Assembly (NCBI RefSeq): GCF_027924665.1
Contig: NZ_AP027043.1
Span: forward strand, 1,798,001 to 1,862,000
Direction: 5' to 3'
Source of the DNA: Flavobacterium sp. GSB-24
Lineage (GTDB): Bacteria; Bacteroidota; Bacteroidia; Flavobacteriales; Flavobacteriaceae
DNA: 64,000 nucleotides
The notes under the pieces were generated by a model. That model made no database searches. It was given only the letters and a program-made list of their open reading frames with translations, and was not told where the DNA came from. Below, one piece after another: positions 1 to 64,000 of this stretch (the first letter of the stretch is position 1; each line of letters opens with the position of its first letter). A program made the translations under genes and the position numbers.

Positions 1-656
1 ATTGGAGTAGAGAAAGTAGTCGCTTCAATTGCAGCGGCTAATTCTTCTCTTGCCGGTTCCATCATTGGCGAGTGAAAAGCCCCTCCAACAGGTAAGATTA
101 AAGCACGTTTTGCTCCCGCAGCTTTCATTGCTTCACAAGCTTTTTCAACCGCTGAAGTTTCACCAGAAATTACCAATTGCCCTGGGCAGTTATAATTTGC
201 GGCAACCACAACTCCGTCGATAGAAGCACAAACTTCTTCTACAACATTATCATCTAATCCTAAAACTGCTGCCATTGTAGATGGGGTAATTTCGCAGGCT
301 TTTTGCATAGCAAGAGCACGTTGAGAAACTAATTTTAAACCGTCTTCAAAAGATAAAGTTCCGTTGGCAACCAAAGCTGAAAATTCTCCTAAAGAATGTC
401 CTGCAACCATTTCTGGTTTAAAATCTTCGCCTAAAGTTTTAGCTAAAATAACAGAGTGTAAAAATACAGCAGGCTGTGTAACTTTAGTTTCTTTTAGTTG
501 TTCGGCAGTGCCTTCAAACATAATATCAGTAATTCTAAAACCTAAAATTTCGTTAGCTTTTTCGAATAATTCTTTGGCTAAAGCCGAGTTTTCATATAAG
601 TCTTTGCCCATTCCTGTAAACTGTGCGCCCTGACCTGGAAATACGTATGCTTTCAT
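1..656 (-). CDS. fabD: Malonyl-CoA:ACP transacylase FabD, 3' end cut by window edge
   Basis: It moves malonyl from CoA to acyl carrier protein to start each round of type II fatty-acid synthesis in the cytoplasm. The ATG is at 656 and about 218 codons are visible. The N-terminus MKAYVFPGQGAQ is the family's opening motif. GHSLGE holds the nucleophile Ser at about residue 88. Near the window edge AFHSP supplies the catalytic His region. The C-terminal part of the usual ~290 residues lies outside the window. A -7 element TATTTTTG at 714-721 on the same strand supports this start. Confidence 0.95.
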   Translation of the reverse strand, partial: MKAYVFPGQGAQFTGMGKDLYENSALAKELFEKANEILGFRITDIMFEGTAEQLKETKVTQPAVFLHSVILAKTLGEDFKPEMVAGHSLGEFSALVANGTLSFEDGLKLVSQRALAMQKACEITPSTMAAVLGLDDNVVEEVCASIDGVVVAANYNCPGQLVISGETSAVEKACEAMKAAGAKRALILPVGGAFHSPMMEPAREELAAAIEATTFSTP

Positions 657-713
657 TTGTCTAATTTAATTTTTACTTTTTTTTAAAATTGAAAATTAGT
701 TTCAATTGGAAGG

Positions 714-721
714 CAAAAATA
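714..721 (-). promoter_or_regulatory. Bacteroidetes -7 element for fabD
   Basis: TATTTTTG fits the Bacteroidetes TAnnTTTG consensus. It lies about 57 bp upstream of the fabD start, with no other gene between. Confidence 0.5.
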
Positions 722-729
722 GTATTTTT

Positions 730-1092
730 TTAGCTCGTATAGTCCTTAAACATATAAATCCATGCTAATCTTGAAAATCGCAGGTTGAAAGAAGTAAGCA
801 AAGTAATAACAATTGCAATAATCGGAATGATTCTTAAATCGAAATTTGTTTCAAAGAAAAACTGTGCAACACAATAGGTTGCAATACCTTGAGCGACTGT
901 TAATCCGTAGTTTACATACATAGCGCCAAAGAAATAGCCAGGTTCTTTTTGGAATTTATAATGGCAGTGACTGCAGTATTCATTCATTTTTGGAAGTCCA
1001 AAAGTCAAAAATATATTTTTGTCTGTAAACACTTTTCCTTTATGACAAACAGGACATTCGTTACTTAAAATATGAGTTAATGCATTTGACAT
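730..1092 (-). CDS. DUF983 family membrane protein
   Basis: A 120-residue protein of unknown function that matches DUF983 by layout. It starts with a small zinc-ribbon-like unit, CPVCHKGK near residue 14 and CSHCHYKF near residue 40. Two hydrophobic segments follow at about residues 52-75 and 83-105, likely inner-membrane. The four Cys plus His ligands look intact. It is transcribed towards fabD with its own -7 element, so it need not share fabD's job. Family assignment is good; function is unknown. Confidence 0.8.
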   Translation of the reverse strand: MSNALTHILSNECPVCHKGKVFTDKNIFLTFGLPKMNEYCSHCHYKFQKEPGYFFGAMYVNYGLTVAQGIATYCVAQFFFETNFDLRIIPIIAIVITLLTSFNLRFSRLAWIYMFKDYTS

Positions 1093-1115
1093 GATCTTGT
1101 TATTTTTTATTTATA

Positions 1116-1123
1116 CAAAGGTA
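1116..1123 (-). promoter_or_regulatory. -7 element for the DUF983 gene
   Basis: TACCTTTG (TAnnTTTG) lies 23 bp upstream of the start codon, which gives a short leader. Confidence 0.5.
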
Positions 1124-1248
1124 ATATAGAGCAAGATAAAAGTCTTTTTTATATCTTCGCTACTTATAGCACAATAAAGACATTTTGTTTGAGTTTTCAA
1201 ATTCCAAATTCCAAAATCTGCAATCTACAATCTAAAATTTAATAGCGC

Positions 1249-2109
1249 ATGAAGAAATATCCAATTTATAGTGTTCAGAATTTTAGCTGCAATGATGTTC
1301 ACCGAGATTTTTATGTGAATACTTTTAAAGAGCATCTAAAAAGTCACAGTTTTGTCGAAGAACCACACCGTCACGATTCCTATTTAATGGTATTTTTTAC
1401 GAAAGGTTCAGGATTGCACGAGATCGATTTTGATCAATTTGAAATCAAAAGAGGAAGTCTTTTTGTGCTGCAGCCAGGACAAATGCATCATTGGAGTTTA
1501 TCTGAAGATATTGAAGGTTTTGTGATTATCTTTTCGCAGGAATTGTACAATTTATACTTCAGACAGAAAAATATAAACGAATATAATTTTTATCATTCTA
1601 TTCATAATCGACCAGAAATGGTTTTTGAAGAAAATGAAATTCCGAAAATCCAGCCTTATTTTGATCTGCTGATACAGGAAAATAATGAGAATTTAAAGTA
1701 TCAGCTCGACAAAATGTTGAATTTGTTGGATTCGATTCATATCGAAATTGCTCGCAAATACGGTGAAACCTATTCGCACCAAACTCATTCTTACAATATC
1801 AAAATCAATAAATTTGAATCTCTTTTAGAGAAATATTTCAGAACGGAAAAACTGCCATCTTTTTATGCAGAAAAACTAAACATCACCCTGAAGCATTTGA
1901 ACAGAATCTGTAATGAAATCCTCCAGAAAACTGCCACAGAAGTAATTACAGACCGCGTAATTTTAGAAATAAAAAGAATGCTGATCGATAAACAATTAGC
2001 TGTAAACGAAGTTGCCTTTAAAGTAGGATACGAAGATTATTCATATTTCTCCAGATTTTTCAAAAAACAAACTGGAATGTCTCCAACGGAATTTCGAAAT
2101 ATAAAATGA
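1249..2109 (+). CDS. AraC-family transcriptional regulator
   Basis: A 286-residue one-component regulator. Residues ~35-110 form a cupin-like sensor, with PHRHDSY and a PGQMHHW turn typical of AraC-type ligand-binding barrels. The C-terminal ~100 residues hold the double helix-turn-helix, including VAFKVGYEDYSYFSRFFKK followed by the GMSPTEFR end motif. The ligand cannot be inferred. It stands alone between the divergent DUF983 gene and convergent yceI. Upstream DNA (about 1195-1240) holds short ATTCCAAA-type repeats seen elsewhere in the window. Nothing links it directly to the yceI/pirin palindrome. Confidence 0.9.
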   Translation: MKKYPIYSVQNFSCNDVHRDFYVNTFKEHLKSHSFVEEPHRHDSYLMVFFTKGSGLHEIDFDQFEIKRGSLFVLQPGQMHHWSLSEDIEGFVIIFSQELYNLYFRQKNINEYNFYHSIHNRPEMVFEENEIPKIQPYFDLLIQENNENLKYQLDKMLNLLDSIHIEIARKYGETYSHQTHSYNIKINKFESLLEKYFRTEKLPSFYAEKLNITLKHLNRICNEILQKTATEVITDRVILEIKRMLIDKQLAVNEVAFKVGYEDYSYFSRFFKKQTGMSPTEFRNIK

Positions 2110-2125
2110 AGTCGAAGTTACTAAA

Positions 2126-2161
2126 AAAAATCCTGCACTTCCTAAAAAGTGCAGGATTTTT
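2126..2161. terminator. Bidirectional terminator between the AraC gene and yceI
   Basis: A perfect stem AAATCCTGCACTT pairs with AAGTGCAGGATTT, with A/T tracts on both sides. It serves the two convergent genes. Confidence 0.85.
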
Positions 2162-2192
2162 AACCAACCAAATTAAAACCTATTATAAAGTA

Positions 2193-2726
2193 TTAAGCTT
2201 GTTTTACAAATTGTAATTCAATGTTTAAACGAACTTCTTCGCCTACTAAAACACCACCAGTTTCAAGAGCTGAGTTCCAGTTTAAACCCCAATCTTTACG
2301 ATTAATTTTTCCTTCTATGCTTAAACCTACTTTTGTATTTCCCCAAGGATCAGTCAAGATTCCGCTGTATTCTACAGGAAAAGTTACGCTTTTAGAAACA
2401 CCTTTAATGTTTAAATCTCCAGTAATTTCATAGCTTCCTTCATTGATTTTTTTGAAAGATGTTGCCTTGAAAGTTAATTTTGGATGATTTTCAGCATCAA
2501 AGAAATCGCCGCTTCTTAAATGTCCGTCTCTGTCTGCATTTGCAGTATCGACAGAAGCGATATCAGCAGAAAATTCAATTGCTGCATTTTCGAAGTTGTC
2601 TCCTTCTGTAGTAATTGTAGCGTCGTATGTTCCAAATTTTCCTGAAACATTTGTAAACATCATGTGTTTAACTTTAAAACCAATTTCTGAGTGAGTTGGG
2701 TCAATTGACCATTTTGTAGTTGCCAT
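2193..2726 (-). CDS. YceI family lipid-binding-like protein
   Basis: A 177-residue YceI domain protein of the lipocalin-like isoprenoid-binding fold. It opens with ATTKWSIDPTHSEIGFKVKHMMFTN in two pieces: the WSIDPTHSEIGFKVKH start motif and the KHMMFTNVSGKF strand pair. Later come RDGHLRSGDFFDAENHPKLTF and a C-terminal LNIELQF strand. No signal peptide is seen, so it looks cytoplasmic, unlike periplasmic E. coli YceI. I chose the ATG at 2726, not 2768. The -7 element at 2766-2773 overlaps the upstream ATG, so that codon cannot be translated normally. It shares an operator with the pirin gene. Confidence 0.9.
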   Translation of the reverse strand: MATTKWSIDPTHSEIGFKVKHMMFTNVSGKFGTYDATITTEGDNFENAAIEFSADIASVDTANADRDGHLRSGDFFDAENHPKLTFKATSFKKINEGSYEITGDLNIKGVSKSVTFPVEYSGILTDPWGNTKVGLSIEGKINRKDWGLNWNSALETGGVLVGEEVRLNIELQFVKQA

Positions 2727-2765
2727 AATTTTATTTTTTAAATAATTAATTTCATTTTGATAGGA

Positions 2766-2811
2766 CAAAGTTACGGTGAGAGTATTCTTTGAGCACTTAA
2801 CCTAGATTAAG
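2766..2811 (-). promoter_or_regulatory. yceI promoter with palindromic operator
   Basis: On the minus strand a -7 element TAACTTTG (2766-2773) is preceded, after exactly 22 bp, by the near-perfect palindrome CTTAATCTAGGTTAAG (2796-2811). The same motif stands at the same distance in front of the pirin gene. It adjoins where a -33 box would lie, which fits an activator or a promoter-blocking repressor. Confidence 0.75.
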
Positions 2812-2839
2812 AAATAAAAAATGAGGTAATTTCTTTTAC

Positions 2840-2855
2840 GAAAATCTAGGTTGAG
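2840..2855 (-). promoter_or_regulatory. Possible degenerate second operator upstream of yceI
   Basis: The stretch ATCTAGGTTGAG (from 2844, + strand) matches most of the yceI palindrome, about 44 bp further upstream. Only one half-site is well kept, so it could be an auxiliary site or chance. Confidence 0.35.
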
Positions 2856-2861
2856 ATAAGT

Positions 2862-2890
2862 TTTTCTCGCAGATAAAATCTGCAAAATCT
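2862..2890. repeat. CGCAGAT-type intergenic repeat
   Basis: Imperfect inverted repeat of TCTCGCAGAT and ATCTGCGGGAGA. Related GCAGATTTTGCAGAT strings occur near 8600 and 12305, so this is a dispersed repeat and not a gene-specific site. Confidence 0.5.
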
Positions 2891-2932
2891 GCGGGAGACT
2901 TTTTTCTTTATTTATTGAAATTACAAAAAAAA

Positions 2933-2972
2933 GAAACGATAACAATCTGATTTATAGATTTATTATCGTTTC
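2933..2972 (-). terminator. Terminator of the pirin gene
   Basis: Stem GAAACGATAA with TTATCGTTTC, followed on the minus strand by a run of eight T. It lies directly after the pirin stop codon. Confidence 0.75.
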
Positions 2973-3004
2973 CAAGTACAGGTATTAATTGTTTTTTGTT
3001 TGAA

Positions 3005-3721
3005 TTAATAGTTCATCGGAATATCCATCAATAAAAATTCAGCATCTGTATTGGCTTGAATTTTTAAAATGTCAGTTCCTGAAATTCCAACTGCATCACG
3101 AGTGTTTAATTCCTGACCGTTGATGGTAACGTTTCCTTTTAAAACAAAAGCATAAACGCCATTTCCTTCTTTTTTGATTGTGTATTCAGTAGATACACCT
3201 GAGTCAAAATTACCCATATTGAACCAAGCGTCTTGGTGAATCCAAACTCCGTCATCATCTGCATTTGGAGATAAAATCTGAGAAAGTTTATTATGTCTGT
3301 CCGCAACATCCAAAGTAATTTGTTGGTAACGCGGAGCAACGTTTCTTTTATTTGGAAACAACCAGATTTGCAACAATTTAGTCTGTTGATCTGCGTTCGG
3401 ATTAAACTCGCTGTGCTGTACCCCAGTTCCGGCACTCATTACCTGAATATCACCATTTTTGATGATTTCAGTATTTCCCATACTGTCTTTGTGCGCCAAA
3501 TCGCCCTCTAATGGAATCGTAATGATTTCCATATTATCGTGAGGATGCGTTCCAAAACCCATTCCGCCCGCAATTGTATCATCGTTCAAAACACGAAGTG
3601 CCCCAAACTGAATTCTATCTGGATTGTACCAGCTTGCAAAACTAAAACTATGATAAGCATTAAGCCATCCGTGATTTGCGTTTCCTCTTGTTTCTGCTTT
3701 ATGTAATACTATATTTTCCAT
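3005..3721 (-). CDS. Pirin family protein (bicupin)
   Basis: A 238-residue YhhW-type pirin. The N-terminal cupin carries the metal-ligand signature GFGTHPHDNMEIITIPLEG (about residues 56-74), then LAHKDSMGN and the GTGVQHSE turn around residue 100. The C-terminal cupin is degenerate, as usual in pirins. Members are iron-binding cytoplasmic proteins; some, such as E. coli YhhW, have quercetin dioxygenase activity in vitro, and others act as redox-linked cofactors. The substrate here is unknown. The gene sits upstream of yceI on the same strand but with its own terminator and promoter. The shared operator suggests co-regulation. Confidence 0.92.
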   Translation of the reverse strand: MENIVLHKAETRGNANHGWLNAYHSFSFASWYNPDRIQFGALRVLNDDTIAGGMGFGTHPHDNMEIITIPLEGDLAHKDSMGNTEIIKNGDIQVMSAGTGVQHSEFNPNADQQTKLLQIWLFPNKRNVAPRYQQITLDVADRHNKLSQILSPNADDDGVWIHQDAWFNMGNFDSGVSTEYTIKKEGNGVYAFVLKGNVTINGQELNTRDAVGISGTDILKIQANTDAEFLLMDIPMNY

Positions 3722-3750
3722 GACCTATGTGTTTTGTTGTTTTTATAGTA

Positions 3751-3796
3751 CAAAGATACCGCCAAGGCCAAGGAAAAGCACTTAATCTAGATTAAG
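3751..3796 (-). promoter_or_regulatory. Pirin promoter with perfect palindromic operator
   Basis: -7 element TATCTTTG (3751-3758), then 22 bp, then the perfect 16-bp palindrome CTTAATCTAGATTAAG (3781-3796). Spacing and the flanking TGC match the yceI promoter. Confidence 0.78.
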
Positions 3797-3829
3797 AAAG
3801 ATTTTTGGGGTTTTGAGGTTTTTAGATTT

Positions 3830-4020
3830 TAGGTGCAAAGGCTCAAAGTTGCAGAGGTTCAAAGGTTTTAAGGTAGAGGCGCACAGTAGTGCGTCTAACA
3901 CACAGTTTGTCATCTCGACGAAGGAGAGATCACACAAGTGGCTCGACAAAGATTGACGATTATGCAGATGGAGTTTATAGTGTGATCCTTCCTCAGGATG
4001 ACAAAATTGAGTAGGAATTA
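3830..4020. repeat. Noncoding stretch with dispersed repeats
   Basis: No gene is seen here. It holds a GCTCAAAGTTGCAGAGG-type repeat at about 3838-3862, a short hairpin GCGCACagtaGTGCGTC region at about 3878, and the left arm of a 32-bp inverted repeat (3907-3938). A related GTGTGATCC...GATGACAAA segment follows at 3980-4004. Confidence 0.6.
3907..3938 (+). repeat. Left arm of 32-bp inverted repeat around the ankyrin gene
   Basis: Begins TTGTCATCTCGACGAAGGAG and recurs in reverse complement at 4866-4897 with a single mismatch. It belongs to the same family as the palindromes at 12379 and 31055. Confidence 0.8.
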
Positions 4021-4047
4021 TTTCTTAGTATAAACTAACTAAATATT

Positions 4048-4782
4048 TTAGTTTGATTCAAGAGTAGCAACAATACTACTAAAGTTTTTCTTTTTAGCAA
4101 TAGAGAGTGCTGTTTCTCCTTTTTTTGCTATTGTGTCTTTGTCTGCGCCATTTGCCAGCAGGTATTTTACAATTTCTTCATGGCCATAATAAGCGGCACA
4201 CATAAGTTCAGTGAAACCATCTTTTGCAGCAATATTCATTTCTGCTCCTGCTAAAACAAGAATTTGAACATATTCCATAATTCCAGTTATAATAGCTGAC
4301 ATTAATACTGTAACTCCTTTGTGGTTTTTATTATTTACATTAGCTCCAAACTTCAAAAGAGTTTTTATTGCTTCGATTTGTCCTTCACGTGTAACCGCCC
4401 AATGTAAAGTGGTCATTTTATATTTATCTTGTATGTCTGGATTTGCTCCGCGCTCCAGAAGTGTTTCTAGTACTTGTATGTTTGATTTTGCACTAAAAAG
4501 TGCAGTGTCTTTGTATCCACGTTCACTTTTGAAATTAATGTCGATATTTGTGTCAAGAATTATATTTAGTATTTCCAAATTATTCTGTACTACAGCATAA
4601 CTTAATACACGGTCACCTACCATATCGGTAATTGAAATGTCAGCACCTGCCTTAAGTAATTCTTTAACTATTTTTATATCGTTATCCTTGACTGCCCACA
4701 TTAGTGGAGTTCTTCCGTAACTGTCTTGCGCATTTAAACCTTTTTCTAATGACTTTAATAATTCAGAAGTAGTAAAATCCAT
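4048..4782 (-). CDS. Ankyrin repeat protein
   Basis: A 244-residue protein made almost wholly of about six to seven ankyrin repeats. Recognisable units include GRTPLMWAVKDNDIKIVKEL, KYKMTTLHWAVTREGQIEAI and DGFTELMCAAYYGHEEIVKY, each followed by a GAD/GAN turn. There is no signal peptide or membrane segment, so it should be cytoplasmic. Such proteins mediate protein-protein contacts; the partner cannot be told. The gene stands alone between the arms of a 32-bp inverted repeat, which may mark a cassette or simply repeat insertion at both ends. Confidence 0.9.
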   Translation of the reverse strand: MDFTTSELLKSLEKGLNAQDSYGRTPLMWAVKDNDIKIVKELLKAGADISITDMVGDRVLSYAVVQNNLEILNIILDTNIDINFKSERGYKDTALFSAKSNIQVLETLLERGANPDIQDKYKMTTLHWAVTREGQIEAIKTLLKFGANVNNKNHKGVTVLMSAIITGIMEYVQILVLAGAEMNIAAKDGFTELMCAAYYGHEEIVKYLLANGADKDTIAKKGETALSIAKKKNFSSIVATLESN

Positions 4783-4865
4783 TTTTCTGTAGCTTTATTC
4801 TTTCTTTTTTTGGTAAAACTACGAAAAATATTAAAAAAGAATTAGAGATTATGCATGTTGAATTT

Positions 4866-4897
4866 CTTGTGTGATCTCTCCTTTGTCGAGATGACAA
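4866..4897 (-). repeat. Right arm of 32-bp inverted repeat around the ankyrin gene
   Basis: Reverse complement of 3907-3938 with one mismatch. The sequence continues ATGACAAGATTGTGAGAA, shared exactly with the tail of the palindrome at 12379-12418. A further CTTTGCGACTTCGCGTCTTT-type repeat follows at about 4948-4968. Confidence 0.8.
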
Positions 4898-4992
4898 GAT
4901 TGTGAGAAGATATGTTTAGTTAATTATATTCAAAGTGAAATAAAACTTTGCGACTTCGCGTCTTTGCGAGATTTTAAAAAAAAAAACTCCTA

Positions 4993-5352
4993 TTACTTGA
5001 TTTTAATCAATTTCCCTTTCCCAACCACCTCATCAAGATAATTAGCAGCAGAACTTTTCTTATCATGCATGAAAAATTCAATAGTATCTTTTTTGATTTG
5101 ATCTTTTGGGATACTTATAATTAAATCAGTATTGATGAAATTGTCTAATAATATTGTATTGCCATAAGAAATTTTCCCCTTTGGCATAAACTTGTTATCA
5201 AAGACAAAAACACTATCCTTAAAAGTAATTTTATCTTTTTGGATATAGACATTGTTGTTTTCAATTAAATAATTATAACGTCCGGTAAGTTTGTCTGTCT
5301 CCTGATTGAAGCTAATAAGAAACAGCGTTATTGTTAAAGCAAAATATTTCAT
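4993..5352 (-). CDS. Small exported protein of unknown function
   Basis: A 119-residue protein I do not recognise. Residues 1-15 (MKYFALTITLFLISF) look like a signal peptide, and no lipobox Cys is present. The rest is short beta-rich segments such as GRYNYLIENNNVYIQKDKI and a Lys-rich C-terminus ending GKGKLIKIK. It lies 6 bp downstream of the regulator gene at 5359-6840 on the same strand and probably shares its transcript. Nothing in the sequence connects it to the glyoxylate shunt. Confidence 0.7.
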   Translation of the reverse strand: MKYFALTITLFLISFNQETDKLTGRYNYLIENNNVYIQKDKITFKDSVFVFDNKFMPKGKISYGNTILLDNFINTDLIISIPKDQIKKDTIEFFMHDKKSSAANYLDEVVGKGKLIKIK

Positions 5353-5358
5353 AACGTT

Positions 5359-6840
5359 CTAACTATATTGATTAATAAACTGCTGTACAACAAAATCTGT
5401 GTTGTCATGGCGTTTTTTCATTTCCAGGGCAATTGGCGGTGCAGCTCTTTCCAAACAGTTTTTTACATCGCAGGTTTCACACGTAACACCAACGATTCGT
5501 TTAATAAGAGGTTTTCCTTCAATGAATTTAAATTTCTTTTTCATCGTCGGATTAATTAAAATTCCAACTGAAATGCTTCTAATATTATTCTCTACAAAAG
5601 GGTCTTTTGTTGCCGATGAAAAGACTAAATATTCATTCCCGCTATGTACATAACTCGAGATTTGAGCATCAAAAAAATGCGGTTTATTTTGTCTGATCGC
5701 TTCATTTATAGTTTTTACCGAAACCCATCTTCTGCAATAATGCTCGTTGGTTTCGTTAGCGTGCGGTTCTTGCTGATTCGTAATGTGAAGTTCCTTTTTT
5801 ATCTGATAAACATCTGAACCAATAGGATGCGACATTCTTAAAAAGAATAAATTTTTCAACTGAAAATCTTTCGGTAATAAATTCGTCAATCGCTGATAAA
5901 AAGATTCAGGAGAAACTTCGAAACTTTCAATTAAAGAAACAAATTCTTCTGGATTCGGTTTTTCATTATTTAGGAAATTATTGATTTTGTCCACAACCAA
6001 TTTTCTCGGCAATAACAAAGCGCCCGCAAAATAAGAAGCGTAAAAATTGTTCAAAACCTGATCGAAATTTTCAAATTTAATCCAGCTGAATGTCAGTAAT
6101 CGATCTGAAATTTTTAAATAATTATAAGCAATTTCTTTAGCTAAAATAAAAGCTTTCTGCGGAGCGTCAAGTTCTGTTGAAAGTAGTAAAGTTCTGCTTT
6201 TCGGAACATAAATCGAGCGCAAATCGCCCAAAGCTTCCTGATCGGTAAAAGCAATTTCTTTTATAGTGTATTCGTATTCTTCTTTTAAAATCGCTTCTAA
6301 TTCTTCAATAGTAATTTTTGAATCGAGATTGATCTGAAACGACTTAGAAAACGCAATTACTCTCTCTTCTAAATCTTCAAAATAATTACTATGCGCTTCC
6401 TGATACGATCGTAAAGCGGCTAAAAAGAAACTTTCACGGCTTAAATTATAATGCTGTGCAATTTCTATAATGGTACTAATAAACGCATTGACTTTGGCTG
6501 GAGCATTAGCAATAATATCTATTAAATCCGCTTCCTGAATTCCGAAAAGATCTAGCGGAATCTCTTTTAAAATTCCAGATTTTAGAATTTCGCCAATAGG
6601 GGCTAGGTTGTTATCGAGTTTTAAAGATACCATTTGGTCATAAGTCACGTCCAAATGTTTACATAAAAGCAAGATTTTATCTGCTTTTGGATATTTTTTT
6701 CCCTTTTCAATTTCGTTTAAATACGATTTTGAAAGATTCGTCAATTTGGCCAAGCCAAAAAGAGAAAGATTTTTTTGAGTTCTGACTTGCTTGAGTTTAA
6801 GCCCAAATATCAGCTTTATATAGTCTTTTTCGATATCCAT
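5359..6840 (-). CDS. RamB/ScfR-like XRE-family regulator with degenerate ImmA/IrrE domain
   Basis: A 493-residue predicted regulator of acetate or fatty-acid use. The N-terminus is a Cro/XRE helix-turn-helix (LKLKQVRTQKNLSLFGLAKL, then NLSKSYLNEIEKG). The middle aligns with the ImmA/IrrE-like domain, but the expected HExxH reads KEIAYNY, so protease activity looks lost. The C-terminus has CETCDVKNCLERAAPP, like the Cys-rich end of RamB/ScfR proteins. Corynebacterium RamB represses aceA and aceB, and here aceB is divergent. I chose the ATG at 6840 because a full promoter (6846-6877) ends 5 bp before it, which excludes the longer frame from 6936. Confidence 0.85.
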   Translation of the reverse strand: MDIEKDYIKLIFGLKLKQVRTQKNLSLFGLAKLTNLSKSYLNEIEKGKKYPKADKILLLCKHLDVTYDQMVSLKLDNNLAPIGEILKSGILKEIPLDLFGIQEADLIDIIANAPAKVNAFISTIIEIAQHYNLSRESFFLAALRSYQEAHSNYFEDLEERVIAFSKSFQINLDSKITIEELEAILKEEYEYTIKEIAFTDQEALGDLRSIYVPKSRTLLLSTELDAPQKAFILAKEIAYNYLKISDRLLTFSWIKFENFDQVLNNFYASYFAGALLLPRKLVVDKINNFLNNEKPNPEEFVSLIESFEVSPESFYQRLTNLLPKDFQLKNLFFLRMSHPIGSDVYQIKKELHITNQQEPHANETNEHYCRRWVSVKTINEAIRQNKPHFFDAQISSYVHSGNEYLVFSSATKDPFVENNIRSISVGILINPTMKKKFKFIEGKPLIKRIVGVTCETCDVKNCLERAAPPIALEMKKRHDNTDFVVQQFINQYS

Positions 6841-6845
6841 AATAT

Positions 6846-6877
6846 CAAATGTAACTGATTTACAAATAATCGCCAAA
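6846..6877 (-). promoter_or_regulatory. Promoter of the RamB-like regulator
   Basis: On the minus strand TTTG (-33, 6874-6877) and TACATTTG (-7, 6846-6853) are 20 bp apart, which fits the Bacteroidetes consensus. The -7 element ends only 5 bp before the ATG at 6840, so the message is probably leaderless. Confidence 0.65.
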
Positions 6878-6894
6878 AAAATATTTTTAAATTT

Positions 6895-6910
6895 TAGCGA
6901 ACGTTCGCTA
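6895..6910. promoter_or_regulatory. Perfect palindrome between regulator and aceB
   Basis: TAGCGAACGTTCGCTA is a perfect 16-bp inverted repeat in the divergent intergenic region. It lies upstream of the regulator's -33 box and about where an aceB -33 box would fall (candidate aceB -7 TAACATTG, 6931-6938). This is the expected place for the regulator's binding site. Confidence 0.7.
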
Positions 6911-6958
6911 TTTTTATAAAAAACTTTTTGTAACATTGTAGTATAAAATCTATTAGCT

Positions 6959-8560
6959 ATGAAAAACCAATTAGAAATTACCGAAAAGGCGATGGAGTTT
7001 TTAGCCGAAAAGAAGCTTCGTTATCCAAAGATCTGGACAGAAGAAGCGATTGCTTTTATAACTGAACTGCATAGAAAATTCGAATCACAGCGAAAACTAT
7101 TGCTTTTGCAGCGCGAGCAAAAACAAGTCACTTTTGATCAGGGAATTATGCCGGTTTTTATTCCTGAAACGAAAAGTATCAGAGAAGGCAATTGGACAGC
7201 AGGCGAAATTCCGAAAGATTTATTAGACCGAAGAGTAGAAATTACGGGACCCGTTGATCGCAAAATGATTATCAACGCTTTGAATTCGGGAGCAAAAACT
7301 TTTATGGCCGATTTTGAAGACAGCACTTCGCCAACCTGGCAAAATTTGATGGAAGGCCAGCTGAATTTAATCGATGCCGTAAATAAAACAATTACCCATA
7401 CCGATTTGGTGAAACAGAAGTCCTATCATTTAAATGAAAAAACGGCAACACTAATTGTGCGTCCAAGAGGTTTACATCTGCCGGAAAAACATCTTTTAAT
7501 TGAAGGAAAAGAAGTTTCGGGTTCGTTGGTAGATTTTGGTTTGTATGTTTTTCATAATCATAAACGACTTTTAGAAAACAATTCGGGACCATATTTCTAC
7601 ATTCCGAAATTAGAACATTATCTAGAAGCACGCTGGTGGAACAATGTAATTGATTTTACCGAGGATTATTTGAAGCTGAAAAGAGGAACTATAAAAGTGA
7701 CGGTTTTAATTGAAACGATTACAGCAAGTTTTCAGCTCGATGAAATTATTTACGAATTGAAAGAACATATTGTGGGCTTAAATTGTGGGCGCTGGGATTA
7801 TATTTTTTCATACATCAAAAAGTTTAGAAAAAATCCAAAATTCATCGTTCCAGACCGCGATCAGGTAAATATGACTTCGCCTTTTATGAATGCATATTCG
7901 AATCTGGTTATTCAAAGATGTCATAAAAGAGGCATACATGCCATTGGCGGAATGGCAGCGCAGATTCCGATTCGAAATAATGAAGAAGCTAATGCCATCG
8001 CTTTCGCGAAAGTGAAAACCGATAAAGAACGCGAAGTTCGAAACGGCCACGACGGAACTTGGGTAGCGCATCCGGATTTGGTTTCGCTTGCAAAAGAAAT
8101 CTTTGATAAAGGAATGCCAACTCCAAACCAGATTCATATTAAAAGAGAACATCGAAAAATTACAGAAGCAGATTTGATTGAACCACCAATCGGAATAATC
8201 ACTGAAAACGGCGTTCGAAAAAATATCAACGTAGGAGTTTTGTATCTGGCTTCATGGCTGAACGGTCAAGGCGCGGCAGCTTTGCATAATTTGATGGAAG
8301 ATGCCGCAACCGCAGAAATTTCGAGATCGCAATTATGGCAATGGCTTCAGAATAAAGTGGTTTTAGATAATGGACGAAAATTAGATTTGGCTTATTATCA
8401 TGAATTGGCTTTGGATGAATTCAGAAAAATCAAAGAGGAATTAGGAGAAGAAAATCACGAAAAACAACAATTTCCATTGGCTGAAAAAGTACTGGAAAGA
8501 TTAGTTGTAAATGCTGATTTCGTTGATTTCTTGACTATTCCATGCTACAAATATTTATAA
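6959..8560 (+). CDS. aceB: Malate synthase A
   Basis: It condenses glyoxylate with acetyl-CoA to malate, the second step of the glyoxylate shunt. The length of 533 residues fits the A-type enzyme. Recognisable pieces are ALNSGAKTFMADFEDSTSPT, IVRPRGLHL, VLIETITASFQLDEIIYEL with the catalytic-site Glu, GLNCGRWDYIFSYIKKF and RNGHDGTWVAHPDL. It is divergent from the RamB-like regulator and is followed 115 bp later by aceA on the same strand. Together they let the cell grow on acetate and fatty acids. Confidence 0.97.
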   Translation: MKNQLEITEKAMEFLAEKKLRYPKIWTEEAIAFITELHRKFESQRKLLLLQREQKQVTFDQGIMPVFIPETKSIREGNWTAGEIPKDLLDRRVEITGPVDRKMIINALNSGAKTFMADFEDSTSPTWQNLMEGQLNLIDAVNKTITHTDLVKQKSYHLNEKTATLIVRPRGLHLPEKHLLIEGKEVSGSLVDFGLYVFHNHKRLLENNSGPYFYIPKLEHYLEARWWNNVIDFTEDYLKLKRGTIKVTVLIETITASFQLDEIIYELKEHIVGLNCGRWDYIFSYIKKFRKNPKFIVPDRDQVNMTSPFMNAYSNLVIQRCHKRGIHAIGGMAAQIPIRNNEEANAIAFAKVKTDKEREVRNGHDGTWVAHPDLVSLAKEIFDKGMPTPNQIHIKREHRKITEADLIEPPIGIITENGVRKNINVGVLYLASWLNGQGAAALHNLMEDAATAEISRSQLWQWLQNKVVLDNGRKLDLAYYHELALDEFRKIKEELGEENHEKQQFPLAEKVLERLVVNADFVDFLTIPCYKYL

Positions 8561-8561
8561 A

Positions 8562-8637
8562 GAATTAAAAATTTAGAATTAAAAATTAAAAATGTTTTCA
8601 CGCAGATTTTTAATTTTTAATTCAAAATTTTTAATTG
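8562..8637. repeat. AT-rich nested hairpin between aceB and aceA
   Basis: An 18-bp inverted repeat (8576-8593 with 8606-8623) is nested inside AATTAAAAATTT (8563-8574) and AAATTTTTAATT (8626-8637). The loop carries CACGCAGATTTTT, part of a repeat seen elsewhere. It could attenuate read-through into aceA or stabilise mRNA ends. Confidence 0.55.
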
Positions 8638-8675
8638 AATAAAATGCTTTACTAACCACTTTAACTACACTATTT

Positions 8676-9956
8676 ATGAAAACAACAGAAGACAGAATTC
8701 AGGAATTGATTAACGATTGGATTACGAACCCGAGATGGAAAGGTGTTGAACGTCCTTATACTGCTGCCGAAGTAGTTACGCTTCAAGGTTCTTATCAAAT
8801 TGAGCATTCTATTGCTAAAATGGGAGCGCAAAAATTATGGAGAAAGTTAAAAAGTCAGGATTATGTTGCGGGGTTGGGCGCGTTAACTGGAAATCAGGCG
8901 ATTCAGGAAGTCGATGCGGGTTTAGAAGCGATTTATTTGAGCGGCTGGCAGGTTGCAGCAGATGCAAATCTGGCGGGAGAAATGTACCCAGACCAGTCGC
9001 TTTATCCCGTAAACAGCGTTCCTATGGTGGTAAAAAAAATCAATAACGCTTTATTACGCGCCGACCAAATTCAGACGGTAAATGAAGTTGAAGATAAAAA
9101 AGACTATTTGGTTCCGATTGTGGCTGATGCCGAAGCGGGTTTTGGCGGAAACTTAAATGCTTTCGAATTAATGAAATCTATGATTGAAGCTGGAGCTTCT
9201 GGAGTGCATTTTGAAGATCAGCTTAGTTCTGCTAAAAAGTGCGGACACTTGGGCGGAAAAGTTTTGGTGCCAACTCAGGAAGCGATTAATAAATTAATTG
9301 CAGCACGTTTGGCTTCGGATGTTATGGGCGTTTCAACTTTAATTGTAGCAAGAACCGATGCTGATGCGGCAAATTTATTAACAAGCGATGCAGACCCAAG
9401 AGACAGGAAATTTTTAACAGGTGAAAAAACTGCCGAAGGTTTCTTCTACGTTAAAAACGGAATTGATCAGGGAATTGCAAGAGGTTTGAGCTACGCGCCT
9501 TACGCTGATTTAATTTGGATGGAAACCAGCAATCCGGATTTGGATTATGCGAGAAAGTTTGCGACGGCTATGAAAAAAGAATTTCCAGATAAAATGCTGG
9601 CTTACAATTGTTCTCCTTCTTTCAACTGGGCTGCAAAATTATCAGTTGCGGAAATGGAAACGTTCAGGGAAGATTTGGCTGCAATGGGTTATAAATTCCA
9701 ATTTATTACTTTGGCAGGATTCCATGCTTTGAACACTAGTATGTTTGAATTGTCTAAAGCGTATAAAGAACGCGGCATGGCAGGATATTCTGAATTGCAG
9801 GAACGCGAATTCGCTTTACAGAAAAACGGATTCAGAGCGGTAAAACATCAGGCTTTTGTTGGAACTTCTTATTTTGATGCGGTTCAAAATACCGTAATGA
9901 TAGGAAAATCAACAATAACAGCGATGAAACATTCTACAGAGGTTGAGCAATTTTAA
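8676..9956 (+). CDS. aceA: Isocitrate lyase
   Basis: It cleaves isocitrate to glyoxylate and succinate, the first step of the glyoxylate shunt. At 426 residues it is the short bacterial form. The catalytic signature KKCGHLGGK (about residues 189-197) follows [13 protein letters not shown] and HFEDQLSSA. The [10 protein letters not shown] and YNCSPSFNW motifs are intact. It lies directly downstream of aceB and ends in its own hairpin terminator, so the two are likely co-expressed under the RamB-like regulator. Confidence 0.97.
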
Positions 9957-9960
9957 TTCA

Positions 9961-9992
9961 AAGGCCAGTTCAATGAACTGGTCTTATTTTTA
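9961..9992 (+). terminator. Terminator of aceA
   Basis: Stem CCAGTTCA with TGAACTGG, followed by TCTTATTTTT, immediately after the aceA stop. Confidence 0.75.
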
Positions 9993-10026
9993 GCCACAGA
10001 TTTACAGATTAAAAGGATTTCTTTTT

Positions 10027-10107
10027 GCCACGAATTACACAAATTTCCACGAATTTTATTTCAATTTTAAAGCAATTTAATTAGTGGAAATTTGTGTAAT
10101 TCGTGGC
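10027..10107. repeat. 24-bp perfect inverted repeat downstream of the Crp-like gene
   Basis: Arms at 10027-10050 and 10084-10107 match perfectly around a 33-bp spacer; the left arm begins GCCACGAATTACACAAATTT. A related ATTCGTG...AATTCGCGGC string occurs at about 29686-29713. It probably also ends transcription of the gene at 10119. Confidence 0.75.
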
Positions 10108-10118
10108 CAAAAAAAAAA

Positions 10119-10694
10119 TTATTTCTTCAAAAGTCTCGCTTTCATTTTGCTGAAAAATTCAGGCGTTACTCCAATAAAAGACGCAATTTGTTTTTGGGGA
10201 ACTTTGTGAATTAAGGTCCCGTATTTTTTACTGAATTTTTCGAAACGCTCTTCCGCAGGTAAACTTAAATTATCCATTAATCTTTGCTGATTGGCAACTA
10301 ATGAATTTTCAATTAGAATTCTGAAAAAGCGTTCCAGTTTTGGAATTTCAAGATACAATTGTTCCTGATTTTCTTTGGATAATGAAACCACTTCTGCTTC
10401 TTCCAAAACTTCAATAAAAAGCTGACCTGGTTTTTGCGAAAAATAACTGTACATATCGCTCATCCACCAGCCTTCGCAGGCAAATGAAAGTACATGCTCC
10501 ACAATATTATCGTTGATATTGAAACTTCGTAAAATTCCCGAATTAACGAAATAAGAGTGTTTGCAAACTTCGCCGGCATTCAATAAAATTGTTTTAGGTT
10601 TATAAGTATTCGTTTCTAGCTTAGATAAAAAAAGTGCCTGCTCTTCTGGTGTCAAAGAAACATGTTTAGCAATATTTTCGAGTATTAATGCCAT
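10119..10694 (-). CDS. Crp/Fnr-family transcriptional regulator
   Basis: A 191-residue one-component regulator. Residues ~20-120 form a cyclic-nucleotide-binding-type barrel (KTILLNAGEVCKHSYFVNSG, then VLSFACEGWWMSDMYSYFS). The C-terminal winged helix includes KQIASFIGVTPEFFSKMKAR. It lacks the Fnr iron-sulfur Cys cluster. Its start overlaps the preceding stop codon (TAATG), so it is translationally coupled to the small secreted protein and probably co-transcribed from purT. Confidence 0.9.
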   Translation of the reverse strand: MALILENIAKHVSLTPEEQALFLSKLETNTYKPKTILLNAGEVCKHSYFVNSGILRSFNINDNIVEHVLSFACEGWWMSDMYSYFSQKPGQLFIEVLEEAEVVSLSKENQEQLYLEIPKLERFFRILIENSLVANQQRLMDNLSLPAEERFEKFSKKYGTLIHKVPQKQIASFIGVTPEFFSKMKARLLKK

Positions 10695-11014
10695 TATTTT
10701 TTATCATCTATTAAGGTGAATGAAGTCGCTTTAAATCTATCGTTTACAATTTCTCCTGTAACAGAAGCTTTTCTAACGGCATTGCAAAAACCTTTTTCAG
10801 AGTGTGCGTCACCGTGATCATGAATAGTTGTTCCGTCAACAAAATAGGATTTGCCGTCAATTCGAACGGCCAAATCACAGCTTTTACCTTTCATTCCAAA
10901 TTGGCATTCTCCGCACGAAGCTTCAACTATTGTTGGTTTGTCAAATTTCTTTTTGGTTTGCGCTTGTGCTGTAATCCCGATAAACAGGAAAAGCGTGAAT
11001 ATAATTTTTTTCAT
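10694..11014 (-). CDS. Small secreted Cys/His-rich protein (DUF6370-like)
   Basis: A 106-residue exported protein. MKKIIFTLFLFIGITAQAQ is a clear signal peptide. The mature part holds SCGECQFGMKGKSC and then HDHGDAH and GFC, a Cys/His arrangement that suggests metal binding or a disulfide-linked fold. I place it near DUF6370 from memory of that family's layout; this needs a profile search. It sits 3 bp after purT and overlaps the Crp-like regulator's start by one base, so the three form one operon. Confidence 0.7.
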   Translation of the reverse strand: MKKIIFTLFLFIGITAQAQTKKKFDKPTIVEASCGECQFGMKGKSCDLAVRIDGKSYFVDGTTIHDHGDAHSEKGFCNAVRKASVTGEIVNDRFKATSFTLIDDKK

Positions 11015-11017
11015 TTC

Positions 11018-12178
11018 TTAAGAATTTACAGTTATTAATTTTGCCGTTTCTTTGGCGCGTTCTGTTACTTTTTCGATTGGAGTTATTAATGAATCATTCG
11101 CTAAAACAACGCCCATTCGGCGGTAGGGTCTTGAAGTTGGTTTTCCAAAAATCCTGAAATCAGTTTTTGGCAAAGCAGCGACTTTTTCAATTCCGCTGAA
11201 AGTTGGATTTGTCGAATCTTCTGATGCTAAAATTACAGCACTTGCTCCGGCTTTTTCTAATGTAATCTCGAAAATTGGAAGACTTAAAATTGCTCTCAAA
11301 TGCAATTCAAATTCATTGAAATTCTGCGTTCCGGCCAAAGTTACCATTCCGGTATCATGCGGGCGAGGAGAAAGTTCAGAGAAATAAACACCTTCATTAG
11401 TCAGGAAAAATTCAACACCAAAAAGTCCCGCACCGCCAAGAGCTTCGGTAATTTTTTCGGCCATATCCTGTGCTTCGTACAAATCAGCTTCAGAAACTTG
11501 CGCCGGCTGCCAGCTTTCCTGATAATCGCCACGTTCTTGTCTGTGTCCAATTGGGGCGCAAAATAGCGTTGGATTTCCATTTTGGGTAATCGTCAAAAGG
11601 GTAATCTCAGAATGAAAATCAACAAAAGCTTCTACAATAACTTCGATAACATCGCCACGTGAACCTGCAACGGCATATTGCCATGCTTTTTCAATATCGC
11701 TTTCTGTTTTTATAGTCGATTGTCCTTTTCCTGATGAAGACATCAAAGGTTTTACCACGCACGGAATTCCAACTTCCTGAACGGCTTTTTGTAATTCTTC
11801 TGCAGATGTTGCGTATTGATATTTGGCTGTTTTTAAACCTAATTCTTTTGCGGCTAAATCACGGATTGCCTTACGGTTCATGGTAAAGTTTGCCGCTTTC
11901 GCTGAAGGAACGACTGTGATTCCCTGCTTTTCGTAATCGTAAAAACGTTCGGTTCGAATGGCTTCTATTTCTGGAACTATAAAATCTGGTTTGTGTTTGG
12001 CTACGATTCGGTCTAAAGCTTCGCCGTCAAGCATATTGATGACTTCAAAACCGTGTGCAACTTGCATCGCTGGAGCATTTTCGTAACTGTCAACAGCTAT
12101 TATGGTTTGTCCGATTCGTTGTGCGGCAATGACAAATTCTTTGCCTAATTCGCCTGAACCTAGGAGTAGTATTTTCAT
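11018..12178 (-). CDS. purT: Formate-dependent GAR transformylase PurT
   Basis: An ATP-grasp enzyme that makes formyl-GAR from GAR, formate and ATP in purine synthesis. The 386-residue form starts [14 protein letters not shown] at 12178. The ATP-grasp core shows [14 protein letters not shown], then [11 protein letters not shown] and [11 protein letters not shown] with [15 protein letters not shown]. An in-frame extension to 12265 is rejected because it runs into a CGCAAAG-type intergenic repeat and has no family counterpart. A small secreted protein and a Crp-like regulator follow in the same direction. Confidence 0.96.
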
Positions 12179-12229
12179 TTTGGAGTGTTGTATTGTTTGA
12201 GTAGTAAAAGTACAGAAAAATGCTTTTAA

Positions 12230-12268
12230 CCGCAAAGTTCGCAAAGAATTACGCGAAGAACGCAAAGT
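12230..12268. repeat. CGCAAAG intergenic repeat upstream of purT
   Basis: Three CGCAAAG units (CCGCAAAGTTCGCAAAGAA, then GAACGCAAAG) in tandem. A similar CTTTGCGACTTCGCG string stands at about 4948. This is the noncoding leader of purT. Confidence 0.55.
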
Positions 12269-12378
12269 TTTTGTTTTTAAGTTAAAATAAGGTTCATAGA
12301 GGTTTCACGCAGATTTTGCAGATCGAGCAGATTTTTTTTAATTTGAAATTTAATTTTTAGGTAAACTAACCGTATAGT

Positions 12379-12418
12379 TTGTCATTTCGATCCCGAAGCC
12401 TCGGGATCGAAATGACAA
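12379..12418. repeat. 40-bp perfect palindrome with AGCC loop
   Basis: Arms TTGTCATTTCGATCCCGA and TCGGGATCGAAATGACAA pair perfectly around AGCC. A sister copy at 31055-31098 differs at paired positions (CATTTCG/CGAAATG versus CAATTCG/CGAATTG), so pairing is kept. The tail GATTGTGAGAA is shared with 4898-4908. Confidence 0.85.
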
Positions 12419-12460
12419 GATTGTGAGAAATTATAAATATAAAAGTTCTTGTTAATTCGT

Positions 12461-12550
12461 TTGCGTGAGGGATAGAAGTGGAAAGCCCACAGCCTGACGA
12501 AGGAAGTGCGAGGACTTGTAACGGATAGCCCGACCCGGAGGGACACGCCC
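12461..12550 (+). ncRNA. Structured RNA candidate, possibly Flavo-1-like
   Basis: This segment is richer in G and C than its surroundings and codes for nothing plausible. GCGTG (12463-12467) can pair with CACGC (12544-12548) as a closing stem. Inside are two similar hairpins, GTGG-aaagc-CCAC (12478-12490) and CGG-atagc-CCG (12522-12532), sharing the motif GGA(A/T)AGCCC. From memory this resembles a repeated flavobacterial RNA motif such as Rfam Flavo-1, which I could not check. A strong terminator hairpin follows at 12551. The strand is inferred from the motif order. Confidence 0.55.
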
Positions 12551-12598
12551 AAAATACAAAACCGATACTTCTTTTAAAAAGTATCGGTTTTGTATTTT
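12551..12598. terminator. Long hairpin terminator after the U32 gene
   Basis: A perfect 20-bp stem ACAAAACCGATACTT with AAGTATCGGTTTTGT, extended by AAAAT/ATTTT. It directly follows the U32 stop on the minus strand and could also end the RNA candidate on the plus strand. Confidence 0.85.
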
Positions 12599-14471
12599 AA
12601 TGAAAATGATCTTCTTCAATCTCAAATTCAGCATCTTTTTCCCAAATTTCCATTTCACAAGGCTTGCAATTGAATTTTAGTTTATACTCTAATTCTCCTT
12701 GCTTTAGTACTAATGGTTCTTTTACCTTGACACCCACTATGTCTTTTTGGTGTATCGGACATTTTTTTAATTCGTACTTGATGCAGTATTTGGTTGTCAT
12801 TACACGAGATTTTCCTGGATCCCATTGTAATTCAAATGCTTTTTCGATTTCGGTAACACCGTGACGTTCGTAGAATTTACGAGCGGTTTTGTTTGAAACA
12901 TTGTACATGAAATCTAATTTTGTTTCAGGATACGGATGTGACGTTTTTACCAATTGGTGTTCTTCGCGTTTGTAGTTCGCCAAACGAATTTCAGTTAACT
13001 GATCGTAAACAGTTCTTCGCATTTCGTTGATTTTTGAAATAGGAAGGAACCAGTTTTGAGAAAACATAATATTGATTTCATCAGCTTTGTAAGGTGTAAA
13101 ACCTGTTTTTGCTAATTGCGTTTTGATATTTTCTTCGATAGATTCGCCTGTTTTGGTCTGCTCTTTTGCGTATTCTAAATTTACGACGCTTACATTTCCG
13201 TCTTCATCGGTTGCGATTAATTCGAAACCATTTTCAGTTTCAGTAAGTAATAAAGTGGTACTTAATTTACGAACTGCACTGTCTTCTCTTTCTACAATTT
13301 TGATAAAAGCGGCGTCATTATTTCTATAAATGAAAGTTCCGTCTTTAACTTCTTTTAAAACGTTTGGGTATAATTTGCCGTTTTCGGCTTTGTTTACATA
13401 GATTCCGTCGGCTTCATTGTTTTCGTTGATAAAACAAAGTCCGTCACCGTTGTTTAGTAATTCGCCGTTTTCGATTTCGTATGCATTTCCAACAGTTCTG
13501 ATCAATTTACCAATATACTGCCCTTTTGATTTTGGACTTTCCCAAGAACCAATCGAGCTGTGTCTGTCGTTTACGAAATAATCAGTATAACCACGGTTGA
13601 AAGTTCTGCTTAGAGAAGAATCAAAAGTGTAGGTACAAGTTCCCGAAGAAGCTTTCATGTATTTTTCGCTTCCAGCTCCTTCTAAAAAGCTGTCTAGTTT
13701 TTGACGTAAGTAAGAAACGTTGTTTTTAACATAAACAACATCTTTTAATCTTCCTTCAATTTTAAAAGAAACAATTCCGGCTTCAATCAAATTCGGAATT
13801 TGTTCTGAAATATCTAAATCTTTTATCGAAAGTAAGTGACTGTTTCTGATTAAAGTTTCTCCGTTTCCGTCGATTAAGTTATACGGTAAACGACAGTTTT
13901 GCGCACAAGAACCACGGTTGGCGCTGCGTTCTCCGTTGGCTACACTCATATAACAATTCCCGCTGAATGAAACACATAAAGCTCCAGTTACGAAAAATTC
14001 TAATTCAACATCAGCATGATCGTAAATTGTTTTAATTTGGTGCAGGTTCAATTCACGTGCTAAAACCACACGTTTGATTCCGGCATCTTTAAGGAATTTA
14101 ATTTTATCGGCATCACGATTATTGGCTTGTGTACTGGCGTGAAGTACGATCGGAGGTAAGTCCATTTCCATAATTGCCATATCCTGAATAATCAGGGCAT
14201 CGACACCAATATCGTATAATTCCCAAATCATTGAGCGACACGTTTCCAGTTCGTTATCGTACAATATGGTATTCATTACAACAAAAACCTGAGCATTAAA
14301 TAAATGCGCATATTGTACCAAAGCAGCAACATCTTCAATAGAATTGTTGGCATTAGAACGCGCACCAAACTGCGGTGCACCAATATAAACTGCATCGGCG
14401 CCACTGTTTATGGCGGCCATTCCTCCAATTAAATCTTTAGCAGGAGCTAATATTTCAATTTTCTTCTTCAT
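12597..14471 (-). CDS. Peptidase U32 family protein
   Basis: A 624-residue member of the U32 family. The N-terminal TIM-barrel half begins IEILAPAKDLIGGMAAINSG and shows GADAVYIGAPQFGARSNA, VLHASTQANNRDADKIKFL and GALCVSFSGNCYMSVANGER. Cys residues (GSCAQNC; CIKYELKKC; CKPC near the end) could bind a cluster. Relatives such as TrhP and RlhA hydroxylate tRNA or rRNA, and others are called collagenase-like proteases. The long C-terminal part is closer in size to RlhA, but the substrate cannot be told. Confidence 0.88.
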   Translation of the reverse strand: MKKKIEILAPAKDLIGGMAAINSGADAVYIGAPQFGARSNANNSIEDVAALVQYAHLFNAQVFVVMNTILYDNELETCRSMIWELYDIGVDALIIQDMAIMEMDLPPIVLHASTQANNRDADKIKFLKDAGIKRVVLARELNLHQIKTIYDHADVELEFFVTGALCVSFSGNCYMSVANGERSANRGSCAQNCRLPYNLIDGNGETLIRNSHLLSIKDLDISEQIPNLIEAGIVSFKIEGRLKDVVYVKNNVSYLRQKLDSFLEGAGSEKYMKASSGTCTYTFDSSLSRTFNRGYTDYFVNDRHSSIGSWESPKSKGQYIGKLIRTVGNAYEIENGELLNNGDGLCFINENNEADGIYVNKAENGKLYPNVLKEVKDGTFIYRNNDAAFIKIVEREDSAVRKLSTTLLLTETENGFELIATDEDGNVSVVNLEYAKEQTKTGESIEENIKTQLAKTGFTPYKADEINIMFSQNWFLPISKINEMRRTVYDQLTEIRLANYKREEHQLVKTSHPYPETKLDFMYNVSNKTARKFYERHGVTEIEKAFELQWDPGKSRVMTTKYCIKYELKKCPIHQKDIVGVKVKEPLVLKQGELEYKLKFNCKPCEMEIWEKDAEFEIEEDHFH

Positions 14472-14884
14472 TTTTAGAACTTTAGGCTTTTGTGGTATTC
14501 ACGGAAAAAAGTTTGCAAAGTTCTTATAAATATTTCGAGTTTGCTAATGATGGAGGGATTTTTTTGAAATTGTTAACTTAATATGGAATGATGATGATTA
14601 AGAGAATATTTTTGAGATTTAACCTAATAGGAAAAGAATATCCCGCAGTAAATCCCCGAAAGAATATTCAGAAGCAAGGTTTCTGCAGAAAGAAACTCAA
14701 ATTTCTATATATTTTTTTGGTTCCAATGCAAGTCCAGACTTATGAAAATATAGGGTAAAATACCTTATTTAATATTTCATATACTACGAAAAATAATATT
14801 TATTTTTCAGTTTTAAAACAAAAAAACCGCCCGATCCTAAAACCGAGCAGTTTTCAAAAAAAAAAGCATGAATCGATCGATCGA
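14472..14884. other. Noncoding gap of about 410 bp
   Basis: No gene is seen on either strand. It holds a weak -7-like GAACTTTG for the U32 gene near 14515, an isolated palindrome TTTCTGCAGAAA near 14680, and the terminator of the DUF2383 gene at 14821-14865. ATCGATCGATCGATT near 14872 is a simple GATC run. Confidence 0.6.
14821..14865 (-). terminator. Terminator of the DUF2383 gene
   Basis: On the minus strand AAAACTGCTCGGTTTTAGG pairs imperfectly with CGGGCGGTTTT, followed by a T run. Confidence 0.7.
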
Positions 14885-15340
14885 TTAATTCGCTCTCATT
14901 TTAATTTGTGATAATGTGTTTTGAATACTGTTTAACTGTTTTGAAACAACTGAAACTTGGCTGTATTCAAGATGGTTTTCTTCGAGTGCCATTTTGTATT
15001 TTTCAATTGCAGCTTCTTCACCTGTAACGCAAGCATTAATGATAGCTTCTGTATCTCCTCCTGTAAATGATGATTTAATATCAATCCATGCACGATGTAA
15101 GGCTCCTAATGGTCCACCGCCAGAAGTATCTGTTGATTTTCCTAATTTATTGATCTCGTCTTGTAATTCAACAATAAATAAAGCTCTTTCTCTAGCATAT
15201 TCTAGAAAGTCAGTTTTCATTGCTGGATTTTCTACGTGCTCTGCAGCGTTGGTATATCCTAATTTTCCGTCTTCAAGAATTGAAATTAATCCTTCTAAAG
15301 TTTTAACTGCTTCTTTTGTGGTTTCATCTGTATGTATCAT
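14885..15340 (-). CDS. DUF2383 (PA2169-like) four-helix-bundle protein
   Basis: A 151-residue, mostly helical cytoplasmic protein. Acidic and Glu-rich helices such as LEGLISILEDGKLGYTNAAE, FLEYARERALFIVELQDEI and ACVTGEEAAIEKYKMALEE have ferritin-like spacing (E..Y...ER, EE...KY). A GTDTSGGGP-type loop (KSTDTSGGGPLGALHRAW) splits the bundle, as in PA2169. Such proteins are often linked to stress or stationary phase; metal binding is possible but unproven. The gene is monocistronic, with a hairpin terminator. Confidence 0.85.
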   Translation of the reverse strand: MIHTDETTKEAVKTLEGLISILEDGKLGYTNAAEHVENPAMKTDFLEYARERALFIVELQDEINKLGKSTDTSGGGPLGALHRAWIDIKSSFTGGDTEAIINACVTGEEAAIEKYKMALEENHLEYSQVSVVSKQLNSIQNTLSQIKMRAN

Positions 15341-15543
15341 GACTAATAGTTTTTAAATTAATACATTACAAAGTTGGCAATTATTAATCGGTCTGTTTTA
15401 CAGGATTATAGCTGAGGTTTTACAATATTGTGGAATGGGAATTTTGAAAGTTATATTTTTTCGATTTTTACAAATTAGCAGATGTTGTAACCAAAAAATG
15501 ACTTAAGTCGTCAAAAGGTTATCAATCATTAATCAATAAAAAA

Positions 15544-16602
15544 ATGAAATCATTATTACAATACGTTCTCGCTTTATTTTTAGTTTTCAGTTCGAGTGTT
15601 TTTTCTCAAAAACTAGAAGCTAAAATTGATAGTATTATAACTGCAAAATTTAAACCTGAAATTCCCGGAGCTGTTTTTTTGGCTGCAAAAAACGGAAAAG
15701 TGGTATACAGAAAAGCATTTGGAATGGCAGATTTGGAACTGAATGTTAAAATGAAACCAGAGTTTATTTTTGAAATAGGTTCAATTACTAAACAGTTTAC
15801 AGCCATTTCTGTTTTAATGCTGGCGGAGCAAGGGAAACTCAATTTGAACGATGAAATCACAAAATTTATTCCAGATTATCCAACAAATGGAAATGTAATT
15901 AAAATACATCATTTGCTTACTCATACTTCTGGAATTAAAGATTTTACAAGTATGAAATCTATAAAAAATATTGCCAGAGAAGATTTGTCCCCAAAAGAAT
16001 TGGTAGACTTTTTTAAAGATGAACCAATTGATTTTAAGCCTGGAGAACAATATAAGTATTGCAATTCTGGATATGTCCTTTTAGGTTATATTATCGAAAT
16101 TGTATCGGGACAAACATATCGTGATTTTATAAGTGAACGCATTTTCAGGAAAATAGGAATGAATAATACTTTATATGCTAGTCATGAGAGAATAATTAAA
16201 AACAGGGTTTCAGGTTACCGTGATAAACAAGGTTATGTAAATAAAAATTATATTAGTTTTTCTATTCCTTATGCAACGGGTGCAATAATGTCTAATGTAG
16301 ATGATATGCTAAAATGGCAAAATGCTCTTAATAAGAATGTATTACTAAGTTCTGAATTTACTGAAAAAGCTTTTACTAATTATCAATTAAATGATGGGAC
16401 AAAGATTGATTATGGATATGGCTGGCACTTAGAAAAAATAAAAGATAAAGTCGTGCGCGAACATGGAGGAAGTATTTTTGGTTTTAAATCAATGGGGATT
16501 TACGAACCTTCTGAACAAATTTATGTTATTGGTTTGAGTAATTGTGAATGTAATTCTCCAACTTTAATTACAACAGCTATTGCTTCACTTTTAATAGATT
16601 AA
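15544..16602 (+). CDS. Serine hydrolase, class C beta-lactamase/DD-peptidase fold
   Basis: A 352-residue exported enzyme. A signal peptide ends near SSVFSQ (about residue 21). The catalytic motifs are all present: SITK with Ser80 and Lys83, YCN with Tyr172, and HGG at 307-309 in place of KTG. This set is typical of DD-peptidases, esterases and D-aminopeptidases of the class C family, so penicillin resistance should not be assumed. It lies in the periplasm or outside, stands alone, and has a strong terminator at 16607. Confidence 0.9.
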   Translation: MKSLLQYVLALFLVFSSSVFSQKLEAKIDSIITAKFKPEIPGAVFLAAKNGKVVYRKAFGMADLELNVKMKPEFIFEIGSITKQFTAISVLMLAEQGKLNLNDEITKFIPDYPTNGNVIKIHHLLTHTSGIKDFTSMKSIKNIAREDLSPKELVDFFKDEPIDFKPGEQYKYCNSGYVLLGYIIEIVSGQTYRDFISERIFRKIGMNNTLYASHERIIKNRVSGYRDKQGYVNKNYISFSIPYATGAIMSNVDDMLKWQNALNKNVLLSSEFTEKAFTNYQLNDGTKIDYGYGWHLEKIKDKVVREHGGSIFGFKSMGIYEPSEQIYVIGLSNCECNSPTLITTAIASLLID

Positions 16603-16606
16603 AATT

Positions 16607-16637
16607 AAAAAGGGTATTTTTTTAAAATACCCTTTTT
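16607..16637. terminator. Bidirectional terminator
   Basis: A perfect 14-bp stem AAAAAGGGTATTTT / AAAATACCCTTTTT between convergent genes. Confidence 0.88.
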
Positions 16638-16662
16638 AATTTTTTACTTATGAGATAGTATA

Positions 16663-17853
16663 TTAAGCAGTCAAAGCTTCTTTGATTCTGCGTAATGCTT
16701 CTTTTAAAATGTCGTCACTTGTTGCGTAAGAGAAACGAATACAATTTGGATTTCCGAAAGCGTCTCCAGTAACAGTTGCCACGTTTGCTTCTGCTAAAAG
16801 ATACATCGAAACATCGTTTGCATCTTTAATCTCAGTTCCTTTTAAAGTTTTTCCGAAGAAAGAAGAAACATCTGGGAAAACGTAAAATGCACCTTCTGGA
16901 ACGTTGATTTTAATTCCTGGAATTTCTTTTAGTAATCCAACAACTAAATCTCTACGTGTGTGGAAAGCTTGAACCATGTGGTTTAATACACTTGGATCTG
17001 CGTCTACAGCTGTAATTGTAGCACGTTGAGCCACAGAATTTGCTCCGGAGGTTACTTGTCCCTGAATTTTTGTACACGCTTTTGCAATGAATTCCGGTGC
17101 TCCAATATAACCAATTCTGTAACCTGTCATGGCAAATGCTTTTGCAACTCCGTTTACAGTAATTGTTCTGTCTAACATTCCTGGAATTGAACCGATACTG
17201 CAGAAAGTTCCTGAGAAATTGATGTGCTCATAAATCTCATCGGCAACTACATATATATTTGGGTGTTTTTCTAAAACTTTTGCTAGAGCTGTTAATTCTT
17301 CTCTGCTGTAAACAGATCCTGAAGGGTTACAAGGAGAAGAGAACCACATCATTTTTGTTTTTGGTGTGATAGCAGCTTCTAATTGCTCTGGTGTAATTTT
17401 GAAATCTGTTTCTACAGATGTTGGAACTTCAACTGGAACTCCGCCAGAAAGTTTTACGATTTCGAAATAAGAAACCCAGTATGGTGCTGGTAAAATAACT
17501 TCGTCACCATCATTTAACATTACCTGTGCAATGTTGTATAAAGATTGTTTTGCTCCTGTAGAAACTACGATTTGAGTTGGTTTATAATCTAATCCGTTGT
17601 CTCTTTTGAATTTTCTGCAGATTGCTTCTCTCAATTCTAAATAACCTTCTACTGGAGAATATGTGCTGTAATTTTCGTCGACTGCCTTTTTTACTGCTTC
17701 TTTAATGAAGTCTGGTGTATTAAAGTCAGGTTCACCTAAACTTAAACTGATAATGTCTTTTCCCTGCGCTTTTAATTCGCGTGCCAAAGCAGCCATTGCT
17801 AAAGTTTGTGATGTCGCAAGGTTGTTAATTCTGTCTGAAAGAATATGGTTCAT
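16663..17853 (-). CDS. aspC: Aspartate aminotransferase, class I PLP enzyme
   Basis: A 396-residue aminotransferase making aspartate and glutamate from their keto acids in the cytoplasm. Motifs: ISLSLGEPDFNTPDFI, YSPVEGYLELREAI, GAKQSLYN, SSPCNPSGSVY, VVADEIYEH, and VAKAFAMTGYRIGY with the PLP lysine near residue 236. I chose MNHILSDRINNL at 17853, the start of family homology, over an in-frame ATG at 17883 that adds ten unconserved residues. Some members also take aromatic amino acids, so the substrate is less sure than the fold. Confidence 0.93.
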   Translation of the reverse strand: MNHILSDRINNLATSQTLAMAALARELKAQGKDIISLSLGEPDFNTPDFIKEAVKKAVDENYSTYSPVEGYLELREAICRKFKRDNGLDYKPTQIVVSTGAKQSLYNIAQVMLNDGDEVILPAPYWVSYFEIVKLSGGVPVEVPTSVETDFKITPEQLEAAITPKTKMMWFSSPCNPSGSVYSREELTALAKVLEKHPNIYVVADEIYEHINFSGTFCSIGSIPGMLDRTITVNGVAKAFAMTGYRIGYIGAPEFIAKACTKIQGQVTSGANSVAQRATITAVDADPSVLNHMVQAFHTRRDLVVGLLKEIPGIKINVPEGAFYVFPDVSSFFGKTLKGTEIKDANDVSMYLLAEANVATVTGDAFGNPNCIRFSYATSDDILKEALRRIKEALTA

Positions 17854-17923
17854 TATAAAAATTTTGAATGTCCTTAATTTCAACTTTAATTAAGGAAGGT
17901 TAATTATTAATAGATTTTTTAGT

Positions 17924-19021
17924 TTAAACAGATAATTCAGGCTTCATTCCTAATTCACGTAAATGCTTAAAGTGAGCTACAATAGCACTTCGCATTGTTT
18001 TGTACTCATAATAAGGCAGGTTGCATTCTTTTGCAGTTTCCTTTACGATTTTTGCAATTTTACCATAGTGAATGTGACTGATGTTTGGAAAAATATGATG
18101 TTCGATTTGGTGATTTAATCCACCTGTGTACCAGTTTACAATTGCATTTTTTGGTGCAAAATTAGTTGTAGTATACAATTGGTGAACAGCCCATGTATTG
18201 TCCATTTCTCCTAATTCATTTGGAGAGGGATTTGTTGTATGATCTACAACGTGTGCCAATTGAAATACAACACTAAGAATTAATCCAGCTGTATAATGCA
18301 TTACAAAAAAGCCAATTAGCACTTTCCACCAAGTAATTCCAATTACCATTGGTAAAACAATCCAAATTGAAATATAAATAAGTTTAGTGATGATCAAAGT
18401 TGTCCAAAGAATTTTTGGGCTTTTTGGTTCTCCGTAAGATAATTTTCTTTTCAGATAATTTCTCATTTGCTTAAAATCGGTTGTGATTGCCCAATTGAAA
18501 GTCAATAAACCGTATAAGAAAACAGAATAATAATGTTGAAAACGGTGAAAACTATGCCATTCTGCATGTTCTGTAAAACGAATAATTCTTCCAGCGTCTA
18601 AATCTTCGTCGTGTCCAGGTATATTAGTATAAGTATGGTGAAGTACATTATGTTGTACCTGCCAGTTGTACACATTTCCAGCAAGAACATAAATGGTTCC
18701 TCCCATAAATTTATTGATCCAGCTTTTATTCGAATAGGAACCGTGATTTCCATCGTGCATTACATTCATTCCAACTCCAGCCATTCCGATACCAATTACG
18801 ATTGATAAAAGAAGCATTACCCAAAAAGGCATGTCTAATGTAAGGATTAAAAAATACGGAGTTAAAAAAACTGCGAATAGAATAACGGCTTTTAAGTGTA
18901 ACTTCCAGTTTCCAGTTTTCTGAATGTTGTTTTCCTTAAAGTAATTGTTTACCCGTGAGTTAAGTGTCCTGAAAAATTTCAGATTGTCTTGCCTTGCAAA
19001 TGTAGGTGCAGTGTTATTCAT
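17924..19021 (-). CDS. Membrane fatty acid desaturase
   Basis: A 365-residue inner-membrane di-iron desaturase. It has the three histidine boxes HDGNH (89-93), HNVLHH (124-129) and HQIEHH (304-309), with hydrophobic spans before, between and after. The QIEHH third box is that of front-end/acyl-lipid desaturases (linoleoyl-CoA type). It introduces a double bond into membrane acyl chains, which would matter for cold adaptation. The position of the double bond cannot be told. A -7 element at 19041 supports the start. Confidence 0.92.
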   Translation of the reverse strand: MNNTAPTFARQDNLKFFRTLNSRVNNYFKENNIQKTGNWKLHLKAVILFAVFLTPYFLILTLDMPFWVMLLLSIVIGIGMAGVGMNVMHDGNHGSYSNKSWINKFMGGTIYVLAGNVYNWQVQHNVLHHTYTNIPGHDEDLDAGRIIRFTEHAEWHSFHRFQHYYSVFLYGLLTFNWAITTDFKQMRNYLKRKLSYGEPKSPKILWTTLIITKLIYISIWIVLPMVIGITWWKVLIGFFVMHYTAGLILSVVFQLAHVVDHTTNPSPNELGEMDNTWAVHQLYTTTNFAPKNAIVNWYTGGLNHQIEHHIFPNISHIHYGKIAKIVKETAKECNLPYYEYKTMRSAIVAHFKHLRELGMKPELSV

Positions 19022-19040
19022 AATTATTTTAAATAGTTTT

Positions 19041-19048
19041 CAAAGGTA
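19041..19048 (-). promoter_or_regulatory. -7 element for the desaturase
   Basis: TACCTTTG lies 19 bp upstream of the start codon. Confidence 0.55.
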
Positions 19049-19104
19049 ATTATTATAAATTCTCAATTTGCAAAATTGAGTTAAATATTTCAATCGTAAA
19101 GTAG

Positions 19105-19112
19105 TACTTTTG
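19105..19112 (+). promoter_or_regulatory. -7 element for rsmG
   Basis: TACTTTTG lies 16 bp upstream of the rsmG ATG, which gives a very short leader. Confidence 0.55.
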
Positions 19113-19128
19113 TTAAAAATTTACAGCA

Positions 19129-19758
19129 ATGGATGAGATATTGAAATATTTTCCAAATTTGACCGATCTTCAAATCGAACAATTTCAAAAATTAGACTTT
19201 TTGTACCACGATTGGAATGAGAAAATCAATGTGATTTCTCGTAAAGATATTGATTCATTATATACAAAACATATTTTGCATTCGTTAGGAATTGCAAAAA
19301 TTATGAAGTTTGAACCTGGGGCAACTGTTCTTGATGTTGGAACTGGCGGTGGTTTTCCTGGAATTCCGTTAGCGATCCTTTTTCCGGAAACTCGTTTTTA
19401 TTTAATAGATGTTATTGCTAAAAAGATAAAAGTAGTTCAAGGTGTTGTTGATGCATTAGAATTGAAAAATGTAAAAGCAGAACAAAAACGTGCCGAATTG
19501 GTAAAAGGAGATTTCGATTTTATAGTGAGCCGAGCGGTAACTAATATGCCTGATTTTGTTTCTTGGATAAAAGATAAAATTAAGAAACAGCATAAACACA
19601 CTTTAAAAAATGGAATTCTATATTTAAAAGGCGGTGATTTAGCCGAAGAGCTAAAAGATTTTCCAAATGCAACTTTATATGATTTGGCTGCAATATTTGA
19701 TGATGAATTTTTTGAAACCAAAAAGGTGGTGCATCTTCCTTTAAAATTCAAACCATAA
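19129..19758 (+). CDS. rsmG: 16S rRNA G527 N7-methyltransferase RsmG
   Basis: It methylates G527 of 16S rRNA using S-adenosylmethionine; loss gives low-level streptomycin resistance in other bacteria. At 209 residues it is of family length. The SAM-binding motif is VLDVGTGGGFPGIPLAILFP (about residues 65-84). Upstream LYHDWNEKINVISRKD and later FDFIVSRAVTNM are RsmG hallmarks. It is divergent from the desaturase and ends in a hairpin terminator. Confidence 0.96.
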   Translation: MDEILKYFPNLTDLQIEQFQKLDFLYHDWNEKINVISRKDIDSLYTKHILHSLGIAKIMKFEPGATVLDVGTGGGFPGIPLAILFPETRFYLIDVIAKKIKVVQGVVDALELKNVKAEQKRAELVKGDFDFIVSRAVTNMPDFVSWIKDKIKKQHKHTLKNGILYLKGGDLAEELKDFPNATLYDLAAIFDDEFFETKKVVHLPLKFKP

Positions 19759-19770
19759 ATGAATAAAAAC

Positions 19771-19806
19771 AATAACCCGCAAAGAATTCTTTACGGGTTA
19801 TTTTTT
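19771..19806 (+). terminator. Terminator of rsmG
   Basis: AATAACCCG pairs with CGGGTTATT, with inner AAAG/CTTT, then a T run. Confidence 0.85.
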
Positions 19807-19825
19807 GAATTAATAGTTGTTACTA

Positions 19826-20557
19826 CTAAGATGCTTTTCTAGAAAAATCTAAAAAAGGATTTGCTTTAAGATTTAGGTTATCAATAAAATTATGAATTGC
19901 ATTTTCTGATGCTTCATTGCTATATTTAAATTCTGAATCAAAGAAAAATTCACGAGAGATTACAGGCTCATTTGATGAATTGTATACAGCTTCATCTGTT
20001 TCATCCAAAGCTGTATTTCTGTAAGCACAAGGATGTGTATTCATTAATGTTGTTATGGTTTGACTGAACCATTTATCAAATTTTTTCTTTTTTGGAGTAA
20101 TATGGCGTGCCAGTAAAACTAGACCTACAAGTTCATTTTGTAAAAAGTATGACCCTTTTCTGTATCTCACATCAATCATTCTCACATTCATCAGTGCAAT
20201 CCATAGAGCACCATTTACTGCACCTGTAGCTGAAATTTCCAAATCTGTATCAAACAATAAAGGATTAGTTTGCTCACGATTGCTTATAGAACACCAAAGA
20301 GCTTCAATACGCTTCTGTGTATCACACGTTGCTTGAGTGTAACCTGTAAAACGCCAATAAACCCATTCTAATAACGCAGCAGTCAATCCGATTGAACCTT
20401 TATGATTAATTTGCATTAATGTATTTTCTAAATCTTCATTTCCTTCAATTGGATCTAATAACTGATCGATTTTCTTTTTTGTCCATTTAAAATCAATAGG
20501 ATGTCCAATACTTTTTGAGTCCATTATTACTTTAGGAACATTGTTTAAATTTCTCAT
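19826..20557 (-). CDS. Conserved-looking protein of unknown function
   Basis: A 243-residue protein I do not recognise. It has no signal peptide. A hydrophobic central stretch (GAVNGALWIALMNVRMIDV, then LVGLVLLARHI) looks like packed helices more than membrane spans. Trp- and Tyr-rich segments (LEWVYWRFTGYTQATCDT) precede it. Codon use resembles its neighbours, and a -7 element (20597-20604) supports expression. It lies between rsmG and pruA with no shared transcript, so context gives no function. Confidence 0.7.
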   Translation of the reverse strand: MRNLNNVPKVIMDSKSIGHPIDFKWTKKKIDQLLDPIEGNEDLENTLMQINHKGSIGLTAALLEWVYWRFTGYTQATCDTQKRIEALWCSISNREQTNPLLFDTDLEISATGAVNGALWIALMNVRMIDVRYRKGSYFLQNELVGLVLLARHITPKKKKFDKWFSQTITTLMNTHPCAYRNTALDETDEAVYNSSNEPVISREFFFDSEFKYSNEASENAIHNFIDNLNLKANPFLDFSRKAS

Positions 20558-20596
20558 ATCTTTTTTTTCTTTTACTTAAACTTGAATTTATTGGGA

Positions 20597-20604
20597 CAAA
20601 TTTA
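20597..20604 (-). promoter_or_regulatory. -7 element for the unknown gene at 19826
   Basis: TAAATTTG lies about 40 bp upstream of the ATG. Confidence 0.45.
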
Positions 20605-20755
20605 AAGGGGTCGGTATTTAAAAAAAGGCACAAGAAGTTTTAAAAGTATTAAAATAAGCTTTTTGCAATCTCTACTTTGTTGAAAATCAACATTATAAGA
20701 AAAGTACTACAAAATATAATTGTAAGTCAATTGTGAACATCCTAACTAAAAAAAC

Positions 20756-20790
20756 AAAAGCTGAACATTTTTAAATGGTTCAGCTTTTGG
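20756..20790 (-). terminator. Terminator of pruA
   Basis: CAAAAGCTGAACCATT pairs with AATGTTCAGCTTTTG (one bulge), followed on the minus strand by seven T. Confidence 0.85.
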
Positions 20791-20812
20791 TAATATTTAA
20801 ATATAAGATTTA

Positions 20813-22438
20813 TTATCCTAAGAATGGGTATCTGTAATCTTCTGGAGTTACAAAAGTTTCTTTGATAGTTCGTGGAGAAGCCCAACGTAATAAGTTCAAT
20901 GCAGAACCTGCTTTATCGTTAGTTCCAGATGCTCTTGCACCTCCAAACGGCTGCATTCCTACAACAGCTCCAGTTGGTTTATCATTAATGTAGAAGTTAC
21001 CAGCGGCATTTTGCAATTTCGTTGTTGCTACTTCAATAGCATAACGATCTTGGCTAAATACAGCTCCAGTTAAAGCATATTCAGAAGTAGTATCAACTAA
21101 TTCTAAAGTCTCTTCCCATTTTGCATCTTCGTAAACATAGATCGTAATTACTGGTCCGAATAATTCGGTTTCCATTGTAGTATATTTTGGATTTGTAGTT
21201 ACAATAACAGTTGGTTCAATAAAGTATCCAACAGATTTATCGTAGTTACCACCAACAATAATTTCAGCATCAGCATCTTTTTTAGCCTGGTCAATATAAC
21301 TTGCTAATTTATCAAAAGAACCTTCGTGAATAACTGCTGTAATAAAGTTTCCAAAATCTTCTGGAGAACCCATTTTCATAGATTTTACGTCAGCAATTAA
21401 TTGTTCTTTTACAGCTGGCCATAAACTTTGAGGAATATAAGCTCTTGAAGCTGCAGAACATTTTTGACCTTGGAATTCAAATGCACCACGAGTAATTCCT
21501 GTAGCAACTTGTTTTACGTTTGCGCTTGGGTGTGCAATGATGAAATCTTTACCACCTGTTTCACCAACGATTCTTGGGTAAGTTTTATAATTTTGGATGT
21601 TTGCGCCAATTTTAGCCCAAATATCTTTAAATACATGAGTAGATCCTGTAAAGTGAACACCAGCAAAATCACGGCTAGCTAAAACAGTATCTGTAATCAT
21701 TAGAGCATCTCCAAAAACTACGTTGATAACTCCGTCAGGAACACCAGCTTCTTTGAAAACATCGATGATGATTTTTGCAGAAAACACCTGGCTGTCACTT
21801 GGTTTCCAAACAACAACGTTACCCATCATTGCAGCACTTGCCGGAAGGTTTGCAGCAATAGCAGTAAAGTTAAAAGGAGTAATTGCATAAATAAAACCTT
21901 CTAAAGGTCTGTATTCTACACGGTTCCAAACAGTAGAATCTGATTTTGGCTGATCGTTGTAGATTTGAGTCATAAACTCAACATTGTAACGTAAAAAGTC
22001 AATTAATTCGCAAGAAGCGTCGATTTCTGCTTGGTGAATATTTTTAGATTGACCAATCATTGTAGCTGCATTAATACGAGCTCTGTATGGTCCTGCGATA
22101 AGTTCTGCAGCTTTTAAGAAAATAGCAGCACGTTGTTCCCATGCCATGTTTGCCCAAGCATGTCTTGCTTCAAGAGCATTTGCAATCGCTTTTTCTATAT
22201 GTTGTTTTTCAGCTAAATGATATTTTCCAACGATGTGTTTGTGATCATGTGGCGCTGTGATATTTTTTGTGTTTCCAGTTCTGATTTCTTCGCTTCCAAT
22301 ATATAAAGGAACGTCAATTTGAGAATTCCACAATGTGGTATACGCAGCTTGAACAGCTGCCTTTTCTGGCGAGTTCGGTGCGTATCCTTTTACAGGCTCG
22401 TTTACCGCTTTTGGTACATGAAAAAATCCTTTAAGCAT
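20813..22438 (-). CDS. pruA: 1-pyrroline-5-carboxylate dehydrogenase
   Basis: It oxidises glutamate semialdehyde to glutamate with NAD+, the last step of proline breakdown. At 541 residues it is the stand-alone (non-PutA) form, like the eukaryotic enzyme. Motifs: YAITPFNFTAIAANLPASAA, VVWKPSD, HFTGSTHVF, VGETGGKD, the catalytic Cys in EFQGQKCSAASRAY, and ELFGPVITIYVY. No proline dehydrogenase gene is adjacent. It has its own promoter and terminator. Confidence 0.96.
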   Translation of the reverse strand: MLKGFFHVPKAVNEPVKGYAPNSPEKAAVQAAYTTLWNSQIDVPLYIGSEEIRTGNTKNITAPHDHKHIVGKYHLAEKQHIEKAIANALEARHAWANMAWEQRAAIFLKAAELIAGPYRARINAATMIGQSKNIHQAEIDASCELIDFLRYNVEFMTQIYNDQPKSDSTVWNRVEYRPLEGFIYAITPFNFTAIAANLPASAAMMGNVVVWKPSDSQVFSAKIIIDVFKEAGVPDGVINVVFGDALMITDTVLASRDFAGVHFTGSTHVFKDIWAKIGANIQNYKTYPRIVGETGGKDFIIAHPSANVKQVATGITRGAFEFQGQKCSAASRAYIPQSLWPAVKEQLIADVKSMKMGSPEDFGNFITAVIHEGSFDKLASYIDQAKKDADAEIIVGGNYDKSVGYFIEPTVIVTTNPKYTTMETELFGPVITIYVYEDAKWEETLELVDTTSEYALTGAVFSQDRYAIEVATTKLQNAAGNFYINDKPTGAVVGMQPFGGARASGTNDKAGSALNLLRWASPRTIKETFVTPEDYRYPFLG

Positions 22439-22512
22439 GTTATTTAAAATTAGATTATTAGATAATTTAAGTTAGACGATTTGAGTTTTGTTACGAATAA
22501 TCTAACGCTGCA

Positions 22513-22520
22513 CAAAAGTA
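22513..22520 (-). promoter_or_regulatory. -7 element for pruA
   Basis: TACTTTTG lies about 75 bp upstream of the pruA ATG; the leader is longer than for most genes here. Confidence 0.45.
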
Positions 22521-22592
22521 CAAAGGATAAATTAATAAATTGATAATTTTATGATTAAGATAACGATAAAAAAGACAGAAGTAAAGTATGTC

Positions 22593-22979
22593 TTAATTTA
22601 GAGCAAAAGGAGCACACATTCTAAAAGTAGGAACAATTACTTTAAATGTTTTTGTAGTAGTAAAATTGATCATATTAAAATGACCTTTCATTGCACCATA
22701 AGGAGATGATAATAAACAGCCTGAGCTATAAGTATGGTTTTCACCTGGTTTTAAAACAGGTTTCTTACCAATTACACCTTCACCATCTACAACTTCTAGA
22801 TCGTTTAGAGAATCAAAAATTTCCCAGTGACGTGAAGTTAATTGTACCGAATCTTTACTGTGATTTTCGATTGTAACCACATAACTAAAGGCAAAGTGAA
22901 TCTTATAGTTTTTGAAGTAAGTACCTTCAAAACTAGTTAAAACCGATATTTTTATGCCTCGTGTTATTTGAGAAACCAT
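22593..22979 (-). CDS. apaG: ApaG domain protein
   Basis: A 128-residue single-domain ApaG protein of immunoglobulin-like fold. Family motifs seen are FAFSYVVTIENHS-type strands (HFAFSYVVTIENHSKDSVQL), SRHWEIFDS, VVDGEGVIGKKPVLKPGE and SSPYGAMKGHF. ApaG is linked to Co2+/Mg2+ efflux in Salmonella, but the biochemical role is unsettled. The gene follows the T9SS Plug gene on the same strand with its own -7 element at 23013. Confidence 0.93.
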   Translation of the reverse strand: MVSQITRGIKISVLTSFEGTYFKNYKIHFAFSYVVTIENHSKDSVQLTSRHWEIFDSLNDLEVVDGEGVIGKKPVLKPGENHTYSSGCLLSSPYGAMKGHFNMINFTTTKTFKVIVPTFRMCAPFALN

Positions 22980-23012
22980 ACTAACCTAGTAAATCTGTGT
23001 GCGTTATAGGTA

Positions 23013-23020
23013 CAAAGCTA
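23013..23020 (-). promoter_or_regulatory. -7 element for apaG
   Basis: TAGCTTTG lies 33 bp upstream of the apaG ATG. Confidence 0.5.
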
Positions 23021-23058
23021 CGAAAAAAATCTATGAATCCTAAAACCTTAACAATGTT

Positions 23059-24318
23059 TTAATTAACGATGTTTATTGAGTTTGCGTTTCCTTTTCCAAT
23101 AACTCGCTGGTAACGATCTGTTGCTTCTTTATAATAAACCAGAATTGTGTACTCGTTTTCAGTTTGATAAAAGTTTCCGTCTATAGCATTTTCATAATCG
23201 ATAACACCCTTTTTATCAGCAACCGTATATTGAAAATTAGTAAATCCCTGCTTGATCATAACAGCTTTTTCAAAAACGCCTTTATCAGTATTATAATCCA
23301 TTTTATATTCTGGAGAAAGACTATAATTATTAAACATTCCAGTAATATAGATGTCTTTGTTTAGTCGAAAGGCAGGTGCAGAAAGTGAGAAATAAACCCA
23401 GGCATAATCTGCTTCAATGTCATTATTAGAACCATTAATGTTCTTAACAACAAAATTTCCGTTTACATCTTCATAATTGGTGTAAATCTGGTTTCCTCGT
23501 GCTTGATTCGTATACAAATAGGCATTATAAATATCATTATTGGCACCTACACGGCCCACATTATTATTTGCGGCACGAATATCTTTGTTTTCAAAATATA
23601 AAAATTCATTCCCGCCCCAAAATTGAGTTTCCGCATCATATTTATAAACCAATTGATTTCCAATTGTGTATTGCGGAACGATATTTTTAATGGCTGTATT
23701 GAAATTTCCATTCTGTAATAAAAGAACCTTTACATTTTGTGTTGGAGTTTGAAAAGTAATGTCATTTGAAGCAATAGAAAAATCGAGATTCTGTTTGTAA
23801 TCAATGTTGCTAAGGTTTCTACTTCTTTTTACTTGAGCGGCAACAGTACAATGCGAATCGTATAAAATAAATTTTCTCGAAAAAACAACTTCTTTATCTT
23901 CATTTAAAATCTTCAAAATATAATTTCCCGACAAGCGTATTTGTGTTGTAAATTGATTAGGGAAGGGAAGACGGTAATGAGAATAAACCTGAAGCGTATT
24001 AAAAGAATTGGAATAATCTGTAATTCTTTGATTGTCAAAACCGCGAATATAATCTGTTTTAGGAATATCAGTTGGTTTCCAATTATAATCGCAATGCGTA
24101 ACTTCAAAATAATAATTGGCTTCATTTCCAAACAAATCATCAAATTGAAATTCAAATGTTGATCCTAATTCAAAAATCGGAACTACATTACTGCCATTTT
24201 GGACAAAAGTAACCGTTTTAATATTATAAGGAGGAACGACTTCAGTTTGTGTTTCCTGTGCTTTCGCGAATGTAAAAATAAAAAGCGCAATTAAGCTTTG
24301 ATATAAAAATTTTGGCAT
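23059..24318 (-). CDS. Type IX secretion system Plug protein (DUF5103)
   Basis: A 419-residue exported protein. MPKFLYQSLIALFIFTFAKA is a signal peptide. The mature part is beta-rich, with FEFQFDDLFGNEANYYFEVTHCDYNW at the front (given in two parts: FEFQFDDLFG and YYFEVTHCDYNW), DYIRGFDNQRITDYSNSFNT, and a C-terminal FNNYSLSPEYKMDYNTDKG. This matches DUF5103, whose F. johnsoniae member plugs the periplasmic side of the SprA translocon pore. The role would be gating type IX secretion at the outer membrane. gldB and gldC lie about 30 kb away, as I recall for F. johnsoniae. Confidence 0.82.
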   Translation of the reverse strand: MPKFLYQSLIALFIFTFAKAQETQTEVVPPYNIKTVTFVQNGSNVVPIFELGSTFEFQFDDLFGNEANYYFEVTHCDYNWKPTDIPKTDYIRGFDNQRITDYSNSFNTLQVYSHYRLPFPNQFTTQIRLSGNYILKILNEDKEVVFSRKFILYDSHCTVAAQVKRSRNLSNIDYKQNLDFSIASNDITFQTPTQNVKVLLLQNGNFNTAIKNIVPQYTIGNQLVYKYDAETQFWGGNEFLYFENKDIRAANNNVGRVGANNDIYNAYLYTNQARGNQIYTNYEDVNGNFVVKNINGSNNDIEADYAWVYFSLSAPAFRLNKDIYITGMFNNYSLSPEYKMDYNTDKGVFEKAVMIKQGFTNFQYTVADKKGVIDYENAIDGNFYQTENEYTILVYYKEATDRYQRVIGKGNANSINIVN

Positions 24319-24393
24319 CTTATTACGTTGTAAGATTGTAAATATAAGAATTTTATTAAACGTAAGAAGATGCCATTTATTGGATTGAGAATT

Positions 24394-27354
24394 TTAAGAA
24401 TTCAGAATGTAATCTAAATTAGCTTCAATTTCATCGTTAATATAACTTTCTTCCAAAAGAGAATCAGACAACAGTTTTTTGTTTTCCTGTAGTTTGATTA
24501 TTTTTTCTTCAACTGTATTTTTCGAAATAAATCGAATCACATTTACTTTATTCAACTGCCCGATACGATGCGCTCTGCCGACTCCCTGCTTTTCAGCAAA
24601 AGGATTCCACCATGGATCTAAGAATAAAACATATGACGCTTTCGTAATATTCAAGCCAACACCGCCGGCTTTAAGCGAAATGAAAAACAACAAAGGATTT
24701 TCTTTTTCCTGAAATAAATTGACCTGTTGCTCTCTTTTACTCGCAGGAGTTTCGCCTGTAATTTCACAATAATCTATTTTGTTTTCTTTGCACCAATCAG
24801 TATAAAAACTCAAATTGGTAACAAACGAACTGAAAATGATTACTTTTTGTTTTGCTTTTACTAAATTTTCCAGATAATTGGTAGCCGCAATATATTTTCC
24901 AGAATCGATCTCCGAGTCTTTATCTACCATTTTTGGATGATTGCTCAGCTGTCTCAACTTCATCAATGTATTGATAATGCTGATTTTATCTGGACTTGAT
25001 CCATCTGTTTTTAGTAAAAAATTACGCGCTTTAGATTTCTCTTTTTCGTATAATTTTTCCTGTTCAGGATCCATATCGCAGTAATAAATCTGTTCTGATA
25101 ATTCTGGTAAATCCTTTAAAACCTGTTCTTTGGTTCGTCTCAAAATGTAAGGCTGAACGAGATTTTTCAATTCAGATAAAACTTCTTCATTCTGTTTTTT
25201 CTCAATCGGGATTTTAAAATTTTCTGCGAAAAAATTATAAGTTCCCAAAATATCTGGATTTATAAACTGCATCTGAGACCATAAATCGTCAAGCGAATTT
25301 TCGATAGGAGTACCGCTTAATGCAATTTTGTGAGCTGTGCTTATTTTGTTTATCGCTTTAAAAATTTTAGAGTTTTTGTTTTTAATGTATTGACTTTCGT
25401 CTAAAATTAAATAGCGGAAATCGTATTTCTCTAAAATTGCAATATCGCGATGTATGATGCTGTAACTTGTAAAAATTAAATCGGTTGAGGCAAGTCTGCT
25501 CGCCAATTGTTTTCTGTCGTTACCTACATACTGCATTTTTGAAAAATGCGGTGTAAATTTTATGGCTTCGTTATACCAGTTAAAAACCAATGAAGAAGGT
25601 AAAACGATAAGAGTTTTTAGCGGTTCTCTTTCGATTGTCGTTTCATTGGCAAACAAATCAAAATTCGTAGTTTTTGTCGTAAATCCTAATTGTTCTTGCA
25701 CAGCGACCAAAACGGCTAAAGTCTGTAAAGTCTTTCCAAGTCCCATATCATCGGCTAGGCAGGCACCTAAATTCGAATTGAAATGCCCCAAAAGCCATTT
25801 TACCCCATCAATTTGATAAGGTCTCAAAGTTGCCTTTAACAAATCTGAAGATTTGTATTCGGCCTGGTAGGTCACATCGTCTTTAATTTCAGGAATTGCA
25901 TCCAAAGCAGTAAAATTGCTTTTACGTAAAAGAAGATTTCCATTTTCTGTTTTAGCCAATTTAGCCAGAGAACTGTATTTGCTGAACCATTCTAAAGGAA
26001 TCAGAAAATAATTTCCATCGGGTAGTAAAAAGAGTCTTTCTTTGCTTTTTATATTCGGAATAATTTCGCTGAAATTGATCTTATAATTCCCAATTGTAAT
26101 GATTATTTTAATGTCAAACCAATCTCCATTTATATCTTTAGATGCCGAAACAATATGGTTTTCTGTAATGATTTCTTTGCTTTCGACTTTTAAATTCTGA
26201 ATTGTAAATCCGAGATTTTCAAGTTCTTCTTTATGATCGATAACAAATTGAATATTCAGAAAAGGATCAGGATTTTCGATTTCTGAATTCAATCCGTAGA
26301 ATTCATTTTTAATTACACTTAAACCGAGTTCTTCTAATTTTTTGGTATAAAAAGTCTCTTCTGTACTTCTTTTAAATTGAATAATTTTAGGCTGATTGGC
26401 GATGCTAAAATCAACAAACGAATGTGTTTTTTTTGTTTTGGAAGCATCAAAGCAATAGCCGTCATAATCAAAATAAAGATTAAGATAATAACAGTTTTTA
26501 AAGAAGTCGTGAATGGGCTGGATCGTGCACGAAATAATTTTATCGCGATTTTCGACTTCAAAACCAGTTGCTTCAATATCTATTTTTTTAGCTATTTCTG
26601 GAATAAAACTTTTAAAGTAATCGTCAACTAATTTTGATGGAATTTCAATTGAATTTTTCTTTAAAAAAGGCATTAGTTTTTTCGCATTAAGCTCCTTTAG
26701 TTGTCCTAGTTTTTTATTGACAACCAACCAGCCTGGTTCATCCAAAAGAATATCAATATTGTTATTCATTGGTAAAAAAGCCGTTTCGTTTTCTTTTAAA
26801 GAAAGGGTATAAGTAATGCCTTCAGCGTGTTTATCGAATTGAATTTGAGGTTCGAAAATCAAAGGATTAACAGCAACTCTTGAGCGATAAAAATCCTTTT
26901 CAGGTCCGATGTTAAGAGACAATGGAAATTGTTCTTGAACTATTAGATTATAAAATGAACTTAAATGGAATTTTAAATGCTGGCGAATCGCAAAATCAAT
27001 TTTAGAATCTTTTTGTAAATCAGTAATTGTCTTCGCCGATTTGATTTTGGCGCTGAATTTTTTAAAAATGAATTCTGGCTTTAAAGATTCGCAGGCTGTA
27101 AGTATCTTTTTGGTATTAGAATTTAAATCTTCAAAAGCAATTCCGAAACTTTCTATAACTCCAGTGGTCGCTTTCTTGTTTAAATATTTGATTTCATCGG
27201 TATCTTCAACGATATAAGCTGTTGGGAGAAAAGTATTCAGATTTTTTTCAAAGCTGATGTCAAAGCAAAATTGAAATGATTTTGTAGGTTTCAAGATTTC
27301 AGGTTTGGTTGGGTTGTATTTTTGTAAAGGCTTATAAAAGTAAAAAGTTTTCAA
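24394..27354 (-). CDS. SNF2-family DEAD-like helicase
   Basis: A 986-residue protein whose C-terminal half is a Swi2/Snf2 ATPase. Walker A is ADDMGLGKTLQTL (about residue 537). Motif II is LILDESQYIKN, with DESQ in place of DEAH. Motif III is IALSGTPIENSLDDLW, and the second lobe has VIIFSSFVTNLSF, FFISLKAGGVGLNI and GRAHRIGQ. The N-terminal ~480 residues are not recognised. It is a DNA translocase likely remodelling protein-DNA or RNA-polymerase complexes (HepA-like). It is not clearly in an operon. Confidence 0.92.
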   Translation of the reverse strand: MKTFYFYKPLQKYNPTKPEILKPTKSFQFCFDISFEKNLNTFLPTAYIVEDTDEIKYLNKKATTGVIESFGIAFEDLNSNTKKILTACESLKPEFIFKKFSAKIKSAKTITDLQKDSKIDFAIRQHLKFHLSSFYNLIVQEQFPLSLNIGPEKDFYRSRVAVNPLIFEPQIQFDKHAEGITYTLSLKENETAFLPMNNNIDILLDEPGWLVVNKKLGQLKELNAKKLMPFLKKNSIEIPSKLVDDYFKSFIPEIAKKIDIEATGFEVENRDKIISCTIQPIHDFFKNCYYLNLYFDYDGYCFDASKTKKTHSFVDFSIANQPKIIQFKRSTEETFYTKKLEELGLSVIKNEFYGLNSEIENPDPFLNIQFVIDHKEELENLGFTIQNLKVESKEIITENHIVSASKDINGDWFDIKIIITIGNYKINFSEIIPNIKSKERLFLLPDGNYFLIPLEWFSKYSSLAKLAKTENGNLLLRKSNFTALDAIPEIKDDVTYQAEYKSSDLLKATLRPYQIDGVKWLLGHFNSNLGACLADDMGLGKTLQTLAVLVAVQEQLGFTTKTTNFDLFANETTIEREPLKTLIVLPSSLVFNWYNEAIKFTPHFSKMQYVGNDRKQLASRLASTDLIFTSYSIIHRDIAILEKYDFRYLILDESQYIKNKNSKIFKAINKISTAHKIALSGTPIENSLDDLWSQMQFINPDILGTYNFFAENFKIPIEKKQNEEVLSELKNLVQPYILRRTKEQVLKDLPELSEQIYYCDMDPEQEKLYEKEKSKARNFLLKTDGSSPDKISIINTLMKLRQLSNHPKMVDKDSEIDSGKYIAATNYLENLVKAKQKVIIFSSFVTNLSFYTDWCKENKIDYCEITGETPASKREQQVNLFQEKENPLLFFISLKAGGVGLNITKASYVLFLDPWWNPFAEKQGVGRAHRIGQLNKVNVIRFISKNTVEEKIIKLQENKKLLSDSLLEESYINDEIEANLDYILNS

Positions 27355-27415
27355 ATTATTGCTATTTTGAAAACTTTTTAAATGAACTTATGTCAGTTTT
27401 ATGTTGAAAAACGGT

Positions 27416-28189
27416 TTAGTTTTCAGGTTTAAAACAAAGGGGAATAATTTCACCTTTTGCTAAACAATATTTTTCAACCAATTCTGGTGCAATTTTATTG
27501 GTGTAATCTTCTTCAATTACGATAAATCCAATGCTTCTTAATTTATCGAAATAATCGCGTCCGTAAATACGAACGTGATCGTATTGGCCAAATATTCTTG
27601 CGCGTTCTTTTTGATCTGTAATCGAATCATCTGCAAAAGTAACTTCACGGTTTAAATCTTGTGGAATTTGTAAAATTGCCATTCCGCCTGGTTTTAAAAC
27701 GCGGAATAATTCCTGCATCGCTTTTGTGTCATCTGGAATATGTTCTAAAACGTGATTACATAAAATCACGTCATATTCGTTGTCTTTAAAAGGAAGGTTA
27801 CAAATATCTGCTTTTACATCTGCAAGAGGTGAAAACAAATCGGTTGTGGTGTAATCCAGATTTTTCTGCTTGCGGAATAATTTATAAAAAGCCTGTTCTG
27901 GAGCAAAATGAAGTACTTTTTTTGGTGCTGTAAAAAAATCAGTCTGATCGTTTAAATATAACCAAAGCAAACGATGTCTTTCTAACGAAAGTGTACTTGG
28001 CGAAAGCACATTATTACGTTGTTTCCCATATCCGTAAGGCAAAAAAGATTTAAAGCTTCTGCCATCAATAGGATCTGTAAATTTATCTCCTCTTAAAGAT
28101 AAAGCTAAAATAGGACGCGCCACATAACTCAAACGAATTAATAATGGGCGAGGAATGGTATTAAGTACTAATTTGAAAAGTTTTTTCAT
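27416..28189 (-). CDS. Class I SAM-dependent methyltransferase
   Basis: A 257-residue methyltransferase. Motif I is atypical (VLHFAPEQAFYKLF). It is followed by DYTTTDLFSPLADVKADICN, DVILCNHVLEHIPDD (motif IV region) and VLKPGGMAILQIP. This layout is that of the UbiE/type-11 group. The substrate is unknown. The N-terminus has two mildly hydrophobic helices but no clear signal. It sits between the SNF2 helicase and the GxxExxY cassette, all on the minus strand. Confidence 0.88.
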   Translation of the reverse strand: MKKLFKLVLNTIPRPLLIRLSYVARPILALSLRGDKFTDPIDGRSFKSFLPYGYGKQRNNVLSPSTLSLERHRLLWLYLNDQTDFFTAPKKVLHFAPEQAFYKLFRKQKNLDYTTTDLFSPLADVKADICNLPFKDNEYDVILCNHVLEHIPDDTKAMQELFRVLKPGGMAILQIPQDLNREVTFADDSITDQKERARIFGQYDHVRIYGRDYFDKLRSIGFIVIEEDYTNKIAPELVEKYCLAKGEIIPLCFKPEN

Positions 28190-28199
28190 GGGGCTTTTT

Positions 28200-28695
28200 C
28201 GCAGAGTTACACAAAGTAAGCACAGAGCTTCACAAAGTGTTTATAAATCTTTTTATATTGTTTTTTAATATTTTTGAATCAAAATTAATAAGTAATCCTA
28301 ATGGATAATTTCCGAGTTTCAAATATGTTAGTATTTGCGCAAAATGGACATCAGTAAAAGCTTCAACAGTTTTTAATTCAATTACTATTTTATTTTCTAT
28401 CAGTAAATCAATTCTATATCCGTGGTCTAATTTTATGTCTTTATAGATTATAGGCAAAGCTTTTTGTTTTTCAACAATTAAGCCAGAATTCTTAATCTCA
28501 TAATACAAACATTCCTGATAAGCAGATTCTAATAAACCAGGACCTAATTGTCTGTGAACCTCAATTGCTAAACCGATAATTTTATACGAAATAGCATCCA
28601 GTTCATCTTGAGAGACTAAATTTTGAGAATACATTTTAAAAGGCGTATAAATAATTTTTGTGAATCTCGGCGTATATCTTTGTGAATCTCTGTGG
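28200..28695. mobile_element. Small GxxExxY cassette bounded by inverted repeats
   Basis: The left end (28200-28237) carries two tandem units, CGCAGAGTTACACAAAG and CACAGAGCTTCACAAAG, 20-21 bp apart. The right end (28656-28695) carries two like units in reverse orientation: CACAGAGATTCACAAAG reads inward from 28694, followed by CGCCGAGATTCACAAAA. The gene's stop codon falls inside the left repeat. There is no transposase, so any movement would need help from outside or recombination. The mobile status is inference. Confidence 0.5.
28230..28634 (-). CDS. GxxExxY family protein
   Basis: A 134-residue protein with the defining GPGLLESAYQECL motif (about residues 31-43), after IGLAIEVHRQLG. The next parts, HGYRIDLLIENKIVIELKTV and FAQILTYLKL, resemble the core of PD-(D/E)xK nucleases (D..E-x-K). 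The role is unknown, and the family is often scattered in genomes near repeats. Its TGA stop overlaps a CACAGAG...CACAAAG repeat unit, and the inverted partner lies just upstream of the start. Confidence 0.9.
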   Translation of the reverse strand: MYSQNLVSQDELDAISYKIIGLAIEVHRQLGPGLLESAYQECLYYEIKNSGLIVEKQKALPIIYKDIKLDHGYRIDLLIENKIVIELKTVEAFTDVHFAQILTYLKLGNYPLGLLINFDSKILKNNIKRFINTL

Positions 28696-28703
28696 AATAG
28701 CTC

Positions 28704-29522
28704 TTACAATACTAATGGCACTTGTCTAAATTCATCTTCTTCATTACTCTCGATTCCTAGCGCTTTGTAGATGTATTGAAAAGTCGATAATAATTCTGGT
28801 TTTCCATCAATTAAAGCTACGTCGTGCTCGAAATGCGCACTTGGTTTTCCGTCAGCAGTCAGGATTGTCCAGCCGTCTTTTAATTGTTTGATGTTTCTTG
28901 TTCCCATGTTGATCATCGGTTCAATGGCAACAACCATTCCTTCAACAAAAAGTTTACCGCGTCCGCGTTTTCCGTAGTTTGGCATTTCTGGCTCTTCGTG
29001 CATTTTTTGACCTACACCATGGCCAACCAATTCGCGAACAACTCCGTAACCGTGAGCTTCTGTATATTTTTGAATCGCATTTCCAACATCTTCAACGCGA
29101 TTTCCAGCTTTAAATTCTCTAATCCCAACGTAAAGAGATTCTTTAGTAACTCTTAAAAGTTTTTTTACTTCTGGAGCAACTTCACCAATCTCAAAACTGT
29201 ATGCATGATCTCCGTGAAAACCGTTTTTAAAAGCACCGCAGTCAACCGAAATTACATCACCATTTTTTAGCGGAACATTATTAGGAATACCGTGAACAAC
29301 CTGAGCATTTGGACTCATACAAAGAGAATTCGGGAAATCATACAGTCCCAAAAAGCTTGGAACAGCACCGTGATCGCGAATAAATTCTTCGGCTAATTTG
29401 TCAAGATATAATGTAGTAACTCCTTCTTTAATTTCAGAAGCAATCATTCCTAATGTTTTTGATACGATTAATGCACTTTCGCGCATTAATTCGATTTCCT
29501 CCCTTGTTTTTTGGATAATCAT
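28704..29522 (-). CDS. map: Type I methionine aminopeptidase
   Basis: It removes the initiator Met from new proteins. The 272-residue enzyme starts MIIQKTREEIELMRESA at 29522. The metal ligands appear in VISVDCGAFKNGFHGDHAYS (two Asp), VGHGVGQKMHEEPEMPNYG (His), AIEPMI (Glu) and SAHFEHDVAL (Glu). An ATG at 29546 in the same frame is rejected because the -7 element at 29544-29551 covers it. It is separated from the usual ribosomal-protein operon. Confidence 0.96.
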   Translation of the reverse strand: MIIQKTREEIELMRESALIVSKTLGMIASEIKEGVTTLYLDKLAEEFIRDHGAVPSFLGLYDFPNSLCMSPNAQVVHGIPNNVPLKNGDVISVDCGAFKNGFHGDHAYSFEIGEVAPEVKKLLRVTKESLYVGIREFKAGNRVEDVGNAIQKYTEAHGYGVVRELVGHGVGQKMHEEPEMPNYGKRGRGKLFVEGMVVAIEPMINMGTRNIKQLKDGWTILTADGKPSAHFEHDVALIDGKPELLSTFQYIYKALGIESNEEDEFRQVPLVL

Positions 29523-29543
29523 ATTTTTCCCATTTTCAGTTCG

Positions 29544-29551
29544 CAAAAGTA
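29544..29551 (-). promoter_or_regulatory. -7 element for map
   Basis: TACTTTTG lies 21 bp upstream of the chosen ATG and fixes that start. Confidence 0.6.
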
Positions 29552-29778
29552 CAATTTTTAATATTATTTTTTAAGTAAAATTTTTCGCTTAAAATTAAGC
29601 TTTCTAGCAAGATTTATTTTTTTTTCGCCGCCAATTTCACCAATTTCTACTAATTGAATATTGTTCAATAATTCAGTCAAATTATAATTCGTGTTAATTC
29701 GTGCAATTCGCGGCAGACTTTTTTACTTTAATATCTCGCTAAAAAGCCCTAAATTAGTAGTAAAAACGTTTTGTAATC

Positions 29779-31032
29779 ATGGAAACTACTATAGATCAAG
29801 ATATATCCAAAGTAAAGGCTCTCAAAAGAATGAAGAAAAACGCTTTGTCGCTTTTAGGAGTCGCAGTTTTATTATTTATAATTGCGATTTACTTTAAAAT
29901 TCCGATGCTGCAGGCTTTTAGTGAAGCAGCAATGGTAGGCGGAATCGCCGATTGGTTTGCTGTTGTAGCATTATTTCGTCATCCATTAGGAATTCCGATT
30001 TGGCATACGGCAATTATTCCGACTAAGAAAAACGAGATAGGGGAAAATCTAGGAAATTTTGTTTCAGAAGAATTTTTAAATCGTGAAAAGTTAGAAATCA
30101 AACTAGATGAATTCAATTTTGCGACAAAAGCATCAGACTGGCTTTCACAGCATGAAAATGCAGACAAAATTGCGAATGCGGTTGCAGTAAATATTATTCC
30201 TGGCATTTTAAGGACAATAAAAGACGAAGACGTCAGGAGGTTTATTCAAGTTCAGTTTAGAGAAAAGATTGAAGGAATAAACTTTGGAAACTGGGTTGCT
30301 GTCGCATTAGAGCCTTTGCAGAAGGGAGATTTGAAAAATCAAATGCTTACCAATCTTCTTGAAGTAATGAGCAGCGAATTGACTAATAATAAAGACTTAA
30401 TAAGACAGAAAGTAAAAGCTTCAACGCCGCTTTTAAGTTTCGGATTGGCTGATAAAAGTATTACAGAAGGTGTTTTTAACGGTTTACAGGATTTTTTAAA
30501 TGAAGCTAAGAAACCCGAAAGTGCAGTTCGCTTAAAGATTGATGAGTATATTTTTGACTTTTTAGAAAAGGTAAAAAACTCAGAAGAAATGAGAGTGAAA
30601 ATAAACGATATGATTTTGGGTTTTGTTGGAAAAAAAGAAGTCCAAGACTATATCAATGGAATTTGGGATGAAATAAAACTCTCCATAACAAACGATTTAA
30701 ACAAAGGAGATGAATCTTCTATAAAAAACAGCATTTCAAGTTTAATTCAAACCTTCGGAAACGGAATCAAAGAAGATCCTGTAATGATTGATAAAATCAA
30801 TAACTTTATTAAAAACGATTTGCTTTCAATACTTTTAAACAATAAAAAGGTAATAGGAGATTTAATTTCATCAACAGTAAAATCCTGGGACGGAAAAGAA
30901 GTTTCGGAAAAGTTAGAATTGGAAATCGGTAAAGATCTGCAATATATAAGGATCAACGGAACTTTAGTCGGCGGAATTATTGGATTAATAATTTATGGTG
31001 TGGAGCAGGTTTATCATTATTTTATTGTCTAA
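29779..31032 (+). CDS. DUF445 family membrane protein
   Basis: A 417-residue protein with one N-terminal membrane span (LSLLGVAVLLFIIAIYFKI, about residues 24-42) and one at the C-terminus (INGTLVGGIIGLIIYGVEQV). The stretch VGGIADWFAVVALFRHPLGI just after the first span is the family's hallmark. The long middle is helical and charged and probably faces one aqueous side. YjiN of E. coli belongs here; its function is unknown. It is monocistronic. Confidence 0.92.
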   Translation: METTIDQDISKVKALKRMKKNALSLLGVAVLLFIIAIYFKIPMLQAFSEAAMVGGIADWFAVVALFRHPLGIPIWHTAIIPTKKNEIGENLGNFVSEEFLNREKLEIKLDEFNFATKASDWLSQHENADKIANAVAVNIIPGILRTIKDEDVRRFIQVQFREKIEGINFGNWVAVALEPLQKGDLKNQMLTNLLEVMSSELTNNKDLIRQKVKASTPLLSFGLADKSITEGVFNGLQDFLNEAKKPESAVRLKIDEYIFDFLEKVKNSEEMRVKINDMILGFVGKKEVQDYINGIWDEIKLSITNDLNKGDESSIKNSISSLIQTFGNGIKEDPVMIDKINNFIKNDLLSILLNNKKVIGDLISSTVKSWDGKEVSEKLELEIGKDLQYIRINGTLVGGIIGLIIYGVEQVYHYFIV

Positions 31033-31054
31033 GATTATCAAGAAGTGTGCACAG

Positions 31055-31098
31055 TTTTGTCAATTCGATCCCGAAGCCTCGGGATCGAATTGACAAAA
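31055..31098. repeat. 44-bp perfect palindrome, sister of 12379-12418
   Basis: 20-bp arms (TTTTGTCAATTCGATCCCGA and its complement) around AGCC. Compared with the 12379 copy the arms differ at paired positions, so the hairpin is kept. Confidence 0.85.
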
Positions 31099-31111
31099 AA
31101 TGCATAAAAAT

Positions 31112-31146
31112 AAAATAGGCGAATTCTAAAGAATTCGCCTATTTTT
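31112..31146. terminator. Bidirectional terminator between the DUF445 gene and gpmI
   Basis: A perfect 15-bp stem AAAATAGGCGAATTC / GAATTCGCCTATTTT with a TAAA loop and T run. Confidence 0.9.
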
Positions 31147-31165
31147 ATATAAAGAAAAATATTTT

Positions 31166-32683
31166 CTACAAAAGCGAATGACAAGTCATAGCATTTGGCT
31201 GCTGAATCCCCATTAATTCTAAAATAGTAGGAGCTATGTCACCTAAAACACCATCTTGAATGCTTTTTAATTGTTTGTCAACCAAAATAATCGGCACTGG
31301 GTTTGTTGTGTGTGCTGTATTTGGAGATCCGTCAGGGTTAATCATAGTCTCACAGTTTCCGTGGTCGGCAATTACGATTGTAGTGTAATCGTTAGCAAGA
31401 GCAGCTTCGATAACTTTTTTAGCGCAAGCGTCTACAGCTTCACAAGCTTTAATAGCTGCCTCCATAATTCCGGTATGTCCAACCATGTCACCATTTGCAA
31501 AGTTCAAGCATACGAAATCAACTTCGCCTTTGTTTAATTCAGGAACAAGTGCATCTGCAAGTTCATAAGCACTCATTTCTGGCTGTAAATCGTAAGTGGC
31601 AACTTTTGGAGAATTTCTTAAAATTCTAGATTCACCTTCAAAAGGAGTTTCTCTACCACCAGAAAAGAAAAATGTTACGTGCGGATATTTTTCTGTTTCA
31701 GCAATTCTGATTTGTTTTTTACCTGCTTTTTCTAAAACTTCACCTAGCGTTTCGGTAATATTATCTTTATTGTAAACTACTTTTACGTTTTGGTACGTCT
31801 CGTCGTAGTTTGTCAATGTTACATAATACAAGTTTAGTTTGTGCATGTTTTGCTCGTGAAAATCTTGCTGCGAAAGAGCTTCTGTAAGTTCACGGCCTCT
31901 GTCTGTTCTAAAATTAAAGAAAATTACAACATCACCTTCAACAATTGTAGCTAGAGGTTTTTGCTCTTCATCAACAATTACAACAGGAGCGATAAATTCG
32001 TCTGTAACTTCATGTGCATAACTGTCAAGAACACTTGCTACAGCATTTGTAGACGGAATTCCTACTCCGTTAACTACTAAATCATAAGCTAGTTTTACAC
32101 GCTCCCAACGTTTGTCGCGGTCCATTGCATAATAACGTCCAATAATAGAAGCAATTTTTACCGGAGTATCTTTTATATAATCTTCTAAATCGTGAATGTA
32201 TTTTGCTCCAGATTTAGGATCAACATCACGTCCGTCAGTAAAAGCGTGAACGTACACTTGGTCTAAGCCATATTCTTGAGAAGCATCGATTAAGCCACGA
32301 AGGTGTGAAGTATGTGAGTGAACACCACCATCTGAAACTAATCCTAAAAAGTGTACTTTTTTATTGTTGTTTTTAGCATAAGTAAAAGCGTCAATTAAAA
32401 CTTGTTCTTTTGCTAATGTTTTATGTTCTACGGCTAAGTTTATTTTAGCTAAATCCTGATATACAATTCTTCCGGCACCAAGATTCATATGTCCAACCTC
32501 GCTGTTTCCCATTTGTCCATCAGGTAAACCAACATTTAAGCCGTCAGTTCTAAGTTGTGCACTTGGGTAATTTTTGTAAAGACTGTTTATAAAAGGAACA
32601 TTTGCATTGTCTATTGCAGATACTTTAGGGTCAGGAGATTTTCCCCAACCATCTAAAATCATAAGGATAACTTTTTTGTTCAT
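31166..32683 (-). CDS. gpmI: 2,3-bisphosphoglycerate-independent phosphoglycerate mutase
   Basis: It interconverts 3- and 2-phosphoglycerate in glycolysis and gluconeogenesis using two Mn2+ ions. The 505 residues are of family length. Metal and catalytic motifs: MILDGWG (Asp near residue 9), MGNSEVGHMNLG with the catalytic Ser near 62, DGGVHSH, HAFTDGRDVDP, GRYYAMDRDKRWER, NFRTDRGREL, NGDMVGHTG and IADHGNCE. Its -7 element TATCTTTG lies 17 bp upstream of the ATG. With aceBA nearby it would serve gluconeogenesis, though it is not linked to them. Confidence 0.97.
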   Translation of the reverse strand: MNKKVILMILDGWGKSPDPKVSAIDNANVPFINSLYKNYPSAQLRTDGLNVGLPDGQMGNSEVGHMNLGAGRIVYQDLAKINLAVEHKTLAKEQVLIDAFTYAKNNNKKVHFLGLVSDGGVHSHTSHLRGLIDASQEYGLDQVYVHAFTDGRDVDPKSGAKYIHDLEDYIKDTPVKIASIIGRYYAMDRDKRWERVKLAYDLVVNGVGIPSTNAVASVLDSYAHEVTDEFIAPVVIVDEEQKPLATIVEGDVVIFFNFRTDRGRELTEALSQQDFHEQNMHKLNLYYVTLTNYDETYQNVKVVYNKDNITETLGEVLEKAGKKQIRIAETEKYPHVTFFFSGGRETPFEGESRILRNSPKVATYDLQPEMSAYELADALVPELNKGEVDFVCLNFANGDMVGHTGIMEAAIKACEAVDACAKKVIEAALANDYTTIVIADHGNCETMINPDGSPNTAHTTNPVPIILVDKQLKSIQDGVLGDIAPTILELMGIQQPNAMTCHSLL

Positions 32684-32700
32684 TACTTTTTTGTTTTCTA

Positions 32701-32708
32701 CAAAGATA
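32701..32708 (-). promoter_or_regulatory. -7 element for gpmI
   Basis: TATCTTTG (TAnnTTTG) lies 17 bp upstream of the start. Confidence 0.6.
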
Positions 32709-33180
32709 AGTCATTTCTAAAATTGGCAAGAAAGCTTTGTTACATTTATGTTTAATAAAATGAAGCTTCATAAAAAATATTAATTTAATTATAGAAGTCT
32801 TTATTTTTTAAAATTAATTCACACTAAGCTCTCATTCTAGCTTTATTTTTGACAGCATTGTAGTCAATAAATATTTTGTACTTATCTAAAAAGGTGTTTT
32901 TTAAAGTATTAATTGTTTAGAAAATCAATTAATCCTAAAAGTTAAACAAAATATTTTTAGAAGACTAAATCTTCATATTTCTCCAAATGTTATACTTAAA
33001 TTTTATTAATTTATATAATTACAATTTTTCGAAAGATACTTTTTAATTATTTGTAGGTAAATACGCGATAAAAATGAATATTTTTTGAAATTCTCCTAAT
33101 TATTTACTTATAAATTGTTAAAGTTTAAACAAAAAGCGCTTGATAACCTGTGTTTTATTTTGTCAGCAATATATTTTTAA
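32709..33180. other. AT-rich noncoding gap of about 470 bp
   Basis: This divergent region between gpmI and the L,D-transpeptidase gene is very AT-rich. I see no open frame of useful length, no clear hairpin and no known repeat. The only signals are the two promoters at its ends. Confidence 0.6.
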
Positions 33181-33188
33181 TACTTTTG
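33159..33188 (+). promoter_or_regulatory. Promoter of the first L,D-transpeptidase
   Basis: TTTG (-33, 33159-33162) and TACTTTTG (-7, 33181-33188) are 18 bp apart. The leader is about 30 bp. Confidence 0.65.
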
Positions 33189-33224
33189 CCTTACCCAAGT
33201 TTTTGTTTAACCTAAAGAAATTCA

Positions 33225-33950
33225 ATGATTTACAAAATTTATCCTTTATTTGTGTTTTTGCTATTATCTTTTGGAAAAGATTCAAAAAGCACTGCCGATC
33301 TTAAAACGAACGCCGCTGTAAGAACGATTGCTAAAGTCGAAAAAGTTACAGTTGATTCTAAAATCGAAAGCGTTTATAACACTTTAAATTCTAATAACTT
33401 TAAAATGCCGGAACTTAAAACTTTCTCGGAAGCTTTAAAAGGATTTTATTTGTTGAAAGAAAAAGGAGTTATCAAGAAAAATATATTAACGCTTATCGAT
33501 TTCAGTTTATCATCAAACACAAAACGTTTGTGGGTAATCGATTTGACGACTAATAAAATCTTGTTTAATTCACTTGTAGCTCACGGAAGAAATACGGGAG
33601 AAGAATTTGCTTCAGCATTTTCAAATCTTAATTCTTCATTCAAAAGCAGTTTAGGCTTTTATGCTACTGGCGAAATCTATCAAGGAAAACATGGTGCTTC
33701 TTTGCGTTTAGATGGTTTAGAAAATGGTGTAAATGATAATGCCCGCGAAAGAGGTGTTGTTATGCACGGAGCAGATTATGTTTCTGAATCATTTATTAGA
33801 GATCACAAAAGATTAGGCAGAAGCCAAGGTTGTCCTGCAGTTCCTGTTGAAATGACAAATGAAATAATTCAATTAATAAAAGACAAATCGTGTTTATATA
33901 TTTATCATCCATCTAGAAGTTTCGCGATGGAAGAAAGGCTAATTTCTTAA
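33225..33950 (+). CDS. L,D-transpeptidase catalytic domain protein (YkuD_2 type)
   Basis: A 241-residue exported protein with a short hydrophobic N-terminus (IYPLFVFLLLSFG). The C-terminal half has the YkuD_2 catalytic pattern: LWVIDLTTNKILFNSLVAHG, then GVVMHGADYVSE (His) and LGRSQGCPAVP with the nucleophile Cys near residue 202. Such enzymes form or edit 3-3 cross-links or attach groups to peptidoglycan in the periplasm. The gene is convergent with a second, larger L,D-transpeptidase, and the two overlap by 12 bp at their ends. Confidence 0.9.
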   Translation: MIYKIYPLFVFLLLSFGKDSKSTADLKTNAAVRTIAKVEKVTVDSKIESVYNTLNSNNFKMPELKTFSEALKGFYLLKEKGVIKKNILTLIDFSLSSNTKRLWVIDLTTNKILFNSLVAHGRNTGEEFASAFSNLNSSFKSSLGFYATGEIYQGKHGASLRLDGLENGVNDNARERGVVMHGADYVSESFIRDHKRLGRSQGCPAVPVEMTNEIIQLIKDKSCLYIYHPSRSFAMEERLIS

Positions 33951-35522
33951 TTTAGCATATAAGTCCGAGTCCAAATCATAAATATCAGCTCTAAACAGGA
34001 GCTGATTTTTTTTGCTCCATGCTGTCCAATACCATTGATATAAAGCATATTTTTTTGTGATTTTGAAACTCATTGTTTTTTTAGAAGCAATTATAGTATC
34101 AATTCTATCTTGCGGCCAGTTTCCGTCTTCATCTAAAATATGTTTGGCCAGCTCTAACGGATTCTCCACACGGACACAGCCAGAACTCATAGAACGATTG
34201 TTTCGTCCGAAAATATTACGGTGATTGGTGTCGTGCAGATAAACGCTATGATGATTAGGAAACAAAATTTTCATTAATCCTAATGAATTAGAATATCCGG
34301 GGCTTTGAACATAACGATATCTATTAGGTTTGTTCTCATTCCACGCGATTGGATCCACAACATTTCCTGACGAATCATATATAGTAATATTTTTTTTAGC
34401 TAGATAATTTCGGTTTCGTTTCATCGCAGGAACAACATCTTCTTTTAAGATTGTAGGAGGTACAGTCCATGTCGGATTAAAAACAACTGTTTTTAAATAC
34501 GAAGTAATAACAGGAGTTCGTCTTTTGCTGGTTCCAACAACAACATTTCTAACTAAAGTAGTGTCTTGATTTTCGACAACATTCAAACTGTAATCAGGAA
34601 TATTAATGATAAAATAGTTTTCGGCTAATTCGTTTGGATACCATCTCCAGCGTTCCAAATTGGCAATGATTTGTTTTTTCCTTCTTTCTTTAGAATAATT
34701 TAAAGCACTAATGGTTCCTGCACCAATAACTCCGTCTGCAGCAAGACCGTGTCTTTCTTGGAATTTTTTAACTGCTTCGAAAGTCTTTTTGTTGTAAATG
34801 CTTGTAAGGCTGTCTTTACCAGTCATGTCATTCCAGTACAAAAGTCTTTTTTTAATGTTTATTAAAGCAGGATTAGTGTCATTTAAAGTGATTTTTTCAG
34901 CAGATTCAATATTTTTTATATCCTCATCTGGAAAAGTATTTATAATTTCAAGTGCTTTTAAAAGCTGTTTATAGGTTTGCGTTTTAGGCTGAATGTTTTC
35001 AACAATACTATCAAGTTTGTTTCTGTTGAAAGCCTTTATTAAAACAGTGTTTATATCAAATACCTTTTCATCCAAATCCCAATTGGTGTAAAGTTTTTTG
35101 GGATCTAGCTTTCCTTTGTGTAAATGATTCAGGTATTTTTCAAAATTATAAGTCAGTAAAATATCATAAGTAGCTAAATCAGTATCATTTAAAGAAGTGA
35201 TTTTGCTTTCAAATTTTTTTAATTGAGATGCTTTGTAATCTTCAGGCTCTAAGCCTAATTTATCTGATTTTTCTAATTGAGATAAAATGTAAGTTCTTTT
35301 TTCTAGATTTCCCCAAACCGTTTTATTTTCAGATGCGATATAAAATTGTTTCAGGGTTTCGCTTTTAAAAGTGCTTATTGTTGCAGTATCTATTTCAACT
35401 TTTCTCTCGTCGGTAAGTATGATTGCTGGCACCGTTTTTTTGATGACAGGATTGGGTTTTGGAGTATCTTTTTTACACCCCATAAAAATGCATATTACTA
35501 CTAAAGAGTAAAATTTCTTCAT
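33939..35522 (-). CDS. YcbB-type L,D-transpeptidase with peptidoglycan-binding domain
   Basis: A 527-residue lipoprotein-like enzyme. The N-terminus MKKFYSLVVICIFMGCKKD holds a lipobox with Cys16. A helical peptidoglycan-binding repeat (YNKKTFEAVKKFQERHGLAA, then DGVIGAGTISALN) precedes the YkuD domain, which has TPVITSYLKTVVFNPTWTVP, SVYLHDTNHRNIF and SSGCVRVENP with the catalytic Cys near residue 450. It likely makes 3-3 peptidoglycan cross-links, as E. coli LdtD does. The GNAT gene ends 1 bp before it on the same strand, so they are co-transcribed. Confidence 0.93.
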   Translation of the reverse strand: MKKFYSLVVICIFMGCKKDTPKPNPVIKKTVPAIILTDERKVEIDTATISTFKSETLKQFYIASENKTVWGNLEKRTYILSQLEKSDKLGLEPEDYKASQLKKFESKITSLNDTDLATYDILLTYNFEKYLNHLHKGKLDPKKLYTNWDLDEKVFDINTVLIKAFNRNKLDSIVENIQPKTQTYKQLLKALEIINTFPDEDIKNIESAEKITLNDTNPALINIKKRLLYWNDMTGKDSLTSIYNKKTFEAVKKFQERHGLAADGVIGAGTISALNYSKERRKKQIIANLERWRWYPNELAENYFIINIPDYSLNVVENQDTTLVRNVVVGTSKRRTPVITSYLKTVVFNPTWTVPPTILKEDVVPAMKRNRNYLAKKNITIYDSSGNVVDPIAWNENKPNRYRYVQSPGYSNSLGLMKILFPNHHSVYLHDTNHRNIFGRNNRSMSSGCVRVENPLELAKHILDEDGNWPQDRIDTIIASKKTMSFKITKKYALYQWYWTAWSKKNQLLFRADIYDLDSDLYAKLRN

Positions 35523-35523
35523 A

Positions 35524-35961
35524 TTATAATTTTTTAAACATCAAATAATGTTCGCCAACATCTTTAATATCAAATGGTTTACCTAGGGGGTGATAATTCA
35601 TTTTTTGATAAAAACCAACAGCAGCTGTTCTGGCGTTAAACCAAATCAAATCAACTTTGTTTTCATTGCAGTAGGTTTCACAATGTCTAACCAAAGCTTC
35701 GCCAAATCCCATTTTTTGATGCGTTTCTAAAACGGCCATCCCTCGAATTTGTGCTTGATTTTGTTCGGCAAATATAGTGTTGATTTTCTTAAACAAGGAA
35801 ATAATTCCTATTAAATTTATATTATCAAATAGTCCAAAATGATGTGTAGTCTCAAGATCATCTCCTTCAAAGATGCAGCTTTCTATAGGTTTTCCTTTTC
35901 TTAAAACGGGTTGACGTACTGCATAAGTTTCTTTTGATGTAATTTCTTTAATTGTAATCAT
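35524..35961 (-). CDS. GNAT family N-acetyltransferase
   Basis: A 145-residue cytoplasmic acetyltransferase of the ElaA-like branch. RGMAVLETHQKMGFGEALVRH is the acetyl-CoA-binding motif A (Q/R-x-x-G-x-G/A), followed by IWFNARTAAVGFYQKMNYHP, the family's C-terminal motif B. The substrate is unknown. It is the first gene of a two-gene unit with the large L,D-transpeptidase, separated by one base. No direct functional link is visible. Confidence 0.9.
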   Translation of the reverse strand: MITIKEITSKETYAVRQPVLRKGKPIESCIFEGDDLETTHHFGLFDNINLIGIISLFKKINTIFAEQNQAQIRGMAVLETHQKMGFGEALVRHCETYCNENKVDLIWFNARTAAVGFYQKMNYHPLGKPFDIKDVGEHYLMFKKL

Positions 35962-36057
35962 GATTTTTTTGAAAAATATTGGATTTATAACTTTTTAATT
36001 TTAAATCAGTTATAAATAATTATTGATTTTTATTGATTTTTTTTGCGAAAAAGCTTG

Positions 36058-36086
36058 TTTTGAACTGAACTTTCTTTTTATATTTG
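36058..36086 (+). promoter_or_regulatory. Promoter of first tRNA-Gly
   Basis: TTTG (36058-36061) and TATATTTG (36079-36086), 17 bp apart. The -7 box ends 10 bp before the tRNA. Confidence 0.7.
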
Positions 36087-36096
36087 CACCACCAAT

Positions 36097-36169
<73 letters not shown>

Positions 36170-36255
36170 CTAAAAAAACAGAATCTTTTAGATTTCGTTT
36201 TTTTGTCAAAAGTAAATAATTTTTGATTTTAGTTTTTTTTAAAGATTAAATTATT

Positions 36256-36263
36256 TATATTTG
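36256..36263 (+). promoter_or_regulatory. -7 element of second tRNA-Gly
   Basis: TATATTTG followed by CACC, as in front of copy 1, so each tRNA may be transcribed separately. Confidence 0.6.
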
Positions 36264-36275
36264 CACCCTGTTAAT

Positions 36276-36348
<73 letters not shown>

Positions 36349-36356
36349 CTTCAAAA

Positions 36357-36383
36357 GTCTCAAACATTGTTTGAGGCTTTTTT
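36357..36383 (+). terminator. Terminator of the tRNA-Gly pair
   Basis: CTCAAAC-att-GTTTGAG followed by GCTTTTTT. Confidence 0.8.
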
Positions 36384-36415
36384 GTTTTTAGGCAATTACG
36401 CAAATTACAATGTTT

Positions 36416-36488
36416 TAAATTCCAAATTCCAAGTTTAAAAAGAGACAAATGCTAAATATTTGGAATTTGAAATTTAAATATTGGAATT
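36416..36488. repeat. AATTCCAA/TTGGAATT intergenic repeat
   Basis: AAATTCCAAATTCCAA near 36417 faces TTTGGAATTTGAAATT near 36460, an inverted arrangement between the tRNA terminator and the pepE stop. The same core recurs near 1200, 48470, 56270 and 57115, sometimes as a terminator. Confidence 0.5.
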
Positions 36489-37196
36489 TTATTTTAAGTT
36501 GCTCAAATCACTTTCGGTTTCTAATTCCTGTGGTGTTTCGTTTTTCTTGAAAAGTCTCGCTTTCAAATCGCCTTTTAGGGTAATTTTTTCTCCCTTAACT
36601 TCCAGCCAGCTTCCTTCTCTTAATCCTAAAACCGGAATCGAATTGAACGCATGAAATTCTTTAATTCTTGTTTCGCGAGTTTCTCCCATGTGTTTAGATT
36701 GTAAATCGGCATCTAAATAATGCGGATTTAAATTGAAAGGAACTAATCCTAAAGTCTGGAAACTTGGCGGGTAAATAATAGGCATATCGTTTGTAGTCTG
36801 CATTGATAAACCGCAAATATTACTTCCGGCGCTTGAGCCTAAATATGGAGTTCCGTTTTTTACAGTTTCAGAGAGTAACTGCATGATATTGTTTTTATAC
36901 AGCTGAGTAACTAGTAAAAAAGTATTCCCTCCGCCAGTAAATATTCCTGCTGCATTTTTTACAGCATCTTGCGGATTTTCAAATTCATGAATCCCTTTAA
37001 CCTCAATATTAATTGATGCAAATGCTTCGGCAGCTTTTTGCGTGTATTCTTCATGTGTAATGCCACCAGGTCGTGCGTAAGGAATAAATAAAATTGTTTT
37101 GCAGTCTTTAAAATGCTCTTTTAAAGCAGGTAAAAGATATTCTAAGTATTTGCCTCCGTGTAGAGTAGATGTGCTGGCAATAATAATGCTTTTCAT
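36489..37196 (-). CDS. pepE: Alpha-aspartyl dipeptidase PepE (peptidase S51)
   Basis: A 235-residue cytoplasmic dipeptidase that hydrolyses Asp-X dipeptides. The catalytic Ser sits in GTPYLGSSAGSNICG (near residue 120). IFTGGGNTFLLV, NLNPHYLDADLQSKHMGETR with the His, and LREGSWLEV are family motifs. Length matches the Salmonella enzyme (229). No signal peptide. It stands alone next to the tRNA pair. Confidence 0.93.
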   Translation of the reverse strand: MKSIIIASTSTLHGGKYLEYLLPALKEHFKDCKTILFIPYARPGGITHEEYTQKAAEAFASINIEVKGIHEFENPQDAVKNAAGIFTGGGNTFLLVTQLYKNNIMQLLSETVKNGTPYLGSSAGSNICGLSMQTTNDMPIIYPPSFQTLGLVPFNLNPHYLDADLQSKHMGETRETRIKEFHAFNSIPVLGLREGSWLEVKGEKITLKGDLKARLFKKNETPQELETESDLSNLK

Positions 37197-37360
37197 GATT
37201 TTTTAAACTCAAATTTTGTTTGCTAAAGGTATTAAAAACTCTCTTTTCGTATAATTTTTTATGATTTTAATTAACATATATTTACCAAGTCGTTAATACT
37301 AAATTTGGAGGATATTAGGATATTTTTACCCTTTTAAGAATATTTTTAATTTATTTCATT

Positions 37361-38131
37361 TTGTTTCAGAAAATTACTTGTTTTTTAATTGTTGTGATGG
37401 TAGGGCAGGTGTGCTTATCTCAAGTCCAAGATCGTTCTGTTTTAAATGGTAAAATAGCCTCAAACACTTCAGATTTAGAAGGTGTTCATGTGATTAATGC
37501 TCAGACAGAAGAAACAGTAACAACAGATGCGTCTGGATCGTTTTCGATTTTGGCAAAAGCCGATGATGTATTAGTATTTTCTTCTATAAGTTTTAAAGAA
37601 AAAAGAATTATGCTAAAACCTGAGGATTTTACCAATCTTAATTTTGCGGTTAAGCTTACTATGGTAATGTATCAGCTGCAAGAAGTTGTGATAAAACGAT
37701 ATGATAATATTAATGCAGAAAGTTTAGGAATAATTCCTGAAGGTCAAAAAAAATATACAGCAGCCGAGCGAAAACTAAAAACAGCAACTGCTTTAAATGC
37801 CACAGCAAATGCTGGAACAATGGCTGGCGGATCTATTTCTGCAGATCCGCTGTTAAATTTCTTCTCGGGAAGAACGGCAATGCTTAAAAAAGAAGTGGCA
37901 GTAGAGAAAAAAGAATTTTTTATGAAACTTCTGGAGAATATGTTTAGTTTGGATCATTTTATTGACCGCTTAAAAATTCCAGCAGAATATGTAAAAGGTT
38001 TTGAATATTATGCTGTGGAAAATGAAAAATTTACCGTCATTTTGAATTCTAAAAATAAAACTTCTACCGAATTTCTTTTAGGGGAATTAGCGGCAAAGTA
38101 TAAAGAAATAATTGCGAGTGAAAATAAGTGA
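37361..38131 (+). CDS. Secreted CarboxypepD_reg-like protein, paralog 1 of 3
   Basis: A 256-residue exported protein. The start is TTG: it gives a proper signal peptide (MFQKITCFLIVVMVGQVCLS), and no in-frame ATG lies upstream nearby. Residues ~26-100 are a carboxypeptidase-regulatory-like beta sandwich (VLNGKIASNTSDLEGVHVIN, then SGSFSILAKADDVLVFSSI). The C-terminal half is helical, with IIPEGQKKYTAAERKL and RTAMLKKEVAVEKKEFF. It is the first gene of a tightly packed run of four, followed by an M1 peptidase. The mature function is unknown. Confidence 0.82.
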   Translation: MFQKITCFLIVVMVGQVCLSQVQDRSVLNGKIASNTSDLEGVHVINAQTEETVTTDASGSFSILAKADDVLVFSSISFKEKRIMLKPEDFTNLNFAVKLTMVMYQLQEVVIKRYDNINAESLGIIPEGQKKYTAAERKLKTATALNATANAGTMAGGSISADPLLNFFSGRTAMLKKEVAVEKKEFFMKLLENMFSLDHFIDRLKIPAEYVKGFEYYAVENEKFTVILNSKNKTSTEFLLGELAAKYKEIIASENK

Positions 38132-38846
38132 AAAAATAACTGTTATAATGCTTTTGATTTTTGTTCAGATTGGTTTTGGGCAAAAAAACAATTCTAAAGA
38201 GTTGTTAGGTAAAATAATGGAACAATCGACGCCGATTGAGGGAGTAAATATTATTAACAATACAACTCAGGTTGCAACAATTTCAGATTCTGATGGTAAT
38301 TTTTCGATTGCAGTAAGAGAAGGAGATGTTTTGGTCTTTTCTGCTGTGAATTTAGATCCGCTTAAGCGCAGGATTACAACAGAGGATTTGGCGTCTAATT
38401 TACTGGTTGTTAAAATGACCGCAAAAGAGGTGGAGCTGAGAGAGGTTGTTGTGAATGAAAATGCCAATATTACTGCCGAAAATTTAGGTATTATTCCGTA
38501 TGGACAGAAAAAATATACGCCTGCAGAACGAAAAGTTTATACTGCAAATTCGACTTCTGTCGATAAGCTTTTAAATGCAATTTCCGGGCGGACTGCAATG
38601 TTAAAAAAAGAGGTAAATGTTGAGAAAAAAGAAGCCCTTTTTAGAAAATTAGAATACCTTTTTGACGAGAATTATTATACCGAAAGATTGAAAATACCTG
38701 TGGATTATATAAAAGGATTTCAATTATTTTGTGTGGAAGATGCTGAATTTGCTGTATCTTTGAATACTAAAAACAAAACAATGAGTATGTTTTTAATCAC
38801 AGATCTAGCAAGAAAATATCTAACAATTCTCGAAAATGAAAAATAA
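38118..38846 (+). CDS. Secreted CarboxypepD_reg-like protein, paralog 2 of 3
   Basis: About 242 residues, clearly paralogous to the gene before it. Shared features are the IEGVNIINNTTQVATISDSD beta sandwich, then IIPYGQKKYTPAERKVY and RTAMLKKEVNVEKKEALF. I chose GTG at 38118, which overlaps the upstream stop by 14 bp; TTG at 38112 is in frame too. The signal peptide reads KISEKITVIMLLIFVQIGFG. The overlap implies translational coupling. It lacks the Ala/Gly-rich insert (TATALNATANAGTMAGG) of paralog 1. Confidence 0.82.
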   Translation: MKISEKITVIMLLIFVQIGFGQKNNSKELLGKIMEQSTPIEGVNIINNTTQVATISDSDGNFSIAVREGDVLVFSAVNLDPLKRRITTEDLASNLLVVKMTAKEVELREVVVNENANITAENLGIIPYGQKKYTPAERKVYTANSTSVDKLLNAISGRTAMLKKEVNVEKKEALFRKLEYLFDENYYTERLKIPVDYIKGFQLFCVEDAEFAVSLNTKNKTMSMFLITDLARKYLTILENEK

Positions 38847-39591
38847 ATTAGGAGTACTCGTTGTCTGCTTATTTTGTCAAATTGTATTAGGGCAAAACGG
38901 TTCAAGAAAGCCATTACATGGTCAGGTAGTAAATGATTTTCTAGCAATAGAAAGCGGCTATGTAATGAATATTAATGCAAATGTAAGAACATTTATCGGT
39001 GCAGGTGGTTTATTTGATATTATGGCTCGTCCAAAAGACACTTTGTTGTTTTCTGGTTTGGCATTTCAATCCAAAAAAATTGTTCTGACAGAAAAAGATT
39101 GTGCTGAGGTTCTTTTTAAAATAAAACTTGATTTGGTGAATAATCAGCTTAAAGAGGTTGTTGTTCACAAAGAATTAAAAGTAAAATCATTGCAAGGCGG
39201 TTCGCAGGGAATAGTGGATATGCAGTTTGAAGATGACAAGCAATCGACAGCCAAAAACACAGCAATGCTCTCTGATCAAACCATTAAATATGGAATGGAC
39301 TTTGTTCGAATTTTTAAAGATGTTAAAAAGCTTTTAAGCAAAAAAGAAGATGTAAAAGAAGAAGAAGTTACGGATATTGCTTTTGTAGAATATGCTAAAG
39401 ATAATTTTACAAAAGATTTCTATACCAAAACTCTCGGACTTAAAGAAGATGAAATAGAATTGTTTTTGATGTATTGCTCTAATGATGCAGCTTCGAAACA
39501 ATTTTTAGAGCCTGATGAAAAATTCCAGTTAATGGATTTTATGGTGAATAAGAATAAAGAATTTAAGAAAGCTGCTGCAGTTCAAAAATGA
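38836..39591 (+). CDS. Secreted CarboxypepD_reg-like protein, diverged paralog 3 of 3
   Basis: 251 residues with signal peptide MKNKLGVLVVCLFCQIVLG. The N-terminal sandwich is recognisable (PLHGQVVNDFLAIESGYVMN, DIMARPKDTLLFSGLAF), but the helical half has diverged: the GQKKYT-AER and RTAMLKKEV motifs are missing, replaced by a charged region with KKLLSKKEDVKEEEV. It overlaps paralog 2 by 11 bp, and its own stop overlaps the next start (ATGA), so all are coupled. Confidence 0.78.
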   Translation: MKNKLGVLVVCLFCQIVLGQNGSRKPLHGQVVNDFLAIESGYVMNINANVRTFIGAGGLFDIMARPKDTLLFSGLAFQSKKIVLTEKDCAEVLFKIKLDLVNNQLKEVVVHKELKVKSLQGGSQGIVDMQFEDDKQSTAKNTAMLSDQTIKYGMDFVRIFKDVKKLLSKKEDVKEEEVTDIAFVEYAKDNFTKDFYTKTLGLKEDEIELFLMYCSNDAASKQFLEPDEKFQLMDFMVNKNKEFKKAAAVQK

Positions 39592-40094
39592 AAAATAAAT
39601 TAGTTTACTGTCTGCTGGCAGTTTTGTTTGTATTGTCATCTGCATTTACTTTTCATAAATTTTACGTTGGGGTTTTTCAAGTAAATTATGCTGCCGAAAA
39701 AAAAATGCTACAGATTACTTCCCGCATTTTTATTGATGATTTGAACAATGCAATGGAAAAGAAGTATCACAAAAAAACATTCGTTGGCACAAGCAAAGAA
39801 ACGCAGGCAGATATTGACTTATTAAAAAAATATCTCTCAGAAAATTTTTTGATCAAAGTAAATGGGCAGCCAAAAGCAATAACTTTTTTATCTAAAGAAG
39901 TAGAAGCAGATGATGTTTTAGTTTGTTACTCAAGGATTAAAGATGTAGAGAAGTTTAAAACATTAGAAATTTCAAACACTCTTTTAGTAGATTGGAATGC
40001 AGAACAACAAAACATTACACATATTTCAGCTTTTGATACTAAAAGAAGTGTTCTTTTTACAGAATCTTCAAGAAAAGAAGTGTTAAAGTATTAA
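39588..40094 (+). CDS. DUF6702-like exported protein
   Basis: 168 residues. MKNKLVYCLLAVLFVLSSAF is a signal peptide. FHKFYVGVFQVNYAAEKKML and QITSRIFIDDLNNAMEKKYH near the N-terminus match what I recall of the DUF6702 group that accompanies M1 peptidases in Bacteroidetes. Its ATG overlaps the preceding TGA, and the M1 peptidase starts 65 bp later. Likely a periplasmic partner of the peptidase or of the three paralogs, but no activity is visible. Confidence 0.75.
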   Translation: MKNKLVYCLLAVLFVLSSAFTFHKFYVGVFQVNYAAEKKMLQITSRIFIDDLNNAMEKKYHKKTFVGTSKETQADIDLLKKYLSENFLIKVNGQPKAITFLSKEVEADDVLVCYSRIKDVEKFKTLEISNTLLVDWNAEQQNITHISAFDTKRSVLFTESSRKEVLKY

Positions 40095-40159
40095 TGGATT
40101 TCTAGAATTATTATTTTAATTGCTATTTTCACAGCCTGATAAATTACCATTAGATTTTT

Positions 40160-42403
40160 ATGAAAAAACTTTCATTATTATTACTTTTTCCTGCAATGTT
40201 AGTTGCACAGGAAAAAGCAACAACCACGCCTGTTAGACAGCAGGGAAAATACGATACCAATAAATTTAGCCAGATGTACGATTTGCTGGCAACTCCAAAT
40301 ATGTTTCGTACAGCTTCTGGAGCTCCAGGACCAGCTTACTACCAACAGCAGGCCGATTATAAAATTGATGTTGAATTAGACGATAAAAATTCAAGATTAA
40401 GCGGATCTGAAACTATAACTTATTCGAATAATTCGCCAGATAGTTTAGAGTATTTATGGGTGCAGTTGGATCAAAATCAAGCAAGAGCCAATGGTCAGAC
40501 TTCATTAGCAGAAGGTGAAAAAATCAATCAGGTTTTACCTCTAGATGGTTTTTCGTCTAAATATTTGAAAAAAGATTTAGAGCGCGGTTTTAATATTGAG
40601 CAAGTTAAAGATGCTAAAGGAAATGCATTGTCATATACCATCAACGAAACAATGATGCGTATTAATTTGTCTTCACCTTTAAAACCAGGAGAAAAAATCT
40701 CTTTCTCAATAAAATGGTGGTACAATATCAATAATTATAGAAAAGAAGGCGGTCGTTCTGGATATGAACTATTCGAAAAAGACGGAAACAAGCTGTATGT
40801 AATTGCTCAATTCTATCCAAGAATGGCAGTTTATAATGATGTTGAAGGCTGGCAGAATATGCAGTTTTGGGGAAGCGGAGAGTTTGCTCTTCCTTTTGGG
40901 AACTTTGATGTAAATATTACGGTTCCTGCAGATCACGTGATCGATGCTACAGGAGAATTAATGAACAGAAGCGAAGTATTTACGGCAGAACAAGTAAAAA
41001 GATACGAGCAGGCTCAAAAATCATTTGATAAACCAGTGGTTATTGTAACGCAGGCAGAAGCGGAAGCTGCTGAAAAAGGTTTTTCTGAAAAGAAAAAAAC
41101 TTGGAAATTTAGTGCTAAAAATGTTCGTGATTTCGGAATTGCTTCTTCAAGAAAATTCATTTATGATGCAATGGCTGTAAAAATTGGCAACAGAACTGTT
41201 ATGGCAGAATCTGTTTATCCAAAAGAAGCAAATCCACTTTGGGGAGAAACTTCTACAATGGTTGTAGCTCATACTTTAAAAAGTTATTCTTCTCATACTT
41301 TTGATTATCCTTATCCGAAAGCAGTTTCAGTTTCTGCGGAAGATCAAGGAATGGAATATCCAATGATTTGCTGGAACTACGGTCGTCCTGATGAAAATGG
41401 TGTAACAAGCAGAGAAGTTAAAAACGGAATGATTGGTGTTATTATTCACGAAGTTGGGCATACTTTCTTTCCAATGATTGTAAATTCTGATGAACGTCAG
41501 TGGACATGGATGGATGAAGGTTTAAATTCATTTTTAGAGTATTTAGCAGAGCAGGAATTAGATCCGAATTTCCCTTCGAGAAGAGGACCAGCAAAAAATA
41601 TTGTTCCTTACATGAGTGGAGATCAAAAGTTTTTGGAGCCAATTATGTCGAATTCTGAAACGATTCACCAATTCGGAAATAATGCTTACGGAAAACCAGC
41701 AACTGGTCTTAATATTTTAAGAGAAGTGGTTATGGGAAGAGAATTGTTTGATTATGCTTTTAAAACGTATGCAAACAGATGGAAATTCAAACATCCAACG
41801 CCTGAAGATTTCTTTAGAACTATGGAAGACGCTTCGGCAGTTGATCTTGACTGGTTTTTTAGAGGATGGTTTTATTCAACAGATTTTGTAGATATCGGAA
41901 TTAAAGATGTAAAACAATATTATGTTTCAGATACTCCAACTGCAGATATTAAAGATGTCAAAGTAAGAAAAGGACGTTTTGGATATGAAAAAGGACCTTT
42001 TGTTTATTTAGTTTCTGGAGATAATGCAGAAGTTAATCAATCAAAGAAAAAAGCTTTAAAAATTGAAGATTTCAAGCCTTTGGCTGATTATGTTGATCAG
42101 ACTTTTACTGCTGAAGAAAAAGCTAGTATTAAATCGCCTAAATACTTCTACGAAGTTGAATTCAACAAACCAGGCGGAATGATTATGCCTATTTTAGTTG
42201 AGATTACTTATGAAGACGGTTCTAAAGATAGTTACCAATATCCAGCACAAATCTGGAGAAAAAGTAACGAAACGGCTAAAAAAGTGTATGCTACAACAAA
42301 AGCAATTAAGAGTATTCAAGTCGATCCAAAACTGTTAACAGCAGATATCGATGTTACTAATAATTCTTGGCCAAAAGTTGAGACAAAGTCAAAATTTGAC
42401 TAA
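40160..42403 (+). CDS. M1 family metallopeptidase
   Basis: A 747-residue exported zinc aminopeptidase-like protein. Signal peptide MKKLSLLLLFPAMLVA. The N-terminal domain has YKIDVELDDKNSRLSGSETI, as in M1 enzymes. The catalytic site is HEVGH (430-434) with the third ligand Glu453, the expected HExxH-x18-E spacing. The classical GxMEN exopeptidase motif reads QGMEYPM, so substrate choice may differ from aminopeptidase N. No type IX C-terminal domain is seen, which suggests a periplasmic location. It lies last in the run of secreted paralogs. Confidence 0.93.
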   Translation: MKKLSLLLLFPAMLVAQEKATTTPVRQQGKYDTNKFSQMYDLLATPNMFRTASGAPGPAYYQQQADYKIDVELDDKNSRLSGSETITYSNNSPDSLEYLWVQLDQNQARANGQTSLAEGEKINQVLPLDGFSSKYLKKDLERGFNIEQVKDAKGNALSYTINETMMRINLSSPLKPGEKISFSIKWWYNINNYRKEGGRSGYELFEKDGNKLYVIAQFYPRMAVYNDVEGWQNMQFWGSGEFALPFGNFDVNITVPADHVIDATGELMNRSEVFTAEQVKRYEQAQKSFDKPVVIVTQAEAEAAEKGFSEKKKTWKFSAKNVRDFGIASSRKFIYDAMAVKIGNRTVMAESVYPKEANPLWGETSTMVVAHTLKSYSSHTFDYPYPKAVSVSAEDQGMEYPMICWNYGRPDENGVTSREVKNGMIGVIIHEVGHTFFPMIVNSDERQWTWMDEGLNSFLEYLAEQELDPNFPSRRGPAKNIVPYMSGDQKFLEPIMSNSETIHQFGNNAYGKPATGLNILREVVMGRELFDYAFKTYANRWKFKHPTPEDFFRTMEDASAVDLDWFFRGWFYSTDFVDIGIKDVKQYYVSDTPTADIKDVKVRKGRFGYEKGPFVYLVSGDNAEVNQSKKKALKIEDFKPLADYVDQTFTAEEKASIKSPKYFYEVEFNKPGGMIMPILVEITYEDGSKDSYQYPAQIWRKSNETAKKVYATTKAIKSIQVDPKLLTADIDVTNNSWPKVETKSKFD

Positions 42404-42528
42404 ACTAATAAATGATAATTAAAAGTTCATCAGGTTTGTAAAAGCTTGATGAACTTTTTCTTTTTTATTAAAATACATTTTAAAGGACTTTTTAAGTTAA
42501 TTTTAAAACTCTACGCTGCAAAATTTAA

Positions 42529-42536
42529 TATCTTTG
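42529..42536 (+). promoter_or_regulatory. -7 element for tatA
   Basis: TATCTTTG lies 20 bp upstream of the ATG at 42557 and excludes the longer in-frame start at 42446. Confidence 0.65.
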
Positions 42537-42556
42537 CGACAACAAAAATAAAAGTT

Positions 42557-42904
42557 ATGTTTGGTATAGGAGGAGGAGAATTAGTTTTTATACTGTTTAT
42601 TGTACTAATGCTTTTTGGTTCTGATAAAGTACCAGAAATTGCACGCACGATGGGTAAAGCTATGGCTCAATTAAAAAATGCGACTAATGATATTAAAAGT
42701 GAAATTCAAAAGGGGGCAGAGGCTAATGGTCTTGATTCTAAATCTTTGACGGATATTACTGGAAATATTAATGCAGAAATTAATAATGCAAAATCTAATA
42801 TACTTGGAGAAAATGGAAGTCTCTTAGGAGATACAGCCAATGAAATCGACAAAGTAAAAGAAGATATTGATACCATTTCCGGACCTATTAAACGCCAAAG
42901 ATAA
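42557..42904 (+). CDS. tatA: Twin-arginine translocase subunit TatA/TatE
   Basis: A 115-residue pore subunit of the Tat system, which exports folded proteins. MFGIGGGELVFILFIVLMLF is the single short membrane helix, followed by the hinge GSDKVPEIARTMGKAM and an amphipathic helix. The tail (about 60 residues) is longer than in E. coli. No tatC is adjacent. The stop overlaps the PAP2 start (TAATG), so the two are coupled. Confidence 0.92.
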   Translation: MFGIGGGELVFILFIVLMLFGSDKVPEIARTMGKAMAQLKNATNDIKSEIQKGAEANGLDSKSLTDITGNINAEINNAKSNILGENGSLLGDTANEIDKVKEDIDTISGPIKRQR

Positions 42905-43467
42905 TGCTTGAAAAAATACAGGAATTAGATACAAATCTATTAATATATCTTAATGGATTAGGTTCTGAAACATACGATAAATTTTGGCTCTTCATTACCA
43001 ATCAGTTGTATTGGACACCATTTTTCTTATTACTGTTTTTTCTTATTTATAAAAAAATAGGAGGAAAACAAACTTTGTATTTATTGCTGTTTGTAGCAAT
43101 TTTGATTGCTTTTACAGATCAAACCTGTAATTTATTCAAACATACTTTTCAACGCTTACGTCCTTGTAATAATCCAGATTTAGCTTCGATTATTCGAATT
43201 GTACAGGTTAGAAAATCCTATAGTTTTTTCTCTGGACATGCGGCAAATACAATGGCGGTTTCAACTTTCTTGTTTTTAGTTTTAAAACGTCACTTCAAAT
43301 ATTTTGGATTCTTATTTTTATGGCCTCTAATTTTCGCTTACAGCCGTATTTATTTAGGATTGCATTATCCTGGTGATATTCTAGCAGGGTATTTCTTCGG
43401 AGCGCTTTTTGGATCTTTACTTTATTTAGTGTATAGAAAATTAAAACCGCAATATTTCCCAGGATAG
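42904..43467 (+). CDS. PAP2 family membrane phosphatase
   Basis: A 187-residue inner-membrane acid phosphatase. Motif 1 is KHTFQRLRPC, motif 2 SFFSGHAANTM, motif 3 SRIYLGLHYPGDILAG, with the catalytic His residues present. Five or six hydrophobic segments surround them. Likely substrates are undecaprenyl pyrophosphate (BacA-independent recycling) or phosphatidic acid. It is co-transcribed with tatA. Confidence 0.92.
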   Translation: MLEKIQELDTNLLIYLNGLGSETYDKFWLFITNQLYWTPFFLLLFFLIYKKIGGKQTLYLLLFVAILIAFTDQTCNLFKHTFQRLRPCNNPDLASIIRIVQVRKSYSFFSGHAANTMAVSTFLFLVLKRHFKYFGFLFLWPLIFAYSRIYLGLHYPGDILAGYFFGALFGSLLYLVYRKLKPQYFPG

Positions 43468-43471
43468 TTCT

Positions 43472-43627
43472 TTTTAAGATGCTAAGTTTCTAAGATTTTA
43501 AAGATATATTAAAAAAAACCTCCAGCTTAGCTGGAGGTTTTTTTATGGGCAAATAAAAGGCCTTAGCCTCCTTTAGCATTAAAAAAACTAAGAGTCTTAG
43601 TTATCTCAGAAACTTAGCATCTTAAAA
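43472..43627. repeat. 25-bp inverted repeat around a terminator
   Basis: Arms 43472-43496 (TTTTAAGATGCTAAGTTTCT...) and 43603-43627 match at 24 of 25 positions. Inside are the CCTCCAGC terminator (43511-43544) and a GGCCTTAGCCTCCTTTAGC string. The whole gap between two convergent genes is one nested palindromic element. Confidence 0.75.
43511..43544. terminator. Terminator after the PAP2 gene
   Basis: AAAAACCTCCAGC-tta-GCTGGAGGTTTTT, perfect stem with A and T tracts. Confidence 0.9.
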
Positions 43628-43629
43628 AT

Positions 43630-44271
43630 CTACAACACTCTCGAAACCGTCAATCCATCACGAATTGGCAGTAAAACTGTTTCGACTCTTGGATCATCTT
43701 TTAAGAGTTGATTATATTCCAAAAGAACTTTTGTACTTACATCATTTGGATGAACAGGTTCGAGGATTTTTCCGCTCCATAAAACGTTATCAGACAAAAT
43801 AATGCCGCCCTTATTCATTTTTGGAACAATCATTTCCCAGTAGTTGAGGTAATTTTCCTTATCAGCATCAATAAAGACCAAATCAAATTTTACATCTAAA
43901 TCTGGAATAATATTTACAGCTTCGCCTAAATGTTGAAAAATTTGGTTGCCCCAAGGAGATGCATCAAAGTATTTTCGCTGAAAATCAACTAATTCTTCTT
44001 TAATATCTATAGTATGTAATTGACCATTTTCCTGCATGCCTTCACATAAGCATAAGGCAGCATAACCTGTGTAAGTTCCAATTTCAAGAATATTTACGGG
44101 ACGAATCAATTTAGACAACATGCTTAAAACACGTCCTTGAAAATGACCGCTTAACATTCTCGGTAAAAGTATTTTTTGGTAAGTTTCTCTATTGAGTTTG
44201 GCTAACAATTCTGGTTCATTTTCAGAATGCTGTTCGATATAATCTTCTAATTCTTGTGATATGAAATGCAT
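43630..44271 (-). CDS. SAM-dependent O-methyltransferase (class I, COMT-like)
   Basis: A 213-residue enzyme. Motif I is NILEIGTYTGYAALCLCEGM, then HTIDIKEELVDFQRKYF, FDLVFIDADKENYLNYWEM (metal-binding Asp) and GGIILSDNVLWSGKI. This is the caffeoyl-CoA/catechol O-methyltransferase fold; the substrate is unknown. I chose MHFISQELEDYIEQH at 44271. The -7 element at 44296-44303 lies inside the longer frame that starts at 44364. Confidence 0.92.
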   Translation of the reverse strand: MHFISQELEDYIEQHSENEPELLAKLNRETYQKILLPRMLSGHFQGRVLSMLSKLIRPVNILEIGTYTGYAALCLCEGMQENGQLHTIDIKEELVDFQRKYFDASPWGNQIFQHLGEAVNIIPDLDVKFDLVFIDADKENYLNYWEMIVPKMNKGGIILSDNVLWSGKILEPVHPNDVSTKVLLEYNQLLKDDPRVETVLLPIRDGLTVSRVL

Positions 44272-44295
44272 GTTGTAATATCTTGTAATTTGAAG

Positions 44296-44303
44296 CAAAA
44301 GTA
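44296..44303 (-). promoter_or_regulatory. -7 element for the O-methyltransferase
   Basis: TACTTTTG lies 24 bp upstream of the chosen ATG. Confidence 0.6.
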
Positions 44304-44335
44304 CAAAAATATCGGCGTAGTTTTTTGCATAAAAA

Positions 44336-44361
44336 AAACCATCCGCCTTGGCGGATGGTTT
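44336..44361 (-). terminator. Terminator of the repeat lipoprotein
   Basis: AAACCATCCGCC-aa-GGCGGATGGTTT on the minus strand, followed by TTTTT. Confidence 0.88.
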
Positions 44362-44382
44362 CAATTTAGATTTAGATGAAAT

Positions 44383-44781
44383 TTATTTTTTCAAAGCTTC
44401 ATTTACTTCTTTTGCTGTTTTTACAGTTCCGTCTTTCGCTGCTTTTGCTGCGTTTTCAACTTTCTCTGCACCTTTTTTAGTAGCGTCTTTTACATCAGTT
44501 GCTGTCTTTTTTGCAGCATTCTCAACATCATTTGCAGCTTTTTTAGTTGCATCTTTTACGTCGCTTGCTGCATTTTCTGTTGCATCTTTCGCTTTTGCAG
44601 CAGCGCTTTCGGCTTTACTAACTGCAGTGTCTGTTACTTCTTTAATATCTGTTGTTAATGAGTCAACCTTGTTTCCAAGAGTTAATTCTTCATCTGCAGG
44701 TTTAGGCTCTTTCTTCTCGCATGATTGAACACCAAATGCTAATAAAGCAACAACAGCTAAACTTAAAATTTGTTTTTTCAT
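44383..44781 (-). CDS. Lipoprotein with 11-residue amphipathic repeats
   Basis: 132 residues. MKKQILSLAVVALLAFGVQSCEKK is a lipoprotein signal with Cys21 (lipobox VQSC). From about residue 50 to the end it is Ala/Lys/Asp-rich in 11-residue steps of the form A-x-D-V-x-N/D-A-x-K-K, such as ASDVKDATKKA, ANDVENAAKKT, ATDVKDATKKG. This pattern resembles LEA and apolipoprotein helices that coat membranes or peptidoglycan. It may be a Lpp-like spacer or a stress protein. The opposite strand carries an open frame that is only a shadow. Confidence 0.85.
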   Translation of the reverse strand: MKKQILSLAVVALLAFGVQSCEKKEPKPADEELTLGNKVDSLTTDIKEVTDTAVSKAESAAAKAKDATENAASDVKDATKKAANDVENAAKKTATDVKDATKKGAEKVENAAKAAKDGTVKTAKEVNEALKK

Positions 44782-45090
44782 AATTACATTTTTTTTTAGG
44801 TTGATAAAACTTAAAGGTTATATGGCTGAAAAATAAAAGTACAAATTTTAAAATGATTGAGCTCTTTGTAAGATTATTTTTCTTTTGAGAGCAAAACAAT
44901 TCTTGTGCCAAATTTTGACTTTTTAGCTTGGCGTTCGATTTTTTTTATGGCGAAAAAATTTTAGTCATTATAAATTTTATATTAAAGAATGAAGAGTTTA
45001 ATTATACTTGAATTTGCCCTTATTTTCTTCACTGTTTTTGAGGTCTTGTTAAGAATGCACTAAAAAGCGGTAAAAAATGACAAAAGTGAT

Positions 45091-45098
45091 TAACTTTG
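45091..45098 (+). promoter_or_regulatory. -7 element for rlmN
   Basis: TAACTTTG ends 4 bp before the first ATG (45103). Transcription would start at or within the first codons, so the message is likely leaderless from 45103 or 45109. Confidence 0.6.
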
Positions 45099-45102
45099 CA
45101 GC

Positions 45103-46149
45103 ATGCAAATGGAGAAAAAAGACATACGAGCCTTATCAAAAGAGCAGCTTCGCGATTTTTTTGTTGAAAATGGAGATAAAGCTTTTCGCGGAAATCAGGT
45201 TTATGAATGGCTGTGGAGCAAAGGTGCTCACAGTTTTGAAGATATGACAAATGTAGCAAAGACTACAAGATCTATGCTTGAAAACAGTTTTGTGATCAAT
45301 CATATCAAAGTGGATACGATGCAGAAAAGCAGCGACGGAACTGTAAAAAATGCTGTGCGCCTTCATGACGGACTTGTTGTTGAATCTGTTTTAATTCCAA
45401 CAGACACGAGAACGACAGCTTGTGTTTCTAGTCAAGTAGGATGCAGTTTAGATTGTAATTTCTGTGCGACAGCAAGATTAAAAAGAATGCGAAATCTGGA
45501 ACCAGGCGAAATATACGACCAGGTCCTGGCTATTGATAAAGAAAGCCGTTTGTACTATAATCATCCACTTTCGAATATTGTTTTTATGGGAATGGGAGAG
45601 CCTTTAATGAATTACAATAATGTCATTAAAGCAATCGATATGATTACGTCTGAGGAAGGTTTAGGAATGTCTCCAAAACGAATTATGGTTTCGACTTCTG
45701 GAATTCCTAAAATGATCAAAAAAATGGCAGATGATGACGTGAAGTTTAAATTAGCAGTTTCACTACATTCTGCAATTGACGAAACTCGCGCGAGAATTAT
45801 GCCGTTTAGTAAAAATTTCCCTTTAAAAGATTTACGTGAAGCTTTAGAATATTGGTACAGAAAAACCAAAAGCAAAGTTTCGTATGAATATGTAGTGTGG
45901 AAAGGAATTAACGACGATAAAGCTTCAGTTGATGCATTAGTAAAATTCTGTAAATATGTGCCTTGCAAAGTCAATTTGATTGAGTATAACCCAATTGATG
46001 ACGGCGAATTCCAGCAAGCTTCAGAAGAATCTATTGCGGCTTATATTAAAGCATTAGAGAATATTGGAATAGTTGTAAAAGTAAGACGAAGCAGAGGTAA
46101 AGACATAGACGCCGCATGCGGCCAGCTAGCCAATAAAGAAGCAGAATAA
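45103..46149 (+). CDS. rlmN: 23S rRNA/tRNA adenine C2-methyltransferase RlmN
   Basis: A 348-residue radical SAM enzyme that methylates A2503 of 23S rRNA and A37 of some tRNAs. The cluster motif is CSLDCNFCATA (Cys near 114, 118 and 121). Others are MGMGEPLMNYNNVIKA, VSTSGIPKMIKKMA, KLAVSLHSAIDETRARIMP, NLIEYNPI and the catalytic Cys in RGKDIDAACGQL. A start at 45109 (MEKKDIRAL) is equally possible. A 61-bp tandem repeat begins at its stop codon. Confidence 0.97.
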   Translation: MQMEKKDIRALSKEQLRDFFVENGDKAFRGNQVYEWLWSKGAHSFEDMTNVAKTTRSMLENSFVINHIKVDTMQKSSDGTVKNAVRLHDGLVVESVLIPTDTRTTACVSSQVGCSLDCNFCATARLKRMRNLEPGEIYDQVLAIDKESRLYYNHPLSNIVFMGMGEPLMNYNNVIKAIDMITSEEGLGMSPKRIMVSTSGIPKMIKKMADDDVKFKLAVSLHSAIDETRARIMPFSKNFPLKDLREALEYWYRKTKSKVSYEYVVWKGINDDKASVDALVKFCKYVPCKVNLIEYNPIDDGEFQQASEESIAAYIKALENIGIVVKVRRSRGKDIDAACGQLANKEAE

Positions 46150-46290
46150 ATATTCGCCAGAATATATTACGTTAGAAATATCTGATTGGTAGAAAAAAGT
46201 ATTAGAGTAAATATTCGCTGAAAATATTATTCCGTTAGGAATATTTCATTGCTCAAAAAACAGAAACCAATATACTCCGTAGGAGTATCT
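46146..46290. repeat. Tandem 61-bp repeat with ATTCC-GTTA-GGAAT hairpins
   Basis: Two diverged copies start at 46146 and 46207, each TAAATATTCGC... followed by a GTTAGGAATATT-like part. A third partial unit has TACTCC-GTA-GGAGTA near 46273. Each core folds as a small hairpin. The first copy overlaps the rlmN stop. Confidence 0.6.
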
Positions 46291-46315
46291 GGAACATTTG
46301 AAAAATAAAACAAAT

Positions 46316-46365
46316 AAAAAAAGCATTAAAAACAAGGATCAATCTTGTTCTTAATGCTTTTTTTT
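46316..46365. terminator. Bidirectional terminator between rlmN and the lipoprotein
   Basis: AAAAAAGCATTAA and TTAATGCTTTTTT with an inner ACAAG/CTTGT stem. Confidence 0.85.
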
Positions 46366-46380
46366 CGGGCAAAAAGGATT

Positions 46381-47241
46381 TTATTTTTTCAAATCTATTT
46401 CTTCTGTAACGCCATCTTTAGTTACTGTTGCAAGAGTATCACATTCTCCGCTTCCATAATCTATAGTTGCCGAAGCGCCGTTTTTAGTAATTGAAACAAT
46501 TCCTTTTACAGCAAAAGATTTTCTGCACAAAGCATTAAACTCTAAGGGAGTAGTAATTTCTGCCGAGTAAGTATCTCCGTTAGGAAAAGTTGTTGTACCG
46601 CTTCCTGTAACCACAAACACGTTATCATCCCAATCAAACCAAGTATCGTAACCAGAAGTCATTTCTTTTATTAAAGTTCCTTTTCTGGTGTAAACGCCTC
46701 CGTCATCAAAAGTAATAGTCAAATCAATTGAAGCTGTAGAAACAGGATGAGCTGTCACTAGCAAATTAGTTTCTTTAATTGTTCTCACAATACTTTTACT
46801 TCCTTGAAGTTTTCGTCCGTTATGGTAAAATCCTTCAAAAGTGTAACTAATAGTTTGAGTAGACGAACTAAAATCATTAGAAAAAGAAACAATCATTTTT
46901 CCTTTAACCGTATTTCCGTTATTCAAAGTACAGCCTTCAACACCAAAATCTACTGTTTTTGTCCAAGTATTATTGGTTAAAACTGTTGTTATGGTAGCGC
47001 AGCTAGGCAGAAAGTTTTTAATAGGTCCGCCAGGTTTTGCGTTAATATTAATTTGTGAGCTAAATTGATCTTCGGCAATATTGGTAACATCATCTACAGA
47101 GGCATCGATTTTAGAATTTGTGATAATTTCTTCGTTCGTAATCGTTTTTGCAGATCCATCATTTGTTTTTTCATCAGAATTACAGCTGATGAAAAAAGAC
47201 ATTGTAATACAAGTGCTAAGTAATAAAAATTTTGTTTTCAT
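46381..47241 (-). CDS. Lipoprotein of unknown function
   Basis: 286 residues. The signal peptide MKTKFLLLSTCITMSFFISC ends with lipobox ISC (Cys20), so it is membrane-anchored. The mature part is Thr/Ser/Gly-rich beta structure: VDFGVEGCTLNNGNTVKGKM, FEGFYHNGRKLQGSKSIV, GSGTTTFPNGDTYSAEITTP, IDYGSGECD. Three Cys could form disulfides. Similar all-beta lipoproteins are common in Bacteroidetes, but I cannot name a family. It stands alone. Confidence 0.8.
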   Translation of the reverse strand: MKTKFLLLSTCITMSFFISCNSDEKTNDGSAKTITNEEIITNSKIDASVDDVTNIAEDQFSSQININAKPGGPIKNFLPSCATITTVLTNNTWTKTVDFGVEGCTLNNGNTVKGKMIVSFSNDFSSSTQTISYTFEGFYHNGRKLQGSKSIVRTIKETNLLVTAHPVSTASIDLTITFDDGGVYTRKGTLIKEMTSGYDTWFDWDDNVFVVTGSGTTTFPNGDTYSAEITTPLEFNALCRKSFAVKGIVSITKNGASATIDYGSGECDTLATVTKDGVTEEIDLKK

Positions 47242-47386
47242 AAATAAATAGTTTTGGGTTCTTCTTTTAAATTAATGAATTCAAATCAGTATTAGTTAGA
47301 GCTATTTTTGGTGGGAATTTTTAGATTAAGACATAAAATATTAAAATCCTAACCTAAAATACACAACGTATTTTTATTAAAAATAG

Positions 47387-47394
47387 TATATTTG
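47387..47394 (+). promoter_or_regulatory. -7 element for the polyprenyl synthase
   Basis: TATATTTG ends 8 bp before the ATG at 47403, so the leader is almost absent. Confidence 0.6.
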
Positions 47395-47402
47395 AAGTCT
47401 AA

Positions 47403-48380
47403 ATGAATATTACGTCTCAAATAAAGCAGCCTATTTTTAACGAGATGGAACTTTTCGAAAAAAAGTTCCATGAATCGATGACCTCGAAGGTTGCCTTGCT
47501 AAACAGAATCACTTATTATATCGTAAACCGTAAGGGAAAACAAATGCGTCCGATGTTTGTTTTTCTTACTGCAAAAATGGTTTCTGGCGGTATTGTAAAC
47601 GAAAGAACCTATCGCGGAGCTTCAGTAATTGAGCTGATTCATACCGCAACTTTAGTACACGACGATGTTGTGGACGACAGTAATCGCCGCCGCGGATTTT
47701 TTTCTATCAATGCGCTTTGGAAAAATAAAATTGCCGTTTTGGTTGGTGATTATTTATTGTCTAAAGGTTTATTACTTTCTATAGATAATGGTGATTTTGA
47801 TTTACTGAGAATTATTTCTGTAGCCGTTCGCGAAATGAGCGAAGGAGAATTGCTTCAAATAGAAAAAGCCCGCAGACTTGATATTACCGAAGATGTTTAT
47901 TACGAAATCATCCGAAAGAAAACCGCGACACTTATAGCAGCTTGTTGTGCGCTTGGTGCGAAAGCTGTAATTGAAGATGATATTCAGGTAGAAAACATGC
48001 GAAAGTTTGGTGAGCTGATCGGAATGGCTTTTCAAATCAAAGACGATTTATTCGACTATAGCGAAGAAGCCATCGGAAAACCAACCGGAATCGATATTAA
48101 AGAGCAAAAAATGACTTTGCCTTTAATTCACGTTTTAAATACTTGTACGCCGCAAGAAAAAAAGTGGCTGATAAACTCCATCAAAAACCACAACAAAGAC
48201 AAAAAACGGGTCAAAGAAGTTATTGCCTTTGTAAAAAATAACAATGGTTTGGCTTACGCCGAAGACAAAATGGTGCAATTCCAGCAGGAAGCGCTTTCTC
48301 TGCTTCAAAACTTCGAAGATTCTGAGTATAAAGAGGCGCTGACTTTGATGGTCAACTACGTTATTGAAAGAAAAAAATAA
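47403..48380 (+). CDS. Trans-polyprenyl diphosphate synthase
   Basis: A 325-residue enzyme that adds isopentenyl units to an allylic diphosphate, here probably making the side chain of menaquinone. The first Asp-rich motif is HDDVVDDSNRRRG (about residues 83-95), and the second is KDDLFDYSE near residue 213. GKQMRPMFVFL and LVGDYLLSKGLL are also family parts. Length fits octaprenyl/solanesyl synthases. Chain length cannot be read with certainty. Confidence 0.93.
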   Translation: MNITSQIKQPIFNEMELFEKKFHESMTSKVALLNRITYYIVNRKGKQMRPMFVFLTAKMVSGGIVNERTYRGASVIELIHTATLVHDDVVDDSNRRRGFFSINALWKNKIAVLVGDYLLSKGLLLSIDNGDFDLLRIISVAVREMSEGELLQIEKARRLDITEDVYYEIIRKKTATLIAACCALGAKAVIEDDIQVENMRKFGELIGMAFQIKDDLFDYSEEAIGKPTGIDIKEQKMTLPLIHVLNTCTPQEKKWLINSIKNHNKDKKRVKEVIAFVKNNNGLAYAEDKMVQFQQEALSLLQNFEDSEYKEALTLMVNYVIERKK

Positions 48381-48596
48381 TCTTTTTAAATTAGATAATC
48401 AGAAAATTTATCAATTAGATAATTGATTTACTTTGTTGTAAATCAGTTGTGTATTGCTATGTGTTGGAATTTGGAATTTGGAATTTAATTTTTTTTTTTT
48501 TTTACTCTCATGCAACCATTTCAAATCGACAATCGTCTATGCTAATAGAAGTCTGTTTCTAAAACCAAAAACAAACCAAAAACCAAAAGCTTATAA
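48381..48596. other. Gap with GGAATTTGGAATT repeat
   Basis: No gene seen. It holds TTGGAATTTGGAATTTGGAA near 48470, a ten-plus T run, and ACCAAAAA repeats just before the sigma-factor gene. Confidence 0.5.
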
Positions 48597-49157
48597 ATGA
48601 AAATTATTCATTTACATCAAGAAGAAACCAAAATCATACAGTTGGCTGTCGAGAATAATCGGCAGGCACAACAGCAGATTTACAGTAAGTTTTCTTCAAA
48701 AATGTTGAGTGTATGTCGACAGTATATAAAAGACATTCAGCTGGCAGAAGATGTAATGATAACAGCATTTATGAAAGTGTTTACGAATTTAAAAAACTTT
48801 GAACACAAAGGAAGTTTTGAAGGTTGGATCCGCCGAATTATGGTTAACGAATGCATTTCGTATTTGAGAGTTCAGATAAAAGTAAAATTTGCCGAAGATG
48901 AGTTTTTTGTAGAAGAAAGTTTTAATGAAATCGACAGCCAGTTTACTGTAGAACAGATTCAATATTTAATTGATGCTCTGCCAGATGGCTATAAAATGGT
49001 TTTCAATTTATACGCAATTGAAGGTTACAAACACAATGAAATTGCCAAGATGTTAGGAATTAATGAAGGAACATCGAAATCGCAGTTATCGCACGCTAGA
49101 AAAATGCTGCAAACACAAATTAGTATTTTAAAAAAACAAGATAATGGAACCGAATAG
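48597..49157 (+). CDS. ECF-type RNA polymerase sigma factor
   Basis: 186 residues with the two ECF regions. Region 2: LSVCRQYIKDIQLAEDVMIT, FMKVFTNLKNFEHKGSFEGW with IRRIMVNECISYLR. Region 4: LPDGYKMVFNLYAIEGYKHN, then EIAKMLGINEGTSKSQLSHA. It is followed, with a 14-bp overlap, by a membrane protein in the anti-sigma position, then an outer-membrane protein. This suggests an envelope-sensing module. Confidence 0.93.
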   Translation: MKIIHLHQEETKIIQLAVENNRQAQQQIYSKFSSKMLSVCRQYIKDIQLAEDVMITAFMKVFTNLKNFEHKGSFEGWIRRIMVNECISYLRVQIKVKFAEDEFFVEESFNEIDSQFTVEQIQYLIDALPDGYKMVFNLYAIEGYKHNEIAKMLGINEGTSKSQLSHARKMLQTQISILKKQDNGTE

Positions 49158-49884
49158 TTTTGAAAAGGATTTCCGTGATAAACTTAACGAGAGAAAAATT
49201 GAACCAAGCAATAAAGCCTGGGATCGATTGAATGCAATGTTGAGTGTAGCAGAAGAGAAGAAACCAATTACGATTGACTCAAATAAAAAATCGAGAAGAA
49301 AATGGTTGTACATCGCAGCCAGCTTTATCGGATTTCTATTGGTGGGAACTCTGTTTTTCAATCAAAATAAAAATGCAGTTGAAGTTCCAAAAACAGTAGT
49401 GGTTGAAAAGGAAATCCAAAAAGAATCAGTTACAAAACCAGCTATAAATAATATAGATTCAATTAAAACTGAAAATGCAATTGCTGAAAAAACTTCAGAA
49501 CAAGTTTCAGAACAAGCTTCAGCAAAACAAGAAAAAGTGAACAATCAAATTTCAAATAAAACCAATAAAAATGAATCAAATCAAATAGCGGAGTCTTCAA
49601 TCATCATCAAAAACAATCAAGAAAAACAATCAGCCAGCAATCAAGTCTTAATTACAGAGAATGCTAAAAATTCCAATGTAGATCAGTTATTAGAAACTGC
49701 AGAAAATAAAGTTTTAGCCGAAAGTTCTACTAAAAAGGCAAAAGTAAAAATCAATGCCAGCGATTTACTGAATCAGGTAGACGGTGAATTAGAGCTTTCT
49801 TTTAGAGAAAAAATGATTACCAAAGTAAACAAGAACTTTCAAGATGTCAAAGTCGCTTTATCGAATAGAAATCAAAAAGAGTAG
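49144..49884 (+). CDS. Putative anti-sigma membrane protein
   Basis: 246 residues with a single membrane span at about 59-77 (WLYIAASFIGFLLVGTLFF). The N-terminal ~58 residues face the cytoplasm, with a helical RDKLNERKIEPSNKAWDRLN. The periplasmic part is low-complexity, rich in Lys, Glu, Asn, Gln and Ser. The topology and the overlap with the sigma gene argue for an anti-sigma factor, but no zinc HxxxCxxC motif is present, so it is a non-ZAS type. The role is inference. Confidence 0.7.
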   Translation: MEPNSFEKDFRDKLNERKIEPSNKAWDRLNAMLSVAEEKKPITIDSNKKSRRKWLYIAASFIGFLLVGTLFFNQNKNAVEVPKTVVVEKEIQKESVTKPAINNIDSIKTENAIAEKTSEQVSEQASAKQEKVNNQISNKTNKNESNQIAESSIIIKNNQEKQSASNQVLITENAKNSNVDQLLETAENKVLAESSTKKAKVKINASDLLNQVDGELELSFREKMITKVNKNFQDVKVALSNRNQKE

Positions 49885-50000
49885 AGGCAATGACAATGAA
49901 AATGGCAATATCAATATCAAATTTCATATCGAAAAATTAACCATTAACAATCAATAATAATTAAAAATCAATCATCAATCATTTTTAAAATCAATCAATC

Positions 50001-51029
50001 ATGAAAAATATTACTATTTATTTCATTCTATTCTTTTTCTTACTGATAAGCAAAGTAATGGGGCAGGAAACTTTTGAATCTGAAGCGAAAAGAATCGCTA
50101 ATAAAATTGAGAAAATTACCAAAGAAGAGAAAGAAGCTCTAAAAGAAGAAGTTGAAGCTGTAAATGTTCAATTATCTGAAGGTAAAATTACGCAGGAACA
50201 GGCTGATAAACGCAAAAAAGAACTTGCAGAAGCTCGAGCTGTAATTATTGAAGAAAAAATTACTTTGGCACAAAATGAATTAAATGATTTGGTGCAGAAA
50301 AAAGTAGATGGAAAGATAAAAGAAGATTCTTCTAAAGTCTATATGATTCGCTGGAAATCTCATAAAGACACCAAAGATTCTATCCACGGCGAAAAAAGAA
50401 CCACTTCTCAATTTGTATTTGCAATGGGATTGAATAATATGATGGTCGATGGAAAGCTTCAGGATTCCAATTACAGTTTTATCGGTTCGCATTTTTACGA
50501 ATGGGGTTTTACGTATAACTCAAGATTATTGAAAAATGATAATCTGCTTCATGCCAAATATGGACTTTCATTAATGTACAACAATATCCGTCCGACAGAC
50601 AACAGGAGTTTTGTTGTAAATGGCGATCAGACTAATCTGGAAGTGAATTCGGTTAATTTAAATGAATCTCGTTTTAGAAATGTCTATTTGGTTGCGCCTG
50701 TACATTTAGAGTTTGATTTTTCAAGACCAGTGGAAAGCAACGGAAAAACTTATTTTAAAACACATAGAAGTTTCCGTTTTGGAATTGGAGGCTATGCGGG
50801 AATCAATGTAAAGTCAAAACAGATTTTAAAATTTGAAGATGAAGATTTAAAATATAAAACCACTATAAAAGGGGATTACAATGTAAATAATTTTATTTAC
50901 GGTCTGAGTTCGTATATCGGTTATAGAGAATTGAGTTTATATTTTAAATACGATTTAAATCCATTATTTCAGAATAATTTAGTCAAAGAGAATAACATTT
51001 CGTTAGGACTTCGAGTAGATTTAAACTAA
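50001..51029 (+). CDS. Outer-membrane beta-barrel protein with N-terminal coiled coil
   Basis: 342 residues. MKNITIYFILFFFLLISKVM is a signal peptide. Residues ~25-105 are a charged coiled coil (KRIANKIEKITKEEKEALKE, then KITQEQADKRKKELAEARAV). From about 130 the sequence alternates in beta strands with aromatic ends (SYIGYRELSLYFKYDLNPLF, NISLGLRVDLN). That pattern fits a barrel with a periplasmic helical domain. It follows the putative anti-sigma gene by 116 bp holding ATCAATCATC repeats, and likely belongs to its regulon. Confidence 0.75.
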   Translation: MKNITIYFILFFFLLISKVMGQETFESEAKRIANKIEKITKEEKEALKEEVEAVNVQLSEGKITQEQADKRKKELAEARAVIIEEKITLAQNELNDLVQKKVDGKIKEDSSKVYMIRWKSHKDTKDSIHGEKRTTSQFVFAMGLNNMMVDGKLQDSNYSFIGSHFYEWGFTYNSRLLKNDNLLHAKYGLSLMYNNIRPTDNRSFVVNGDQTNLEVNSVNLNESRFRNVYLVAPVHLEFDFSRPVESNGKTYFKTHRSFRFGIGGYAGINVKSKQILKFEDEDLKYKTTIKGDYNVNNFIYGLSSYIGYRELSLYFKYDLNPLFQNNLVKENNISLGLRVDLN

Positions 51030-51052
51030 AAGAATTGGTCGTTTAGTTAGTA

Positions 51053-51082
51053 AAAAAAGCATCTCAAACGAGATGCTTTTTT
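51053..51082. terminator. Terminator of the sigma-factor operon
   Basis: AAAAAAGCATCTC-aaac-GAGATGCTTTTTT, perfect. Confidence 0.9.
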
Positions 51083-51157
51083 GTTTTAAAAATGATTAAA
51101 ATTCAAATAGGATTTGCGTATTTTTACAAGCTCTCAACTTTAAAAATATATTAGACT

Positions 51158-53224
51158 TTGATTTCACAAAATACCATAGATTCTGTTTTTGAAACTGCTC
51201 GAGTAGAGGAGGTTATCGGCGATTTTGTGAATTTAAAACGTGCAGGAAGTAACTTCAAAGGCTTGAGTCCGTTCTCAGATGAGCGCTCTCCTTCGTTTAT
51301 GGTGTCGCCGGCAAAAGGGATTTGGAAAGATTTTAGTACGGGAAAAGGCGGTAACTCTGTTAAATTTTTGATGGAACATTCGCAGTTTACGTATCCAGAA
51401 GCCATTCGTTATTTAGCCAGAAAGTATAATATCGAAATTGAAGAAACAGAACAATCAGAAGCAGAAAAAGCAAATACAGACATCCGCGAAAGTATGTATT
51501 TGGTTTCTGAATTTGCGGCCAAATATTTTCAGGATGTTCTCCTCAATAGTGAAGAAGGAAAAGCAATTGGTTTATCTTATTTTAAAGAAAGAGGTTTTAC
51601 CAATGAAACGATTAAAAAGTTCAACTTAGGATACTCTCCAGAAACTTGGGATGCTTTGACGAAAGAAGCCCTTGGAAAAGGATATAAATTAGAATTTTTA
51701 GAAAGTACAGGATTAACAATTGCCCGAGAAGACCGTCCTTTTGATCGTTTTAAAGGACGTGTAATGTTCCCAATTCAAAGTATGTCGGGACGTGTTTTAG
51801 GATTCGGCGGACGTATTTTAACCAATGATAAAAAGGCGGCAAAATACCTAAATTCGCCAGAAAGTGATATTTACCATAAGAGTAAAGTCCTTTACGGAAT
51901 TTATCATGCCAAGCAATCTATCGCCAAACAAAACAATTGTTATTTGGTTGAAGGTTATACCGATGTAATTCAGTTTCATCAAGCAGGAATTGAAAACGTT
52001 GTGGCTTCTTCAGGAACAGCTTTAACGCCAGACCAGATTCGTTTGATAAATCGTCTGACTAGAAATATTACAGTACTTTTTGATGGAGATGCTGCAGGTT
52101 TAAGAGCGTCAATTCGAGGAATCGATTTGATTTTGGAAGAAGGAATGAATGTTAGGGTTTGTTCTTTTCCTGACGGAGAAGATCCAGACAGTTTTGCGCG
52201 TAAAAATTCGCATGATGCATTAGTTGCTTATTTAGAAGAAAACAGTAAAGACTTTATACAGTTTAAAGCTTCGATCTTGATGGGTGAAGCTAAAAATGAT
52301 CCAATCAAAAAAGCCGACCTGATTCGTGATATGGTTACGAGTATTTCTAAAATACCAGACCGTATTCAGCGAGAAGTATATATTCAGGAATGTGCGCGAA
52401 TAATGGATATTTCGGAGCAGGTTTTGGTAAGTACGCTGGCGCAGTTAATTCAAAAGGATATTGCAGAGGCGAACAAAAAACAAAAACAGGATCAAAAGCC
52501 TTTTGAAGTTCATAGAAATCAGCCTCCAAAAAATGCAGGATTTTCAGGAGGTGATCCCGAAGACCCAAGAACCGGACCACCAGATGATTATCCTGGAGAC
52601 CCGGGTTATTATCCAGAAGCACCAGCAGAAAAGGTAAATATTTTATACGGCTTTGAAAGAAAAATTATTGAAATTCTTCTTTTGTATGGAAGTGTGGTCG
52701 AAAATTTCGAAGATGTTTTCTTAAAGACAGATGAAGAAGGAAACATAAAAGAGGTTTCTGAAAAAAGAGAATATAAAGTATTTGAAAAAGTGTATTTAAG
52801 TCTACAAGAAGATGAGGTAGAATTGTCGAATACATTATTTCAAAATATTTACAACAATATAATTGACTTCTACAATCAAAATGAGACTTTTAGTTTAGAT
52901 AAATATTTGATGCATTTACAGCCCGAATTTGCTCAGGAAGTAACCAATATTTTAATGGAAGACGAAAGAGTTACCATTCATAATTGGGAGGGACAGAATA
53001 TTTATCCAAAACATAAAAGCGAAACCATAGAACAAAATGTTTCTGAAACCATTTTTTCAATGCGATGGTATTTGGTATCTGGAATTATTGCAGAATTGAA
53101 AAATTCTCTTTTGACAAATCCGCAGGAAGATAATTCTGAAGTTTTGAGTATGGTTGTGGATTATTCTAAATTATTAAATAATTTTTCTAAGAAATTAGGG
53201 CGAGTAGTAGTGCCATATCATTAA
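51158..53224 (+). CDS. dnaG: DNA primase DnaG without zinc ligands
   Basis: It makes RNA primers at the replication fork. 688 residues starting at TTG; a TAG lies two codons upstream in frame and the next internal ATG is too late, so TTG is forced. The N-terminal domain aligns with the zinc-binding domain, but the Cys/His ligands are gone: FKGLSPFSDERSPSF and IWKDFSTGKGGNSVKF stand where CPFHxEKTPSF and HCFGCGxGG are usual. The TOPRIM parts YLVEGYTDVIQFHQAG and VLFDGDAAGLRA are intact. A Pro/Gly-rich linker (about 447-485) precedes the helicase-binding end. Confidence 0.95.
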   Translation: MISQNTIDSVFETARVEEVIGDFVNLKRAGSNFKGLSPFSDERSPSFMVSPAKGIWKDFSTGKGGNSVKFLMEHSQFTYPEAIRYLARKYNIEIEETEQSEAEKANTDIRESMYLVSEFAAKYFQDVLLNSEEGKAIGLSYFKERGFTNETIKKFNLGYSPETWDALTKEALGKGYKLEFLESTGLTIAREDRPFDRFKGRVMFPIQSMSGRVLGFGGRILTNDKKAAKYLNSPESDIYHKSKVLYGIYHAKQSIAKQNNCYLVEGYTDVIQFHQAGIENVVASSGTALTPDQIRLINRLTRNITVLFDGDAAGLRASIRGIDLILEEGMNVRVCSFPDGEDPDSFARKNSHDALVAYLEENSKDFIQFKASILMGEAKNDPIKKADLIRDMVTSISKIPDRIQREVYIQECARIMDISEQVLVSTLAQLIQKDIAEANKKQKQDQKPFEVHRNQPPKNAGFSGGDPEDPRTGPPDDYPGDPGYYPEAPAEKVNILYGFERKIIEILLLYGSVVENFEDVFLKTDEEGNIKEVSEKREYKVFEKVYLSLQEDEVELSNTLFQNIYNNIIDFYNQNETFSLDKYLMHLQPEFAQEVTNILMEDERVTIHNWEGQNIYPKHKSETIEQNVSETIFSMRWYLVSGIIAELKNSLLTNPQEDNSEVLSMVVDYSKLLNNFSKKLGRVVVPYH

Positions 53225-53229
53225 AAGAA

Positions 53230-53270
53230 AAAAACTCTATCTAATGATGAATCAAAAGATAGAGTTTTTA
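53230..53270. terminator. Terminator of dnaG
   Basis: AAAAACTCTATCT pairs with AGATAGAGTTTTT. Confidence 0.85.
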
Positions 53271-53322
53271 TAAAGATTTCCGATTTACTTAAAAAATAAA
53301 AATTAAGATCTTCGATTTGTAA

Positions 53323-53952
53323 TTAAATAATTTCTAAAGTCTTCGCTTTATTTACTAAGTCAACTAAATTAGTAACATTTAATTTAGTCAATAATCTCAG
53401 TTTGTAAGTACTGATCGTTTTTTCGTTCAGGTTTAAGATTTTAGAGATTTCATTGTTTTTCTTTCCATCACTTAAGTAACGCAAAACTTCGATCTCGCGA
53501 TTTGAAAGTTTTCTGTACAGACGCTCGCTTTTGCTTTGTTTCGCAATAAGGGCCATGTTTTTGCGTACTGTTTCGTTGATGATAATTTTTCCTTCGTGTA
53601 CTTTAATAATAGAATGTCCTAGTGTTTCTAGTTTTTCTGTTTTGTGTACATACCCGGAAACTCCTGCTTTAATTGCATTTGGAGCATACATTTGCTCAGC
53701 AAGATCACTGAAAATAACAATTTTTGTTTTTGGGAAATTTTTTAGGATAGATTTAATTTCAAAGATGCTTGAAAGACCTTCTAATTCTAAATCTAAAATT
53801 AAAATGTCGATCTCCTTCGTCTGAAGAATGTCTCTAACCATTGAAAAATTGCCTACGTTGGCAACAATTGAAATTTGATCGTGGTCTTTAAAATAAGACT
53901 TAACGCCAAAGTGCGTCACAGGATGATTGTCTGCTAGACATACTTTAATCAT
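53323..53952 (-). CDS. NarL/LuxR-type response regulator
   Basis: 209 residues. The receiver domain has the phospho-acceptor in EIDILILDLELEGLSS (Asp near residue 53), acidic residue D8, and KTEKL with the conserved Lys. The LuxR-type helix-turn-helix is LSNREIEVLRYLSDGKKNNE with ISKILNLNEKTISTYKLRLL. No histidine kinase gene is next to it, so it is an orphan here. The target genes are unknown. Confidence 0.93.
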   Translation of the reverse strand: MIKVCLADNHPVTHFGVKSYFKDHDQISIVANVGNFSMVRDILQTKEIDILILDLELEGLSSIFEIKSILKNFPKTKIVIFSDLAEQMYAPNAIKAGVSGYVHKTEKLETLGHSIIKVHEGKIIINETVRKNMALIAKQSKSERLYRKLSNREIEVLRYLSDGKKNNEISKILNLNEKTISTYKLRLLTKLNVTNLVDLVNKAKTLEII

Positions 53953-54045
53953 AATTTTTACCTTTTTTAGAATTGTTCATGTTTTTGGAACTGTAAAATT
54001 AATAAATAAATTCTGTAATTAATTGCAGACAAATGTTAAAAAAAA

Positions 54046-54852
54046 TTATTTTAACGTTTTTGGTATAGTACACACCGGAATTGGGTCCATTTTATGCTTG
54101 TTGCTGGTGTTTAATCTTTTATAAATTTCAAAGACAGATTTTTCTCTCCCCTCGAAGTCATCCGCCGTTTTTCCTGACTCCGCGGCTAACATTGCCCATT
54201 CGAGTTCATCATAACTTGCTCCTAATTGGTCTTCATCGGTACGATTGTCACCAAATAATCCATCTGTAGGTGCTGCTGTTAAAATTGACTGCGGAATTTG
54301 TAAAAATTCTCCTAATGCATAAACATCAGATTTCATTAAATCGGCAATCGGACTTAAATCTACGCCGCCATCTCCATATTTAGTGTAAAAACCTACTCCA
54401 AAATCTTCTACTTTATTACCAGTTCCAGCAACTAGTAAACCGTGAAGACCAGCTAAGTAATACAAAGAAGTCATTCTGATACGAGCGCGTGTATTGGCCA
54501 ATGCTAAGCTTACTTTTGCATCATCATCTGTTTTGGGAACAGCATTTTTAAAAGATTCAAAAGTTTCAGTCAAATCAGTTTGAACATCAGAAACATTTGG
54601 GAAACGCTTTTTTAGCTGTTCAATATGTTCTTTTGCTCTGCTTACTTGACTTTCTGCCTGATGAATAGGCATTTCTACACACAATACTTTCAGTCCTGTC
54701 TGCGCGCATAAAGTTGAAGTTACCGCAGAGTCTACACCGCCAGAGATTCCGATTACAAAACCGTTTACTTTTGCGTTATTGGCATAATTTTTTAACCACT
54801 CTACAATATGCGTATTTACTTTTTCTGTCTGAATTGTACTTTTTTTAGCCAT
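54046..54852 (-). CDS. nadE: Ammonia-dependent NAD+ synthetase
   Basis: It amidates deamido-NAD with ATP and ammonia. The 268-residue form lacks the glutaminase domain, so it uses free ammonia. The PP-loop is GISGGVDSAVTSTLC (about residues 33-47). ALANTRARIRMTSLYYLA, VAGTGNKVEDFGVGFYTKYG and DLSPIADLMKSDVYAL match the family. It is divergent from gldB, with about 100 bp between. Confidence 0.96.
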   Translation of the reverse strand: MAKKSTIQTEKVNTHIVEWLKNYANNAKVNGFVIGISGGVDSAVTSTLCAQTGLKVLCVEMPIHQAESQVSRAKEHIEQLKKRFPNVSDVQTDLTETFESFKNAVPKTDDDAKVSLALANTRARIRMTSLYYLAGLHGLLVAGTGNKVEDFGVGFYTKYGDGGVDLSPIADLMKSDVYALGEFLQIPQSILTAAPTDGLFGDNRTDEDQLGASYDELEWAMLAAESGKTADDFEGREKSVFEIYKRLNTSNKHKMDPIPVCTIPKTLK

Positions 54853-54881
54853 AATAGTTTAAGTTTTAAAATGCAGGGATG

Positions 54882-54889
54882 TATATTTG
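54882..54889 (+). promoter_or_regulatory. -7 element for gldBC
   Basis: TATATTTG lies about 63 bp upstream of gldB and would serve gldB-gldC. Confidence 0.55.
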
Positions 54890-54952
54890 CAGAATTATTT
54901 CAAAGTATACATTTACTTTAAATTCTGGTAACACAAATCTAATTAAAATAAA

Positions 54953-55909
54953 ATGAAAATTTATCGCTTTGCAGTGGTTCTGTGCCTGTTTTTTTTGTCT
55001 TGCGATCAAAAATCTAAGGTTGAAAAAGAAGTAGAAGAAATTCCCGTTGATATAAAAGTAGAACGTTTTGATAAGGTATTTTTTGAGACCAAACCTCAAG
55101 ATCTTGCAAAGGTGAAAAAACAATATCCTTTTTTCTTTCCTGCCGGCAACGATGACAATATTTGGTTGCAGAAAATGAACGATCCGATCTGGAAGGAAGT
55201 TTATGAAGAGGTACAAAAAAAATACAGCAATTTTGAACCAGTTCGTAAAGAGTTTGATGCTCTTTTTCAACACGTAAAATATTATTTCCCTAAAACTAAA
55301 ATTCCAAAAGTCATTACAGTTATTGGTGAGATGGATTATAGTGCAAAAGCAATTTATGCAGATAGCCTTGTAATTGTAGCTTTAGAACTCTATCTGGGGA
55401 AAGATCATAAGTTTTATGAATTTCCAAACTATTTAAAACAGAATTTTGAGGAAAGACAGATTATGCCAGATGTAGTTTCGAGTTTTTCTTACCGAAATAT
55501 CCCAAATTTACCAGACAGGAGTTTAGTGGCTCAAATGGTTTTTGAAGGAAAACAGCTTTATGCAAAAGACCTGCTTCTTCCAGATTATACAGATGCAGAA
55601 AAAATGGGTTATACACCAGAGCAGATTAAATGGTGTGAAGAAAATGAAGCCTATATGTGGCGTTATTTTATAGAAAATGAAATGCTTTACAGCGATGATC
55701 CAAAATTGACGACGCGATTTATGACACCAGCTCCTTTTTCTAAATTTTATTTGGAAATAGACAACGATTCTCCAGGCCGTGTAGGTGCTTGGATTGGGTG
55801 GCAGATGGTGCGTTCTTATATGAAAAACAATAATGTTTCTTTAGCTGAATTGTTTAAAGTTCAGCCGAAAGAGATTTTCGAAAAATCAAAATATAAACCT
55901 AAGAAATAA
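54953..55909 (+). CDS. gldB: Gliding motility lipoprotein GldB
   Basis: 318 residues. MKIYRFAVVLCLFFLSCDQK is a lipoprotein signal with Cys17-type lipobox (FLSC). The mature part is a soluble domain with VKYYFPKTKIPKVITVIGEM, EFPNYLKQNFEERQIMPDVV and WGIGWQ-like GAWIGWQMVRSYMKNN. gldB is needed for gliding and type IX secretion in F. johnsoniae. Its last base overlaps the first base of gldC, which is the known order there. Homology is recalled from layout and context, and is strong. Confidence 0.92.
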   Translation: MKIYRFAVVLCLFFLSCDQKSKVEKEVEEIPVDIKVERFDKVFFETKPQDLAKVKKQYPFFFPAGNDDNIWLQKMNDPIWKEVYEEVQKKYSNFEPVRKEFDALFQHVKYYFPKTKIPKVITVIGEMDYSAKAIYADSLVIVALELYLGKDHKFYEFPNYLKQNFEERQIMPDVVSSFSYRNIPNLPDRSLVAQMVFEGKQLYAKDLLLPDYTDAEKMGYTPEQIKWCEENEAYMWRYFIENEMLYSDDPKLTTRFMTPAPFSKFYLEIDNDSPGRVGAWIGWQMVRSYMKNNNVSLAELFKVQPKEIFEKSKYKPKK

Positions 55910-56247
55910 TGGCAGACACAATAAATTCAGAGATTAAATTCAACGTAGAATTAGACGAAAACCGCGTTCCCGAAAAATTAACTTGGAGCGCTCAAGATGG
56001 CGGAGTTAACGCTGAAGAAGCAAAAGCTATAATGTTGTCTATTTGGGACAGTAAAGCAAAAGAAACAATGCGTATCGATTTATGGACAAAAGATATGCCG
56101 GTAGACGAAATGAAGATTTTCTTCCACCAGACTCTAGTAGCAATGTCAGATACTTTTAAACGTGCTACAGACGATGAAAAAATGTCTGACACCATGAAAG
56201 ATTTCTGTGATTATTTTGCTGAAAAATTGGAGCTGACAAAACAATAA
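55909..56247 (+). CDS. gldC: Gliding motility protein GldC
   Basis: 112 residues, soluble and acidic, with no signal peptide. IKFNVELDENRVPEKLTWSA, ILSIWD-like AKAIMLSIWDSKAKETMRID and DFCDYFAEKLELTKQ are typical. GldC supports gliding but is not essential for type IX secretion. It is coupled to gldB by a one-base overlap (TAATG). A hairpin terminator follows. Confidence 0.93.
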   Translation: MADTINSEIKFNVELDENRVPEKLTWSAQDGGVNAEEAKAIMLSIWDSKAKETMRIDLWTKDMPVDEMKIFFHQTLVAMSDTFKRATDDEKMSDTMKDFCDYFAEKLELTKQ

Positions 56248-56267
56248 AAATTCTAATAAAAAGAAGA

Positions 56268-56311
56268 AATCCCAAATGCCAAACTTTAAAAATTGGAATT
56301 TGGGATTTTTT
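56268..56311. terminator. Terminator of gldBC
   Basis: AAATCCCAAATGCCAA pairs with TTGGAATTTGGGATTT, then a T run; the arms are of the AATTCCAA repeat family. Confidence 0.8.
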
Positions 56312-56415
56312 ATTTCCTCTTTAAGGTATCTTCTTTCGCTTTTAAAATAAAATTAATCAAAAATTTTAAGGAGGTTTATTTTTATAGATTACTTTAGTAA
56401 GGTAAAATTAATTGT

Positions 56416-57084
56416 ATGCTGTTCCCATTTCTAGTAAGTCTTGTCGGATTATTTTTTTTGTTGTTAAATAGCATTCTTTTTTATACGACGCGAAAAAACA
56501 AAGATGTCCAGTATTTCATAATTACGGTTTATCTGATGTTTTTATTTGTGCAGGAATTGTGCTGTAATATTATTGGGTTTTATAGACCGGGATCAAATTT
56601 TTTCCTTTCCCATTACTACTTTATTTTTCAATTTATTGCTTTAAGTATATTCTTCTGGAGTTTGTTTACAAATGTTAGGTTGAAAAATACAGTACTTTTT
56701 TTTCTTGTACTGGTTTTAATTTTATTGGCGATACAATATTACAGAAAACCAGATCTTTACTGGAAGTTTAATTTGTTTGAAATTGGTGTTACCTCAGTGT
56801 TACTGATTGTATATGCACTTACTTTTGTGATACAAAATATTCGAATTGCTAAACTAGATTATTTGTATTTCTCTAATGGATTGATAATTTACCTTATCAG
56901 CAGTTTAAGTATTTTTTTGAGTGGTAATACCGATTCAGTAATTTTTACAGAACCATTTGTACTTGATTTTTGGTTTTTTAATTCTTTGTTTTACATCTTG
57001 TATCAATTCTTAATATTTAAAGAATGGAAAGTTTTAAGATATAAAAGGAATGCTAATGAATTCAAGTTGAAAGATATTCTCTAA
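56416..57084 (+). CDS. Seven-segment membrane protein of unknown function
   Basis: 222 residues with seven hydrophobic segments (about 4-26, 33-55, 63-86, 92-108, 117-138, 145-166 and 176-200). The last ~20 residues are basic (KEWKVLRYKRNANEF). It resembles the 7TM input module found ahead of histidine kinases in Flavobacteria, but no kinase or other output domain is present. It lies alone between gldBC and engB. I do not recognise a named family. Confidence 0.7.
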   Translation: MLFPFLVSLVGLFFLLLNSILFYTTRKNKDVQYFIITVYLMFLFVQELCCNIIGFYRPGSNFFLSHYYFIFQFIALSIFFWSLFTNVRLKNTVLFFLVLVLILLAIQYYRKPDLYWKFNLFEIGVTSVLLIVYALTFVIQNIRIAKLDYLYFSNGLIIYLISSLSIFLSGNTDSVIFTEPFVLDFWFFNSLFYILYQFLIFKEWKVLRYKRNANEFKLKDIL

Positions 57085-57113
57085 TTTTATAAAACTGATG
57101 ACTAATAATAAAA

Positions 57114-57155
57114 AAACTCCAAATTCCATTTTTAATACTTTGGAATTTGGAGTTT
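57114..57155. terminator. Bidirectional terminator before engB
   Basis: AAACTCCAAATTCCA and TGGAATTTGGAGTTT, between convergent genes. Confidence 0.88.
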
Positions 57156-57176
57156 AAATATTTAGAATTGATGTTT

Positions 57177-57809
57177 TTAAATAGAATTTAAAAATCCGCT
57201 GTTGTTTTTAAAAACTTCTTGGTTTACTTCATCAATGTAAGACAAAAGTTCTTCTTTTCCGATTGATTCTGTAGATGAGGTTACGAAATATTGCGGCATT
57301 TCAGCCCAGTTGTTGGCATACATTTGTTTTTTGTAAGCAGCAATATGAGAGTCTACTTTTACTTTACTGATTTTATCAGCTTTAGTGAAAATAATACAAA
57401 ACGGAATTTCGCTTTCTCCCATATAAGACATAAATTCAATGTCTATTTTTTGGGCTTCGTGGCGAATATCAATCAAAACAAAAGCACAGACCAATTGTTC
57501 TCTGTTTTCAAAATAATCAGTAATAAACTGCTGAAAAACAGATTTTGTTTTTTTTGAAACTTTAGCATAACCATAACCTGGTAAATCGACTAAAAACCAA
57601 TTATTGTTGATTTTAAAGTGATTTATTAATTGAGTTTTTCCTGGTCTTCCAGATGTTTTTGCTAAATTTTTATGGTTGGTAATCATGTTTATCAACGATG
57701 ATTTACCTACGTTTGATCGGCCTATAAATGCGTATTCCGGCAGAAACTCAGCTGGGCATTTTGAAGCATCAGAATTACTGATAATAAATTCGGCGCTATT
57801 AATTTTCAT
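57177..57809 (-). CDS. engB: Ribosome-assembly GTPase EngB (YihA/YsxC)
   Basis: 210 residues. The TRAFAC GTPase motifs are present: G1 GRSNVGKSSLINM, G3 DLPGYGYAKVSK, G4 FTKADKISK, G5 TSSTES. It helps late maturation of the large ribosomal subunit. The alpha/beta hydrolase gene ends 44 bp before its start on the same strand, so the two may be co-transcribed. Confidence 0.95.
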   Translation of the reverse strand: MKINSAEFIISNSDASKCPAEFLPEYAFIGRSNVGKSSLINMITNHKNLAKTSGRPGKTQLINHFKINNNWFLVDLPGYGYAKVSKKTKSVFQQFITDYFENREQLVCAFVLIDIRHEAQKIDIEFMSYMGESEIPFCIIFTKADKISKVKVDSHIAAYKKQMYANNWAEMPQYFVTSSTESIGKEELLSYIDEVNQEVFKNNSGFLNSI

Positions 57810-57852
57810 GTATTTTGTTTTTTAAAACCTTCTTAAAATCGAAAGTCAGAGG

Positions 57853-58617
57853 CTATAATTTCTGCTCGGTGAGCCATTTCTCTAGAATTTCATTAAATTC
57901 ATCAGGATGTTCCATCATAGCGGCATGTCCACATTTGTCAATCCAATACAAAGTTGAATTTGGCAATAATTTATCAAATTCTTCTGCAACATTTGGCGGT
58001 GTAACAGAATCATTTTTACCCCAAATAATGCAGGTTTCTACATCCATTTTTGGTAAATCTTTAGCCATATTATGACGAATTGCACTTTTAGCAATCGTTA
58101 AAGTTTTAATTAATTTGATGCGGTCATTAGCGGTTGCGTACACTTCATCAATAAGCTCAGGAGTTGCAATTTTTGGGTCATAAAATACATCTTCAGCTTT
58201 CTTCCTGATGTATTCGTAATCACCTCTTCTAGGGTAACTGTCTCCCATTGCACTCTCGTAAAGACCAGAACTTCCAGTGATTACAAGTCCAGCAACTTTT
58301 TCGGGATAAAGCTTTGTGTGGTACAATGCGATATGTCCTCCTAAAGAATTTCCGAGAAGAATTACTTTGTCAAATCCTTTAAAAGTAATAAAATCTTTTA
58401 CGTACTTGGCAAAACTTTTTACGTTAGTTTTTAAAATACTTTGAGTATATATTGGCAAATCCGGGATAACAACTTTATATCCTTTTGTTGGGAAATATTG
58501 TGCTACACCATCAAAGTTACTAAGACCTCCCATTAACCCATGCAGAATAACGATAGGTGTACCTTCTCCAGCTTCAAAATAGCTGTATTTGCCTTCTTTT
58601 TTGTAGTGTTTGTCCAT
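57853..58617 (-). CDS. Alpha/beta hydrolase
   Basis: 254 residues. GTPIVILHGLMGGLSNFDGV carries the oxyanion HG. The nucleophile elbow is LLGNSLGGHIAL (Ser near residue 93). The acid is in CIIWGKNDSVTPPNVA (Asp near 198), and the His is in KCGHAAMMEHPDEFN (near 227). It is cytoplasmic; the substrate is unknown. The -7 element at 58645-58652 supports the start and engB downstream may use it too. Confidence 0.92.
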   Translation of the reverse strand: MDKHYKKEGKYSYFEAGEGTPIVILHGLMGGLSNFDGVAQYFPTKGYKVVIPDLPIYTQSILKTNVKSFAKYVKDFITFKGFDKVILLGNSLGGHIALYHTKLYPEKVAGLVITGSSGLYESAMGDSYPRRGDYEYIRKKAEDVFYDPKIATPELIDEVYATANDRIKLIKTLTIAKSAIRHNMAKDLPKMDVETCIIWGKNDSVTPPNVAEEFDKLLPNSTLYWIDKCGHAAMMEHPDEFNEILEKWLTEQKL

Positions 58618-58644
58618 CTAATCTAATGCCAATTTCAATTTCGA

Positions 58645-58652
58645 CAAATATA
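58645..58652 (-). promoter_or_regulatory. -7 element for the alpha/beta hydrolase
   Basis: TATATTTG lies 27 bp upstream of the ATG. Confidence 0.6.
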
Positions 58653-58893
58653 GGGTTAAATAAATAAAAATGAATTTTTGCTGCCATTTTTTAACTAGAT
58701 AATTTCGGTAGAATTTCTAATCCGTTAAAAACCAGTAATTAATGCATGTTTTGTTAAAATCTTAAAATGTTAATAAATCTGCATTATAATCAATTTTTTA
58801 AGAAAATTAGCGCATTATTTTTTCGAATGAATAACGTATTTATTAATCTGTTAATTAATAGTTAATGTATTGATTGTTTGTTAATTATAGAAA

Positions 58894-58969
58894 GTGGTAT
58901 CAATGTGGTTAAACTTATTAACAAAGTGGTATAAAGTGGTAAAATGTGGTAATATTTTTTATATTTTTG
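58894..58969 (+). promoter_or_regulatory. dcw promoter with five phased GTGGT boxes
   Basis: GTGGT occurs at 58894, 58905, 58926, 58936 and 58946: steps of 11, 21, 10 and 10 bp, which is helical phasing with one box missing. The -7 element TATTTTTG (58962-58969) follows 11 bp after the last box. MraZ binds tandem TGG-type repeats before its own gene in other bacteria, so this is the likely MraZ operator. Confidence 0.8.
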
Positions 58970-58995
58970 CTGTATAACATGTTAACTAGTTTTTT

Positions 58996-59469
58996 TTGAA
59001 CACAATTGTTGGAACATATGAATGTAAAGTCGATGCTAAAGGGAGGCTAATGATGCCCGCACCTTTGAAAAAGCAATTGACGGCTTCTCTTCAAAGCGGG
59101 TTTGTTTTGAAGCGTTCTGTTTTTCAGCCGTGTTTAGAATTGTATCCAATGGAAGAATGGGATGCGATGATGAAAAAAATAAACAAGCTTAATCGCTTTG
59201 TAAAAAAGAATAACGATTTCATTAGGAGGTTTACTGCTGGTGTTAAAGTGGTTGAGGTTGATGCATTAGGAAGACTGCTTGTTCCAAAAGATTTGGTAAC
59301 GTTTGCTAGTATTTCTAAAGATGTGGTTTTTTCATCTGCGGTTAATATTGTGGAGATTTGGGATAAAGATTTATACGAAAAATCAATAAGCGGCGAAGAT
59401 ATGGATTTTGCAGATTTAGCCGAAGAAGTAATGGGAAATATTAATGACGACGACAATGGAATATCATAA
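58996..59469 (+). CDS. mraZ: Transcriptional regulator MraZ
   Basis: 157 residues with two AbrB-like swapped-hairpin domains: GTYECKVDAKGRLMMPAPLK at the start, and VEVDALGRLLVPKDLVTFAS in the middle. It forms a ring that binds repeated boxes and controls its own operon. The start is TTG; a TAG lies three codons upstream in frame, so no ATG start is available. It is the first gene of the division cluster and overlaps rsmH. Confidence 0.95.
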   Translation: MNTIVGTYECKVDAKGRLMMPAPLKKQLTASLQSGFVLKRSVFQPCLELYPMEEWDAMMKKINKLNRFVKKNNDFIRRFTAGVKVVEVDALGRLLVPKDLVTFASISKDVVFSSAVNIVEIWDKDLYEKSISGEDMDFADLAEEVMGNINDDDNGIS

Positions 59470-60352
59470 TCCGGTTTTGCTTCATCCAACAGTAGATGGT
59501 TTAAATATTAAACCTGACGGTGTGTATGTAGATGTTACGTTTGGAGGCGGTGGTCATTCAAAAGAAATTTTAAAAAGATTAGGGCCAAACGGAAGGCTGT
59601 TTGCATTTGATCAAGACGAAGATGCACTTGCAAATGCATTGCCAGACGAAAGGTTTACCTTGATAAATGAGAATTTTAGGTTTTTAAAAAGATTTTTACG
59701 TTTTCACGGAGTAAAATCGGTAGACGGAATCTTGGCAGATTTGGGAGTTTCGTCACATCAGTTCGATGTTCCAGAAAGAGGTTTTTCAACCAGATTTGAT
59801 GCCGAACTAGATATGCGGATGAGTCAAAAAAATGATTTGAATGCTTATCGGGTGGTTAACGAATATGAAGAACAGGATTTACGTCGTGTTTTTTTTGATT
59901 ATGGGGAGTTGAAGAATGCACCAGTTTTAGCAAGAACAATTGTAGAGGCAAGAAGAGATTATCCGATCAAAACGACAGACGAATTAAAAGATGTTTTGAA
60001 GAAATATTTGCCAGAGAAAGTTCGAAATAAAATATTGGCCCAGATTTATCAGGCTATTCGAATTGAGGTAAATCAGGAAATGGATGTTTTGAAAGAATTC
60101 ATCGAGCAGTCATTGGAGGTTTTAAAACCAGGAGGAAGATTTTCTGTAATCTCTTATCATTCTTTAGAAGATCGTCTGGTAAAAAGATTTATCAAAAACG
60201 GAATGTTTGAAGGAGAACCAGAAAGAGATTTTTTCGGAAATTTTTCAGTTCCATTTAAAACAATAGGAAAATTGATTGTTCCAGATAATGAGGAAATCAA
60301 AATCAATAATAGAGCAAGAAGTGCCAAATTAAGAGTTGCTGAAAAGATATAA
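59444..60352 (+). CDS. rsmH: 16S rRNA m4C1402 methyltransferase RsmH
   Basis: 302 residues. EYHNPVLLHPTVDGL opens the family, then VDVTFGGGGHSKEILKRL (SAM motif) and LADLGVSSHQFDVPERGFS, LDMRMSQ, and PGGRFSVISYHSLEDRLVKR. It methylates N4 of C1402. The ATG at 59444 overlaps mraZ by 26 bp; the in-frame ATG at 59456 (MEYHNPV) is a good alternative. It is second in the dcw cluster. Confidence 0.95.
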   Translation: MTTTMEYHNPVLLHPTVDGLNIKPDGVYVDVTFGGGGHSKEILKRLGPNGRLFAFDQDEDALANALPDERFTLINENFRFLKRFLRFHGVKSVDGILADLGVSSHQFDVPERGFSTRFDAELDMRMSQKNDLNAYRVVNEYEEQDLRRVFFDYGELKNAPVLARTIVEARRDYPIKTTDELKDVLKKYLPEKVRNKILAQIYQAIRIEVNQEMDVLKEFIEQSLEVLKPGGRFSVISYHSLEDRLVKRFIKNGMFEGEPERDFFGNFSVPFKTIGKLIVPDNEEIKINNRARSAKLRVAEKI

Positions 60353-60373
60353 TATATATTAAGGTAGGAAAAA

Positions 60374-60721
60374 ATGAAAAGCGGCGTGTTTAGCATATTA
60401 AAAGCAAGATTTCTGATACATGATGATGCGGTAAAAAATTGGCGTTTTATTGTTTTTATAATTCTGCTGGCCATTTTGATGATTGCAAATACACAGCGAT
60501 ACGAGCAAAAGGTTTTTGAAATTGCGAAATTAAGCAACGAAGTAAAAGAATTGAGGTCTGAATTTGTAGATCGACGTTCAGAATTAATGAAATTAAAAAT
60601 GGAGTCAACGATTTCTGATAAAATGAAGGAAAAACAAATTTTTCCTTCTACAGTTCCTCCAGTTAAAATAGAAGTTACAAAAGAAGAAGAAAAAAATTTC
60701 TTTAAAAGAATATGGCAGTAG
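60374..60721 (+). CDS. ftsL: FtsL-like division protein
   Basis: 115 residues with a short cytoplasmic end, one membrane span (FIVFIILLAILMIANTQRYE, about residues 26-45) and a periplasmic coiled coil (FEIAKLSNEVKELRSEFVDR, RRSELMKLKM). This topology and the position between rsmH and ftsI fit FtsL, a scaffold of the divisome. Sequence identity between FtsL proteins is low, so the name rests on context and layout. Confidence 0.85.
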   Translation: MKSGVFSILKARFLIHDDAVKNWRFIVFIILLAILMIANTQRYEQKVFEIAKLSNEVKELRSEFVDRRSELMKLKMESTISDKMKEKQIFPSTVPPVKIEVTKEEEKNFFKRIWQ

Positions 60722-62721
60722 AAGATAAACATATATCCTACAGAATTTACCTCGTAGCAGTTTTCATCTTTTTGATGGCAATTGCTATTGTAGTTAAGTT
60801 AACCAATATTCAGTGGGTTGAAGGAGATTATTATAGAAAACTGGCTAAACAGCGTACAGTTAGAAATTTTGTAATTCCGGCAAACAAAGGAAATATTTAT
60901 TCTGCTGATGGAAGTTTATTGGCAACCTCAATTCCGAACTATGAAATTCGTTTTGATGCAAAAGCACCAAAAAAAGAAACTTTTGAGAAGTATGTAAAGC
61001 AATTAGCAGATTCTTTAGAAACTGTTTTAGACAGACCATCAGGTTATTACGAAAAAGAATTAAGAAAAGCGCGCGAAAATAAAAACCGTTATTATTTGAT
61101 TGCCCGCAATTTAAGTTATACCGAATATGTGAAAATTAAAGGTTTTCCATTATTTAATTTAGGCGCTTTTAAAGGTGGGATTATAGTTGAACAAGAAACC
61201 GTTAGAAAACATCCAATTGGAAAAATTGCAGAAAGAACAATTGGTTACGACCGAGTTGATCCTGCAACAGGTGTAGAAGTTGGAAAAGGAATTGAGTGGG
61301 CTTTTAAGAGTTATTTGAACGGGAAAGACGGTAAAATTCTAAAACAAAAAATTGCAAAAGGGCAGTGGAAACCAATTCGTGATTTGAATGAAGTAGATCC
61401 AATTGATGGTTATGATGTTATTTCGACTATAGACGTTTTTATTCAGGATATTGCGCATCATGCTTTGCTGAAACAATTGCAAGATTATGAAGCAGATCAC
61501 GGCTGTGTTGTAGTTATGGAAACACAAACAGGCCATGTGAAAGCAATTTCAAATTTAGGAAGAGCAGAGGACGGATCGTATTACGAAACAACAAATTACG
61601 CAATTGCCGAATCTCACGAACCAGGTTCAACTTTTAAGCTGGTCGACTTGATGGCAATTTTGGATGATAAAGTAGCTGATACAAGTACAGTTTATGACAG
61701 CCATAACGGTGTAGTTAAATATTATGGAAGATCAGTTCGTGACTCGCACAACGGAGGTTATGGAAAGGTTTCATTAGCACGTGGATTTGAACTTTCATCA
61801 AATACTGTAATGGTTCAAGCGGTTTATGAAAATTACAAAAATAACCCATCTAAGTTTGTAAATCATGTCAATAGTTATGGCTTAAATAAGACGCTGGGAT
61901 TGCATTTCAAAGGAGAAGGAAGACCATATATACCACAGCCAGGAGACAAACATTGGTCAGGAGTTTCGCTTCCTTGGATGGCATTTGGATATGGAGTTTC
62001 AGTTACACCAATGCAGACTTTGGCATTATACAATTCAGTTGCAAATGATGGTGTGATGGTAAAACCGCAGTTTGTGTCTGAAATTAAAGAGTGGAATAAA
62101 ACTATCAAGAAATTTGATGTTGAAGTTATAAATCCAAAAGTTTGTTCTCCAGAAACATTAAAGAAAGTGAAAGCAGTACTGCTGAATGTAGTGAAGAAAG
62201 GGACAGGTTCTAAATTGTATTCGAAAGATTTTTCGATGGCAGGAAAAACAGGAACAGCTCAAATGAATTATGGAGGAAAAGAAGGAAAATCAGCGTTGTA
62301 TTATGCTTCTTCTTTTGTGGGTTATTTTCCAGCAGATCATCCTAAATATTCTTGTATTGTAGTGGTTCATAAGCCAAATACGGCTAAGAATAACTATTAC
62401 GGAGCAGATGTTGCAGGGCCAGTCTTTAAAAGAATCGCTCAAAAGATTTTTACTGATGCGCCTTCAACAAATAAGATTAAAAAATTAGATACTAGAATTC
62501 CAAAACAGGATGCTAGTTATGATAAATATATTGTAGAAGCCAATAAAAAGGTTAATCAGATTCCGAATTTAAAAGGAATGCCGGGAATGGATGCAATTGC
62601 TTTACTGGAGAATTTAGGTTTAAAAGTAAAAGTAAATGGAATGGGGAAAGTAAAGAATCAATCGATTCAAGCGGGAACCAATATTAGCAAAAACACAACA
62701 ATTGTATTAGAATTATCGTGA
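60712..62721 (+). CDS. ftsI: Division transpeptidase FtsI (PBP3/SpoVD type) with PASTA domain
   Basis: 669 residues. One N-terminal span (YLVAVFIFLMAIAIVVKLTN), a dimerisation domain with VRNFVIPANKGNIYSADG, then the penicillin-binding domain with STFK (Ser306, Lys309), SSN (362-364) and KTGT (512-515). The last ~65 residues form one PASTA domain (IPNLKGMPGMDAIALLENLG), usual in Bacteroidetes FtsI but absent from the E. coli protein. It makes septal peptidoglycan. It overlaps ftsL by 10 bp and murE by 4 bp. Confidence 0.95.
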   Translation: MAVEDKHISYRIYLVAVFIFLMAIAIVVKLTNIQWVEGDYYRKLAKQRTVRNFVIPANKGNIYSADGSLLATSIPNYEIRFDAKAPKKETFEKYVKQLADSLETVLDRPSGYYEKELRKARENKNRYYLIARNLSYTEYVKIKGFPLFNLGAFKGGIIVEQETVRKHPIGKIAERTIGYDRVDPATGVEVGKGIEWAFKSYLNGKDGKILKQKIAKGQWKPIRDLNEVDPIDGYDVISTIDVFIQDIAHHALLKQLQDYEADHGCVVVMETQTGHVKAISNLGRAEDGSYYETTNYAIAESHEPGSTFKLVDLMAILDDKVADTSTVYDSHNGVVKYYGRSVRDSHNGGYGKVSLARGFELSSNTVMVQAVYENYKNNPSKFVNHVNSYGLNKTLGLHFKGEGRPYIPQPGDKHWSGVSLPWMAFGYGVSVTPMQTLALYNSVANDGVMVKPQFVSEIKEWNKTIKKFDVEVINPKVCSPETLKKVKAVLLNVVKKGTGSKLYSKDFSMAGKTGTAQMNYGGKEGKSALYYASSFVGYFPADHPKYSCIVVVHKPNTAKNNYYGADVAGPVFKRIAQKIFTDAPSTNKIKKLDTRIPKQDASYDKYIVEANKKVNQIPNLKGMPGMDAIALLENLGLKVKVNGMGKVKNQSIQAGTNISKNTTIVLELS

Positions 62722-64000
62722 AAATATTAAAAGACATATTATATAAAGTAGCTATTGAATCTGTAAAAGGTTCAACAGAAACTGCTATTCAGAAAATTGA
62801 ATTTGATTCACGTAAAGTCGAAGCAAATGATGTTTTCGTGGCAATTCGTGGTTCACTTTCAAATGGACATGATTATATTGAAAAAGCAATTCAATTAGGA
62901 GCAAAAGCAATCATTTGCGATACGCTTCCAGAAAATATTACCAAAGATGTTACGTACATTCAGGTAAAAGATACCAATACAGCTTTGGCTTTTATGGCTG
63001 CTAATTATTTTGAAGATCCATCTGCAAAATTAAAATTAGTTGGTGTAACTGGAACAAACGGAAAAACAACAATTGCATCCTTATTATTTCAATTGTTTCA
63101 AAAAGCAGGTTTTAAAGTTGGTTTATTATCAACTGTAAAAATCATGGTTGATGAAAAAGAATATCCAGCAACGCATACAACGCCAGATTCGCTAACAATT
63201 AATCATTATTTAAATGAAATGGTCGAAGCTGGAGTTACACATTGTTTTATGGAAGTGAGTTCGCATGGAATTCATCAAAAACGTACTGAAGCATTGCATT
63301 TTGTAGGTGGAATATTTACGAATCTATCACACGATCATTTAGATTATCATCCAACTTTTGCAGAATACAGAGATGTTAAAAAGTCGTTTTTTGATTCACT
63401 TCCAAAATCAGCTTTCGTTTTATCTAACATAGATGATAAAAACGGAACTGTAATGCTGCAAAATACAGCTGCTAAAAAACAGACGTACGCCTTAAAATCT
63501 TATGCCGATTACAGAGCTCAGATTTTAGAAAGCCAATTATCAGGATTATTATTAAAAGTTAATGATAATGAGGTTTGGGTAAAGCTAATTGGAACTTTTA
63601 ATGCATACAATGTTTTAGCTATTTATGGAACAGCTGTAGAGCTTGGAATTGATAGTCTTGAAGCGTTGCGCTTACTATCTGATTTAGAAAGTGTTTCGGG
63701 TCGTTTTCAGTATATTGTATCAGACGGAGGAATTACGGCTGTTGTAGATTACGCACATACGCCAGACGCTTTAGAAAATGTTTTGAAGACGATAAATGAT
63801 ATTCGTACCAAAAATGAACAGTTAATCACTGTTGTGGGTTGTGGCGGAAATAGAGATAAAACGAAACGTCCTATTATGGCGAAAATTGCTTCAGATTTGA
63901 GTGATAAAGCTATTCTGACTTCTGATAATCCAAGAAATGAAGATCCAGAAGTCATTTTGGATGAAATGGAGCAGGGAGTGGAGCCTCACAACTATAAAAA
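62718..64000 (+). CDS. murE: MurE, UDP-MurNAc-tripeptide ligase, cut by window edge
   Basis: It adds meso-diaminopimelate to UDP-MurNAc-Ala-Glu in peptidoglycan synthesis. The GTG at 62718 overlaps the ftsI TGA by 4 bp. About 427 codons are visible of the usual ~490. Motifs: KIEFDSRKVEANDVFVAIRG, VGVTGTNGKTTIASLL (ATP loop), THTTPDSLTINHYL, FMEVSSHGIHQ, FTNLSHDHLDYH and VVDYAHTPDALENVL. The DNPRNEDP end motif is that of meso-DAP (not lysine) enzymes. The last part lies beyond the window. Confidence 0.95.
   Translation, partial: MKILKDILYKVAIESVKGSTETAIQKIEFDSRKVEANDVFVAIRGSLSNGHDYIEKAIQLGAKAIICDTLPENITKDVTYIQVKDTNTALAFMAANYFEDPSAKLKLVGVTGTNGKTTIASLLFQLFQKAGFKVGLLSTVKIMVDEKEYPATHTTPDSLTINHYLNEMVEAGVTHCFMEVSSHGIHQKRTEALHFVGGIFTNLSHDHLDYHPTFAEYRDVKKSFFDSLPKSAFVLSNIDDKNGTVMLQNTAAKKQTYALKSYADYRAQILESQLSGLLLKVNDNEVWVKLIGTFNAYNVLAIYGTAVELGIDSLEALRLLSDLESVSGRFQYIVSDGGITAVVDYAHTPDALENVLKTINDIRTKNEQLITVVGCGGNRDKTKRPIMAKIASDLSDKAILTSDNPRNEDPEVILDEMEQGVEPHNYK

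Follow-up and report, generated by a model that had tools for sequence, protein, structure and literature searches.

In Flavobacterium sp. GSB-24, a yceI gene and a pirin gene, both transcribed leftward, are each preceded by a 16-bp palindrome. The question raised by this locus is whether one protein binds both sequences, which protein this would be, and what it would do to transcription. The stretch of DNA analysed, 64,000 nucleotides in length, is referred to here as the window, and positions are counted from its first letter. According to the original prediction, a perfect palindrome at 3781-3796 and a partner at 2796-2811 each lie 22 bp upstream of a TAnnTTTG box and are directly followed by TGC, and both statements agree with what can be read from the sequence. 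The parts of the locus are as follows.

2193..2726, minus strand: yceI gene (Pfam YceI), with the ATG of MATTKW as start
2766..2773, minus strand: yceI -7 box TAACTTTG, predicted transcription start at about 2761
2796..2811, no strand assigned: operator-like 16-bp palindrome of yceI, CTTAATCTAGGTTAAG in the minus-strand reading, predicted to cover -50 to -35
2840..2855, no strand assigned: third half-site of the original prediction, 4/16 mismatches, excluded from the parts of the system
3005..3721, minus strand: pirin gene with a quercetinase-type C-terminal cupin (Pfam Pirin and Pirin_C_2)
3751..3758, minus strand: pirin -7 box TATCTTTG, predicted transcription start at about 3746
3781..3796, no strand assigned: operator-like 16-bp palindrome of pirin, CTTAATCTAGATTAAG, predicted to cover -50 to -35

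The ATG of MATTKW was used as the start of yceI in place of the TTG at 2768 given in the program-made list of open reading frames. Regarding the third half-site, it is present in the sequence as claimed, differing from the site at 2796 in four of 16 positions, but it is not conserved: when a further site was sought in the 58 bp preceding the main one, a match at 11 or more of 14 positions was found in 2/77 yceI promoters and 0/78 pirin promoters. Because of these mismatches and this lack of conservation it was rejected as a working element and left out of the system.

Conservation within Flavobacterium

Whether the palindrome is absent from orthologous promoters, or placed at random relative to them, was examined in 80 named Flavobacterium loci, which were fetched with the regulator protein described below as the best-scoring 80 of 384 and are therefore close relatives (regulator 92-99% identical). 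In these loci, the palindrome lies upstream of every pirin gene (79/79) and every yceI gene (77/77) found, and its spacing is fixed, the gap to the box being 22 bp in 155 of 156 promoters and 21 bp in the remaining one. Promoter rows were then anchored on the site-plus-box pattern, leaving out one of the 79 pirin rows (gap of 21) and no yceI row. The operator carries 1.84 bits per position in pirin (78 rows) and 1.99 in yceI (77 rows), values to be read knowing that 17 of the 24 letters in operator and box are set by construction through this anchoring. The spacer between operator and box carries 1.24 and 1.08 bits per position, respectively, and the 60 bp upstream of the operator 0.33 and 0.50.

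The check that accompanied the original prediction, a scan of this and other Flavobacterium genomes for the site near TAnnTTTG, returned nine sites in the GSB-24 genome and extended the pattern across the genus. Thus, site and box at the fixed spacing, with at most one mismatch, were found in 131/199 genus genomes, against 9/199 for a reversed-pattern control (the 9 counted by eye). When the gap was left free between 12 and 40 bp, 136/199 genomes matched, against 31/199 for the control (31 likewise counted by eye), and among the 150 free-gap matches listed the gap was 22 in 135, 21 in eight and another value in seven. Judged from these sequence comparisons, yceI and pirin are preceded by palindromes of a single site type, whose distance to the -7 box is fixed at 22 bp within Flavobacterium.

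Sites across the GSB-24 Genome

The nine sites of the organism's own genome (5.35 Mb, 2 contigs), each a palindrome with a box at the fixed spacing, comprise six exact copies, two with one mismatch and one with two. All eight palindromes with no or one mismatch have the box exactly 22 bases on, one as TAnnTTTA and the rest as TAnnTTTG, and the signal is confined to this class. Looser searches do not discriminate: the palindrome alone with at most two mismatches gave 14 + 14 matches in the genome against 10 + 17 for the control, site and box with at most three mismatches 6 + 11 against 6 + 12, and the palindrome with at most three mismatches in the 64-kb window four matches against 2.26 expected. 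As the looser searches of the genome do not exceed the reversed control, only sites with 0-2 mismatches and fixed spacing were used. The idea of a small regulon of two genes under one dimeric regulator is sustained as to the dimer-type site and the single regulon, but the gene set is larger, with nine sites in the genome.

The further targets include a second pirin gene followed by an OsmC gene and a GNAT gene; a thiolase gene; a gene for a glyoxalase-superfamily protein that weakly matches ring-cleaving dioxygenases; a run encoding a small GNAT protein, a carboxylesterase with weak similarity to MhqD, and a 116-residue protein without Pfam match; and two alpha/beta hydrolases. In a last target region, three tandem deviating copies (gaps of 22, 21 and 21) precede a small open frame and a gene with an isochorismatase domain.

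Two of these regions have peculiarities of their own. The tandem near-copies (locus L070, G000:C1:4275918-4276169) lie 117 and 119 bp apart, each consisting of CTTGTYCTAGATTAAG with TAnnTTTG at 22, 21 and 21 bp, and a similar triple is found in the relative G481; such a series of three like promoters is unusual. At an alpha/beta hydrolase site (L068), the palindrome occurs a second time, as ATTAATCTGGATTAAG at G000:C1:3493331-3493346, 38 bp upstream of the main one.

A Candidate Regulator of the Crp/Fnr Family

It had been stated that no regulator gene is adjacent to the two promoters. This is true for GSB-24, but the window holds a good candidate about 6.4 kb upstream of pirin, which adjoins pirin or yceI in many relatives.

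10119..10694, minus strand: Crp/Fnr-family protein, predicted regulator on the grounds of its cNMP-binding domain, FNR-like alignment, adjacency in relatives and co-occurrence with the site
10694..11014, minus strand: DUF6370 gene, directly upstream of the regulator gene with a one-base overlap

The DUF6370 gene also adjoins the regulator gene in five other loci (L039, L041, L042, L058 and L063). Among 3-kb loci bearing a site in other members of the genus, an orthologue of the regulator is found next to pirin or yceI in 14/30. At the level of whole genomes, the regulator is present in 136/199 (E <= 1e-50), and its distribution follows that of the site (<=1 mismatch): 126 genomes have both, ten the protein only, five the site only and 58 neither (Fisher 1.6e-33, a p-value that ignores relatedness and genome size). 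In the free-gap search, 6/10 of the protein-only genomes have a match. In the region between the Crp/Fnr gene and pirin (4048-9956 of the window) are genes for malate synthase, isocitrate lyase and an XRE/ScfR-type regulator, and one ankyrin gene. The two genes are less than 2 kb apart in 6/79 named loci, and therefore insertion or loss has happened.

The N-terminal part of the protein matches the cNMP-binding-type beta-roll PF00027 with 32.2 bits (cut-off 27.5), and 15/15 aligned members match it at E <= 0.1. The HTH_Crp_2 domain scores 16.5 bits, under its cut-off of 27, and is matched by 13/15 members at the same threshold. The regulator profile aligns with an FNR-type regulator at positions 13-187, recognition helix included. 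Nevertheless, the protein is neither CRP proper (28.2 bits against a cut-off of 266 for the NCBIfam CRP equivalog) nor FNR proper (23.6 against 228). It has two cysteines (44 and 73), and thus the iron-sulphur cluster of FNR, which needs four essential cysteines as described in part of the text of PMC4505428, cannot form. The same part of that source gives Glu-Ser-Arg as the DNA-contact triad of FNR; the residues aligned with it here are Glu-Ser-Lys, invariant in 15/15 aligned proteins. Autoregulation of the Crp gene was considered and discarded, since the 300 bp in front of the gene in eight relatives gave best matches with 4-6 mismatches of 14.

Promoter Geometry and Proposed Mechanism

In F. 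psychrophilum, TAnnTTTG occupies -12 to -5, according to part of the text of PMC9723704. If the boxes are placed accordingly, the 16-mer covers -50 to -35, with a predicted centre at -42.5. The site centre of class II FNR promoters is -41.5, as given in part of PMC4505428, and the operator centre predicted here, derived from the box position of F. psychrophilum, is near that value. Moreover, 154/155 pirin and yceI promoters lack a TTTG in the interval from -36 to -29. The site centre at about -42.5 together with the missing -33 element suggests class II activation, and the earlier suggestion that the position of the palindrome is that of an activator is thereby supported.

With a probability of roughly three in four (about 0.76), the sites would be bound by a dimer of the Crp/Fnr protein encoded at 10119-10694, a predicted class II activator of pirin and yceI. 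It is proposed that this dimer binds TTAAT-N4-ATTAA before both genes, the operator occupying the place of the -33 element; as the site replaces this element, RNA polymerase would need the bound protein, which would contact the polymerase from the class II position and so switch on pirin and yceI.

Paralogues in the Genus

The GSB-24 genome has 22 cNMP-domain matches, and three short paralogues of the regulator share its Ser-Lys in the helix. It is thus conceivable that some or all of the sites are governed by another Crp/Fnr paralogue (L084 or L088, for instance, both Ser-Lys proteins) or by more than one acting together. In one of the five site-only genomes (G429, locus L047), a different Crp protein, with L084 as best match (40%), indeed adjoins pirin and yceI, beside a deviating site. 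However, homologues of L084 and L087 occur in 35/121 and 21/121 genus genomes, respectively (E <= 1e-60), which is fewer than the sites, and both families adjoin different palindromes; judged from these two families, control by a paralogue is unlikely and the protein at 10119-10694 is preferred.

A scan beside the 22 cNMP genes that required a gap of 22 and TAnnTTTG found nothing, and the palindromes of the paralogues appeared once this requirement was dropped. L087, a Ser-Arg paralogue, is followed by CTTGATCTAGATCAAG; within this sequence is the exact FF site of E. coli FNR, and downstream of it comes a gene for a short-chain dehydrogenase. In its family (L087 and L205-L228), CTTGATCTANATCAAG and close variants are present in 19/24 loci, with the end of TTTG at 51 in 18. 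The family of L084 (L084 and L229-L258) mostly has CTTGAAGTASTTCAAG about 10 bp downstream, in 29/30 loci, and TTTG ends 29 nt later in 29/29 loci having a palindrome, counted with CTTGA-N6-TCAAG; as a T-run follows, this palindrome is possibly a terminator. Other palindromes, TTTGCCAAATGGCAAA and GTTGACATATGTCAAC, follow the Crp/Fnr genes L092 and L094 of the same genome. A plain helix code, in which Lys would mean A, is contradicted by the L084 family and is kept as a hypothesis only, because these Ser-Lys proteins adjoin TTGAA-type palindromes.

Homologues in Other Genera

Outside the genus, the Flavobacterium-type site with box was found in 0/297 genomes at 0 mismatches, as the spacing in those genera is 44 and their box reads nAnnTTTG. 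The regulator itself has matches at E <= 1e-45 in 15/197 other genomes of the family (39-45% identity), and in 10/15 of the corresponding loci the core TTAAWCTAGWTTAA begins 2-9 nt past its stop codon, flanked by G and C in nine and by A and T in one. The palindrome copies are imperfect in 7/10, and the core is kept nonetheless. In all ten core-bearing loci, the distance from the palindrome to the end of TTTG in an nAnnTTTG box is exactly 52 nt, compared with 30 nt in Flavobacterium, which corresponds to gaps of 44 and 22 bp. In five of these ten loci the next gene codes for a YceI-domain protein, and in two it is the second next gene that does so. Where the core is lacking (five loci), the recognition helices are different. 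Given the core and its exact register at 10/15 loci, all three (protein family, core and register) extend to other genera, at a spacing increased by two helical turns. The classical class I position is -61.5, and the 44-bp spacing would amount to a class I placement, centred at about -64.5.

These loci also bear on the possibility that the Crp/Fnr protein binds and represses by blocking the -33 region. Crp/Fnr proteins can repress, and the site does overlap the place of the -33 element. However, the exact spacing and the lack of TTTG at -36 to -29 are needed by a class II activator and by no repressor, and the sites of other genera, with equally exact spacing, stand 22 bp farther upstream of the box, where blocking is improbable. 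Repression is thus judged a little less likely still than control by a paralogue, and activation remains the favoured outcome of binding by the Crp/Fnr protein.

A broader scenario, doubtful at present, would treat the expanded set of short Crp/Fnr paralogues in Flavobacteriaceae as individual switches. Each would have an FNR-like palindrome of its own, set 21-22 or 43-44 bp from the box, two fixed spacings that differ by two helical turns. One paralogue, on exchanging Arg for Lys in the helix, might have changed its site from TTGAT to TTAAT, taken over an electrophile-defence regulon centred on pirin and YceI throughout the genus, and, in Flavobacterium, moved this site from class I to class II.

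Other Proteins Considered

An AraC-family protein is encoded in the window at 1249-2109, 83 bp past the end of yceI, and could be thought to control yceI and pirin via the palindrome. Activation from the -35 region or its vicinity is common among AraC proteins, some relatives (L056 and L059) have a homologue together with yceI, and the occurrence of AraC is likewise associated with that of the site (odds ratio 8.6; 70/8/61/60 among the 199 genomes, in the same order of counts as above). Association by itself therefore does not tell against AraC, and genome size may be a partial driver of the associations of both AraC and the Crp/Fnr protein with the site. Against this, AraC homologues (>=50% identity) are missing in 61/131 site-bearing genomes, whereas the Crp/Fnr protein is missing in 5/131, and AraC proteins usually bind direct repeats, a preference that counts against binding to a palindrome. 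The view that this protein is a poor match for a symmetric site, already expressed in the original prediction, is hence upheld, and its control of the two genes is very improbable.

A MarR-GNAT fusion (MarR and GNAT domains; L067:3872-4804) is divergent from the site at 3383.7 kb, which it adjoins. MarR proteins bind palindromes, and quinone regulons are among their known targets, with MhqR of S. aureus as a precedent in what is presented of it in PMC6798810. The targets in that regulon include a ring-cleavage dioxygenase and an MhqD-type carboxylesterase, and the weakly similar proteins found here overlap with them in type; but MhqR, according to the same portion of that source, belongs to the MarR-type repressors and has its operator at -6 to +12, in contrast to the Crp/Fnr protein and predicted activator site of Flavobacterium. 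The fusion occurs in 12/199 genus genomes (E <= 1e-60), against 131/199 with sites, a distribution that comes near to refuting it as the regulator and leaves it scarcely credible. On this count, and with the carboxylesterase scoring 24.6 bits against the cut-off of 325 for the MhqD equivalog, membership in an MhqR-type quinone regulon was rejected as well.

The palindromes can fold, and several copies in other genera and beside paralogues stand behind a regulator gene and before T-runs, but that they are RNA hairpins (terminators) and no protein sites is just as hard to credit, given that the pirin and yceI sites lie upstream of a promoter box and are followed by TGC and no T-run, and that in other genera imperfect palindromes keep the core in 7/10 copies and the distance to the box is exact in 10/10.

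Comparison with Known Systems and Possible Signal

With E. coli CRP, the Crp/Fnr protein favoured here shares a cNMP-type domain, a putative helix-turn-helix and predicted class I and class II placements; it differs in an equivalog score far under the cut-off and in the half-site, which is TGTGA in CRP. Its profile aligns over nearly the full length (positions 4-188 of 191, E = 1.1e-54) with PDB 3dn7, a 'cyclic nucleotide binding regulatory protein'. A close parallel in site architecture is provided by the class II promoters of E. coli FNR (FF-41.5), as far as these are described in part of PMC4505428, with a 5-4-5 inverted repeat (TTGATCTAGATCAA for FNR and TTAATCTAGATTAA here), a site position near -41.5 and an aligned recognition helix. 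The differences are one base per half-site (G to A), Lys in place of the Arg of the contact triad, different targets, and a Bacteroidota promoter.

Regarding the signal, electrophile or quinone stress is a guess from gene content, held with slightly less than even confidence. It is drawn from the two pirins, YceI, the protein resembling glyoxalases and ring-cleaving dioxygenases, the MhqD-like esterase, the OsmC protein, the two alpha/beta hydrolases and the thiolase. The redox- or stress-linked role suggested earlier fits this target list, and a stress- or detoxification-like gene set is predicted to be switched on by a Crp/Fnr-type protein.

Concluding Remarks

In the open-licence PMC literature (listings and abstract starts), no paper on a Crp/Fnr regulon of pirin and yceI was found, which does not prove that none exists, and the main text of PMC9723704 has no words starting with Crp, Fnr, pirin, YceI or palindrom. 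The regulon predicted here would thus be new, with a regulator of a known kind (Crp/Fnr).

For the biology of these bacteria, one of the many flavobacterial Crp/Fnr-like proteins gains a predicted assignment of regulator, site and targets, and pirin and YceI, which are common but poorly understood proteins, are tied into one predicted control circuit. Palindromes at fixed spacing beside regulator genes offer a route to the assignment of sites for other paralogues, and the same palindromes a route to studying how Bacteroidota promoters with a TAnnTTTG box are activated.
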